64,000 nucleotides of DNA, from assembly GCA_950295325.1 (NCBI GenBank), contig OX485805.1, positions 8,122,501 to 8,186,500 of the forward strand, read 5' to 3'. Shown piece after piece: positions 1 to 64,000 of this stretch; positions within the stretch are counted from its first letter, which is position 1, and every line of letters begins with the position of its first letter. The position numbers and the translations under genes were made by a program. The notes below the pieces were generated by a model. That model had not been told where the DNA came from and made no database searches. It saw nothing but the letters and a program-made list of their open reading frames with translations. The stretch comes from Polytrichum commune. Lineage: Eukaryota > Streptophyta > Polytrichopsida > Polytrichales > Polytrichaceae.

Positions 1-1962
1 GTCTGCCGAAGTGTCGGACGTCACAATCTAACCTAATACGTGTATTGCAACCTTGAGAATTTATTCTGTGAAAGTGGCGGTTTTAGTGGAGTTTCTTATT
101 GGAAAATCAAGTGTTCATGGATTAAAATTGTAATGTTGCTGCAAAAGACCTCGGAGTTTGCCAAAGCATGACAAATGGGGGATTCTTCGCACTTAAGTTT
201 TAGTGTTCTCAATAATCTCGCCTCGCCCTTGGCACTCTGATAGTGTTAGAATTCAGCGCGCGTGCAAAGAACGTGTAGAGCAAGATGCATGAACCATGGA
301 CATCTCCGATTCCCAAGTGCACCATGTCCTTCACTACATTACGGTAGATGCGTCCATGTTTCGTGACTCGATCTTTTCGTTACCTCTTCAAGTTTTCATG
401 CGATATTTTTGAACGAATTATTCTTTTGGAGGTATGAAAGTTTATTGAAATCAAGTTTTGTGCAATAGATCCAAGCAGATCTACCAAATACCTCCTTTGT
501 TGAACAAATTTATAATTCTGCCTCCTTTTATCAAGAAGACTTCAAAACATTCAGTATTTCCTGTCAAACCGCTCGCCGTCCATCAGCGAAAGATGGTCAT
601 GAAAGTGGTGTCCTTCGCAAAAAAAAATGAGTTCTTTGTGCTTGCGTGTGTAGTGAGAAGCTCGAGGAGCTGTCGGCCTGCGGTCACCCCCTTGCCGGAC
701 GGGCAGTGAGTCCCGCCCTCCCCCACTATGCCGGGGCATCTAGCCTTCGGTGATGCCCATGCTAGTGGGGAGGCTCTCACAAGGGAGTCCGGAAGAACAT
801 TCAGGTGGTGGCCATTCAGACGCGGGGAGCAAGCTGACTACGAACCTATCAATCTAGATCCTGCACGCCTTTTGTCTGGGTCTTCATCAGAGCAGTCTTG
901 AAATTATTCGTACTTGTAGCAACTTGGCGTATTTGATCGCAGAATAGAATGTGCAACATGGAGCTTTTATATATTATCTGGTGTTTCCTCTTGTTTTGTT
1001 TGAGCAACAACAGTATTGAAAATATCCTTCCGAAATCCTGTATCAGCAATCTAGGTGTCAAGGTATTGGACGTGAAAATTATTACTTCAGACGCATCCTA
1101 AACATTACCTGCATAGTGTAGTGGGAGTGATAAAGGTACTCCATCTAATAGTTGTTACTGTATATAGAGTGTTGATTAACACTGGTAGACTCCTTACTAA
1201 GAACGGTAAAGAAGTGTACAAAGAAGAGATACCTTACTAAAGGTGCTCTATTGATTTATATACAAAAACTCGATGCTTATCTTTTCTATCTGTTGATCCT
1301 CGAATGCATGGGTCAGAGTGATTGTACTAAGTTTACTGGCTCTAGAGAGAAAGTAGTTGTTCATGTGTTTCTCTTTAGTAAATTGTGCAAGTGTTGAGCC
1401 GTCAAATATGGAACCTTGCACAGCTTGCATAGTAATCTGAGGTCATTTTCAATAGACTCTGTTTGTAGAAGGAATTAGTAACTCTGATGATTTCGGTGTG
1501 GTAATAATTTTAACATAGAGTACCTAGATATGTTCAATGTAATGTAGCCACACATTCAGAGACAGTTAGATTTCTGACTGGTGTTCCTGGTCTTTTTTAG
1601 AATAGGAAGGTAAACAAAGATGAAATTGCCTCATTGTCATATTTTCCCAAATCTTAAAAGACCCTTTTCTATTCAAGAGAAATAATTAGACCAGGCTTGC
1701 CATGGATGGTAATAGAGACGTTGCTTACGCAAAAAATTAAGAAGAAGCATGATACATGTGCTCATTAGTAGCAATACTGTTCCTGACCTGATATTTTGTT
1801 TAAATTGAATCGTATTGAGCAGTATTCTCTCTGCTCCAAGGATGATGCTGCAACTCATACATGTCAAACTCATGAAAAAGAAGGGTTTTATTGTAGCAGT
1901 TGATTTCTAGCCAGGCTAACTTGCATGTTCTAAAACGTAAAGGACAGGGGAAAAAATATGGA
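1..1962. other. no recognisable gene; 3' flank of the receptor kinase
   Basis: I see no coding exon that I can support. A GC-rich hairpin lies at about 719-772. The last ~160 bases should include the 3' untranslated region of the minus-strand receptor kinase, but no poly(A) signal stands out. Confidence 0.5.
719..772. repeat. GC-rich imperfect hairpin
   Basis: A left arm (CCCCACTATGCCGGGGCATC) pairs with a right arm reading GATGCCCATGCTAGTGGGG, separated by a loop of about 11 bases. The surrounding ~150 bases are clearly richer in GC than the AT-rich neighbourhood. The origin is unknown; it may be a fragment of an element. Confidence 0.5.
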
Positions 1963-4212
1963 TCAGGATCGACCAGAATATGAGATGCTGCTGAATGAAG
2001 CGACACTTGCAACTGAATCGGCTGCCTCGACTGCAAGTTGTAGCTGAATGGAACCATTACTGTTTTCGTTGGTAGGTTGCAAACTGTACTTAACCAATGG
2101 CTTCGACGCTGGCAGTGCAGGCACAGGTGCTTCACTTTTCAACCATTGGCCAACAAGACGCATTGTGGGTCTTGCATTAGGATCTGGGTGGCAACACCAT
2201 AAGCCCAGCTGAAGCATGGTTGTCATTTGATCTGGGTCGTAATCGGAACGTAGCCTACCATCTACAACACGGAGAAGCTCTCCAGCCTCATGTGCACGCC
2301 ACACACAGTCGGCAAGCACAATGTCGTCACTTGGGAGGCTCAGGTCCACAGTGCGCCTCCCACATGCCACTTCCAGGGCAAGGACCCCAAAGCTGTAGAT
2401 ATCCGATTTCTTGGTGGATTTAAGACTCTGTAGCATTTCCGGTGCAATATACCCCGGGGTGCCTCCACCAAGACTTGTCTTGGCCGCTGTGTCATGCTCA
2501 ATCAGCTTTGCCAACCCAAAATCACCGAGATGAGCATTGAACTCTGCATCGAGCATCACATTGTTCGGTTTGATATCTCGATGCAATATGCACTGATCCC
2601 ATTCGTCGTGCATGTACAATACGGCTGCTGCCACCCCTGTCATGATGTTGTAACGAACCTCCCATAATAATGTAGCGGGATTCACCTCTCCCTTCTTTGG
2701 AAACAACCATCTGTCAAGGCTGGTGTTGGGCATATATTCGTACACGAGAAACAACTTGTCCTGCTCTCTGCACCAACCGTGGAGCTGCACAAGATTGCGA
2801 TGGCGAATCTGACTTACAGCGCAAAGTTCTGCGAGAAATTCACGCTCACCTTCATGTGATTCACGTTTGATCCTTTTCACTGCCATTGTCGTACCATTAC
2901 TGAATATCCCCTTATAGACGTGGCCATAGCCACCGCTACCCAACAGGTTCTCGTCACTGAAATTGTTAGTAGCAACGGTGAGATCCCTGTACGTGAATTC
3001 ACGTGGCCATAGCAGATTCTTTTCTATCATGACCTTTTCCAGCCAAGGTTTCCGACCACTGGCACAGACACGAAAATACAGCACCCATAACGTTACGCCC
3101 GCAACTACAGCTACAACAGACGCCACAGAAGCCCCAACAACCAAGCCATAATTTTCCTTGCTTCTTGATGTGGTGTTTCGTGATGTGGTGTTTTGGACTG
3201 TCACGTTGGGAAGCTGGATATCGCCGCGGTGCAAGACCCGGGGGGAGTTCACTAAGTAAGTGCCCTTGATTGCCAAATCATTATTACTGCTATTCAGTTG
3301 ACTTCCCCATTCGCTGAAGTATGTCCAGTTTGGTTGCACAGTCAACTGACTTGGGGTGGGAATCACACTTATCTCTGCAAGTGCCATAGGCTTATTTCCA
3401 GCTATGGCTTGTGAAGCCTGATACCACGTCGTTGACGGGAAGCTCCAACAATCTAGTGCAACCACATCGACATACTGGTCGCCAGGGTAGAAGGAGCGCA
3501 GAGTTGAGGTAGAGTTGTCATCGGTGACGTTCACAGACCAGACCCAAATCAGATTGGTCAAGCCTTTTTCGACGGTCATGTATTCATGTGTGAGCTGGAA
3601 AAGGAGGGCGCTCTCATTGTGCCCACCCCACCACATCGACGCTACGTTGCTCCCATGCCACGGTCGCCACAACACCGGGATGCCAGCATCCTGGAGCTGT
3701 TTCAGATGAGGGTTGATAATGTTGTCGAGTTTCGTCTTCCAAGCTTGGTTCAACGGCGTGCCACTGGTGACGATGTCGGTCCACTGGGCGTCAGAAAGCG
3801 CGGTTGTTAAGTTGGAAAATGTGCAAGGTTCCGACATTGTCGGTGGGCATTGGTGCCACATGAGGCCCACGAGGGAGCCATTCGGCCATTGATTCATCGC
3901 CTCTGTAATCATCGTCACTCGGTGGTAAATGTCATCAGGAAGATAAAGAAAATCGCCCTCCCACATCGCTGGGAAGACCCCCGTGATGTCGTTGACCTTC
4001 CTGGACCACAACGCCGGTGAGGAGTTTGGCTCATTGTGTTGGCCGGTGAGTGTCGAGAGGCCAGTTCGCTGCTGCAGGTAGACAATTACGTCCTGCGGCG
4101 TTGCTGGGCGCAGTCCGTGGACACAAACAGCAGTCATACAAATCAACAAGAACGGCGACCACACAACACCACTTTGCACTAATTTGTTCACAATATCTAT
4201 TGTCAGAGCCAT
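1963..4212 (-). CDS. receptor-like kinase with GH26 mannanase-like ectodomain
   Basis: An intact intronless gene of 749 residues. Residues 15-32 are a hydrophobic signal segment. Residues 35-330 look like glycoside hydrolase family 26: TGQH (56-59), WEGDF (84-88), LMWHQCPP (117-124), WRPWH (182-186), MWWGG (193-197), YPGDQYVDVV (242-251) and a conserved KPMALAE ending at Glu280, the expected nucleophile. The acid/base Glu expected after RPWH is Gly187 (GGG), so hydrolysis is probably lost and the domain may only bind beta-mannan or a related wall glycan. Residues 355-380 are a membrane span. The kinase (about 420-695) has a GSGGYG loop (425-430), Lys446, HRD Asp546, DFG Asp564 and APE (590-592), so it should be active. 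Its sequence most resembles L-type lectin receptor kinases. The ectodomain has many N-x-S/T sites. The GH26 call rests on recalled motifs, and the ligand is unknown. Confidence 0.88.
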   Translation of the reverse strand: MALTIDIVNKLVQSGVVWSPFLLICMTAVCVHGLRPATPQDVIVYLQQRTGLSTLTGQHNEPNSSPALWSRKVNDITGVFPAMWEGDFLYLPDDIYHRVTMITEAMNQWPNGSLVGLMWHQCPPTMSEPCTFSNLTTALSDAQWTDIVTSGTPLNQAWKTKLDNIINPHLKQLQDAGIPVLWRPWHGSNVASMWWGGHNESALLFQLTHEYMTVEKGLTNLIWVWSVNVTDDNSTSTLRSFYPGDQYVDVVALDCWSFPSTTWYQASQAIAGNKPMALAEISVIPTPSQLTVQPNWTYFSEWGSQLNSSNNDLAIKGTYLVNSPRVLHRGDIQLPNVTVQNTTSRNTTSRSKENYGLVVGASVASVVAVVAGVTLWVLYFRVCASGRKPWLEKVMIEKNLLWPREFTYRDLTVATNNFSDENLLGSGGYGHVYKGIFSNGTTMAVKRIKRESHEGEREFLAELCAVSQIRHRNLVQLHGWCREQDKLFLVYEYMPNTSLDRWLFPKKGEVNPATLLWEVRYNIMTGVAAAVLYMHDEWDQCILHRDIKPNNVMLDAEFNAHLGDFGLAKLIEHDTAAKTSLGGGTPGYIAPEMLQSLKSTKKSDIYSFGVLALEVACGRRTVDLSLPSDDIVLADCVWRAHEAGELLRVVDGRLRSDYDPDQMTTMLQLGLWCCHPDPNARPTMRLVGQWLKSEAPVPALPASKPLVKYSLQPTNENSNGSIQLQLAVEAADSVASVASFSSISYSGRS

Positions 4213-5130
4213 GGTAAATGTATGTTTAAATAGTAAGAGCCGAGGGCCCAGAACCCCAATCCTCGCTCACTCTCAGGCTCATAGATTGACAGTTTAATCA
4301 GATGAGAGCCTGTACAACACTCAAGAGCATTCAGTTCTAAAGGACGCAACCTGATTCCTGAGGCTTTGACGTTCAGGCTTAAAATTCGAGACTCACATGC
4401 TGAAGCAGCAGGTTTTGCGTGCTCCTCTTGTTGCAGCACCCATGTTCTTGGATTATTTCCCCAACGACCCTGCGTCTTTGCACCACCCAGATTAAAAAGT
4501 TCATGGGCTTCATAGGATGTCAACCGATCGAGTCGACTACTTAGCACCGTGATCCTTATCGTCCATGCACAAGCCAAAACTACATGACATTGAGGTTGCA
4601 ACAGCAGAAGTGTTCAACACGCACTGAAGATGGGGATTGCGAGTAGCATTCAGAAATTTGTTTCGATCCTGCTGCGCTGGTTCAATTTCTGGTCCAACCT
4701 TGAGAGGGCCAAAATTAAGGGTGAGTGGGGGGGGTATCGGTAAACAGCAAATCGGGGCAGAGTCGGCAGACACTGACAAATTAAGTGGCTGTAGCTGGAT
4801 TCTGAAGTGATGCTGCAGTCATGCTGATCTGCTGCGGCCACATACATGCACTGGAGAGAAAATTAATGCACGACGAGGACCACCGGATGCCTCCCGACTT
4901 CTTCAAATTACAGACACAATTTTAAACAGTAAGGTAGAGGAACCGGTGCTTAAACCAACACTTTATGCTATTGCACATACACATATGGCTACATGGTTGA
5001 TATAAAAAATATATATTCATAGTAGCCTTGGTTCTAAACATAGGTACAAAGAAAGAGATATTTTTAGCCTCAATTAGATATCTGATGAATATTCAAAGTC
5101 AAAACCACTAGCTTTCTTAGACCAATATAT
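4213..5130. other. 5' flank of the GH26-like receptor kinase
   Basis: This contains the promoter and 5' leader of the minus-strand kinase, but I cannot place a TATA box or start site. Minus-strand open frames here (for example 4203-4601) show no domain and overlap the kinase start, so I treat them as leader sequence. Confidence 0.4.
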
Positions 5131-5660
5131 AGGCCCCGTGTATGACAACCTTGGATATGATGAGGACCCCACCTTCATTACCTAGAACCAACATAACATA
5201 GTTGGGTATTAGACCCAAGCTAGATCAAAGACAACTACTGTAGTAACGATGTGCAAAGTCACATGGCCAACTCCACGATCCCACCTAGTTCGCTTGCAAA
5301 AACATCACCTTGCATCATGGGTACCAATACCTCCGTGACTTTGTGAATAGAATGGCTTAAAACCCCCCCCCCCCCCTCTGCAGTGTATAGAATGGCTAGA
5401 ATAGGCATTGACAAGCCACCCTACACCCACCTTGAACCAACCCGAAATAGAGTGGAGCTTGTTACCTACCGTACATGGAGGTAGTGGAGGTCGCTATGAG
5501 GTGGCGCCACTAATGGCACCTAAAAGTGCCACTCCGTGGGCCCATACCCTCCTACACCACAGGGAACGCTTCAAGGTAGTAGAGTGTTGGTGATTGGGAA
5601 GTGTTTATAGGTGTAGGTTTTGGGTGGGGTGTTGGTTTTAGCACCCTCTACCATACTGAT
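5131..5660 (+). repeat. dispersed repeat R3, copy 1
   Basis: The same order of blocks recurs as a direct copy at about 14,471-14,905. Shared blocks include GATGAGGACCCC, CTAGAACCAACA, GAGGTGGCGCCACTAATGGC and the terminal GGTTTTAGCACCCTCTACC. No open frame spans it and I see no terminal inverted repeat. It is probably a non-autonomous element of unknown class. This copy contains a run of about 14 C at 5363-5376. Confidence 0.7.
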
Positions 5661-6088
5661 CTCCCCCTTCACTATGACACATTCAGTCGCGCAAGAAAGT
5701 GTCATATGATCCAAATGCCATATTCTACATAATCAAACATTTTGGCCTCAAATGTTGTATTATTAAGGTTTTTTTTCCAAAGAAAATAGCCTATTTCAAT
5801 GAAAATTGTCATTTTGTATACACAATGAAGATACATAAATATGAAATGAACATATTTATTAGAGAAATATGCTCACAACTTCACACAACATGGAGTGTGT
5901 GTGTGTGTGTGTGTGTGGTCCCGTGATGGTGTCTTCACCATATCATACACTACTAAGTAAGAATCTATTGTCTTGTGATGTTGGAAAGTCATATCTTGTT
6001 TGATTTATCGATTAAAAAAATTGCATGTTCATCACATCCATAATTGAAAACTCCAAAGGATGCATAGATTTGGTAGTAATTGGATATA
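5661..6088. other. AT-rich spacer with (GT)n microsatellite
   Basis: A (GT)n run lies at about 5895-5917. Nothing else is recognisable. The missing 3' end of the adjacent Tigger-like element should fall here, but I find no matching terminal inverted repeat. Confidence 0.5.
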
Positions 6089-7721
6089 CTATTGGGCTTG
6101 AGGAAACTTGACTATTGGTGTTGGCCGGTCATCCACAACATTCCCCTTCACTGGCTCTTCATTCAAATTTAAAACCAAATGGATTTCTCTACCCCATGCC
6201 AAAGCCACTAACTCAACCATGATGTACTCTGCATCAAAAATCTCCTCTCTTGCAAATTGCATATATTCTTCAATAGGCATCTTCTCACTTTCAAGATTCA
6301 AAGAGGAAATGAGAATTGCCAATTTCTTTGTTGCTCCTTTCATTCTCAATTTCTCACATTCATGATTCATGGAAAAATCCACACTCCAGTCTGCAAATAA
6401 AATCTTGGATATACTCCAATTGTTTTGTATGATTTGGGGATTCATCTCTCTCCACACTTGAGAGCACCACATAATAGCATGCCTTACATTAGACACTATA
6501 TTCCTCAAGTCTTGGGGAGTTGTAAAAGAACCAAATTGAGAAAGGACCCATTCCAAAAGCTTCTTCTTATATTGACTTTGAATGAAGCAACTATTCCCTA
6601 ATTCAACATTTGTACCACACTTGAAACATTACGTGGTAAGAAAGCAATACTAGTATGTTGAACTGCAAGGTTGAAAAACAAATGATTCGCCCCGACCAAC
6701 ATGCTCAAGGGAATGAGTAACACATTTGTCCATATTTAAAAATACCTTCCACTTTTGAGATTTGAAATGTACACTGAGGCTCGTCATCCAACTCTTAAAT
6801 ACATTTGATGTCATCCATGCCGTTTGGTTTGCAAACCACCACACAAGATTTGCTAGCAACCACCTTCCAAAGCATCTTGGGTTTCAATCATCACATGTTT
6901 CAACTTGTTGGTGCATGTCGTGTTTACAACAACAGCAAGAGTGAGACAAACCTTATGAATTTGCACGGTCCATGAACTTTCCTTGCACTAGCTACTAGTG
7001 TCTCGTTTGTTTGGGCACAATAAAATAAACCAATCACATCCATACTGTAAAACATCTTTCGGTGCCATAACCAATGCGGAGGAGGTTAGTCCTTCCCAAA
7101 TTGCATGCAAGCTATTTTGTGTTGAGACGTGGTCGTCAACACCACAATCATTGAAAATATAACCGAAATGAAAAACATCCATCAATGAAGACTATTGTCA
7201 CCTTCGGAGCCAAAAAATTGAAGAGTGGCATGGGCAACTCTAGGAGTATAAGTTGGCGAAGATTGACTTTCTTATCTAAAGAGATATGAGGTTCAGGTGT
7301 AAGGACAAATTTTGAATCAAGAAGAGAAATCAACAACTTTAGAATTGTAGTTTGCAAATCCAACAATTTCTAAATCCTTCAAACCTCCACCCAAATGCAA
7401 AGATTAAAAAATAAAGTGCATGTTTTGATACCAATTTCTTTAAAAAATAACTTAATAACTTAACTTAAGCTATTCCATTAATTGATGTATTCACCATATA
7501 CTCCTTGATCCCAAGGCAAATCCCTAGTGTGGGTCCTGTCGCCTACATGCATTAATTACCTCTATTATATGACAAGTTGGACCTAATAAATGTCATATTA
7601 TGAGCGTCGTAGTCGTATTATGATCGGGGTAAATCAACACTAGAAAGTTGGGTCAACGGAAAATGCGTTGTATAATGGGGGTTGCATATTATCAAGTGTC
7701 GTATTATCAGGCATTATACTG
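6089..7721 (-). pseudogene. decayed Tigger/pogo-type DDE transposase with one terminus
   Basis: Read on the minus strand, fragments in different frames follow the order of a Tigger/pogo DDE transposase. There is a YSMDV-type first aspartate block near 7050, an NQTAWMTSNVF block (about 6830), an NMDKC second aspartate block (about 6725), a YKKKLLEWVLSQFG block (about 6560) and a C-terminal frame of 155 codons (6089-6556). Stops and frameshifts separate the pieces, so no transposase can be made. The 5' end is preserved: reading from 7721 downward the DNA starts CAGTATAATGCCTGATAAT, flanked by TA, as expected for the Tc1/pogo group. The opposite terminus is missing. A related terminus lies at 26,643. 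Confidence 0.75.
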
Positions 7722-7723
7722 TA

Positions 7724-8569
7724 CACAAGCCCGACTTGAGACCTTAATTACATCTTTTTCTAATAAAATGTCACCTCAATGTCACATGCCCAGTATTAAA
7801 TGTCATTTCATTTTCTAACATGTTAATTGACGTGTGGTTTTTTTCTTCATAAGTCACATGACATGTCAAATCCTAACTCATACGTGTCCATTGACATGCA
7901 TTTATTTGTGTGCAAGTTTTTGGGTGTCAAATGTCAAACACTTGCAAAAAAATTGTTAAAAAATACACACAAAACACCGGCAAGTACTTGAAAAGAATAT
8001 TGTCAGCCATGTGAAATTTCCGCGCTTCCTCCTAGCTAGTATGTTCCTATCCATACCAATTCTCTCCTACCAAGGTGTATTTTTGACAATCTTTATGACA
8101 TTTGACACGCAAAAAATTGCAAAAATTATAAAATTGTATGTCAATTGGCACGCACATTTTAAAATTTGACCCGACATGAAACAAAAAATTAAGCGTCAAT
8201 TGACACTTTCAAGATCAAGTGACTTGTACTAATGATCAGCTCAAATAAATCCCACATGAGTATGCTGAAATATTGTATAATCCAACATTGAGGTGATGTT
8301 ATGAAATCTCATGTGACACTTTGAATGGATTTGAAGTTGAACGTCAAATGAAATTTGTCAAACATACACAACGACTCCTATAGAAGATGTCTCTTCGACA
8401 TGTTGTGGAGATTAGCCGGCAAAGGCCATCTACGGACTTCATTGCATAAATATCATCCTTTTGCACTTGTCCTCGTTAACTCATAGACGGCATTTCTAGA
8501 CAGTTTTATTTTGTACTTAGTGAAAGGACTTGTATTTTTTAATGCAAATCTCATGATCAAGCTTCAGTA
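7724..8569. other. AT-rich intergenic sequence, no gene seen
   Basis: It contains many short inverted and direct motifs around TGTCAAATGTCAAA, but no open frame or recognisable element boundary. Confidence 0.5.
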
Positions 8570-9800
8570 ATCACACTTTGACCTCCCTAATATCACACAT
8601 GTGGCAACCAAAGTGCACGTGATATTAAGGAAGTTTGCAACATCAAAAATAAATGTGTGGGGGCAAGTACATGAAAGTGGATAATCTTTGATTCTTGCAC
8701 TCATGCATTGTAAGTGAATTCACCAATTGTTAATATCATGGGAATGTGGGAGAGAACATAGGAGAACAAAAAGAGAACCACATAGAACATAGACCTTTAT
8801 TCCACTTTATGTCACATAAAGTATTCATCATAGCTTGCTAAATTTGGATCCCCAAGTTAGATGTTTTCCCTTGATATACACCTTGGCTTCTAATGATGAT
8901 AAGAATTTGGATGTTTTTCCATTATTCTTTTGTTAATCTCACTTGCATTCCTAGTGGTCCTTGCATTAGAACTAGTGGGTCAAACACTTTGTTACTGGAA
9001 ACATCAAATTTAGAGTATGTAATGTTTGAAAATAAAATTGTAATATATTGGAAATTAATTTAGCATGACCTCCGTGTATATGATACTATAACAATTCCAC
9101 AAGAATGAATAAAAAATACTTAATTCACCCTTCAAATAATACTCATAAGTAAATTTGTGTTTCATGCAAGTGTTTCTTACACTAAAATGAATAGTTTTGT
9201 TAAAATTTTCCAACAAATATGTGCCTACAAGTATGTTCTAGATCATCATACAATAATTCTAATGTAATATGTTATCATAAGACTACTTATATGTCACTTT
9301 CAACCACTTGCAAATCTTGATAGTTTTGCATCGGTGTTGAAATATTGCATATAGATATTCTAAAACGCATGTTTTCTTCACTCTTCTTTCATTCACTTGC
9401 TTCCTATACTAGTGTACTTTAAGAAAAACATTTCTATATCCTTACAAGAATCACACTTATATTTAATAGTCATCACTTCCTATTGACACCTCCAAATTTA
9501 CGTTAACCAAAGCACTTTCTTGGTCCACTTTACCAGGCTTGCACCCATGTGATAATAGAGAATTATTAAATAACATAAAGTCAACATTGTAGTAATGACA
9601 ATGATGACAACATGGTGTATGTGAGTGTGTGGTTTGAATTCTCTGGTGGATTACTTTAATGTCAAAAGCTATGATATAAGAGAGGTAAATGTGACAACAA
9701 GGAGGGAAATTTAAAGTAAGCGCATCCGTTCCCCATGATTTCAGGGTATGAGAGAGGGAGTGACATTACAGAGGGTGACATTACAATGGTTAGGGTGTAC
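8570..9800 (+). repeat. dispersed repeat R4, longer relative of an intronic MITE
   Basis: Two blocks, about 8570-8640 and 9560-9800, match in reverse orientation the two halves of the MITE at 52,929-53,293. The first shares the GTGCAC...CCAAAGTG...TGATATTA region. The second shares GTGTGGTTTGAATTCT, AATGTCAAAA and GGAGTGACATTA. Between them is ~900 bases of AT-rich sequence absent from the short copy. Either this is a longer parent element or something inserted into it. Confidence 0.5.
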
Positions 9801-12800
9801 TTGAGAACTGTCAAATCATACTATGTAATTTTGATCCTATCCAATTTCAATCCAATTTCAAATTTAAAACATCACACGATGCTTCGAAAACAAAGTGAAT
9901 GTCAATTGAAATTTACATTAAAGTCTCAATGTCGCCTCACATACACAATATTCTCAAAATTTTACTACAACAAATTATCAGTTTTGTTATCAGTTTTAAG
10001 TTGTAACATTGACGTTATCAATCAAGTGTAAGTATCGTTCACCATAGCATGTTCTTCCAAATTTTGAAAATAGTAAGCCAATCCATTTCATCTGCTTCAA
10101 GTCTACAAAGAGAGACCCCCATAAGAACATGAAATGTACTATATGAAAGGTGAAATTGTTACAGTGACAAATAGCTATGCTTGATGGAATGAGTATAATA
10201 ACTTTTTTTTTTGGCCAAAGTTGCATAAGCTTAGGCCAATGTGTGTGCTATTCCAAATTGCTACCACAAAATTGCCGAGCTTCCAATCTGGTATTTTTTT
10301 TCCACATTTCCGATTGAAATCGTCCTTCTTTCTTTCTTTCTTTTTGAGACAGAAGGCCGACATGCCAACGCCAAAGCACAGGAGGCAGTTGACCACCTGG
10401 CAAGTTTTTTGTCAAGTAGAGAGGAGATTTCATAGCCGGGATTCGAATCGCCAACCTCTTCCTTGAGATTTGGGTATCTCTCCACCATCATCCGGTAGTT
10501 TAAGGTCATTTCGGACATGAAATCGTCCTTATAAATTTCATAAATTTTGCGTGACACATGTCATTAGCGTATTTGTTATAATGAATCTTCAACAATAATC
10601 TTGGAAATAAGATTTCAATATTCTCAATACAAGCACTACACTCTTTACTTCAACCGATGTGCAACACATTAAAATTTGAGATTGTGTGCTACAAAAGATT
10701 GCAGAATTAGAGTGATGGTGCACTACTTATTTACACACTAATTCAAGGACACACATATAGTGCAATTCACAATAATTGCCCACTTTGCAAAATTACTGCA
10801 AGTTGCCATCTTATGATGTTTACTAGTGGTGTTGATTTGTAAAGATTGAATTCTTGGATTTTTGATAAGAGTTGATAAAGAAAATGCATTATATAGACAT
10901 TGCATACACGTGAAAGATGAATTTTGATCATCACATACAATCACAAATAAAAGATTGTTTGATATGTCATGTAATTATTATTATTCTTATTATATAACAC
11001 ATTATTCTTATTATCATAGAAATAATTTCTTTTATGATATTTGTAATATGTACATATAATATTATTTAGACTTATATTTAGTATCACATACACAAAAGAG
11101 CATGTAGGTAATGTGCAATCTAATTGAAGTAAAGAGTGTAGATGTCATCAATTCTCCATAATTATTTGGGCTCAACAAATTTGGCATCATTGAAAACTAG
11201 AGGATTCGAGAAACAGTCATTCAAACCATGAACAACTCTTTTCACATAATTTGCATTCAATTCTTTGCATCGGTGTAGTTCATTGTGTCCATTTGTTGCC
11301 AACATGAATGTCACTATTTTCATTCTTGTCTTCAATGATAAATTAGTTGAAAAGTTTATGTACAGTCCTTCAAAACTTTCCAAACTATTGTTTCTATAAG
11401 CAATTGTTTCTATGACCAAAATGGCACCATTTTCCATCAAAAAATGGCAAGACAAAATGAAGTACACGGACCTCTGCAAGAAATATAAGTTACTTGATAT
11501 GAACTATGCAAGTAAATCTTGAGTTGAACTTTATGATAAATCTTCGAATGAGGTATGCCTAGTATCACATGTTACTTATTCTTGCATGTTAATTCAGATG
11601 TCTTTTGTTTCCTACACGTTGCATTGTGTCAAGTTGTAAATGAAGCAATCAACGTGCAAATTTTGGACAAGCTTGTGTGTGTCAAATGCCAAAAACGTGC
11701 AAAAACATTTAGTTAATATTGAACAAAAGTCCATACTTGTCAATGCTGAAGTTTCATGACAACTATCAAATGATGGAAGAAAACATCGTGAAGGATCCCA
11801 CAGCTTGGACACGGTTCATTAATTTAATTTTGATATCATATTTAAATTAAAACCTTTAATTTAGTTTGTGTAGACCCATTTGGGATTCCTTAACCAAGAA
11901 CTTACATGCACAAGACTTTCCTACACCTCTAGGTAACACGTCGTGAATTGAAATCCTAGCTACTTCCAAGTTCCTACTATGTAACAATCCTTTCCGGAGG
12001 ATGTATAGTGTTTGATGCATATTTTAAGATCAGACATATCGTAGGAGATATGTCACAGTTCACAAATTCCTTCTAAAGTTGCATGTCATATGAATTTCAT
12101 CATAAAGAGCACTAATAGTGCTTGATGTATATAAAATGATCAAGCCTTTATAACTATTTGCACTAACATAGTACAAATCCAAGGACATGCCATGTATGTT
12201 TCACAAATAATTTAGTAGTCTCATTTTGTGGTATTTTTGGCATTGAATTCCATTGGCACCCACGTCTACTTGTTATAATGAGGCCACATTAATTAGTATA
12301 TCCTTAATTTAGATGTGTCAACACCTCTAGAGCGGGAAAGAACCTTAAGGTGACGCCCAAGTCTCAAAAGGAGACTTTGTCAAGGAGACTTCATTCTTTA
12401 TCAATGAAGAGTTTAGGATAAAGTTTTGTGTGGGACCAGTTGCAAGACACCCGAAACACCGTAAGTACCTTAGGAAGTCCCAAACATGATCCCAAAATAG
12501 TTAAGTTCCAAAGAGCGGGTTCTTTGGTACTAGACACATTAGTTGCTAGGCTTTTGAAAGTTGTGGCAAGTAGTTTCCGATCTAGTGTGTGGCTTAGGAC
12601 TTTTATAAGTGTAGAGGAATTTTGAAAGCTTGTATTTTTAAAATATAAGGCACACCAAAAATTTCAAAATGAGTTCAATATGCCCTTGCAAACTTTTAGT
12701 AGTGTTTTACATTTTTGTGGCAGAGTTGTATGATTGTTTTTCACAATTGGGATGAGGACCTGCACAAAGAACTAGCAACTTATATGAGTGCAATAACACA

Positions 12801-14470
12801 AGGCTAAGCTTGGGGGTGACTTCCGAGTGTGAACCCCATATGGGAGATCACTCTTGCAAAGCCCCCACTCCCCAAAAATAGAGTAGTAGTGCCTAGTCTT
12901 GAGCTAATTGGCTACCTCTTAGGCTACCTTAAGCAGAGGTGATGTATCCTTGACTTTCACTTGTGTGAATGCTTAGGTATATCATTAGGGTAGTATTATG
13001 TATTTTGTCGGGATGGGCTTGAGGGAGTTTAGGACATGTCTCTAGGACTGTTGGAATGGGTAATAAACGTGCAGCTCTCACATTTCAACATGAGCGGTGA
13101 AAGATGCCAATGTGAGAGACACATTATGTGTATGTGTTTGAAGTTAGATTCAACAATGAACTTATCACACATACTCACTTTTATATAATCTTGAAAATGT
13201 GTATGTATATTTTCAAATTTTCAAATTTGAATATGTATGAATCTCAATGTTTATATGTGTGAAAGAGAGATTATTTGTATATATGTGTATGTGATTGAAG
13301 TTAGATTCAACATGAATTTCACACATATATTCAAATCCACTCAATCTTCAACATGTGTATGCATATTTTTAAAATTATACATAGGATTTTATATTGAAAT
13401 TCACAAGTATTTCTTCATGCACGAGCTCAAGAGTGCATAGTTTCAATCATCTATTCTATATTCTTGAATTTTTAATTTTTTTGAAAATTTCAAAGGGGTG
13501 ATTCATTGGTTTCATAAAAACACAATCTCAAATCCGATAGGCTACTTATAAATAAATAAATAAATAAATAAATCCCTCTTTCAATTTTTTATTAAATCAA
13601 AAAGATTTTTTGCATTTTAATATATAGGGTACTTAGCTCTTACATGATATTTGCATTATTGCATACTTCAATTCTTGATTTTCGTATTATTGGATTTCAT
13701 GATATTTAGGTCTTACATATTTGAATCTTACATGTTTTAAATCTTTGATGCCTAAATTTCACATACTTGATTTCTTGATTGCTATATTTTTTTAGTGTCT
13801 AGGGTATATAGCTTTTACATCCATAGGTTCTACATGGTTAGCTCTTACAAACTTGATTTTTCCATACTTCAATTAATACATACTTCAATTCTTGATTTTT
13901 GCATATACAAAAACTAGCATACTTAATTTGTTGACTATTGCATTCATGAATTTTAGATTACTTTGGTCTTATATATTTGAATATTAAAAATTTGAAATTT
14001 TGGATACTTGAATCTTACATACTTGATTCTTTTTTATTCATGCATTGTTAGATTTTGGATACGTAGCTTTTATATTTATATTTATATTTATTTAAATTAT
14101 TATATACTTCAACTTCACATTCTTGCATATTTCAATTCTTGATTATTATTTTAGGATTCTATGATACTTAGCTCTTACATGCTTAGTTTTTACATAGTTA
14201 TTATTGTATATCTGACATCTTGTGTATTTTTTTTTATGATCATTGTTTTTAATCACAATATCTTAATATTTTATCAATAGTTATTTAGTTTTCTTCCCAA
14301 CTCAAGATAGTCTTAACAATGATCGTGATGATGATGATGATGAGACTATCGACTCATTGGAGATTATTGACAAGGATTATGTCATTTTAACAAGACAAGG
14401 ATTTTTTTGTTTGAGAAGAAAATCATCAGGTGACTGCATGGAGACACCACATAGAGCTTGACCACATAAA
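9801..14470. other. long AT-rich intergenic stretch, no gene seen
   Basis: Open frames are all short and featureless. Simple repeats include (TTTC)n near 10,325-10,345, (AATA)n near 13,548-13,572 and a GAT run near 14,321-14,342. The sequence at 12,880-12,960 weakly resembles 15,375-15,440, which suggests another dispersed repeat. Confidence 0.5.
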
Positions 14471-14905
14471 GACCATGTGGCCTCGTGTATGATGACCTTG
14501 CATATGATGAGGACCCCTTATCTTCACAGCCTAGAACCAACACAACATCATTGGGTACTAGATCCAAGCTAGATCGAAGCTAACTAGTAATGATGCGCAA
14601 AGACACTTGGCCACCTCCATGATTCCACCCGGTTCGGTTGCAAAACCATCACCTTCCATCTCAAGTTCCAACCCCCTTTATGCCTAGAACCGAGATAGAG
14701 TGGAGCCCATTACCTACCCTACATGAAGGTAGTGGAAGCTGGTATGAGGTGGCGCCACTAATGGCGTCTAAATCCATCACTCCAAGACCCCGACACACCC
14801 ACACCATGGGGAACGGTTCAAGATAGCAGAGTATTGACAATTGGAAGGCATTTATAAGTGTTGGTTCTAGGTTGGGTGTCGGTTTTAGCACCCTCTACCT
14901 TAGAG
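14471..14905 (+). repeat. dispersed repeat R3, copy 2
   Basis: A direct copy of 5131-5660, ending in the same GGTTTTAGCACCCTCTACC. It lacks the internal C-run and neighbouring bases of copy 1. A short stretch resembling the R3 terminus also appears at about 45,100-45,180 inside metacaspase intron 4. Confidence 0.7.
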
Positions 14906-15759
14906 TTCTACTCTTAAGAAATTTTGTCTTATAAACTAACTAACTTAATAAACTTCTATCAAATTGTATGAAAGTCTTGCGTCTATCTCTAAATTGTTTT
15001 ATAATCTTAAGCTAAATTTAATAAGAAAACTGTAGAACCGTGAGGCTCTCTCCTTTACTATGAAAAACTACAACTATAGCTGTCCACTTTGCTCTTGTGA
15101 GTTCATGGTTATTTACTATACCTATACATTTTAGGAAGCAACTGTAGTTTTATATATATCTATATATATATATATATAACTATAATTAACATATACATTA
15201 GATAAATTAGGCTAAAAATAACAGGAACAAGTAACGTCCAAATGTGAACGCAAAGTGGTTAAGAAATTTGCTCGTGAAACAAAGAAGTCGACGCATAGTC
15301 TTTGTTCTACAGACAAAACCAATAAAATCAATTTAATGCCCCATAGGCATCCCAGTGAAGTCCATGCTCTCCAACACTAATTATGGCTAGCCTTGGGCTA
15401 ATTGGTTATCTTCGTGATGCCTTCGCAGAGGGGGGCATGTCCCTAATTCCCACTAGTGTCGGCTTTTAGGGAAATACAAGGTGGCGTCCCTCATAGCATT
15501 GGTGGCGTTTGAGGAGTTTGGGCATATAGCAAAGACCATTGAGACGGATGGTAAATGTATAATTATGCCCCTCCACGTGAGTGGAATTTGGTTCCGTGTT
15601 ATGTATAAAAACATTATATTAAACATTTCGGGACTTTCGGGAGTCCCAAAATGTGGAAAATATTTGTATTGTGCCTATGGGAACAAATTTATTGTGCACA
15701 TGAACATATTGCTAGCTTGGGGGAACGTGGGAACATTGAAGTTGGAACACATGATTGTC
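14906..15759. other. AT-rich intergenic sequence, no gene seen
   Basis: An (AT)n run lies near 15,155-15,178. No supported coding region was found. Confidence 0.5.
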
Positions 15760-15905
15760 CGTTGCTCACATGGGGACGTCCACATGGGGACGTCCACATG
15801 GGAACATATGAACTTGTGCACAGTAAAATGGGAATGCTTGCATGGGAACATGGGAAAACCTATATGGGAACATGGGATCATACACCTATGGGAACATGCA
15901 TGCAT
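15760..15905 (+). repeat. short degenerate tandem repeat (ATGGGAACAT-like)
   Basis: Two exact CACATGGGGACGTC units are followed by about six looser copies of CATGGGAACAT. The unit drifts between 10 and 25 bases. Open frames in several phases pass through it only because the unit lacks stops; I do not regard them as genes. Confidence 0.7.
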
Positions 15906-16323
15906 TCACATAGAATATGTACGGACTTCCACGTTCATGTGGTCAATACACATCGTGTCCACCTCTTCCTAGCACTACATATAAAACTTGCAATATGAAC
16001 TTGATGTTGGATATACAACACTCCATATTGGACAGGTCAACAAACCCTCAAAATTATTTGTAGCCTTCCATTAAGGACATCACGAATACACCGTGTCGAC
16101 GATATTGGAACTAGTGTAGCATGTAAAGTATTGAAATCAACGAAAATAACTCCCACTAACCTTGAGAGGCCATGTTGGTCTCCCATGGACCAACCACCCA
16201 ACAAATTTTACTGCTAATGGTAGTATTTGTTGTAGTGGCTCACACTATATATGAAGGAAGGCACATGCAAGAAGCAAATGTGATGTCGATCTCTACCACC
16301 CTCCATATTTTTCCCGTATTTGA
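15906..16323. other. intergenic sequence, no gene seen
   Basis: I see nothing assignable here. Confidence 0.45.
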
Positions 16324-16818
16324 TCACGAGCGTCCACGTAGGGTGGGGCGTCCACGAGCCCCTCGTCCACGACCTCCACTTGAACGTCCACGACCTCCTT
16401 GATGCGCACTCGCACCACCAAGGTCCTCCTCGAACCCCCTCTGTCCACGCTCTTGCGCAGAACAACGGCGAAGGTTGTCTTTGGCAAATTCGATCTGCTC
16501 TAGTGGAACAGTAATCTTCAGGGGCTCTAAATCTTCATGTGCAGGGAGAGGCCATGCTGCCAAGATGCAGTCTATTGGTTGCCAGTCGGGAATGGAATAT
16601 TTTGAATCACGTTTCCACTTGAAGTTGGTGTTTGAGTCCCAACCATTCCATTTCTTTGTCATGTCTCTAGCAGTTGAAGTGGGAGTAAACCATTGTACAA
16701 GAATTTGACGGGGATGCTCCCCAGTGACACTCAAGTTAGGTGGACACAAAGCACGGCACACCCAAATGGGTCTATCTATATCTTGTTCTTGGGGTCGAAG
16801 TTTGCCGATTGTTGCTTA
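16324..16818 (-). CDS. unrecognised open frame with RGG-rich tail, probably element remnant
   Basis: An open frame of about 165 codons with no clear ATG near its start, so it is likely a fragment or an internal exon. The first two thirds look like a folded domain: DRPIWVCRALCPP, QILVQWFTPTS, IDCILAAWPLP and ITVPLEQIEFAKDNLRR. The last ~35 residues are basic RGG/GRG repeats, like tails of RNA- or DNA-binding proteins. The amino-acid composition is more gene-like than the surrounding shadow frames, and the DNA is locally richer in GC. I do not recognise the family. Given the surroundings, I infer a transposon-encoded C-terminal piece. Confidence 0.35.
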
Positions 16819-17328
16819 GGTTGAGTATATGATATTCATTTTATTTGGGGTAAGTTCTTGCATTTTGTAGGGTATGTAGAAGTTGGCATTTGTGAACCCA
16901 TCAAGACACACCTAAGCAACTACCTTTGGGACCATGGGCTGTAGTTGGGTTGGAACTATATGTGTCATGTTTGAATTTGGTCTATGACTTGTAAAGCAAA
17001 TTGGATGATAAACCTTTCAAAATTCAGTGGTAAAGGGAATAAATTTTTAATTAAGGATCATGTTGCTCATTTATTTTTGCAAATGAATATGAGTTCTTCA
17101 AATCATTACTAATCAATAATCGTTAGTAAGAAAAATCTCTTGAACATACACACTACCTCCATGTCAAAGAATTGTCTTCAACACTATCAAAAAATATTTG
17201 ATGAAACACACATATTACATTTTAAAACACATTCAAAAGATTTCAAAAGTTTCAAACACATTATTATTTTTTTATAGAAAAAATTGAAAATATTCAATTC
17301 CAAGAAAGGATTTAAAAAATTAAAAGCA
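16819..17328. other. AT-rich intergenic sequence, no gene seen
   Basis: I see nothing assignable between the RGG-tailed frame and the outer edge of the palindrome. Confidence 0.45.
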
Positions 17329-20300
17329 ATAAAGTTCTCGTTTATAGGGGTTTTAATTTGTAGTGACCCATGCACATCATTAGGTTTCCAAGGAAGAGTC
17401 CACACCTTGGATCGTTGAGTACCATTCTATGGATGGAAAAAATGCTCAATGACTCTCTTATTGGAATTGAAAGTGGATTTTATATGTCCTAAATGCTTCT
17501 TTTAATCAAGATTTATATGTAGAGGCATTTATTACATTACAATGAAAAAATTCTTAATATATGAGTCCATTTCCTAGCCTACCGTTAGTACGTATACACT
17601 TGTTTTTCTCTATAAACTTCTCGTATATAGGGGGTTTAATTTCATAGCAACCCACGCATGTCATTAAAGTTTCCACTAAAGAGTCCACACCCTGGGTTCA
17701 AATGCTCCACTCAAGCTCTAAATAATGTCAAAAGGGGCATGGTGTTTGCTCTTCGTCAAGAAATGGTCAAGTTTGATAGCATAAATCCTTTAGTTATATA
17801 TGTGTTTATCGACATAATCAATATTTGTTATTGACGTTTTCAGTTTAGATGAGGGGCCAAGGTCAAGAGCTTAGCTCTAGGACACAAGTGTTTCACGCCC
17901 TCAAGTGGGCCGCATTGACATTGTTTGGTATTATTTGATTTTGAGCATGTGTTGCACATTCTAGAAGACATTAAAATTGCTTGATGAAGAGAAAACCCTC
18001 GGACACACCAAATCATACAAATTGGGATTTGAGCAAATATGGACAAAATGCTTGCCCGCATTTAGTCATGCATGAGAGCATTGCTGAAGTCGTTGATACA
18101 TGCACATGTTTGAGAAGCATTCATCTTGTTCACTTGATTTCACTTCACACTAAGTAGAGCTTTCAAACCAAGAGCTCACACGTTTCAATAAGTATACGTG
18201 CTTAGAAGCCATGTTGGTGGATACGATGCGGCATGCATGTAGCATTTTTTGATACAAAATCCTAGGCTATCTCATGGAGCTTGGAGGTTGTTAAGGATTG
18301 TCAAGAGTTCCAAAGCTCTTGTTTTGTGGGTCTCAAAAGCCAATGAAATGAATTTGATTTTTTAAGTCTAGGAAGTCAAAAGGTTTACGGGGACCTTAAG
18401 CACACAAGATGTTGCCGAAAAGGTTAACTCCCTAGAGTAACAAAGTGCAGTGCAACTCCATGAGACATAGGCCAATATCAACATGATGATCCAACTGGAA
18501 GAAAGACTTGAAACAAGGAAGAAAACGGATACTTACTAATATTGTAGAAGGCACATTGCCCCATTCTCACTTACATTGTAAGAACAAAAGCAACATAAAA
18601 TACGATCTTTAAAGTTCGGGATAGTCAACCACCAACTAGTTTAAATGACGAGGTGTGATGAGCGTCAAACAATTTTGCATCAGGGCGGTGTCAATGGTTT
18701 ACTCGAGATTATATCACATAATGGAGTAGATGGGTAATCTCCATACATATAGTTGGTCATTTGACCGCCATTCATATACAAGTTGTTAGTGCTAATATTG
18801 CAAGACATGCTAAGGTCCCCCAACCGCGTGCACCATTGAGTTGCATCATCAATATCAAGAAACTGAAACCCGGTGACTGTTATTGCACATCCCACAAGGA
18901 CCACAATACCATAGCTCTCTAGAAGCTTGCGCACAAAATAATTGATTTTAAAGGTGCCTAAATTTATGGGAAATTAATTTTGTTGAGTGTCCAAAAATAG
19001 AAAGAAATAACACTCAAAGAGTGCCTAAAATTACAATAATCTAACTTGCTTCTTCATAGCTTTCTCCAGTTCCAATCGTTTGCCTAAGCTCTCAACTTCA
19101 CGTTCCACATGTACATGCATTTCCTCTATATCAATGGATTTAAACATACATTGCAATGTCTTTTGTCTTGCCATTGTCACTCTTCTCAAGCTTAATCTCT
19201 CACAAACACCATAGCGGCATAGTCTCTCACAAAGACCACTCCGTATAACTCTCACACAAAGCAAAATCTATTGCCAAGCAAAACCCTAACATACAAGTAA
19301 AAGACAAGCTTCAGGGTAAAGAATGTTGGTTAAGGGAAGTGTTTAGGTTGATCGTTGCCGCCATAGATGAAATTAGGAAAACCAACCATGAACTATAAAG
19401 AAATGACTTGCATGAATGCCTAACTTATTATAAATTACTTTATGAATCTGCCCAACTTTAGAATACTAGAACTTTGTAACTTTGATCCATGATGCGGACT
19501 GTAATGTCCCCAGCTGTCGACCCAATTGCAGATGCATAGACCGGCCTCCCAATCAAAGGGTATTTGTCAGAAACGTACTGATGAGCTGCCCATGTATGTC
19601 GATGGGTGAAAGTTGAAGCACAGATAACACTATCGATGAATGTGTCATATACGTTCAAAGACTTCTGTCTCTGATTGATCATTCAGGATGTCAGTTTTGT
19701 TGTCAGTGCTGCTAGTGCATTGAATCATAATCACGCCCACTGGCGCAATTTGAGTTCAGGTGTGATGTTGTAACCTATGTCCGGGAAGAACCGGCGGTTA
19801 GTTGCAGATGAACTGGTTGAGTTCAAGAAATAACCAGTTGAAGTTGGAGACTTCAGGAGGATAACAGATCATTATAGAGGAATCTATACTATAATATACC
19901 TCAAATGAATGAAAGCAAAACTGGAAGATTATGTCAACATGTAACCGGCTGGATTTAGAATCACAAGGATCTTGAGCTGACTATGCCCAAAAACCTTCTC
20001 GGACACTGGTCGTAACGGTGCGATGTGTGTTTGAGTCTTGAGAACCTGCAAGCAAATTTTGAGCAGACAAGAAGCTACACTGAGTGCATCATCTGATGGA
20101 ACTTAAGAAACAGAACCTGCTATAGCTTCTCATGCTTTGATGTTTGTTTTTATGAAGTCACTCCGTGGCAATGAACAGGGAGAACTGATCGCTAATTACA
20201 GATGATCCGGTTGAGTTTGAGAAATAACCAGTTGAAGTTCGAGACTTCAGGAGAAGTGTCGATCATTTTAGGGGAATCTAGGGAATATATATATCCTCAA

Positions 20301-20872
20301 GTTAATATAGAAAAACCGGAAGATATCAACATGACAGCAGTTGGACTTGGAAACACTAGGCTTTTAACCAGGTATGCCCAAAACCCTCCCCGGAAATTGA
20401 CACTGAGTACATCATATGGGGTGACTTAGGAGACAAAGTATTGAGAAAAGAGCCCCATAACGGCCCACACCCATTACAAATACTTATTCTGGGGGGATAA
20501 GAGGCTGCTCTCTTTCTTGAAATGATCACTCGCTTCTTGACAACATATTAAGGTTCGTCGGTGTCATTTTATCAAGAGAAGTCATCCTTTTGTTAGGAGA
20601 CATAGCTTAATATCAAGATGAGCATGGTTCAGACATGTGTCATTATGACATCACATTTTCAAACTAAAAAGAATCAAGTAAACTAGTTGTTGTAATGGGA
20701 AGGGATATAGAGTAGAGGCATCCATAATTGATCACTAGTCTAGAAATGGAGCTCTATATTTGCCCCAGGCTAGATCACATCTTCATTCGGCTAGGCCCCG
20801 CCCCTCCCACGCCTCCTTCACTATCCAGTTTTCATGGGAACTTTTCCACATTGGGAACCAATGTGACAATAC
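17329..20872 (+). repeat. left arm of a 7.3-kb imperfect palindrome
   Basis: The reverse complement of this arm runs collinearly through 20,982-24,672. Anchors include TAGTGACCCATGCAC (about 17,360), GTTTCACGCCCTCAAGTGGG (about 17,888), the 74-codon frame at 19,458-19,682 and ATTGGGAACCAATGTGACAA at the inner end. Over that 74-codon frame I count about 17 differences in 225 bases, so identity is near 92% there. Small frames in the arms recur only because of the duplication. Confidence 0.85.
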
Positions 20873-20981
20873 CCGCCGGTCACTTAAGTCCTTAAGTTCC
20901 TGTGGCATGTGAAGTAACTCCATCAATTAACTTGGGAATGATGAAAGTGATGTCAACTTGAATTTTTGTACTTTTGACTGA

Positions 20982-23900
20982 GTATTGTCACATTGGTTCC
21001 CAATGAGGAAGAGTTCTCACACAAGTGCAGGCAAGAAGACTGGACAGTGAGAGGGGGAAATAAGGCGTGAAAGGGGCGGGACCCAACCGAATGAAGATGT
21101 GATCTAGCCCGGAACTCTATCTTCCAAGTACGAGTGATGATGTGGTAAACATAAAACAAACATTTTTTTGTCTTCTTCTAAGCACTACAAAGACGACTCA
21201 TTGATTTGAAGAAAGCAAGTCAATAGGGTAGCGCTTACTTATTGTTATCTGTACAAGGAGTGACTTCGTACATACCACATTACGGACATTGAACATCTTG
21301 ACTTTTGTATTTAATTCAGATGATGGTGAGAATTCATGCACATGGAATTTTCTACCGAGATCCCATCGACAATTTATAGGGTACTCAAATTTCAATCAAG
21401 TTGAACATGAGTTTCAATCAAGCCGGAACCAATAATGCCAAGACACATGTCCTTGCTTGGAGTGATCGGTTATGGGTGCCTCTACTCTATATCCCTTCCC
21501 ATTACAACTGTCAACTAGTTTACTTGATTCTTTTTAGTTTGAAAATGTGATGTCATAATGACACATGTGTGAACCATGCTCATCTTGGTATCAAGCTATT
21601 GTCTCCCAACAAAAGGATGACTACTCTTGATAAAATGACACCGACGAACCCTAATGTGTTGACAAGAAGCGAATGATCATATCAAAAAAAAAAAAAAAAG
21701 CAGGCTCTTATCCCCCCAGAATAAGTATTTGTATTAGGTGTGGGCCGTTATGGGGCTCTTATCTCAATACTTTGCCTCCTAAGTCACCCCATATGATGTA
21801 CTCAGTGTCAGTGTCCGAGGAGGTTTTTAAGCATAACCGGTTAAAATCCTAGTGTTTCCAAGTCCAACTGCTGTCATGTTGATAACTTCCGGTTTTTCTA
21901 TGTTAACTTGAGGATATATATATATATATATATTCCCTATATTCCCTATATTCCCCTAAAATGATCGACACTTCTCCTGTAGTCTCAAACTTCAACTGGT
22001 TATTTCTCAAACTCAACCGGATCATCTGTAACTAGTGATCAGTTCTCCCTGTTCATTGCTACGGAGTGACTTCATAAAAACAAACATCAAAGCATGAGAA
22101 GCTATAGCAGGTTCTGTTTCTTAAGTTCCATCAGATGATGCACTCGGTGTAGCTTCTTGACTGCTCGAAATTTGCTTGCAGGTTCTCAAGACTCAAACTC
22201 ACATCACACTGTTACGACCAGTGTCCGAGAAGGTTTTTGGGCATAGTCGGCTCAAGATCCTTGTGATTCTAAATCCAGCCGGTTACATGTTGACATAATC
22301 TTCCAGTTTTGCTTTCATTCATTTGAGGTATATTCTAGTAGAAATTCCTCAATAATGATCTGTTATCCTCCTGAAGTCTCCAACTTCAACTGGTTATTTC
22401 CCAGACATAGGTTACAACATTACACCCGAACTCAAATTGCGCCAGTGGGCGTGACTATGTTTCAATGCACTAGCAGCACTGACAATGAAACTGACATCCC
22501 GAATGATCGATCAAAGACAGAAGTTATTGAATTTATATGACACATTCATCGATAGTGTTGTCTGTGCTTCAACTTTCACCCATCGACATACATGGGCAGC
22601 TCATCAGTTCGTTTCTGAGAAATGCCCTTCGATTGGGAGGCCATTCTATGCATCTGCAATTGGGCTGACAGCCGGGGACATTACAGTGCGCATCGTGGAT
22701 CAAAGTTACAAAGTTCTAGTATTCTAAAGTTGGGCAGATTCATAAAGTAATTTATGATAAGTTAGACATTCATGCAAGTCATTTCTTTATAGTTCATGGT
22801 TGGTTTTCCTAATTTCATCTATGTCGGTTACGATCAACCTAAACACTTCCCTTAACCAACATTCTTTACCTTGAAGCTTGTCTTTTACTTGTATGTTAGG
22901 GTTTTGCTTGGCAATAGATTTTGCTTTGTGTGAGAGTTATACTAAGTGGTCTTTGTGAGAGACTATGCCGCTTTGGTGTTTGTGAGAGATTAGGCTTGAG
23001 AAGAGTGACAATGGCAGGACAAAAGACATTGCAATGTATGTTTAAATCCATTGATAGAGAGGAAATGCATGTACATGTGGAACGTGACGTTGAGAGCTTA
23101 GGCAAAAGATTGGAACTGGAGAAAGCTTTGAAGAAAGCATGTTAGATTGGTGTGATTTTAGGCACTCTTTGAGTGTTATTTCTTTTTATTTTTTGGACAC
23201 TCAATGAAATTAATTTCCCATAAATATTGGCACCTTTAAAATTAATTATTTTGTGCGCAAGCTGCTAGAGAGCTACGGTATTGTGGTCCTTGTGGGATGT
23301 GCAATAACAGTCACTTGATGCAAAATTGTTGACACTTATCGCACCTCATCGTTGAAACTAGTTGGTGGTCGACTATCCTGAACTTTAGAGATCGTATTTT
23401 ATGTTGCTTTTGTTCTTACAATGTAAGTGAGAATGGGGCAGTGTGCCTTCTACAATGTTAGTAAGTATCGGTGTTTTTCCTTGTTTCAAGTCTTTCTTCC
23501 AATTGGATCATCATGTTGACATTAGCCTTTGTCTCATGGAGGTTGCATTGCATTCCGATACTCTAGGGAGTAAAGTTTTTGACACCATCTTGTGTGCTGT
23601 AAAACCCGTAAGCCTTTTGACTTCCCAAACTTAAAAAATCAAGTTCATTTTATTGACTTTTGAGACCCACAAAACAAGAGCTTTGGAACTCTTGACAATC
23701 CTTAACAACCTCCAAGCTTCATGAGATAGCCTAGGATTTTGTATCATAACTTGCTACATGCCATATGGTATCCACTAACGTGTCGTCTAAGCACATAAAC
23801 ATAAACTTGTTAAAACGTGTGAGCTCTTGGTTTGAAAGCTCTACATAGTGTGAAGTGAAATCAAGTGAACAAGATGAATGCTTCTCAAACATGTGCATGT

Positions 23901-24672
23901 ATCAACGACTTCAGCAATGCTCACATGCATATTAACTAAATTCGGGCAAGCATTTTGTCCATATTTGCTCAAATCCCAATTTGAATGGTTTTTTGTGTTC
24001 TGAGGGTTTTCTCTTGATCAAGCAATTTCATTGACTTCTAGAATGTGCAACACATGCTCAAAATCAAATAATACCAAACAATGTCAATGCGGCCCACTTG
24101 AGGGCATGAAACACTTGTGTCCTAGAGCTAAGCTCTTGACCTTGGCCCCTCATCTAAAGTGAAAATGTCAATAACAAATACTGATTATATAAATAAACAC
24201 ATATATAACTAAAGGATTTATGCTATCAAACTTGACCATTTCTTGATGAAGAGCAAGCACCATGCCCCTTTTGACATTATTTAGAGCTTGAGTAGAGCAT
24301 TTGAACCCGGGGTGTGGACTCTTTAGTGGAAACCTAGATGATGTGTGTGGGTTGCAATGAAATTAAACCCCCTATATACGAGAAGTTTATAGAGAAAAAC
24401 AAGTGTATACGTACTAATGGCAAGCTAGGAAATGGACTCATATATTAAGAATTTTTCCAATGTAATGTAATAAATGCCTCCACATATAAATGTTAATTAA
24501 AATAAGCATTTAGTACATATAAAATCCACTTTCACTTCCAATAAGAGAGTCAGTGAGCATTTTCTTCATCCATAGCATGTAACTCAACGGCCCAAGGCAT
24601 GGACTCTTCCTTGAAAACCTAATGACGTGCATGGGTCACTACAGATTAAAACCCCTATATACGAGAAGTTTA
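20982..24672 (-). repeat. right arm of the 7.3-kb imperfect palindrome
   Basis: The inverted partner of 17,329-20,872, with a 109-base spacer at 20,873-20,981. It carries about 330 bases (21,126-21,455) with no match in the left arm, an expanded (TA)n at about 21,912-21,933 and an A-run near 21,685. The outer edge ends in CCCCTATATACGAGAAG at about 24,665. A direct duplication of that outer segment (24,360-24,600 against 24,650-25,310) continues past the arm. Confidence 0.85.
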
Positions 24673-24696
24673 TAGACAAAAACATATGTATACATA

Positions 24697-25105
24697 CACG
24701 GGGAGGTCACTTCATTGTCAAGTTGACACCACGTGCGGACAAAGTTTGCTACCCCTATATTACATGCCATATATAATTTTAAAATTTATGATATTTTTTC
24801 TACATATACATAACCATTGATAGTATCTTTTGTATATTTTTTTGAAATTTTTAGTCATCTTTATTTTTTTAATAAATGTTTTAGTTCAATTCAGTGTCAT
24901 TCTAGTTAGAAACGGTATGTTTTATGAAAAAAACAAATCATCAAATTTAGTTACCACTTTTACCTAAGTCATAGGTACTGTGTATATCTACTCATGAAAC
25001 AAATTTGATAAAATTTTGACCCATTTTGGTGGTGCACCTTACCAAAAGAAGATTATTTTTGGTCGCACGTGGTGTTCAACTTGACAATGGAGTGATCCAC
25101 CCGTG
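24697..25105. mobile_element. 409-bp MITE with 8-bp target duplication (hAT-like)
   Basis: The ends form ~45-base terminal inverted repeats beginning CACGGG. Both contain CATTGTCAAGTTGA followed by CACCACGTGCG. A perfect direct repeat TATACATA flanks it at 24,689-24,696 and 25,106-25,113. An 8-bp duplication with CA...TG ends fits hAT (or P-type) transposition. There is no coding capacity. The element interrupts one unit of a local direct duplication at the outer edge of the palindrome, so it arrived after that duplication. Confidence 0.88.
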
Positions 25106-25113
25106 TATACATA

Positions 25114-25784
25114 CTAACAACATGCTAAAAATTGGGCCCTTGTATGTATACTAAGCTTTTCAATGTATTGTGATAAATGCCTCCACTACATATACAACTA
25201 TTCATCATGAATGAAACAATCCTTTATAACATATAAATATATATATATTCCACTTTTTCTTTTCCAAAGTGAAAATCATTGATTGTTTTTCATCCATAGC
25301 ATGTTATTCAACGATTGTATCTAACAACAAAAATAAGAACACAATTATAACTTAATCACAATCTAGAGAGCAAAACTAAGGGAAGCCCATGAGAGCTCCA
25401 AGAGCCTCTAGTTGTAAAATCCTAAAACCCAAATGCAAACACTAACAAGAAGACACATGGTAGCAAATCTACCTTTACTTCAACATTCTTAATAGCCTTC
25501 TTAAATGTACTACACACTAGAGAAAAACAATACCTCTCCCTTATGTATAATGTGTATGCTAAAGCCTCAAATAATACCCTTTCTTACACTCATGTTAGCT
25601 CGTACGTGGTATGAAGAGTCCACCCCAGGGCATTTGAACTTGCAAATTTTGAGGAATTGATTCTTGGAATTCCCAAGCTATTCTCCCAAGCTCAACTATT
25701 GACAACTTGACTAATTCTAAAGTTCTCAACCCTTAATTGTATGAAAGTTCTAGACTAGGCCATTCCATGACAAAAAAAACGTAT
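25114..25784. other. AT-rich sequence, remainder of a local duplication
   Basis: The first ~200 bases resemble 24,410-24,600, so they belong to a direct duplication. The rest is unassigned. Confidence 0.5.
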
Positions 25785-26075
25785 TTGAGCTCCATCTTCC
25801 ACTTTTTGATAATTATGTCAAAGTGTCATTCTCTACGATTACCTTGTGCTACAAGAGCACTTTCTGAATTGGTTTAATACCTTGATGTCATTGAGGATTT
25901 AAGTTCAAATGCGCCACCCAGGTGCCCTTGGATGCAAATACATATAAATTCTATTTTGGTCATCAATATCAAGTATGACTATATTGGACAAAACACAAGT
26001 TTTCAAACCCATAAAGATGTAAATCTTGAATTTTGAACTTGGTGAGGCTGTATATTGAGACCATGCTTGTAAAGT
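25785..26075 (+). repeat. dispersed repeat R1, copy 1
   Basis: It shares the ordered blocks TAAGTTCAAAT, GGATGCAAATACA, ATTTTGGTCATCAATAT, AGTATGACT and a final GTGAGGCT...GTATATTGAGA region with copies near 35.0, 35.5 and 50.3 kb. The 129-codon minus-strand frame at 25,905-26,294 overlaps it and is not recognisable as a gene. Confidence 0.65.
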
Positions 26076-26642
26076 GGTCATGTGTCGACAAGTGGTGGTG
26101 ATTGCACATGTGCTAGTGCGGATTGATCCTAAGTAGTAGTAAGGCCAACATGAATCCATGAAATCCAAGTCGCCTTGTAGGTAAACAAGTGGGCTCTCCA
26201 TACCCCTCCAAATGGTTCCTACACCATCCCTTTGAATTTGCACCTTGTTCAAGAGAAAATTACCAAGCTTCTTAAGGAGTTCTAGCCCAAACACTTTGAT
26301 CTAGAGGAAGCCCTCCTACAAAAATATTAAACAATGCACCGTTTATTTTGATTTGCATGGAGATCTTATTAGCATGCAAAATAATGAGGGTGGGTCACAC
26401 CAATTTGAGAGCAGCTTGGAATTGAGAGTGGATACAATAGTATGGCTACATGTCACTAGGCATGGTTACCACCGATGACTAATGACTCTCAAGTCACTCA
26501 TGCATGAAGTTGAAACTCTCCTCTTGAGACCAAATTCTTGCATGTTGTGGGAAAAAAGAAAAATAATGCAATGTATATATGAATATAGCGACAACACATC
26601 ACTCACAATAAACATTATTTTCCATGCATATGTGTGTGTAGG
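26076..26642. other. intergenic sequence, no gene seen
   Basis: I see nothing assignable here. Confidence 0.45.
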
Positions 26643-27027
26643 TATAGTCTAACCCTAATAATACAACACTCGATAATACGGCACTTCGATTATACTAATA
26701 ATTTCCCATCGGCCAAACTTTCAAGTGTTGATTTACCTTGATACTACAACTACGATGCTCGCATTACAATATTTTTAGGCTCGTTTTGTCATATAATAGA
26801 GGTAATTAATGCTATGCGTGTGGTGGAGCCCACACTCAAGGATTTGCCTTGGGATCGGGAAGTGCATGGTGATTTCATCAATGTGTTAACTTAAGTCTAG
26901 TTAAGACAATTGTCTAAGCCTTGGTTTTGAAACATACATCACACTTTTGATTCTTTGTGTTTGGGTGGAGGTTGAAGGGTTTAGGGATTATTGGATTGCA
27001 AACTAGAATTATGAAGTTGTTGATTTC
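26643..27027 (+). mobile_element. terminal fragment of a second Tigger-like element
   Basis: This ~385-base stretch matches the reverse complement of about 7335-7721. It has the terminal AATAATACAACACTCGATAA-type repeat, the CAAGGATTTGCCTTGGGAT block, and a TTTGGGTGGAGG...GGATT..CAAACTA block. Homology stops abruptly at 27,027 inside GTTGTTGATTTC, where the LINE ORF1 begins. So either the LINE inserted into this Tigger copy or the two were joined by recombination. Confidence 0.7.
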
Positions 27028-27593
27028 GTGATGATCTTAAAGGGGGAGAACGGGTCATCAGTAAAGTTGAAAATGGCTTGGAGTTGGTCACCAATGTGTG
27101 AAAACCTTAGACTCCACATCAAAGGTGACACACTATACAATCACACCGCATATAGCATCTTCAACACACTAGTACATGAAAGCTACTATAGAGGCCAACA
27201 ACTTGAGTTCTTGACCTTGACAAAACCGGAAGTATGGAAGACTACGCATTTCTTACTTTAGCCACCGAGGAAGCAAGAAACTCGATCTTAAAGCACCGCC
27301 TAGTCTACAACCATGTGAAACTTAAGGGTACTGTAACACATGATTGGGATGTCAATAACTTGTCCCAGCTACGCATTAGCACAACCTTAGTTGTCAACAA
27401 CCTCCCCGAAAAGGAGTTGCAATCCGCTATAGTGATAACCACCAAGAACCTATTCGGTGAAGACAACATTATTAAAATGAGCTTTAAACACACCCCCAAG
27501 CACGAGGATAGACAAGCTAGATGGTGTCACACACAATGTTTCAACACCACAGTCCACACCAAGTGGTTAAATAAAATCCGCCTACATCCCTAG
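27028..27593 (+). pseudogene. LINE ORF1-like fragment (RRM-like)
   Basis: Two overlapping frames join around 27,234 into one ORF1-like protein with a frameshift. It contains YAFLTLATEEARNSIL, a second element STTLVVNNLPEKEL, LFGEDNI and a Cys-containing ARWCHTQCFN segment. The beta-alpha pattern suggests an RNA-recognition-type fold, as found in many LINE ORF1 proteins that coat element RNA. The frame ends at a stop at 27,593. Element membership is inferred from the endonuclease-like frames downstream. Confidence 0.55.
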
Positions 27594-27619
27594 GAAGTGT
27601 ATACCTCACAATAGAAGAA

Positions 27620-27960
27620 TTGACAATTCGGATGGGGGTTAGGTGCATGTACTTTTTATTGATTTGTTCATGTGGTTTTGTATGGGCGTGGGTAATTGTG
27701 TTTTTTGTACGCATACATTTTGGGAAGATGATAAGAATCCATGGTAGAAGCTTGAACTCTTTATTGTTATAGATGTAGATAGCACATAAAGCAAGTAGAA
27801 TGAGCCATTGATGTGAGCCTATGGAGTTGAGGTAGTGTTCCTCTATTATGCATTGATGGGTAGGTGGTTGAGTGGTTGTGGCTTTGGAGGGTGGTGACCA
27901 AAGATTGTGTTATAGCTTGTAGGCTTTGGTTTGAGAGTTGAAACATGTCGTTGCGTATAC
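27620..27960 (-). pseudogene. inverted piece of LINE ORF1
   Basis: Here the strand bias flips. The plus strand is rich in G and T, while the DNA on both sides has very few G. The minus-strand frame (part of 27,767-28,063) reads LVTTLQSHNHSTTYPS and LPQLHRLTSMAHS, a polar segment of the type found in ORF1 C-terminal regions. I interpret it as an internal inversion of the same LINE. Confidence 0.45.
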
Positions 27961-30131
27961 CCAATAAAGTCCTCCGCAAATATATCCACCTCAAATGCAT
28001 ACTACACATCCTCATACTTATAAGTTTTTTTTCCCACATCACACAAACATCCAACAACCACAAAGATCCTTAACAACAACATCACACAATGAAAAGCACA
28101 TACCATGGAATACCACCTATCACCAAGATTGCCCTACACTTTGAGATCCACTTGCACACTACCCAAAGGCAAACTCCATATACATACAAACTACACCCAA
28201 TACACTCATACACAACCCCCCCCCCCCCACACACACACACCCACACACGCATACAACAACAACAACTTAACCACTCTAATAGTAAATATAAACTTCATAG
28301 GAACCCTCCTCCACATCTCATACGCACACCTTAAACAATCCAACTGTAAAACTATTCACTATTACATGTGAAACTTCTCCACCCTCATTCTACTCGCCGG
28401 AGATGTCTCCCCAAACCTAGAACATGCATACCACATTTTAAAAAATATGCCAAAATATTCCAACAAAACACTCCCAATACCATCAAGAAAATTCCACAAC
28501 ACTAAAACATGAATATGCCACACTATTCAACACATTCTTTCCTTTTCTACAACCTCCCACACACAACACTATCCTCAACCAAGACCTCCCTCACCTAACC
28601 AAACATGCCCAACTCCTCCAAGCATACCACACCCCACACATCATATACATCCTAATAGTCTCCATAAGCCTCATACCAACACAATGCAACACTACCCTCC
28701 AAAAATAATTTCATGCACATAGTCTCATTATACTAAAAAGATTATACAACCTGCCACCCCCATTTGAACTCCCCATTATTATTTGCCCTATCACCCACTC
28801 ACTCACCACCACCCATACACCAAAACAACTCCCACAAGAACTAAACTCAAACTCAACATCTCACACAACACCCCCTCACAATCATCACTCCAACGTCTAT
28901 TCGTCTATTCCCGGCCTATCCCATAGAACTCGTAAAGTAATCCCTTGAAATTCTACAACCAATACTCGGATTCTCACATAATTCACACCAAAACCCCAAC
29001 CTCAACAATAACATCCACAACAAACCAATATACAAACATATATTTAAACCCCATCACATGCCTCACATAGAATTGCGGGCACCTAAGCGCAAGCCTTCAA
29101 GACATCCACCAACTCACCATCATAATTGGTATCCCATCTTTGCTTCTATTCATACATGAAATAAAAACATATAGATATACAAATTTCATCATATACGATC
29201 ATATACAACAACACATTGGATGCACTCACATGTATACAACACCCTTACATAAAATACACCCCAATAAGAGGAGGAGCAAGCACTATGATACACAAAATCA
29301 CTCGTCTTCTCCGGTACCATCACCAAAATAACAATTCCTATCGAACTCGCCCCTTACCTACAAATTACTACAATAGCCAATAAACCTCTCACCCCAATAA
29401 TAATAATACACATATATGTATATATGCCAACACATGAAGAAGACATACACATGACCCCTAATATCCACCAAACATTTGAACAAATCCTAACTACCCATTC
29501 AACATACTTTCCAATCCTCGTAGGGGACTTTAACCGATATGTATTTCTCATTGGATACCATAAGCAACACTCCATTACTCAATCAACCAATGAGGATAGA
29601 TAATGGAAAACTTTTACAACCAACCTCCAACTCACACCAATCCCAAGACATCAACATTTTCAAGACAAGGGGGGGACCTAACTACAACCACACTTATAGA
29701 CAAGTTCTATACCCCCAACACCAATTCCTTGTACCAAGGTATGCTGCACCAACATGCAATTACACCTCAATTCGGACCACTTCCTAGTAACCCTCCACCT
29801 CCCACCCCAATTCACAATCCAAACCTCCTACATCACCAACCAACACAATCCCCCAGTTCATATACCCCATACCGGACACAAATGTCGAAGCTTCCCTTAC
29901 CAAATATAAGGAACTAAACTTCATCAACATCCAACAACTTACCAAATTGCTTCAAGAAGCCATACTCCTCACACCCAAAAAATGGATAGAAGCACAAAAA
30001 AGAATACAAACCATCATAAGTTCAACAAGTAAATGTGCTAAACAAACATGTGCCGCACTTTTACCCCTCTCCCTCACCCCACAAACAAAATGTCAACGGG
30101 GCTTCATGCCCAGTAAACTGCAAAAACAATG
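27961..30131 (+). pseudogene. LINE ORF2 remnant: EEP endonuclease region
   Basis: Fragments in several frames reproduce the order of an endonuclease/exonuclease/phosphatase domain of a non-LTR retrotransposon. They are NCGHLSASLQDI (about 29,070), a HEIKT block standing for the usual ETK (about 29,150), YMPTHEED (about 29,425), ILVGDFNR (about 29,517) and NSDHFLVTLHLP (29,769-29,804). Many stops and frameshifts break it. The DNA is extremely G-poor on this strand and contains a C-run followed by (AC)n near 28,207-28,245. The Pro/Thr/His-rich open frames here reflect composition, not genes. I see no reverse-transcriptase core. Confidence 0.65.
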
Positions 30132-30369
30132 AAAAAAACAACTCAACACCTACCACCTCATAAAAAACCCATTGGAGCCAACACATTCTAAAACTTTCCC
30201 ACACACCCCCACACCCACACACCACAAATATCCACCTTCCTCCAACAACTCCCTACAACACTCCTCTCCACTTGCACCACCTAGCCTACCACACCCACCC
30301 CCATACAAATAGAACATACATCCAAATCCTTAAAGCATGGCACAAAGCCCAATCCCCCTCCATGCCACC

Positions 30370-31640
30370 ACATAGCCCTCACAAACATCGTTGGAAATAA
30401 CGAGGTTGATAAATTGGCCAACAAGGAGCATAACAACCATGCGTTGTAGAAATCCTTTCCACATCATCAACCATCAGACACCGTATTGACAATCTATCCC
30501 CCCGACATCCACACAACATGACGGTTGAGTCCGCAACTTGCAAAACTACATAGAAAAAAATAACGTAAGAACATTCATCAACCATGCAGAAAATACAATA
30601 CCCTATATAGACAAATGGCTCTCCAACACAAACATACACATAAAAATGGTCAAATATATTATGGGATGGCCCCAACTTATTGATGTGCAAATAACACAAA
30701 CCCCCACATTTAGATATGGCAGACACTTAAGGAACTACTGAAAAAATTACATCCTCAAACAAGACATATCCCAAACACGTAACCTATGCACATCCCACCA
30801 AAATGACACATGCCTCCACCTACTATCATATCGCACTAATAAACACCTTAACAATTTAAGGACAAACATACACAATAAAGCAATACATGCACTAGCGAAC
30901 ACACTACTAGCCCACCCCACAACCCATTGTTTTACCCGAATCAATATAGGTAACGTTAAAGACTGCACACCTTACAACACCATACCCTCGTGGCTACTCT
31001 CATGCACATGCTATCTACCTAGATGTAAATGCCCAACTTGACTTAGACCTTATATATTATGCCTCTTAGGAGCCCCACCTACATATAAACCACTCTTCAC
31101 ACCCAACCCAAACCTCAAAGTACAAATATTTGAATTCACTTACTACAACGATAGATTCCCCACATAAGCCACCGACCGGAAAACTTGGTAAATATGTTGT
31201 TCTCCACCCACTCCTATCCCAACTAGGGTGGATTGTACTACCATCCATTCTAATCATGTCAAGAATAAGGGGCACTATACATACAACAATTCTTAAACTC
31301 CTCCAAGACCTACAAATCCCCAACTCCAAAATCCATAAACTAATGGAATCCTTCTCCCAAATTGCTATAAGGTACCTAACACACATAATCCTAAACAAAA
31401 GGAAATTAGAAAAGAAACAAGCCTCAGTTCCACTGGACTAAACACACTTACTATCACTAAACCCAAAACTAACATAAAACACATAGCTCGAACACAAACC
31501 ACACAGTCAACCTATGAAAATAGGCACTAAGCCGCCCCTACTCCCATGCTCATGCGGACATGAGAAGGAGGCGGTGAACGGACATTACATGTCAGGGTAA
31601 AAGATTATGATTTTTTTTTACTCCCTTTCTTTCTTTCTTT
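30370..31640 (+). pseudogene. LINE ORF2 remnant: RNase H end and C-terminal nuclease-like tail
   Basis: A NNEVDKLAN block near 30,396-30,422 matches the last part of LINE RNase H. Next come DTCLHLLS and NIHNKAIHALANTLLAHP, typical of the region after RNase H. Then follow LRPYILCLLGAPP (about 31,040) and QIFEFTYYNDRF (about 31,125), resembling a PD-(D/E)XK-type nuclease core whose first Asp is now Tyr. A final frame ends LNKRKLEKKQ at 31,441. About 200 bases of 3' untranslated sequence end in a (TTTC)n tract. Only a few hundred bases separate this from the endonuclease region, so the reverse transcriptase has been deleted. Confidence 0.6.
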
Positions 31641-33236
31641 CTTGCCTAAGACAATTTGTCAAATTTCTTATGAGGGTAGAGTAGAGGCACCCATATCAAA
31701 TCACTTAAGAGAATTTTCACCAAATTTGGAGAAACATAAGGTGGTGTAATTTTATTGGTAATTTTATTCTTTAAATTGAAATTATTGTGAATTTTTGAAG
31801 TCAAAAGTTGGTCCGAACATATTACTAATGTCTGGAATATGCCAAAACCGCTCATTTTAACCACTCACTTCTCCTCGCTTTAGCACTCAAAACTAGGACA
31901 TATGTCATGGCACTATTGGATCCAGCCTATTCGAAATTCAATCCTAGCTTGATTGAAATTCCAATACTCTATAAATTGCCGATGGTCTCCAGATCGGGAA
32001 TAAGTGCCTCTACTATGATCAACACAAACGACCACCACATAAACCTTAATTTCATTTGCCTAAACAATATAAGTCTCATCAATGTTGGCATTACATGACC
32101 CTAGTGAACGGTCAAATGGATTTGGGCAACTGTATATGGATACCTCAACCTTACACGATAGGACAAGCAGATGAGACAATGGCTCCAAAGTGTAGGAGAC
32201 AATGACAACAAGTGGTTATTGAGACCTCATTAAACACCTCTCATCTTCAATTGAAAAGGCAATGATAATGATAAGAGCCACTCTCAATCGCCTCTTTAAA
32301 TGAGTGAACCCTTGAATACTACATTAATATTGTATGTAGTGTCACTTACTATTTGGACTTACGCAATGCTATAACTATTTATCGTGTATCTTAACTTTTT
32401 TTGGATTAAAAAACACTAACATTAGAAATATATAGTATTGTGTAATTTTCTATAGTAAGTGACACTAAATAGAATATTTAGTATAATTACATATACTTTC
32501 AACAAAAGGAGGGTGTGTGAAAAAGGAGGAAAGAAGAAGAAGAAGAAAGGAACATGTCATAAGAGAGATGAGCGTGTTTTTCATGGATTAAGTTCACGTG
32601 CATTAATTGAACAAACATGTATAGAAGGATGAATGTTCATAACACCTACCAAGGGGGAAGACAAACCAGGGAACAAGAAGGTGAAAAGATGGATTACCTA
32701 TGATCACGGGGTCCGTGAATTATTATTTGAAAATTCATTTAACCCATAATTGAGAGTCAATGATCCAAAATAAGTGTAGTGAGTGTAAATTGGGATGAAT
32801 CAACAAGCAATCTTATAGGGGGGTTAATTTCTACTTTACCCCCTCAATAGGTGCTAGAAAAAACCAAATTGAGTGTGGATTATGGAAGCATGGACGAGGG
32901 GCGATATTGCACCAAGTCCACTACCTACAACCCCAAGTCAAGTGACAATGTGACATGTCTCCCATAATCCCTTGTACTTACCTCAATTTCAAGGGTTATT
33001 CCACCTTTCCCTAGCTCCTTTTGTGTTTTGACATTGTACACACGTACATTTCCAACTAACTATGATGGTCATGACACATGCTTGGAAGCAAGGGTTTAGG
33101 CATCCAACAAGAAACGAGTGTATGGGTTAGTTCGCCCAAATCCATGACACATATGCTCCCCAATTGCATTGGGAATTGTGCTCAACGGCATACGTTTATA
33201 TATATGATGATGCCTCCTTCGTTTTAAGCTTAGTAA
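31641..33236. other. intergenic sequence, small foldback near 32.4 kb
   Basis: About 32,338-32,352 (TAGTGTCACTTACTA) pairs with about 32,452-32,475 (TAGTAAGTGACACTA), which could be a ~140-base MITE remnant. No gene is seen. Confidence 0.45.
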
Positions 33237-33626
33237 GTGTGGGCCCCTTTTGAGGCACATGAAACACTTGCTCTTGGCCTTGAGCCTAAAGTTGGCATCA
33301 AAGTGATTGTCCCGGGCCCTGTCACCCAACCCATGCAACTCATCACGACCGACTTTTCTTCTTTTGTCTCTCAAAGGAGACAAGTCCTTCCCAAGTTGGA
33401 CACTTATTGCTTCCTTGAATACCCAATCCCCTTGGAAAAGGGAAGGTTTCCCGATCACAAACAAATCGATAAGACTTGCTTTGGGACAACTAATACCTAC
33501 TACTTCACTTTTAATCAAGAACATTTGACCATTTCTTGGAGAGAGGAAATGATCGTAGGAGGTAGATGGTTCGTATTCTTAATCGGGCCCCTAGATTTGT
33601 TGGGTACATGGTTCGGTGAGGATTAA
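33237..33626 (+). pseudogene. unrecognised open frame, uncertain
   Basis: A frame of 129 codons with a fairly ordinary composition (for example VGIKVIVPGPVTQP and LDTYCFLEYPIPLEKG). I do not recognise it. The start region resembles the GGCCCAC...GAGG.CATGAAACACTTG segment inside the palindrome arms (about 17,888 and 24,085), so it is more likely repeat-derived than a gene. A long frame on the opposite strand (33,096-33,524) also shows no domain. Confidence 0.2.
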
Positions 33627-34086
33627 AGAGCCACCGTAAAGATACATGTTTAAATGAGATTGGACTACATTTCATATATTAATAACTACTCTACACTCAA
33701 TAATGAACACAATTGTTAGGACCTATGCATTTAGTTTAGAAATGATCAAACATGCAACCATGACTAAATCAAAGGAGTTTTGATTTTCAATCCGGTTTTT
33801 ACATATGTTTCATCATAGACTTGCTAATGCACCACAAGTTTTATTGTGTAAATCTAAACGGGAGAAGCTAAAGAACAAGAAAAATGAACCAAATAACACC
33901 CACCTACATGTGTACCTCTCATCCATCCAACATTAAAAACTTGACCCTTAGAGGTTTGTTGTTGATTCATCTCAAATGACATCAAATAGAATATTTCGAG
34001 ATCTTTAAAGTTGATTATGATGTCAAATTAACAAAATGAATAGTAATAACTTGGCTACATGCTATTTAAGGGCTTTTACATTGGAT

Positions 34087-34128
<42 letters not shown>

Positions 34129-34139
34129 ATCCATGTAGA
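33627..34139. other. intergenic sequence with (CT)n microsatellite
   Basis: A pure (CT)n run of about 36 bases lies at 34,090-34,125. I see nothing else. Confidence 0.6.
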
Positions 34140-34460
34140 CAACTATGTTTGTGTTGTTTGGATACTTTTCTCAATGTAACCACCTCGTGTAGGATGTGAA
34201 AGGCACGATTAGTGCAAGATGATAGCAAATCTAAATCATACCCATAGCCATTTGGAGCTTATATAAATATTTTATGTATTGTCAAAGTGAGGGTTCTCGT
34301 GTTCATTAAGTGGTCAAATCGATTTTCTTAATCATGTTGACAATTGAGTCTAGAATGGTTAGCGTTTTTTGAGCATGTAGTTTAATCTCTTCTAGACACT
34401 TAACTTTTTGGGGTTTGTTCTTAGATCCACACTTGATCACATACAAAATCTCGAGGTTAG
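34140..34460 (+). repeat. dispersed repeat R2, copy 1
   Basis: Collinear blocks are shared with 37,300-37,570, 58,265-58,560 and, inverted, about 47,510-47,660. They include AGCAAATC.AAATCA, CATAGCCAT, GGAGCT.ATAT.AATAT, CTCGTG, ATGTTGAC.ATTGAG and TTTTGAGCA. No coding capacity is visible. Confidence 0.65.
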
Positions 34461-34989
34461 TTATTTAATTTAAGTTGAAGTGTAAACAACCTTACTTTGA
34501 GAGTCTTTGATATTATGTCATATTATGTCATATTATGCTTGTGTAGTCAATGTCAATAACACATATATTTTTCAAATTGTGAAGTAGGTGATTTGATAAT
34601 GAAACATGTAGCATATGTTTAACATTATATAGCAAACCCAACATAATCTTTTGTCCTCTAGGAATTGGAGGGACTTTTACTCAAATAAAACTTTGCGCTA
34701 TACTTAAATTTTTCTTTTGTTCAATTTGAGTCATAGCTGCTTATGTTCATGCGTATAAATTGATAGAAAATGGACAATGATGTTTTATTATAGTGATAAT
34801 TGTTTAATTCCAAGTGTCTAAGAGGCCCACATAAGATTCTTCAGCTAATGAGATGTGTTTATGGTCCCAACAATAGATTTGAGAATAAAGGTTTGAAATG
34901 TTGGAATCCCACCGCCTCATAATGAATAAGAAAGTCACGGTAGTTGAACACAACTCATCAACTAAGTAATGTTATGCATAATGGGTCTC
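34461..34989. other. AT-rich intergenic sequence
   Basis: I see nothing assignable here. Confidence 0.45.
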
Positions 34990-35345
34990 TCCAAGCAAAA
35001 ATTAACTTTTTTGAGCTACATACTTTCATTTTTAGCAAATCGTGTCAAAAGTGATCCCATCTACAACCAACTTATTCTTCAAGTGCATTATTTGAAGAAG
35101 TCAAACACTTTGATATTATTAAAAATGTAAGAACCAATATGCAACATGGGTGTCTTTGCATGCAAATACATGCGTTATATTTTGATCATCAATGTCTAGT
35201 ATGACTTTTTGAATACTCTCCTTTACATAAGACAATGTATATAATAAGGTTTTAAATATGCAAATATATAAAATATGATTAGTGAACTTGATGAAGCCCA
35301 TATAAATTGTGTACATGGCCGGATATTGAGAACCCCACGTCCTCT
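34990..35345 (+). repeat. dispersed repeat R1, copy 2
   Basis: A copy of the 25,785-26,075 family with TTTGAGCTACATACTT, TTTGCATGCAAATACATG, TTTTGATCATCAATGTC and a GATGAAGCCCATATAAATTG tail. It is followed at once by a third copy in the same orientation. Confidence 0.65.
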
Positions 35346-35464
35346 AATGAACCACATTTGGGGTTATATAAGGTATGCAACTCTTATCCAATGACTTTTC
35401 TGAGTAGATCACCTATGTTTGAGTGGTATGTGGTTTAGTGTGGCTTGAAGACATGCATATCAAA

Positions 35465-35840
35465 AAGGCATGTCCTTTGGATGAGGTTGAGCTACATACT
35501 TCCACTTTGAGCTAATTATATCAAAAGTGGCCATATTTGCAATCGACACATTCATTCAAGTACACTTTTTCAAATGATTGAATACCTTTAAGTTCAAATA
35601 TGAAACCCGTGTGCCTTTGGATGCAAATACACACATGACATTTTGACCATCAATATCATGTATGAGGGGCATATGAGCACCGTAGGAGTGTATGTTTAGT
35701 TTCTACTTGACTTAAAGCAATGTATAAAATAAGGTTTGAAACCCTTAAATATGTATAGTATGATTTTAAACTTAGTGAGGCTTGTTTAAATTATGTACAT
35801 AGTTGTATATTGACATCTTGCATGCTTTAATGGTGAACTC
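35465..35840 (+). repeat. dispersed repeat R1, copy 3
   Basis: Adjacent to copy 2 and in the same orientation, with TTGAGCTACATACTTCC, CCTTTGGATGCAAATACAC, TTTTGACCATCAATATCA and a GTGAGGCTTG...TGTATATTGA tail. This looks like a local tandem duplication or two nearby insertions. Confidence 0.65.
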
Positions 35841-37299
35841 CCTGGGGTGTGAACCTTTCATTAAAAACCAAGAACCACATGCGTTTGCAACAAACTCTTA
35901 AAAATCCCCTACATACATGTTTTTTGTTTGTTTGTAAAATCAAGCAATACACATACAATCTCAATGATAAAAATACAAGTGACAATATGCATATGTTAAA
36001 AATTTACATACATATATATATATTCATAAACACAAGTATACAAATTTAACTTTGAATAATAATGAACCCCTATCATATGTATAATGGAAAACCCTAGCAT
36101 TCATTGATGAAATCATCACAAAAACATTCATCCCCCATATGTAACTCATTAGCATCTAAGTCTACTATATACGTCATAGAAGCTAATGCAATTACTGTTT
36201 TTGAATATGCCATCAGATGATCCGTAAAATCGTAAGTCCACTTATTGTTGGTTCCTTTTTTATGTGAATATAAACCAATCCACATGCTTGATCCTTAGAG
36301 CTTGCAACTACTATGATCCCTAAATACTTAACCCAAGTTGTTGCACACATCCGAGGTTTACTAATGGCATGAAAATGAACGAGAGAAAACCCACATGGGC
36401 ATCAACACCTTCGCAATTTCTATGCCGCCCATGATCTAACAAAGGCATCAACCATAAAGAAGAGCCACAAAGAAGCGTCTATCATTTGTCTTGCAACCCT
36501 AAACAAGAAATGGCCTCATTCTCAGCTCAACCACTTGTTCCAAAACCCCAATACTACCTCGTCCACACGTACATGGATGAGATAAGGAAATGAGTATACT
36601 ATTCATCCTAGTTTCATCCCATATCAAGTACTTATCCCATAAAGTCTAGTGACCGTACCATACAAGTACAAATGTTATATATTTTCTAGAGCCCCTCCAC
36701 ACACACACACACACACATAACTACGAGTTATAATATGCGTAGCATATGTATACTTGTACGGAAAAGTTCAAATTAAGACCCCCCTTGTGCATTCACATAT
36801 ACTCGTACATGTTATGAAAGGTGCACCTCCAGGAGGTAACTCCTAAAGGTCACGAAGGGATTTTTGGTTCGGACAACAACCTCTGCCCCTCTATACCAAT
36901 GTACACGACTATTATGTTATCTTCTAAACTGGGATACATGAAGAACTAAATTGTTTATGAACAACCACGTTCCAACAAATATACCTTCCGTACAATGAGA
37001 TCCACCATTAGAAGTACAAAATTGCTTTTATTATGTTATCGGAACGGGGTGATGATTTTAAGACGATTTTGGGAAGATTTGGGCTTGGGCCTTTCGGGGT
37101 TAAGAGTCAAGACATGGCCCAACATCGCTCCCAAACTATGATGGGGGGTTCCCAATGTTCTCACACGTGGCTGCCATGGAACCTTCCGGAATCCTTGGCC
37201 CTCGGAGGTTGCCGGGTGTGTAGATCCTAAGTACATGGAAATCCTATTTGGTGACGGCCGTTGACTTAGTGGTACAAAACTAGTGGATAATGTAAGTGG
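35841..37299. other. intergenic sequence, no gene seen
   Basis: It contains an (AC)n run near 36,700-36,717. The fragment at 35,840-35,930 resembles outer palindrome sequence (GGGGTGTG.AC..TT...TTAAAAACC). No supported gene was found. Confidence 0.5.
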
Positions 37300-37570
37300 G
37301 TCTTAAATGGACACTTTTCTCTCTTCATCCACTTCTCGAAGAATGATACAAAACACACTATTTGTGCAAGAGAATTGGCAGTTTCAAATCGTGCCCGTAG
37401 CCACTTTCTTCATATTTTTCATAGCTCATATGAATATCCTGTCCATTGTCAAACTAAAGATGTTGTGAGTCATAAAATGATCATATAGATCTTCCCAATT
37501 ATGTTGACTATTGCATCTAAAACGATTAGCAAATTTTGAGCACGTAGTTCAATTTCTTTTCACCACATGT
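37300..37570 (+). repeat. dispersed repeat R2, copy 2
   Basis: It matches the other R2 copies through TTAAATGG.CACTTTTC, GCCCGTAGCCA, AGCTCATATGAATATC, ATTATGTTGACTATTG and AAATTTTGAGCAC. Confidence 0.65.
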
Positions 37571-39302
37571 TTATTTGATGTATGTGCTTAGAGTCGTACC
37601 AAACCATACATCACTCAGATATAAATGTACATTTATGATAAAAAGACAAAATTAGGCGCAACTACCTTCTGGTTAGTTGCCCTAGATGCTATATTTTCAT
37701 TAATTACAGTGGATTCTTGTTTCTTACTTGGTGCCTTGCACACACAATCAGCTTGGTGATACACATACCATATTTGGAACAAAACTGATACAATTAGTAA
37801 TTTTTATGAATGATTATTCTAGTGCAATGTTTTGAATATTAATATATAGGTAAATATATAAATAATTTGTGTAGATATGCCCTCAAGTAGATAACGAATT
37901 CAAGGAATATGAAAAAAAAACCCTTCAACTTCATAATAGGGTAAGTTCATGAAATCTACATCCAAAACCATATTCAACTATTTGCTTTTGAGCATCACTT
38001 TTAATGATGAGTTTTGAAGATCTTGAACTCGATATTGTACATTTGAGTATTTAAGATAACAATAGAGGTCATCATGAAAAAAAACAACAATTTAAACAAC
38101 ACTTGCTACTACTTTTAGGCCTTTAACCAAAAATAAATTATGGTTTTAGTATACTGGAACACTTTTTTGGTCCACTCTACCATGCTTGCACCCTCATCTT
38201 TGTTAAAAACATGTCCCATATTTGTGGTTGATTCATTCAAAATGTGTGTTACTTATTTAATTCATGGTCTTTGAAGTTAATTTTAGTGTCAAATTATAAT
38301 ATACTAAAACTCTAGCGTGCACATTATTCTAAGACATCTTCAATGCGTGAATGGGAGGTATCCTCGTTGCAACAATTCCCTTTTGCCAACCAAAATATGT
38401 GGCTCTCCTATGATCACTTCCGACTCCGCAAACATTTCAAGCCTCTGGATGGGCTTAAGAATTGTCTCATCATATTAGTAATTTTGTATCACAAAATTAT
38501 CATCTAAAATTTCAAAAACCCTACAAAGTAGACACGATTATGTATCTAAAACAAAGCAAATTACATAAGACATCAAAGTGAATATTTCTCTTCCTCTTTG
38601 AATGATCACATAACCCCTCCCAATTGCATAACATTCTTCACATGCCCTTCACCTATTTGGTGAGGCCGGTACAAGAAGCTAGAGATTCGAGTGTCAACCC
38701 TAAAATGTCTGCATCCCCATGGACTCTAGTTTGAATTCAAGTGTACCATGGCGGTGACTACTAATATAATCATATATTTTGTAACTTAACAATTCCCTTA
38801 AAAGAATAGCTTGACGGTGTGTAGAATGTTATACCGACACCTCCCCACAATACCATAGTACCTTAACCGCTTCGGCTACTTATGCCGCATACTATTATGA
38901 TATGTATTTTAAGATTCGTAAGTCTAGAATTTAAAGGGAAAGATTCCCGTAATAAAAATTTGATAATTTTAAAATGCAATTTCCGAAACTATCGGTTTCA
39001 TATAAAGAGTTTTTTAGTGCCAAAGTGGTAAAGGCAATACGGTACTCATCTATGTGTCTCACATGGAATGGAAAGAGAAAGGAAGGGGGTAGCCGACCGG
39101 AGAATGTTACATGTTTTCACTTTTGAAACTCATAACATTCCGCAATAATTCACATATGCACGTTGGCTTTTGACGAAAGCCGGACTTGAAAACTCTTGGA
39201 GCCATTGGATTTATAGAGTCCACTCATAGCAAGCACCGATGGAAACGCTGACATATGTACATGTCAAATAGTTCAAAAAATCATAGGACTTACATGTTTG
39301 GT
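37571..39302. other. intergenic sequence, no gene seen
   Basis: I see no recognisable gene or element boundary here. Confidence 0.45.
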
Positions 39303-39482
39303 CATAACATTATCAAGCAGTGTACGTTTGTTCATGAGAGCCTTGAGAATATAACCATGGGATGCCTCCAACCTAGTGCAAGGAGACTCAGATTACATAC
39401 GAGTCTGCACTAGGTTGAGGCATCCCCTGGTTATATTATGAGGGCCCACATGAACGAACATCCACTGTTTAATAATGTTATG
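39303..39482. repeat. ~180-nt foldback with ~78-base arms
   Basis: The left arm (39,303-39,380) and right arm (39,405-39,482) pair over almost their full length. Anchors are CATAACATTAT / ATAATGTTATG, TATAACCA / TGGTTATA, GGGATGCCTC / GAGGCATCCC and CCTAGTGCA / TGCACTAGG. The loop contains a further small stem (GACTC...GAGTC). It could be a MITE remnant or a hairpin RNA precursor. No promoter is evident. Confidence 0.75.
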
Positions 39483-39770
39483 GTCACAATTGCCCGACGC
39501 AACTTTTAGATTTAGCTTGAAAGTCGCGCAAGGTGCGGACAATGTGTAATAGATTCTAGAATCCAAAGGTCCAGCCCCACCGAACGCTAGAGATGAGCTG
39601 AAGAATGTCATGTTTAGAAAGTTCTCTATAAACTATTTCACACGCATAGTGCAATCTCATTGTAACATGTATCTTTTTTGGTGTCCATTTTTCATAAGCC
39701 TTGCCATAATATATTTTATACCACTCAACTATAAGTGTGCTGCATAACCGCATAATAAGGCCCACGTAAA
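39483..39770. other. spacer, no gene seen
   Basis: I see nothing assignable here. Confidence 0.4.
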
Positions 39771-40094
39771 ACTACACTAAATAGGATATTTCGTGTTTGA
39801 TACACTAAAAACGAACGCTCACACTAAATATTAACAACTCTATGAAAGTAAGTAACATTAAATGTAAAATCAAACACTAAATATCAACTATTGCAATATG
39901 TGGAAGTTACATGTTTGAATGTTAGTAAGGATATGGAAAACAAAAATTAACAATGATAAAAGGAGAATTCTAGCATATCTTCTAGCATATCTTCTAACAT
40001 GATTTGTCACAAAAATGGAAAATTAGTGTTGAGCATGGTAGGGAGGTAACAACCTTAAATATAACCAAACACTATATATCCTATTTAGTGTAGT
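39771..40094. mobile_element. 324-bp MITE, target duplication not resolved
   Basis: The terminal inverted repeat is ACTACACTAAATAGGATAT at 39,771, matched by its inverse ATATCCTATTTAGTGTAGT ending at 40,094, with weaker pairing further in. The interior is AT-rich and non-coding. I could not identify a clean target duplication, so the superfamily is open. It ends about 600 bases before the putative 5' leader donor of the metacaspase, so it lies in that gene's promoter region. Confidence 0.65.
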
Positions 40095-40699
40095 GTGCTA
40101 TTGTGCTAAATGAACATAGTTGACCATGTCTTGACTCCCAAGTGGACTCTGCGTGTCCAAATGAATTCCACGTGGAATGGCAAATTAAACCAGGTCCTGA
40201 ACACTGTACGACAGCACACCCAGGCCAGGTCCCCAAATAGGAATATCATCCAATCGCCACCTGACACCTCATCAGGACCTCGATTATCCTACCTTCCCGC
40301 TCTCCTTCTATCACAGCTCTCTCGGGGCGCACACTGCAGACGCTCCCTCGCTGGAATTTACACCTACTTCACGGCTATGGCGTTAGATTACGGCGTGAAG
40401 CGTGTCCGCAGCCGTGTTACTGGCCCGGAAACCTACCCGGTGATATTTTGGTGACCGAATTCGGCCCAGATTCGAGTAGAAACGGTGCTGTTTTGGAGGT
40501 TGTTTGTGGGAAGAGTTGCTGTGTATTTGTGCATGTCGCCTCGACGAGAGTCTTAGTAAGCCCACCGGAGCTCACTTCTTGTGACGAGGCATCGTGTGCT
40601 TTCGAATTATTTGTAATTGCAGTTTGCGTGCTTGTGAGGTTTCTTATTGTCGGCTTAAGTAGCGGTGGTTGAGCAGTGTTTCGGGCTAAGTGGAAGTCG
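40095..40699 (+). promoter_or_regulatory. probable promoter and 5' leader exon of the metacaspase
   Basis: The DNA turns noticeably richer in C and G from about 40,250, unlike the AT-rich repeats upstream, and ends at a strong donor (G|GTAAGT at 40,700). A matching acceptor (TACAG) at 42,132 sits 36 bases before the metacaspase ATG. I infer a non-coding first exon. The start site is not determined. Confidence 0.45.
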
Positions 40700-40794
40700 G
40701 TAAGTTAACGCGTTCAATATTGCGTTGGACGTATATGGAAGAGCCAGTGTTTTTGAGCATGTTCTTGAGATGGTGGAAGATGATGGATTGGGTG

Positions 40795-42055
40795 CAGGCA
40801 GGGTAATATCGTTCTAAGTTGTTGAGCAATCCATTATCGTGTACTCTACCTTGGTATGGTCGTAAGCTCCATGCTTATTACGGATTCTTAATACTTTCAG
40901 AGACCTCCTTGAATGTGTGACATTAGGATTGGTGCATTCTTCTAATCTGAGATGGCAATGTTAGGGTAAGGCATTAGAGTAGTTGCACAGCTGAGCAGTT
41001 GTAGGTGAATCAGCCGACCGTAATTAGCCTCCATCAATCAGCATGTATGTCCCAGCAGGCCACCGTATTTCATCTCCTAAGTATTGGATGCAGGTCGCAA
41101 GGTGAACGCAGGCAGGGTTTAATCGCTCTAAGTTGTTGAGATAGCCATATATCGTTAGACTCTCTACCTCGGAAGGGCCTGAAGCTCCAGGCTTGTTACG
41201 GGTTCTTAGTACTTTTAGAGGCTTTCTTGAATGCGTGACACTAGGATTGGTGCATTTTTCTAATTTGCAGAGATGGCAATGTTAGGGTAAGGGTTTAGCT
41301 AGTTTGAAGAGGAGTTGCACAGCTGAGCAGTAGTAGGTGGATCAGCCGACCTTGATTAGCCTCCCTCAATCAGCATGTGTGTCCCAGTGGCCTATCGTAT
41401 GACATCCTTCACTGCTATCTCCTAAGTACTGGATGCGTCCGAAGTTGTTGAGATAGCCATTATCGTTATACTCTACCTTGGTATGGCCAGGAACTTCATG
41501 CTTGTTACGGATTCTGGATACTTTCAGAGGCCTTCTTGAATTTTTGGCACCAGGATTGGTGCATTTTCTAATTGCAGAGCTGTCAATATTAGGGTAAGTT
41601 TCATGGATAATGTCAAGAGTTGCATAGGTGAGGAATGGTAGGTGTATCACCCGACCTTAGCCTCCCTCAATCAGTATGTATGCTCCAGTGGGGTCTCGTA
41701 TTAGATCCTTCACTGCTATCTCCTAACTCTTGGATGTATTGGATGCAGGTCGCAAGGTGAAGGCAGGCAGGGTATGATCGTTCTAAGGTGTTGAGAAATC
41801 CATTATCTTTAGACTTTGCCTTGGCAGGGCCAGGAGCTGTATACCTGTTACGATTTCTTGAAACTTTCAGAGGCCTTCTTGAATGTGTGACACTAGGATT
41901 GCTGAGATGACAATGTTAGGGTAAGCTTATGGATAATTTTGAAGAGTAGTTGCACAGCTGAGCAGTAATAGGTGAATCACCCGACCTTAGCCTCCCTCAA
42001 GCAGCATGTCCTAGCGGGCTATCGTATAACACCATTCACTGTTAGTTACATCCTA
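40795..42055 (+). repeat. four imperfect ~320-bp tandem repeats in the putative leader intron
   Basis: The anchor GTTGTTGAG (GGTGTTGAG in the last copy) recurs at about 40,818, 41,132, 41,443 and 41,787, giving spacings of about 314, 311 and 344. Each unit repeats TACTTTCAGAGGC, GACACTAGGATTGGTGCAT, GGCAATGTTAGGGTAAG, GTTGCACAGCTGAGCAG, CCGACCTTAGCCTCC and CAATCAGCATGT with many substitutions. There is no coding frame across units. Each unit carries a GGGTAAG donor-like motif, and units 2 and 3 also have a TTGCAG acceptor-like motif. Confidence 0.85.
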
Positions 42056-42168
42056 TGCCGTACTTGTTTGGAGTAAGGTAACAGGGAAGTTTTGAAATAC
42101 TTGTGCAGTGTCTACAAATTGATTACATACAGTAGTTAACGGGAGGACCGGAGGTAGACGTTTGGACC

Positions 42169-45100
42169 ATGGTGAAGAGAGCGTTGCTAGTTGGTTGCAA
42201 CTACCCGGGGATGCCATGTGAGCTGAAGGGACCAGCAAATGATGTGGAGCGCATGCGAAAATTGCTTGTGAAGCGCTTCAAATTTGACAATGAGGAGATT
42301 TTGCAACTGGTGGATACCGATCCTGAGGGACGGCAGCCTACTGGAGCCAACATCCGTCAATGCCTGGTATCATTTTTGAATACCTCACTTTTATTGCATT
42401 TTAAGATTGTTTGCAATGGCAGCGGATGCAGATAGGGGAGCAATTTGTAAAGTCAGGTCGAAGTGATTTGTTTTTTTGTCATCTATCTCAGAAAATATTT
42501 GAACATATGTGGTTAATGGTTTTCCAAAAGACTAATGGAAGATGTGGGGTTTAGTGGAGTTCACAGTTTGTCACAGTAATTGGTATCACTGTCCAGAAAT
42601 GTAGACTCAATAAAATATTCAATCTATAAAATCCTGCTCAGGGATATATCAACTGAATCATGGTTAGTGCCCCTATCAACCTTACCAAAGATACACATTT
42701 GAACTGCTTTTTGCAATTTGTTTATCCTGCAGCGGAAGCTCACCGAGGGAGCTGAGCGTGGAGATGTACTGTTTTTCCACTTCAGCGGGCATGGAACGCA
42801 GGTCAGTATGTCTTTTATACCAGGTTCACTTTATTCTTCGAGTGCATATGAACGGCCTGGGAAATGCTTTTGTGAATTTTAGTATTTCAAGCTAACCCAA
42901 TTGTAGCTTTGTTCAACCTGTCAGCGATTTTTGTGGGTTGCAGTTTAGAACAATTTACTCTTGTTGTATCAGCATCAGCTTATGCATTTGGAAAAATCAT
43001 ACCCCTAAGCTTAAATTTTATTGTTTGTGCAGTTACCCCCAGAAGCTGGAATGCCGGATGATACAGGATATGAGGAGTGCATTGTGCCATCTGACATGAA
43101 CCTCCTTTCAGGTTTTTCTTTCTGCATCTTTCTTCCTCTAATATGGTGTGGACATGGACATGAACATGTAGTCTACCAGAGAAAGTGACCTACTGCTGTG
43201 TAGCACCATTAAATTCCTAGAATTGAATCTGCTTCCAACTATGTGGGGTTGCTGAAACCGTGAACCTTCCACACAAGTGGTTTGATGATGATATTTGTGA
43301 GATGCTGTTGTGTGGAAGCGATTCTCATTTTGCAGTGAACAATATTCTATTAGGGCAGTTAACTGTACATTGTACGTGGCAAGAGTTGTCTCTCAAGAGG
43401 ATTGGAGGCACTTCCACTGTAATAAAATTTCAAAAATGCCGAAGACTTTGGAATTCCCTAATTGTCGATCCTACTACAAATTGCTGATTCCCTGCATGCT
43501 CCTGAAATGTGATCAGATGATGACTTCCGCGAGCTTGTGGATAAAATTCCACCTGGAGTAAACTTCACCTTCTTAGCTGACGCATGTCACAGCGGAGGAC
43601 TCATTGATAGCGAGAAAGAGCAAATTAGTGATAGGCACGCCCATGGGGCAGGCTTATCTCCAGGAAGGAGAACTAAACCAAGACCTGAGGCAAGACCAGG
43701 AAATCGACCCCCGGTACGTGCAGGCGATGAGGGTCTAATGGGACCAGTAGTTGCTGATGGAATAGAATTAGGCCGAGCTGGTGCAGATCAAAGTGGGGGT
43801 AAAACAAATTCTCGGATGGGAGCTGTTGGTCAAGCATTAGGTTCCCGTTTCAATCATCGAGGTTCACCTGGCGATCATCATGGAGATGGAGAAGTTGACC
43901 CTCAGGATATAGATGCGTATGGGCAACAACCCGAATCGCCTTTTGAAAATAAATACACCGAGGGAGGCTCAGCTTATGCACTAGATCATCAAAATTTGCA
44001 TGAGAATGGGGACACAGGGGAGCATACAGGCACACGGTTTAAAGTAGACCAAAGCTCAGTGGTGTCTCCACGTGTTAAAACACAGGAGAAACAGAAACAT
44101 AAAAAGTCGGGACATACAGATCGACTTGGGTATTGTACAGATCACACAAATTTCATGAAGAGCACGTCAATGGAGCCTAATGTAGGTTATGTAGTTGAAA
44201 GCATTGGGTATACCTCGGACGTAAGGTATATGCAAAGTGCACCAAGTGAGCCCATGACAGGGTTTGCTGACAGAGGATTTGGATACACACCAGAGGGAAT
44301 GTTTGAGGTGCCTGCAGGGAGGCCATATTCAGGAAGCTATAACCCATCAGAAGAAGCATACCACGGCCCTCCCATTGGGTACCCTGCAGAAGATGTTGAA
44401 TTTGAAAGGCCTGCAAAACCTTTGAGGTCCAGGGTGGATGAATTTGGGCACCCTTACGAGAGGCCTCCCAGAGCTGCCATACACGATGAAGGCTTTGAGT
44501 TTCCACCTCGAGGGTCTTATGAGAGGCCTTTGAGGCCCATGGCTGATGATAATTATTTGTACTCTTCTGGCGGAGCTTTTGCAAGGCCTTTGAGGCCCTT
44601 GGATGAGGGCTTTCCTGAAGCTTCTGAAGGAGTTTACAGGAGACCTTACGGAGCAGAAGATACTTATGGCAGGCCTGAGGACTCCTATGACAGGTAGGAC
44701 CTCATCAAGTTTCTAACAAGTCCATTTAGGTTGCCGGTAAATTCTCATTGAAATGATATGACCTGGTTAATAGATTTAAACCACAGCCCTGTTTTAATTG
44801 CTATCTACATGATGTGAGGTGATACTTTGACTCAACTGAGATTATGTAGGTTCATTTACATAAGTGCTGAGCATAGATAATTACATTAGGTCAAAACAGC
44901 TTTGAATGCTTCTTGTAGCAATTGACAGGGGATTCCTACTCACCAAATTATGTCTTATTTGAATTCCATAAGCAAAAGTTATAAGGGATCGAAGATTGAT
45001 TTGTAGATGACCTCAAACCAACATGGGAGCCTGATGTTAAGGTGGTGGACATTCTCAGAATCAATTAGTACTTATTATGGGGTTATTCTGCAAGATTTTA

Positions 45101-46643
45101 GGCTGTTGGTTTTAGCACCATCTACTTCAATTTAGAAAATTGAGTGACCTTGTCTTCATAAGCTGATCAACTGCTAAGGAACTCAACATGTCATGGTGGT
45201 GGATATTGACACTGCTTGTTGACTTAGCTGTGATAAATTAGTCTTTCATGGGCTCACTTCATGACAGAAATAATTTATGCTTCAAGAACAGCGTCATCAC
45301 ATACATCTGATGTATGTGGAGCTTGTTGATGTTTTTTCTGCTTTTGCAGGTATGGAGAACCTCCGCATGATTTTGATCCTAGAGATGGAGAGAGATTGAA
45401 GTATGACAGAGAAGGATACGGGAGGGGTGATGATCGGCAAACAGAGTATGAAGATGGGAGTGGATATGTTGACAGTCGATCCCCACGATATTCCAAGTAT
45501 CCAGAAAGTGGGGACAATCGTGGTGCATACCCAGAGACAGGTCAAAACAACAGTCATTACCGCAGAGATGACAGGAATGGTTACTTGGGCAGACCTCATC
45601 ACACCCCTGTGAAATATAAATCTCTAGATTGGCAGACGTTGATGGAAATTCTGAGTGAACGCACAGGTCAGAAAGTCAAGCAACGCAGCATACGAAGAAC
45701 TCTTTATAATATTTTTGGAGAAGAGGCAAGCCCAACAGTGAAATTTTTTGTGAACGAAGTCTACAACCACCTTGAGGTGAGATCTGTGGGTTCACTTTTA
45801 ATTGGGGATTGAATTTATTCTGCAATTGCGTAACTTTAGCCATTGATGGCATCCTCAAGTTATAAGTTATTGAGATGTCCTACAGAAAATTTGTGCAGTT
45901 TGTAAATTTTCTGCTCATACATACAACCTTCAATACTAGGGGAATCCTTAAATTCTGATTAAAAGCACCTGATTCCAACCTTTATTTAGTGATCTAGAAG
46001 CTTAAAGCCCTAAAATGGTTGCTGATATGAGCACTTGTCCCACTAAAGAAGTTATATCAAAAAGCCATTTTCATGTTCCCTTTCTTCCATCCAACATTTC
46101 TAGTACTTTAATAACAAGATGGATATTATGCTTACATGTTTATGTTGGATATAGCAGATTGGAGCTGGTGGTGGCGGTGATAATGGTAATGGTAACCATC
46201 ATGGTATCTTAAGCAAAATTGGAGGCTTGGCAAGCAATCTTCTCAAAACTAAAATCACAGATTCCCCAACGGCGGGTGGGGTTCATAGGGGGAGTGGAAC
46301 CCCTACTGGCAGAGAAGGTGGGAGCATTTCTCAATATATCCAGGACTGGTACAGTCAAAGACAACGTCGTAGAAGCAGGGATCCAGGCATCCTTATCAGT
46401 GCGTGTGAGCCACAAGAAATGTCAGCTGATGCCAACCCCACCAATGATCCCAAACACGCATATGGTGCACTTAGTAACGCTATTCAGACGGTAGTTGGCC
46501 AATCTCGTGGATTTCTTACAAACCGGGAGGTTGTCATGGCTGCTAGAAAGTTGCTTAGCCAGCAAGGTTACAGATACCAACACCCGTGTCTTTACTGCAC
46601 CGACCGAAAGGCAGACAGACTTTTTTTGTGTGCAGTCAAATGA
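42169..46643 (+). CDS. type II metacaspase with greatly lengthened linker
   Basis: A cysteine protease that cuts after Arg/Lys; plant type II metacaspases are calcium-activated and act in wounding and programmed cell death. The coding exons are 42,169-42,366, 42,733-42,801, 43,033-43,111, 43,517-44,693, 45,350-45,776 and 46,158-46,643. Phases join cleanly to give 811 residues. The p20-like part (1-160) has CNYPG, the catalytic HFSGHGT with His86 and DACHSGG with Cys139. These are the same positions I recall for Arabidopsis metacaspase 4. The p10-like part (about 598-811) has SLDWQTLMEILSERTG, FGEEASP, ILISACEPQEMSADANP, AYGALSNA and CLYCTD. The linker is ~435 residues, against ~150-230 recalled for usual type II proteins. 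It is low-complexity, with a ~20-residue (E/A)RPLRP repeat (411-508) and a ~26-residue GYT repeat (about 315-376). No stop or frameshift is seen. Confidence 0.9.
44694..45349 (+). other. metacaspase intron 4, with R3-like terminus
   Basis: The donor GTAGGA follows ATGACAG and the acceptor is TTGCAG. Near 45,105 the intron contains GTTGGTTTTAGCACCATCTA, very like the conserved end of repeat R3, with a similar following segment (CTTGTCTTCATAA). It may be a remnant of an R3 insertion. Confidence 0.45.
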
Positions 46644-48048
46644 TGATTTTGTGAAGGCTGGATTGGGGACGAGTATATACAGACTTTTGTTCAACTGGGG
46701 CCGACATGTTCATCATTCTGCTGGCACTAGGTTGGCATTTTTTTCTCTTCACAAGTGTGTAATATGTGTACAGTAGAATCATATTCACAAGTTTAGCACT
46801 GTAGGATTCAAGCAAGCCGATTTGAACTTGCTTGAGTTGCAACTATTACCAGACAATTAATCTATGAGGCAGGTATTGCCGGGAATGAGTTCTACGTGTG
46901 TGCTCCACAAACAATCTGTGCTCGATGTTTTGTAGGTGATTCTGAAGGGTGCGTTCTTTCTCCATGATAAGTTCTTGGGCTATCCAGCTTCGCATATATT
47001 TCAGCACTATCTATCCCTGGAGAAATTTAGTGGTTGTATAGGTGTTGTACACTGAATCTGCTTCATGCTTCTGAATGGGTGAAAGTGTGCATGTGGATAA
47101 CCCTATGGAACCTTTGATTTCGATAAAAAGACACTTAACAAATCCTTGTTATTTTATTGACATTTCCTTTATCTTATTGATTTTTGATACTGAAGGCCAA
47201 TTCCATTGGATGGTTTCACACACCCTTCATTTTGAAGTTGGCTTCTTTTACAAGGTTTCATTCTAGTCATCATTCTTTGTCAATGTTTAAGTAGAAAATG
47301 TGACTTGAATATTGCAATTTCCGGCTACATAACTTTCCTCCACAGTGCACTAGATGAATCTACATGATCAACACTTCATTAACGCATGTGCAACAACTGT
47401 TTGTCATCTCTCTGGAGTTATTACGAGGAGTCAGGATCTTGTTGGTGCTATGTGAAAGCACTCAAATGTGGGAATAAAGGAGACGGAACACATCTAAATA
47501 GTCAACATAAATGGGAGGTGCCTATATGACCACTTCATGAGCACGAGAATCTTCACTTTGATACTGAATAAGATATTCATATGAGCTCCAAAAATTATGA
47601 AGAAAGTGGCTATGGTCTCAATTTGGATTTGCTCATCATTCATATTAATTGTGTGTTTCATAATGTAGGAAAAAGTGAGCTAGTCGAAAAAAGTAACCAT
47701 CTAAAACCCATTTACCTTATTTGAAATTAGCAGAGAAGGTCGGCCAATATCAAGACTCACGAATTTGCATATGCAATAGAGCAAAATTCCATTGTATTTA
47801 GAAAAGTGTTGTAATGAGGTTGAGTGCAATCCCCCCCCCCAAAACTGGTAGTTCTTCCTGGTGCCGAACAGTGGATTGTCCATTGGTTTGTCCATCCAAC
47901 GACTCGTCTCAAATTTGGAGGGGACTTAAAAAAAATCTACAACGCAGTCTACACTGGAAAATTGAATTAAAAGGGAGTCGTATTGATGCCGGAGATAAAA
48001 TTTTCATGGCGCACAAAAATCTCCTAGATACTTGCGCGCTGACCTTGA
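46644..48048. other. 3' flanks of metacaspase and CIPK, with an inverted R2 copy
   Basis: The two genes converge here. Both 3' untranslated regions should lie in this interval, but I cannot place poly(A) sites with confidence. An inverted R2 copy occupies about 47,510-47,660 (GAGCACGAGAATCTTCACTT, CATATGAGCTCC, TGGCTATGG). A C-run is present near 47,830-47,840. Confidence 0.55.
47510..47660 (-). repeat. dispersed repeat R2, inverted partial copy
   Basis: The reverse complement reads CCATAGCCA, GGAGCTCATATGAATATC, AAGTGAAGATTCTCGTGCTC, as in the other R2 copies. It is closest by eye to the copy inside intron 7 of the LRR kinase. Confidence 0.65.
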
Positions 48049-49389
48049 TCACTTCTTAGGTATGCACTTCCTTGCATCCACTGATGGTTTGAAGATAATA
48101 TCTTTCAGACCCTTACCCACCAGGTCATTGTAGAAGGTTCGATACTCCAAGGTATCCCCACTATTTTTCTGCAACTCCACCATGTGAATGCAAGGAGCAA
48201 CCTCAATGACCTCAGTGGCTATGGAGAGATGGCCTTTCCTGCCCACTTTATCTCCTTCCAGTTTCATCATGTGGTCATGGGTGCGAGCATGGAAGCCCAA
48301 AGGCTTTGCAGCCGACTCGATGGCACTCATAATGTCCTTGCAAGGTTTCGTGCTCTTGAAGATGGTGTCCTGCTTCGTCTCGAAAAGGGGAGAGAGGTTG
48401 AAATTATCTGCTTGCAGATGGTTGATAAGCTCAAAAGCATTCATCGTCACATAGGGTTGATGAGTGCTCACTTCGGTAGCCATGTCGTCCACGTTATGAT
48501 CACTAAATTTTTTTTCAACATCATCATCACGATCATGGACATCCTGCACATCCTCAGAGTCATCGAACTTGGCAGGCTTGTATCCCTTCTTAAACCACGT
48601 GTCCTGGTAAATCTGTGCAGCGTTCATACGAGTCTTCGGATTAGGATCCAAAATTCTTGTGATGATTTTCTCTGCACCTGTTGAAAACCAAGATGGGAAC
48701 GTGAAGTCTGAACGCATGATCTTTTTGTACAATGCCGGTTGATGGGTGTCATCGAAAGGCAAGTAGCCAGCCATGAGAACAAATAAGATGACACCGCACG
48801 ACCATAAGTCTGCCGTGGAGCCATGGTATCCATTATTTCTGATGACTTCCGGTGCAATGTAATTCGGAGTTCCACACGCCGTATGTAACAACCCATCACG
48901 TCCACATTGCTGGGGTAAGGCGCTAAGACCAAAGTCGGATATCTTCAAGTTGCCTTGATCATCTAGGAGGAGGTTTTCTGGCTTCAGATCCCGATGGTAC
49001 ACATTCCGGCTGTGACAGTAATCAACCGCATCTATGAGTTGCTGGAAGTACTTCCTGGCTTCATCCTCTCGTAATCTTCCATACTGCTTGATTTTGTCAT
49101 AAAGCTCCCCGCCTTTCACGTACTCCAATACGATGAATATCCTCTTCTTGGTGGCTACGACCTCCCGAAGCTGGACAATGTAAGGATGCCTCACCAACTT
49201 CATGGTGGAAATCTCGCTCTTGATCTGCTTCACCGTCATGTGTTGCTGCACGATCATCTCCTTCTCCAACACTTTTATGGCCACAAGCTCATTAGTCTCT
49301 GTGTCCCTTGCAAGCTTCACCTTCGCAAAACTGCCATGGCCGATGGTTTTACCGAGCACATACTTCCCGATGACACGCTTGGGATCCAT
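48049..49389 (-). CDS. CBL-interacting protein kinase (CIPK/SnRK3), intronless
   Basis: A Ser/Thr kinase that is activated by calcineurin B-like calcium sensors and phosphorylates ion transporters and other targets. I place the start at the ATG at 49,387-49,389 (MDPKRVIGKYVLG). An in-frame ATG 16 codons upstream (49,437) gives a 462-residue version, but family members normally begin close to the kinase domain. In the 462-residue numbering: glycine loop GHGSFAKV (33-40), VAIK Lys55, HRD Asp150, DFG Asp168, HTACGTPNY activation loop and APE (195-197). The regulatory region has the NAF motif (MNAFELI, 332-338), which binds CBL and self-inhibits, then a PPI-type segment and FYNDLVGKGLKDI near the end. 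The length fits the family. All key residues are present and no intron interrupts the frame. Confidence 0.93.
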   Translation of the reverse strand: MDPKRVIGKYVLGKTIGHGSFAKVKLARDTETNELVAIKVLEKEMIVQQHMTVKQIKSEISTMKLVRHPYIVQLREVVATKKRIFIVLEYVKGGELYDKIKQYGRLREDEARKYFQQLIDAVDYCHSRNVYHRDLKPENLLLDDQGNLKISDFGLSALPQQCGRDGLLHTACGTPNYIAPEVIRNNGYHGSTADLWSCGVILFVLMAGYLPFDDTHQPALYKKIMRSDFTFPSWFSTGAEKIITRILDPNPKTRMNAAQIYQDTWFKKGYKPAKFDDSEDVQDVHDRDDDVEKKFSDHNVDDMATEVSTHQPYVTMNAFELINHLQADNFNLSPLFETKQDTIFKSTKPCKDIMSAIESAAKPLGFHARTHDHMMKLEGDKVGRKGHLSIATEVIEVAPCIHMVELQKNSGDTLEYRTFYNDLVGKGLKDIIFKPSVDARKCIPKK

Positions 49390-51262
49390 CGCTACAACAG
49401 AAAGCTCATATTCTGCAGAAAGATATCCCGAAAGCAATTTGAAGTTTGCTCAATCCTCAGACTCTCGCTCCTGATCCTCAATCCTTCCCCAATATCTCAA
49501 GAAAGAGCATCGAATCCATCATCATTGATGTATATTTTTCCCGATTTGATGTCAACCTCATGTTCTTCAAAACACATGAATTCGTTCAATCAACTGGTAT
49601 GTGGGTTTGGGGTGACACCAAATCCCAACCAAAACCCTTACCCTCAAGACTTCCCTTTGTGGGACATCGAGATGTTTGAATAGTATGGTTTTTTGCTAAA
49701 TAAAAGTAAGAGCCAAAAATTAAAAGCTAAAGCTAAAGTAAGAGGAGTTTGCAAGGGGCCTAAGATACTCTTTTGTAGGTTTTAATTTTATTTTTTTCAT
49801 TTAATTTTTACTTTTATGTTTTTATACATTTTACTTCTTCATGAAATAAAATGAAATGGAATATAAAGCCTGGGAAGCCAAAAGGTTTATGAGACTACAA
49901 GTACATCAAGTTGGCGTCAAAAGAGCTAGTTCCCTAAAATAATATCCAAAAGTGGCCTTTGTAAGATGGTCACTTTTGGGCGTTTCAACTTCATAATACA
50001 TTTTGAAATAGGGAAGGAAACCTATCTCTAATGGAGTTGTAGAGGGGACAGTCTAACACACAGTGTGCCTCATTTGCCTTTTAACCTTTGGCTTCCCGGA
50101 TTTAAAATAAGTTTCATTTCACTTGCGGTCCTTGATGGTCCTTTGTTACCTCCACACAATTTCTTGGATACCTCTTATTGATCTTTCAACTAGGCTTGTG
50201 TACATGACACATGTGCACATGTCGTACATAAATGTTTGGGTGGTTACATAAGACAATGTCTATAATAAGGTTTCAAACACACAAACATACATGATACGAT
50301 TTATGAACTTTGTGAAGCCCACATAAATTGTGTAGATGGACGTATATTAAGACCCTATGTCATTTAAGGGTTAAGCATTTGCAAAGCCTAGACTGCTTCC
50401 ATAGTGTGCTCAAAGTAACCGAGTGCATGATCACCTTCACTAAATGCTGTCTTTTCCACCTTCCCAAATTCTTGCAACTACAAGGCTCCATAATCCAGCA
50501 GCTATGACTAACTAGGAAATTTCTTGTAGCATAGCTCGCGAGCCGAATGCCTGTTTGGCTTGTAATTTTTATTGAATTTGGATGTCAACATGTCCACAAG
50601 TTTCAAAGCAAGATTGTAATGCTTTTTGCAATCTGGTACACGACCCATCCAATAGTAATGTACACTCAAATCATAGAAATCTTGTTGGAGATGGTATTAT
50701 GTTTGATTCCCCACCTTCTCTTACTTGGACACAATTCTAGATAATTTAACCTTCTATGTGGAATTCAAGCCTGAAAAATTATTGAGGACATTGACCAAGT
50801 TCTACGTACTCTTGCAGTTTCGTATTAACCTATATTTTTTTGCAGTGAGTTGAGATGAACTTGAGTACAACCTGAACCTTTTCTCTACTTAACATCTTAC
50901 AATGAATTACCAACATCTACATAATCATGTGAAGAGGCTGAGGTTTTTCCCACATTCTAACAGTTGTGTAAAGAAATATAGGCGTTTTTTTGACAAAAAT
51001 ATGTCTAAGTATATTCTCCAAAATAAATTGTCATCGAACTTCAGACTTATTTTTATGCTATGCCGGCTAATAACCTACGGTAAACTCCTCAATATTTCTA
51101 TAGATTTTTTAATTTTAGTTTTTCCTCTCAATCAAAACTGCTCTATGGATACGATGCACCTCTAAATTGTCATTGAGAGTCTTATCCACAAATCACATAG
51201 TGTTTTGCTCCCAAGTCTTTGTTTAAACTTGTCAAACTTATTCCTCCTCAATACTTCTTGGG
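49390..51262. other. CIPK 5' flank and intergenic sequence
   Basis: The first few hundred bases should hold the CIPK promoter and leader. A partial R1 copy lies at about 50,235-50,365. No gene is seen. Confidence 0.5.
50235..50365 (+). repeat. dispersed repeat R1, partial copy 4
   Basis: It matches the distal part of R1 copy 2: TTACATAAGACAATGT, ATAATAAGGTTT, GTGAAGCCCACATAAATTGT and GTATATTAAGACCC. Confidence 0.6.
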
Positions 51263-51451
51263 CTAGTACAAAACTGGAAGCTCGACTTTGACCTCGACGA
51301 TCCTCCCATCATCCGCATCCATAACATGAAGTCCACCCATGGTTGGTTGTTCCCTTTTTGAGATCAGAACTTGGGCACATGTGGCATGGGGAGTTGTGTT
51401 GAATCCAGCTTGAATATATGGTGCATCTGGATAACCACGTGGCGCTTGCTA
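51263..51451 (-). other. exon-like open frame of unknown origin downstream of the LRR kinase
   Basis: A minus-strand frame of about 62 codons follows an acceptor-like TTTAGTTAG and ends at a TAG (51,263-51,265). It has ordinary protein composition (GYPDAPYIQAGF, CAQVLISKREQPTMGG, DDGRIVEVKVELP). It lies 3' of the LRR kinase stop on the same strand and does not match that protein. It could be an alternative terminal exon, the last exon of another gene, or a captured gene fragment. I do not recognise it. Confidence 0.35.
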
Positions 51452-51495
51452 ACTAAATGTAATGCTACCTCGGAGCATTCTTCGTATGCCCTCGA

Positions 51496-54400
51496 TCAAA
51501 CATTGGAGCTCAATTCTAGGCTCCAACTCGATAATGGCTCCCCTTGCAACTGCCGTTGGTCGCTGGCACTTTCTTGCACGGCAGCGAAGTTGGATCCTTT
51601 TGCCAACGGATTCCATGTGAACAATGGGCGATCTTGATTCACTTCGTCGATGCTCACCTCCATGTCGCCCTGAAGCATAGAAATCACATGCGCCATGCTT
51701 GGTCGTTTTTCAGGCGTTTCTTGCACACACACAAATGCTATTTGGATCATCCGCAACACCTCTTTTTGGTCGTCCTCATGAAGATGAAGTGTTGGGTCGA
51801 CAATGTCCAGGGGCGTGCCTTCGACATACCTTTCCCAAGCCTGGCACATGCCAAAATGTAAGGTATTCATCAAGAATTGCAAGTATCATTCATTCATGAT
51901 GAATGTTTTGCGAAAAGTTTGGCAGTTTACATAATGATATTGTTGTATAATTGTCAATATATTCTATGGGATTTGAGTTGTAATTCATTGGTCAATGGTG
52001 ATGGATCTGAAATTGCACTAATCACAATTACATATAATAGATCTTTGCTGGCTTATCAAGGAAGCCGAAGTTCTTACATATATGTGTTTTGGCGACTAAT
52101 TTATTTCAAAGTTTATTATTGACATCAAGTTTGTGATAAGCAGCAAAGAAAGGCAGATGTTCGTTCAGATACCCCATCTTTGTGAAAAAATAAAAATATT
52201 TGACAGTATCAATGAATGAAATTCTTGCAAGTTTTAATCGATGTTGTAGCAAAGTCTCCATATAATAGTTGTTCTGCATACTCTTCACATGTTGGATAAA
52301 GAAAATTTGAGCACTTACCCAACGCGGCAGATAAGTCTTGTCTGGTGATACATTGGGATCAATGTTTTTCCTTCCACTTACAACTTCCAGAAGCACAACT
52401 CCAAAACTGTAGATGTCCACCTTCTCACTTAATCGGCCTTCAAACACATATTCTGGTGCTAAATATCCTCTGCACAAAATGACCCAAATCATTTTTATTT
52501 TTCTTTTAGCTCACAAATTCACAAACTCGCAATTTTTTACATGCACATACTTGTAGTCACACATAAGGCCAAAAGTCACTCCAACTAGGGAGTATTGTTA
52601 GGTTGCCCAATGTGAAGCATACACTTACTTGGTTCCTGCAACTGTTGTCATCATAATGTGGCTGCTATTCCCTTCCTCCGGAAACAACAATGCCAAACCA
52701 AAATCTGCAATTTTTGGTTCTAGATTCTTGTCTAAAAGGATGTTGCTGGCTTTGATGTCTCTGTGTATGATTCTTGGTTGCACTAGTGCATGCAAGTAGT
52801 GTAAGCCCTTTGCTACTCCCAAGCATATTTGCATCCGTAATGGCCAAGTCAAAATGTGTTTACCATGTCCATCTGCACATATATCATGAGCAATCACAAA
52901 GCTTTTAATGACAATACAAGGTGCAAGAGTACGCTCTACACTCTGTAAAATCAACCTCCTTAATGTCACTCCTTCTCTTATATTCCGAAACCATAGGGAA
53001 CAGAGGTTCTTAGTTTAAATCTCACTTCTTATTGTCACGTTTCCCTCCCATATATCATGGGTTTTGACATTTAAATAAACCACCAAAGAATTCAAACCAC
53101 ACGCTCTCACACATCACATTGTCATCATTGTAATTATTGTCATTATTGCAATGTTACCTTTGTGCAATTTCATAATGTCACATGTTTGCACTAATTCTCT
53201 TTTATCACACATCCATGTTAACACTGCAAGACTACATAATATCACGTGCACTTTGGTTGCCACCAGCATGATATTACAGAGTTTAGAGTGTACAAGGTGC
53301 AAGAATATCATGTGCCCCAGGAAACCAAAACGTAACCACACACAGTCTCATAATTTTTTCTGATTCATCAATGCCCTTTTAAGATGATAACTAAACGTGA
53401 TGTGTTATCATGTGCAGAAGAAACTTTCAGATGTGCTTTGAGTGTCTCCCTTGATTAGTAGTCAGACTTGAAAGTGGGTGTAGGAAATTAATGCGTCTTG
53501 GACTACAAAGTTGTTATAATGGTGTAGATGCTCACCTAGGAGAAGGTAAGCCAAATCATTGTTCTCAACAAACTCATAAACCAACAATCTTTGAGTTTCA
53601 CGCAAGCAGCATCCTTTGAGTTTCACGAGATTCTTATGTTTCACGGCGCTCAAGAGGAAAACTTCGTTGAGGAAATCGTCTAGTGCACTTTGTTGGACTC
53701 CCGTGTTGAGTTGTTTCACAGCCACCTCGACTTTGCCTTGAAGGTATCCCTGCAATCATCCATGCAACGATCACGATTACTAACAAGGAGCTTTCGATTT
53801 CTTATCTATTTCTGACTCCACGCACTATGTTCGACATGTTTTTGGAAACTATGTCAATATAAGTTTCCTGGCTGTAGTGTAGTAAGGGTGAGTTTCCATG
53901 TACTAGGCCGCGTGTCCACTAGATTCTAGATAATAGTGGGTGGGAGGTGTTCGCATGTGTTAAGCACAAGCTGCCAACTAACCACATTCCTATGGCCTAT
54001 TAGAATTTGGAGGGCTGTGGACACATGCCGCTAGACTTCCATGCGCCCACTAAAGCACTTTTTAACCTACAAATGCATGTCACCAAAAGATGGAAGATTA
54101 GTTTTAGGAGTAAGAGGATGGAACGTCCAACCTCAAAGATGGGTTGGGCGGGTAGTAGAGGACCAGGCGGAGTAGCAAGGACGGAGGTAGGAGCTACCTC
54201 AGCCATGGAACGAGGTATGAAGGATAGCCAATTGAACCCTTTGCTCTCAGTTGCATCCCTTGAATGGATGGGTCCAACCTTTGTGTGATTATGTTATTGC
54301 TCCCAATTGCTCCCATGAATGGGCAACTCAAACTTTTGTTGGATTTCTACCTTGGGCCCTTGATGGGCATTACTAAAGTGTAAAACAATGAGTGATTTGT

Positions 54401-57400
54401 AAGGTTTTAACCTGGAGGAGGAGGTTAGTAGGTGCGCCCGGATTTTGAGAAGATGAGAGTAGCTCATACGAACCCTACCCCCACCAGGTTCCATCTACAG
54501 ATTTGTCTCTATTCGCATGAGAATTTGGTGGGCGAGCGGCCTACATGGAAACTCGCCCTAAATCACCAGAACAATTTCGACTCCCAGAATCAGCTAAGAT
54601 CGACATAGTTGGAAAGAATATTGAAAAATGATGGTTGAATGGTAAGACTTTAGGTGAGACCAGACCTTGTACACCGCACCAAACGCACCCTCCCCAAGTT
54701 TCATGTCTGCATGGAAATTCTGAGTAGCCTTCACAAGGTCATGGAATGGAAATAGTGTGGGTTTCAACTCATGCTCTGAAAACTCTGCAAAAACAAAGAA
54801 GGCATGGTCAGTTAACATACAAGTGGCACATAAGTTTAAATATTTGAACAATACTTGGATCCATAATCACAGTTGGCTCAAGTACAATTTTTTTGTCTAG
54901 AGTAGTAGAATTTACAGTGATTGTTGTTTAACATGGTAAGGGCTAACAAAAGGAGGGACACCCCAAAAGTGATTCGTTTCACAATAAATATGACTTATAT
55001 GCCTGTACTACATGGTAAGGATATGTGAGCATTAGCCCTTGAGTAGAACTTACTTTGGTTCAACTGGAGCATGAGGTAGTTTTTGTATCTCCTACTCCGA
55101 TGGAACAATATAGCAGAAATTATCACCACCGCCACACAAAATGATACACTGATGCTCGATACAATTATAATAACTTTCCGTTTGTATCCATCAATGTTCA
55201 AACTGTAATCTGCAGCACGTTCATCAAACAAGTAGATAAATTGGTATAGATGTCAGCTACTCCCATAGTTTATTAGCAAGCATAAATATGTTTCAATAGT
55301 GGCTAGAGTTTCAACACAATCTCGAGGTCACAGGAGCTCACCATCTTCAACTATTCAAACACTACTAGCATTCAATCCCGGATCACACACCATGTGCAAC
55401 TGTAAAATTTGCAAAACTATCATAATGATTTGACGTATGAGATGACGTTCCAAAAGTTGGGAAAACCTCCACAAAGCATAACCCTCACCCTCTCATGCCC
55501 TCAATCTAGGCCACTGATCTTCTAATTGGAGGGCTCAAAGGGGAGGGTATATAAATGGGTGTGTGCAATAATCCCACGTAGGCCTCCCAACCTTTGAGGG
55601 GTTTACCCAGTCCATAGTGGTAATTCATTCATTTAGATATTTCTCAATAGCATAAGAGGTGTGTTTAGGGACTTGTATGTTGCTACTTTTTAGTCAAATA
55701 TCAACACCCACGACAAGCCCATATTCACCAAACCTAATGTAAAAGCAACGGTTGTTAATGCTCAAAAGTTCATACCAATGTTGGTCTGGTATATAGTTAA
55801 ATGCATGATATCAATAATCAACATCAATAATGATATCAAAGAATCTACCCATGAGTGTCAAAAGTTTAAGACTAGTCAAATGTTGATATTTGATGGGTAT
55901 GTCAAGATAAGAGAATCTTTGTATACTCGAGTTGCTATTTGGATCAGTACCATTTTAAACCATTTTGATACTAAAACGAATTTGCCTAGGTATCAAAATT
56001 CTTGCATCGTATATATACCCAAATGGTACCGGAGACAAAAATATCATCAAATACCCATACCCTAGTGATATCAAAAAAAGAAGTGAATCACTCATGATAG
56101 ATACCCAAATGGTCTTAAAAAAAAGAGGGTTACCAGTCCCACATTGGTTCGTACCTGGAGGTGTATTATAGCAAATTTGTTTGCATAAACACTTTCCCAA
56201 GTCAGTTGTTAACGTGGAGTTGTCCAAACAATATGGGTTCCCTGTTAGGCTGAAATATATGCATCAAATTCAGAGAGATTAAGTCAAGTACGGTGCATCA
56301 ACAATGGATCATTTACGATACACTACTCCAAATGAAAACCATGGGCAAGATGAGAGCTTAGAGTCCAAAAAGCGATTGCAATTTGCACTAAATAATAGGA
56401 AAATGATCTTACTTGAAGGTGGTGCTAAATTTGGTGACTGAAGAACCGGTATAGGTAACATGAGCTATATTGTTATTGGTCAAGCTGAATAAACTGATAT
56501 GTTGGGTAGTATTGTTGGAGAGCATGCTATCAAGGTCAAAGGTACCATCCATGTTGTTGTAATCCAAATACCTGCAAAATGAATCCAGAATTCAGAATTC
56601 CAAATTATGACTTACATTGGTTCATTAATTTTACCCATATTACTAACGTAGGCATTGAACCTAGGCATGTCTTCACGGTCACGTCAGAGCCATGTATAGG
56701 CAAGTGGACAATGATTTTATATCGTAAAAATGTGACCGTGTATTCTTTAATTTATTAATGTTATTCTATTATTTTATTCTCAGGAGTCAATAACAACAAC
56801 ATTTGCATTTGCCTATTTCCTAAGTTTTTTTTGTCATAGTGGTGACATGCAGGTCATCTCACTTCATATTTTATATGTTTGAAGTGCTACAAAGATTTTG
56901 GGGAGATTTTGAAATGAATGTCACTGGATTAAGCTCGTGAGTGAAGAGTCATATGCAGTGGGAGAATGCCACAATGTTTTTTGCAATGAGCATGGCAATT
57001 TATGGACCTTAATGAAGTCAAAAATTAAAGTGTGAATATTGGATGGATATGACTAGGCACAAATGCTTGCATGATAAGTCATAATTTGAGCTCAATATCT
57101 TATTAACTTTGTGTCATGGAAATAAGCTACTAAGAAGCAAGCAAAAACATGACAGGTCACAAACTGAGAAACACAATCTTACAGATGCTTTAACTTCGTG
57201 AGCTCATTCAAGGTAGATGAAGGTACTTCGCCGGTCAAATTCATGCCTTGTAACCCTCTGCAAGGATCATACATTTCAAGCATTGACAAGAATAAATGAA
57301 AAAAAAAATTTAGTGCATTGTTAGCATGTCTATCCTCGTTGATATTGGGCTTGCATCTAATAATGAAGATATCAAAATAATTCTTATTGTGTATCATTTG

Positions 57401-60400
57401 AACAGTACAGAATAAAACACTTTCAAATCCACGATATTTTCACCAAAAATTTATAATATCACTCATAACAAATCATTATCAAGACAACTTAGTGTTTTGC
57501 CTTTTGGTATAAATGAAAATTAACAAAAAGAGCACATATTGTATTGCACATAATATCGATCAAGGACATGATATAAAACTCACAAGAATTGTAAGGCCGT
57601 TCGATTTAACTTTGAAACCCAAGTTGAAAATAACCCTGGCTTGAAATTGTTGTAGCTTAAATCACTGCATACAGTCCAATGAGCAACACAAGTCTTGAAT
57701 TATGCATTAGATTATGTACAAAGTTGTACATGATGATATCACATGGCCCGTCCACCTTGACCCCGAGGTGACAACTCCCATGTATTGTATTATAATGCAA
57801 GATTTTAATGACTTGTAATACAGGATGATGCAATGTTTCAAGGTATAATTTTATCGAATGTCTAGAATTCCATTAGCTAACAGATGTATGAATCATAAAA
57901 TGTAGCTTTAAAGAAGTACAGACTCCCTAAAAAATTGTACAGATATATATTTTTATTTTTATTTTTATATATTTATATATTTCTTGCCCTTGAACAATGA
58001 AGGCAATGGAAACAAAAAATGTGCGGTGAGGGAAATGGGAGCTCACAGGGCTTGCAGGCCCGACCAGGAGCTGAAATCGGGGAGGGGGCCGCTGAAGTTG
58101 TTGTGAGAGAGATCCAACTTTGTGAAATTCATTATGGTCGATGCATTGAAAAAGGACATGTTCACAATCCCGCTGAACTGGTTCCTACTCACATTCCTGG
58201 AACAAAACAATCGTTCCTGGGAAACTTCAGAAGTAGGCGGCAAGTTTGAATAAGGTAGAAGGGTCTTAAATGGTTACTTTTCCAACTAGCCCAATTCTCA
58301 TAGGATATGAAACACGCAATAGTACAAGAAGTTAGCAAATCCAAATCAAGGCCATAGCCATAATTTCGGAGCTCATATGAATATCTTAGACACTGCCACA
58401 GTGAAGATTCTCGTGCTCACATATAAAATGTCCATATAGGTCCCTGTAATTATGTTGACTATTGAGCCTACTAGAATGATTTATCATATTTTGAGCACAG
58501 AGCTTAATCTCTTTTAAACACATAATGCCTTTTCGGTATCCATTCTTGCACCTGCACATATACTACTTTAATATAGGTGTCCAATTAAGATAAGTAAATC
58601 GAATTAGGCACACCTACTTTATTCATTTTGTGCAAAGAACTACAAGAATATCTATACCTTTTTATCTCAATTTCCAGACTGAGGCTCTGAGGAGGTGTAC
58701 AATACACTATTCACTGTTGATGTGCGTTGGAAGTCAAAAATTCCAGTATTCAGTGAAGTTGAAGTTGAAGAAACGGGGAAGGGTGCATTGAATTAACTCA
58801 CAGGGTATGGAGTGATGGAGCTGATGTAAGATCAGGGAGCGCACCACTGAGCATATTATCCGACAAGTCCCTGAATGCCATCATATTTGCATCGCTTTTC
58901 TCAGTGCTAATTATTGGAGCTAGTGTGAGAGTTGAATATATTTGAAAAACGTACGCGGTCCAAGAATTATTAGACTAACGAATCAGTAATTCAAAGATAA
59001 CTTATATATTAAACTGCAGAGGAATGGTTCTGGTTCGTCCATAATTAGGACATGCAAAATTTTGGAACCATGATGATGAAATTTTGAAAAATATAAAACC
59101 TTTAACCTAGAAACAACAAACTGAATGCAATGGCATCCTATCTACATAGGATGGACATGCGTAGTGCGTCAAATCAGCCTGGGTAATCAGGAAGAAAAAA
59201 ATTTCACTAAGTTGTTGGTTTGAGATTTTTTTGCAAGAAAATGATGCATGTAAAGCCTTACACTGACACCAAATATGGCATATTCTGGAGGAGTCCATAA
59301 GTAATCTTTCCAGTAAGTTTGTTATTCGAAAGCTTTAATGTTCGCAACCACTGAAGTGAACTGAAGTTGCTTGGAAGCCTGCCTGTTAAGTGGTTTCCAC
59401 TCAAATCCCTGGAGAGCAAAGACCCAGCCAAGTCAGCATCAAGTGCTTTAGAGAAGATTTCACAACAAAGTCAAAGTATCTTAAATACCATAATAGACTA
59501 GAAGTTACAGGGTGAATCAAGACCCTCAATCAATGACCAAGACCTTTCTTATGCCAATTTTCAATGAACTCAGTTTCACCTGAGGTTGTAACTAATCAAT
59601 GACAATGTTATTGTTACGTCCAGTTTTCAATGTCAGTGTTGAACAAAGTGCTACAACAGATAGTATACTGGAGTCTTACAATGTTTGAAGTGAGACTAAT
59701 CTCGAAAGAGACGGTATTGCTCCTGTGAATCCGTTGTCGTGAAGGTCCCTGTTGTTTAGCAAGACCATTCAAAAAAATTGTCAGTGATCTCTAAATCTAT
59801 ATAATCACCAATAAATACTAAGACTACTGGTTGTTTGGAAAACAAAAGGTAATATATTATTCGGTAATATATTACTCTCTCTCTCTCTCTCGCTCTCTCT
59901 GAGGCCTTGCATGTTTCGGCAATGATCAGATAAAGACGTTCATTCGTCTCCAAAAACATTTATACGTAAATAAATAAATAATTCACTTTAGAGCAGTACT
60001 TCTTACAATACGTTAGCAGAGGCCAGGTTTCCAAGAGTGAGAGGAAGGCTCCCGGTTAGATTCGGATTTCCTGACAGCGATCTGAATATGGGCGCCACAA
60101 ACTTGTATCAGCAGCCATCAGAAATATTTATACATGGATTCAACGCTCCAATCAAAGTTCAAGCGATTTTGATAAAAGCAACACAAAATTCTACTGTGAT
60201 CATCATATAACATTGGAGTTACCACTGTTTTACAGAGATTTGGGACTCAATAATGACCTTCAGACTTCAACTCTAAATGGCAATGGCAAAAATGTCAGAT
60301 TGCAGACTCACAAGGTGACGAGGTCGCTCAGGTCCCCGATTGCAGATGGCAAAGTGCCGACAAGGGATGCATCATTCATCGTCCTGTCCAACAACATCCA

Positions 60401-61755
60401 ACTCCATCCAAGTGGGAAAACGATTCCAGAATATTCAACTGAATCTAGACACGTCAAGAGTCTATTGCACCACCATATTCCAGTAATTATGCAGGAAATC
60501 AGTGAGAGGTTAAGCTGGCTATAGTTGAATCATGTCTCCAAAGCCTTGGACATTGTATCAGAGAGTATTGACTGCTCTACTACAGTTGTGGTAATTTGAT
60601 CAAGAAATTACAATAATATGCTGCTAATCAAATGTCGTAGAAGGTGACAGTTTTATAGATAGATAGATAGATTCATTCATTAAATAGCTTGTGAAGGTCT
60701 TACAGGCCAATGACTAAAACATTATAGTTTAACGAGGAACTTGGCACGTCGATGCAAAGTACACCTCCCCAAGACTCGTTGTAGCAAGGACAATATAACC
60801 CTCTTGGGTTGTCTTTCCAGCCTGCTAAGTTAATTGCAAGGTCGGGCGTGCTCTGACTCCATTGTAACCAAAGTGTCTGCAAGGCAGTTACTGCCACCAC
60901 ACCAACATCCCACGTTAATGACTCCTTGTATAAATTTAAAAAGATTTTGGACCACAGCAAAGTAGTCCTCATGGGTTGGGACGGAAGAACATGCCCCTTT
61001 TTCAGCCACGTTATCAAGATCTGTTAGGGAACACTCAGATGACACACCAATGGGAACATCTAAACGATGTTCTTGGGCCGAATCTTCAAGAGCATCAGTA
61101 ATCTGGACTACATTTTGGGAGATAATTTGACATAATTTGGTATACCTAAGAAACTTTATCCAACATTCACAATATACGTAGATACTATTAACTTTCAGGT
61201 ACTAGTACTTATAATACAGCTCGAACGGTTAAACAAAGAACCAATTCTGCATTGAAATTCTCCTTGACCTGGTCAGACTATACGGGTTACCCTTGCATGC
61301 ATAAAGAATCATTTGGCGCCTGAGGTGGCGTTCCAGGATTAGAAAAGAGGATGACTTCCTTAGAACATGATATTAATCCTCGGTGCCTTCCTCCGGTCTC
61401 GTCAATGTAGGTTGTAGATCTCCACAATGGAAGGGTTCAGAGGAGATGACGTCCGAATGGTTACCCATGCCCTAGCTTGTCCATAGTATTCAAGAAATCC
61501 CACGACTGAATCTCATCAACATAGTCGGCTATGCTCATATAAAAGTATGGAGCTAGACTGGAAGCCAACGTTTATTTTATTTTGTTGAAGGACAGCTTTG
61601 ATCAAGTTGAACTTACAAGAGGCTCCCGAATACACATAGTTGCCCGCAGTAGCTGATTGTATCAATAAGTCGGGAAGGAAAGCATGGACGCACAACGCGG
61701 CCAGCACCAAATGGCGCACACTAATTACATGGTTGCATCCCGGCCACCGCCCCAT
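51496..61755 (-). CDS. LRR receptor-like kinase, family VIII-like, 18 exons
   Basis: Exons on the minus strand: 61755-61617, 60890-60704, 60383-60312, 60081-60007, 59748-59680, 59408-59262, 58870-58802, 58196-58047, 57664-57584, 57257-57183, 56571-56413, 56249-56155, 55209-55054, 54784-54666, 53749-53536, 52872-52629, 52469-52319, 51840-51496. Phases agree throughout: 848 residues, no stop. In order there is a signal peptide (1 to about 36), an LRR cap with ALQTLWLQW and SWGGVLC, about ten LRRs largely one per exon with phase-2 introns, a juxtamembrane Cys cluster (415, 428, 430, 434), a membrane span (about 452-476) and a kinase. The kinase has a GEGAFGAV loop (522-529), Lys543, HRD Asp641 and DFG Asp659, and should be active. 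The ectodomain order ([26 protein letters not shown]) recalls LRR-VIII receptors such as HPCA1; there is no malectin domain. It probably senses an apoplastic signal. Exon 2's start is the least certain boundary. Confidence 0.87.
52929..53293. mobile_element. 365-bp MITE in LRR kinase intron 15, 11-bp target duplication
   Basis: Terminal inverted repeats start GTACGCTCTACACTCTGTAA on the left and, inverted, GTACACTCTAAACTCTGTAA on the right. Perfect 11-base direct repeats AAGGTGCAAGA flank it at 52,918-52,928 and 53,294-53,304. A duplication of this length fits the Mutator-like superfamily, whose duplications are usually 8-11 bases. There is no coding capacity. The 8.6-9.8 kb region holds a longer, diverged relative in the opposite orientation. 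Confidence 0.85.
58265..58560 (+). repeat. dispersed repeat R2, copy inside LRR kinase intron 7
   Basis: It contains TTAAATGGTTACTTTTC, GCAAATCCAAATCA, GCCATAGCCAT, AGCTCATATGAATATC, AGATTCTCGTGCTC and TTATGTTGACTATTGAG in the same order as at 34.1 and 37.3 kb. It lies between LRR exons 8 and 7 and leaves their splice sites intact. Confidence 0.7.
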
Positions 61756-64000
61756 TTCGTCGCCACGCCCACAACAAGCTTACTCTCCTCCGTTACACAC
61801 AGATTCACCTGCCATTCCAATTTCCCAAAAACTTCGATCTCAAGTGTCTTCCCATCATCATCAAGTTTACCTGTCAACAAAAATTAATCAGAGACAAGCT
61901 CAAAGCCATCATTGTAACGATCAGCCGAACCTCGGCTAATCTTCAAAGGCTATATGCGCCTTATAGACTCACTTGGACACCAAAAAGACAAGTGTTACGA
62001 AACATGGACGACTATGACATGTTCAAAATATAAACACCAATATTCGCATTTCAACTCCGAATCAGAGACTAGAAATGCAAATCAATCTATGCACAAATGC
62101 TAACTGAATGTGATCACGATTCCTGATGATTCAATATATACAATGGTCAACATTTGTCTGTGAAGTTGGAAGTGTCCACACCTACCTCATTTGTCACGAA
62201 GATGTCACCTAGACAAGCTCCCAGCGAATGCAAACTTGATATTGAGCCCAACCTCAACTTAACTTGATGTTAATCTCTAGCTGAATCTGATCGGTTGAGG
62301 AGACTTTCAGGAGTTGCTGCAAACCCAACATACTCCAAAGGCCTAACTAGACCTGCAAATCTCTCTATCTCTCTCTGAGGATACCGACACTGAGGTTCAT
62401 TTGATTGAGACTTTGTGAAGAATCAAGATTCAAGATGATTATGTTGTGATGCAGCAACTACCGATCGAGAGTTCGACTACAGTAGCTCGGGTTTTAAATT
62501 GAATCAATTAAATCATTGTTTTCATTCAGTTGACTCCGCCACAACATTATCCTACTACTATAATGGAGATCTGAGGTCACCATGACAATTCCCAGGATGA
62601 GGCCTGGCTGCAAGTTGAAGAGAATATTGCCGCATTTAGCGCCTCACGAGGGCTCAACTAAAACCAGGCCTTGTGTTACACCTTGACACCTATTCAATGC
62701 GACTCAATTGCCCTCAAAGAGACGAGGCATTTAAAAAAAAATCCTTTCTCAAAGTTTGTGCATAGATTGATTTGCATTTCACCACTACATTGGGATAATA
62801 ATGTAGGCTTCGCACTGCTCCACCCAACCATTGACGATGATATATATAGGTTATATGATTTAGGTAGCGGACAAGAAAATTCAAATAATTTTGGCATATT
62901 TTTTATTTAGAATTTATGATTTTTATAATCAAATATGTGTCAGTTTAAATTTGGATGTTGAGACTGGTTATAAGTTATTTATTTGAATATTGACATGTAC
63001 CATGGGGGGAGGGGCAATGACGAATATCCCCTATATGTTTAATATGAAGAATCATTCTCATTCTCATAATAATAGTAATAATAATAAAGTATCAAGTTTC
63101 GTGATGTTATACGATATGAACTCAAAGGAAAAAAAATTAGGGGTAAAAAGAAGAGTCCGGGTTCCAAGTAAATCAAAGATGTATTATAAATTGATGTAAG
63201 TCAATTTAAATGCTTGCTTTGGAGTGAACATACAAAAGAAACTTGTACAAGGTGAATATTGAACTACGATTATATAGTTGGAACTAGCAGAATCATCATT
63301 GTTTTTCATCAAATATGTTTAAGAAAAATTTGATTGCAAATAAAACACATGCTCATTATTAACACATATTAAGTGATTTATGGTACATTCGCATAGTCTT
63401 TGATTTGTATTTATTTATTAAACCCGACACTTATTGTCACATTGCATTTTATATATGTATTTCTTGTTATTAAGATCCAAATTCTTGAAAACATCATGAG
63501 ATACACATTCCCATGAGTTCACTTTAGTTCATGATGAGAACTCCGACAATATAACATACAATCATTTTCTATCTCTTCTTTCCTTTTCATTTCTTCTCAC
63601 AACTAGGCTTTGAGTTTACAAAGAGTTCATGATGCAAGAGCAAGGAGTCCTAGGAGTATCCCTCAAAAGAAAGGACTTGAAGAACAAAGTGGCCTTTAGT
63701 ACCCAAGGGTGTACCCAAGGTGACCGCCCAATCCGGTCATTGGAGCTCTCTAACCGGCACATGTCCTTCTCTTGACCGTTAGGGACCGCCCGCCCTTTGG
63801 CACCAGTTCTCGCACAACGTACAATGTAGGACACCCATCCATGGGGGGTAGCGGTCCTTGGGTGAGGGGGGACGGGCACATGGCACCACCCTTTTCCCAC
63901 CTGCCCACCCATTTATTTTTCAAAAAATGGACCGGGACCAGTACATGGAACCTCCTCGCCTCTAAGGGCGGGACAGTGAGGGACCTGCGCCTCGCTGCCC
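61756..64000. other. LRR kinase 5' flank; no further gene recognised
   Basis: Promoter and leader sequence of the minus-strand LRR kinase should lie just above 61,755, but no core element is clear. Open frames to 63.2 kb are short and featureless. From about 63,610 to the window end the DNA becomes GC-rich and rich in runs of C and G (for example CCATGGGGGG and GAGGGGGGAC). This may be the edge of another element or of a gene outside the window. Confidence 0.4.

Follow-up and report, generated by a model that had tools for sequence, protein, structure and literature searches.

A moss receptor-like kinase with a GH26-homologous ectodomain that lacks the catalytic acid/base glutamate

Introduction

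A gene of the moss Polytrichum commune joins a domain of the glycosidase family GH26 to a protein kinase. The question raised by this locus is whether the GH26 domain still works as a mannanase or has taken on the sensing role in a plant receptor, and where it came from. The initial annotation described plant endo-mannanases as GH5 enzymes, in agreement with the accessible text of a 2013 paper that places all plant mannanases in GH5 subfamily 7 (PMC3928506). Its contrast with GH26 as a mainly bacterial and fungal family needs to be widened, because GH26 is also reported, in the portions available of two papers, from green algae, as expanded in lichen photobionts (PMC9434271) and as present in filamentous Zygnema (PMC11096116). 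Mannan oligosaccharides trigger plant immune responses, and the system that detects them had not been identified according to the available text of a 2023 review (PMC10139151). The window analyzed here is the whole stretch of 64,000 nucleotides at positions 8,122,501 to 8,186,500 of contig OX485805.1 (assembly GCA_950295325.1).

Reading frame and domain layout

The locus had been annotated as one uninterrupted frame with a signal segment, a GH26-type domain, a membrane span and an active-looking kinase, and each of these elements was recovered (Table 1). The gene has no intron across its 749 codons. In 300 first-order Markov resamples of window positions 1501 to 4700, no stop-free frame exceeded 268 codons, so a chance origin of the frame was ruled out. 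A six-frame search of the genome, with 60 of 1,077 candidates scored, gave a full-length 100% match to the receptor at the window locus only.

Table 1. Features of the receptor gene (window positions) and location of the secreted paralog.
Feature	Position	Strand	Description and basis
GH26-like receptor kinase, whole CDS	1963..4212	-	Single exon; 749 aa + stop; ATG at 4212, stop at 1963
N-terminal signal segment	4114..4212	-	Residues 1-33; hydrophobic stretch 16-34; cleavage point inferred
GH26-homologous ectodomain	3208..4110	-	Residues 35-335; Pfam PF02156, 1.6e-30; phmmer 6q75, 1.7e-45; aligned to L001 and L013
Codon GGG, Gly187, at the acid/base glutamate position of GH26	3652..3654	-	Alignment with bacterial rows and secreted paralog
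Codon TCG, Ser192, at the active-site tryptophan position	3637..3639	-	+5 residues from acid/base; alignment
Codon GAG, Glu280, catalytic nucleophile kept	3373..3375	-	Glu in 47/47 rows
Asn/Ser/Thr-rich linker	3151..3207	-	Residues 336-354; three N-glycosylation sequons
Membrane span	3079..3150	-	Residues 355-378; hydropathy maximum 2.38 (19-residue stretch from 357)
Protein kinase domain, RD type	2158..2958	-	Residues 419-685; Pfam 3e-47; motifs; best solved relative 6cth
C-terminal cytoplasmic tail	1966..2157	-	Residues 686-749
Secreted GH26 paralog	Contig C7, L001 1026-1238 + 1501-2268		Two exons, 262-base GT-AG intron, 326 residues; exon structure read from homology

The profile search proposed with the annotation matched the GH26 family at residues 39 to 317 with 107 bits against a cut-off of 20.2, covering positions 9 to 296 of the 311-position profile. 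The best solved GH26 match was 6q75 (159 bits), and the aligned ectodomain extends over the mature portion of the secreted protein encoded by the paralog. A structure model built from a three-row alignment was weak (pLDDT 55.9, pTM 0.64) and is used solely as agreement with the sequence matches. When it was compared with the PDB by Foldseek, the top match was again 6q75 (E 3.4e-16, TM 0.65). The first 29 rows consisted of 27 mannanase or GH26 structures and two of the engineered protein 3tp4, all of which were also phmmer sequence matches.

The five kinase motifs sought (GSGGYG, AVKR, HRDIKPNN, DFGLAK and APE) were all present. Secretion and topology were inferred from hydropathy. Residues 33 to 355 contain eleven N-glycosylation sequons compared with a shuffle mean of 4.2, a number reached in 1 of 2,000 shuffles, which agrees with a secretory route. 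The Pfam scan found no Lectin_legB match up to E 0.1 and no GH18 ectodomain; the families matched were GH26 and kinase- or phosphotransferase-type only.

Two separate genes, a misassembly or bacterial contamination could in principle give the appearance of a fusion. These readings were rejected, and we regard an artefact as very improbable. The frame is single and stop-free within a 59-Mb contig, the same window carries a NAF-domain (CIPK-type) kinase, and the paralog, on another large contig, is interrupted by a GT-AG intron. The third-position GC content is 64% in the GH26 half and 50% in the kinase half, compared with 97% in the nearest bacterial relative.

Two other loci of the window were read. 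The NAF-domain kinase, of the CBL-interacting type, lies in a single frame at 48049-49437 (-). At 43537-46643 (+), exon-like frames form a probable metacaspase, with a weak Peptidase_C14 match (4.7e-06) in one of the three frames scanned and no match in the remaining two. Elsewhere in the genome, two large contigs carry short, broken pieces of PsaA/PsaB (C4:47707642-47707821 and C5:337267-337371), probably plastid DNA that moved to the nucleus.

A secreted GH26 paralog in the same genome

The genome searched comprises 408 Mb in 64 contigs. Six contigs measured 42 to 78 Mb and matches on C6 extend beyond 40.9 Mb; seven large contigs could suit the karyotype of Polytrichaceae. PsaB encoded on contig C8 scored highest against chains 8htu, 6l35 and 7ksq (1701-1705 bits; next 1667), which are Physcomitrium structures, in agreement with a moss. 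Six-frame searches with the GH26 family and with the bacterial protein found two GH26 genes, the receptor and a secreted paralog (Table 1). The paralog has a signal-like N-terminus, both catalytic glutamates and no kinase in its frame. Homology of the receptor extends to the last residues of the paralog (VLHRGD), beyond which the linker and span of the receptor begin; it seems, therefore, that an entire secreted GH26 protein was set ahead of the span and kinase. The intron of the paralog is missing from the receptor gene. A search of the genome for GH5 at the family level gave three frames, and a search for Glyco_hydro_18 gave 11 matches.

Catalytic residues of the GH26 domain

The receptor domain was aligned with the secreted moss paralog and 45 bacterial GH26 rows. 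At the acid/base column, the secreted paralog and every bacterial row have Glu, and the receptor alone has another residue, Gly187 (46 of 47 rows with Glu). Its HE motif is thus altered to His186 followed by Gly187. The codon is GGG in the receptor and GAG in the paralog, one transition apart. Because the acid/base glutamate is missing, the ectodomain is described here as a GH26 homologue and is not classed as an active GH26 enzyme.

Twenty-one columns show no variation among the 45 bacterial rows; the receptor keeps 20 of them and differs only at the acid/base column, and the secreted paralog keeps all 21. Across the 64 columns conserved at 97% or more in the 39 near bacterial rows, there were 9 departures in the receptor and 11 in the paralog; on this wider measure, therefore, the receptor has not changed more than the paralog. 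Changes private to the receptor were found at 51 of the 196 columns where the paralog and the bacterial relative L013 agree. They were not clustered at the catalytic loop. Their greatest density fell elsewhere, at 303 to 317, and was reached by 3,154 of 5,000 shuffles, and a signature of catalytic-loop remodeling was rejected.

A second active-site change is the Ser at position 192 of the receptor, where 44 of 45 bacterial rows and the secreted paralog have Trp. The equivalent tryptophans, Trp170 of YpenMan26A at subsite -1 (PMC6381184, accessible text) and W206 of BoMan26B at subsite +1 (PMC6556568), line the cleft. The replacement by Ser may weaken glycan binding.

The fungal enzyme YpenMan26A, in which Glu165 is the acid/base and Glu257 the nucleophile, provides a comparison for the loss of the acid/base residue. 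In the portion of the source at hand, its E165Q mutant was approximately 360-fold slower, and according to that text and the title of entry 6hpf this form was crystallized with a galactomanno-oligosaccharide (PMC6381184). Acid/base loss is therefore compatible with binding. Catalysis lost and binding kept would be the natural reading of the receptor domain, which is not a demonstration of it.

Two other functions would also be consistent with parts of this pattern. The protein could be a membrane-tethered enzyme that retains the ability to cut mannan or to transfer glycosyl units, using another residue or water as the acid/base, with its kinase controlled otherwise. The intact nucleophile and the 20 retained invariant residues would suit such an enzyme, as would the low residual activity of E165Q, which its authors say in the available text could also be explained by misreading (PMC6381184). 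However, glycine is incapable of proton donation, and the glutamate that it replaces is found in every bacterial row, which makes continued catalysis quite unlikely. The domain could alternatively be a decoy that imitates GH26 enzymes, either the one secreted by the moss itself or microbial ones, and senses an inhibitor or effector protein that binds such enzymes. An intact secreted paralog is present in the genome, and a lost catalytic residue on a retained fold fits a decoy equally well, but a pure protein decoy would not need 20 of the 21 strictly invariant residues. We consider a decoy unlikely and favor glycan binding by the crippled domain.

Kinase half and its lectin-receptor relatives

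The solved kinase nearest to the receptor was 6cth, a ConA-like lectin kinase, with 315.8 bits; BAK1 was next with 218 bits. In a tree of 20 kinase domains from the genome, the receptor and 17 others were separated from L076 and L077 at 100/100. The members of this group of 18 are mostly L-type lectin kinases, and the receptor took no supported position among them. The Pfam scan of 16 frames found in the genome with the window protein showed Lectin_legB in 12. In L076, a B_lectin match fell just below the cut-off (32.1 versus 32.4 bits). The sequence and tree place the kinase half with the L-type lectin receptor kinases, as had been proposed. The further suggestion that a lectin ectodomain was swapped for a glycosidase-derived one is supported by the presence of GH26 where Lectin_legB is lacking.

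By score, the nearest kinases in the genome were L004 and L005, followed by L-type lectin kinases (60 of 1,077 candidates scored). No ectodomain was found in the frame of L005. L004 (1414-2898, minus strand; C2:47894301-47895428), the best-scoring match with 49% over residues 350 to 721, carries a phytocyanin-like ectodomain (Cu_bind_like, 3.2e-10), a span-like stretch and an L-type-lectin-like kinase. It is a second non-lectin ectodomain on this kinase type, and therefore suggests that lectin-receptor kinases serve as a chassis for ectodomain exchange in P. commune.

Other arrangements were seen among these kinases. In L075 (506-2269, minus strand; C5:41003253), B_lectin, S_locus_glycop and a partial kinase share one frame. 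Its kinase groups with L074 (99/97) and with the L-type lectin kinase L012 (85/79), within the 18-member set, and a further ectodomain exchange is possible there. Four near-alike L-type lectin receptor kinase genes (L006 to L009, of which L006 was Pfam-scanned) form a local array of approximately 130 kb at C3:25.95-26.08 Mb.

Bacterial relatives and origin of the GH26 domain

The closest relative found outside the moss was L013 (1381-2454, plus strand) of Streptantibioticus silvisoli SL54, which is 59% identical to the receptor and 68 to 69% identical to the secreted paralog. A scan of one genome per species, covering 84,980 bacterial and archaeal species, returned 40 stretches and this one relative; the scan used two short strict motifs, so other relatives may be missed. 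Among genomes drawn from the order around L013, 142 of 391 matched it at E 0.001 or better. Among those drawn from its family, hits to the moss paralog reached 1e-60 or better in 20 of 394, with 44 to 57% identity and 69% for L013, and among those drawn from its phylum 2 of 396 matched at 1e-40 or better; each of the three counts includes the genome of L013 itself. Members 48 to 53% identical to L013 were found on Nonomuraea, Streptomyces, Deinococcus and Eleftheria replicons. Among viral contigs, 12 stretches matched, two of which were GH26 relatives at 32 to 33%.

Two trees, one of 47 and one of 38 rows, united L013 with both moss domains in a single group at 100/99 and left the other bacteria outside. 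The two moss genes were the only eukaryotic rows, which in part predetermines their position among bacteria. What is informative is that one actinobacterial gene lies inside the group of the moss pair while the other bacteria lie outside. Because of this grouping, horizontal transfer between bacteria and the moss is likely. In the best trees, L013 paired with the secreted moss gene (97/80 and 97/76), and the arrangement with a moss-only pair was not rejected (p-AU 0.186 and 0.16). The pattern may reflect a single acquisition from a bacterium like L013 with later duplication, two transfers, or transfer from the moss to Streptantibioticus, and L013 may accordingly be the nearest relative of the donor or the product of a moss-to-bacterium transfer. 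A eukaryotic sister or go-between is also possible given the composition of the tree, and naming a donor must await the addition of published green-algal GH26 sequences.

The receptor branch, at 0.69, is the longest of the clade (secreted paralog 0.33, L013 0.18), and relaxed constraint is therefore possible. The gene could then be a recent or decaying fusion that has no settled role and whose outer domain is drifting, an explanation that the single transition at the acid/base codon would also fit. An undamaged 749-codon frame, the kinase motifs checked and the 20 intact invariant GH26 columns argue against drift, and we consider this explanation fairly unlikely.

Proposed function

Our main reading, to which we give a probability of roughly 55%, is that the GH26 domain was gained from bacteria as a mannanase and, crippled in catalysis, turned into a sensor that probably binds mannan and is mounted on a lectin-receptor chassis. 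It starts from the observed frame, domains, residue loss, paralog, kinase type and relatedness. The ancestor of the outer domain would have been a secreted GH26 beta-mannanase, most likely of actinobacteria, and the direction of transfer would have been from bacterium to moss. The span and kinase would derive from an L-type lectin receptor kinase. The enzyme would have become a crippled, lectin-like binder when Gly187 replaced the acid/base glutamate while the nucleophile and the remaining strictly invariant residues stayed in place. As to ligand and signaling, beta-1,4-mannan or glucomannan fragments would most likely be bound in the old substrate cleft, and the signal would be passed through the span to the kinase at the plasma membrane. 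The direct perception of mannan suggested in the initial annotation is plausible. Three findings are new beyond that annotation: glycine in place of the acid/base glutamate, a secreted paralog that is intact, and the affinity to actinobacteria.

A more specific and rather doubtful proposal is that a captured actinobacterial mannanase was split into a pair, in which the catalytic secreted GH26 would release manno-oligosaccharides and the receptor, without its acid/base residue and fused to the lectin chassis, would sense them. If this is true, one member of the pair would be a receptor that detects mannan fragments, for which the plant detection system has been described as unknown. The receptor is a ready candidate for such a sensor: its ligand class can be guessed from its mannanase ancestry, and the question of mannan detection therefore becomes testable. 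If the bacterial origin is true, a transferred enzyme was turned into the sensing portion of a plant receptor, and the same genome offers an intact related enzyme gene for comparison.

Comparison with known systems

No report of a GH26-kinase fusion was found in the literature searched, which was that open without subscription, and the available text of PMC10834447, PMC12448838 and PMC7921929 likewise yielded no receptor of the GH26 type. The closest precedent is the GH18-type receptor kinases such as tobacco CHRK1, in which a glycosidase-family ectodomain and an intracellular kinase are likewise combined in one plant protein. The likeness is one of described architecture, and the family differs, CHRK1 carrying a GH18 (chitinase) domain and the moss receptor GH26. 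CHRK1 is not known to have chitinase activity. The accessible text of one paper cites 91 plant sequences of GH18-type receptor kinases and predicts the CHRK1-type GH18 domain to be enzymatic (PMC5485988).

The receptor resembles the GH26 beta-mannanases 6q75 (Muricauda GH26A), 3zm8 (Podospora) and YpenMan26A in sequence, predicted fold, the nucleophile Glu280 and 20 of 21 invariant residues. Unlike them, it is anchored to a kinase, lacks the acid/base glutamate and has Ser in place of the active-site Trp. It also differs from the Streptantibioticus protein, which stands alone and has both catalytic glutamates as well as its far higher third-position GC content. In its proposed role, the sensing of wall oligosaccharides, the receptor is like CORK1/IGP1 and other receptors of cell-wall fragments (PMC10139151, available text), whereas CORK1 is, by the title of PMC9563578, an LRR-malectin kinase. 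It shares with the L-type lectin receptor kinases its kinase half and differs from them in having a GH26 domain where the legume-lectin domain would be. The protein is thus a glycosidase-derived receptor kinase, in which the glycosidase family, GH26, and the lectin-receptor chassis are new.
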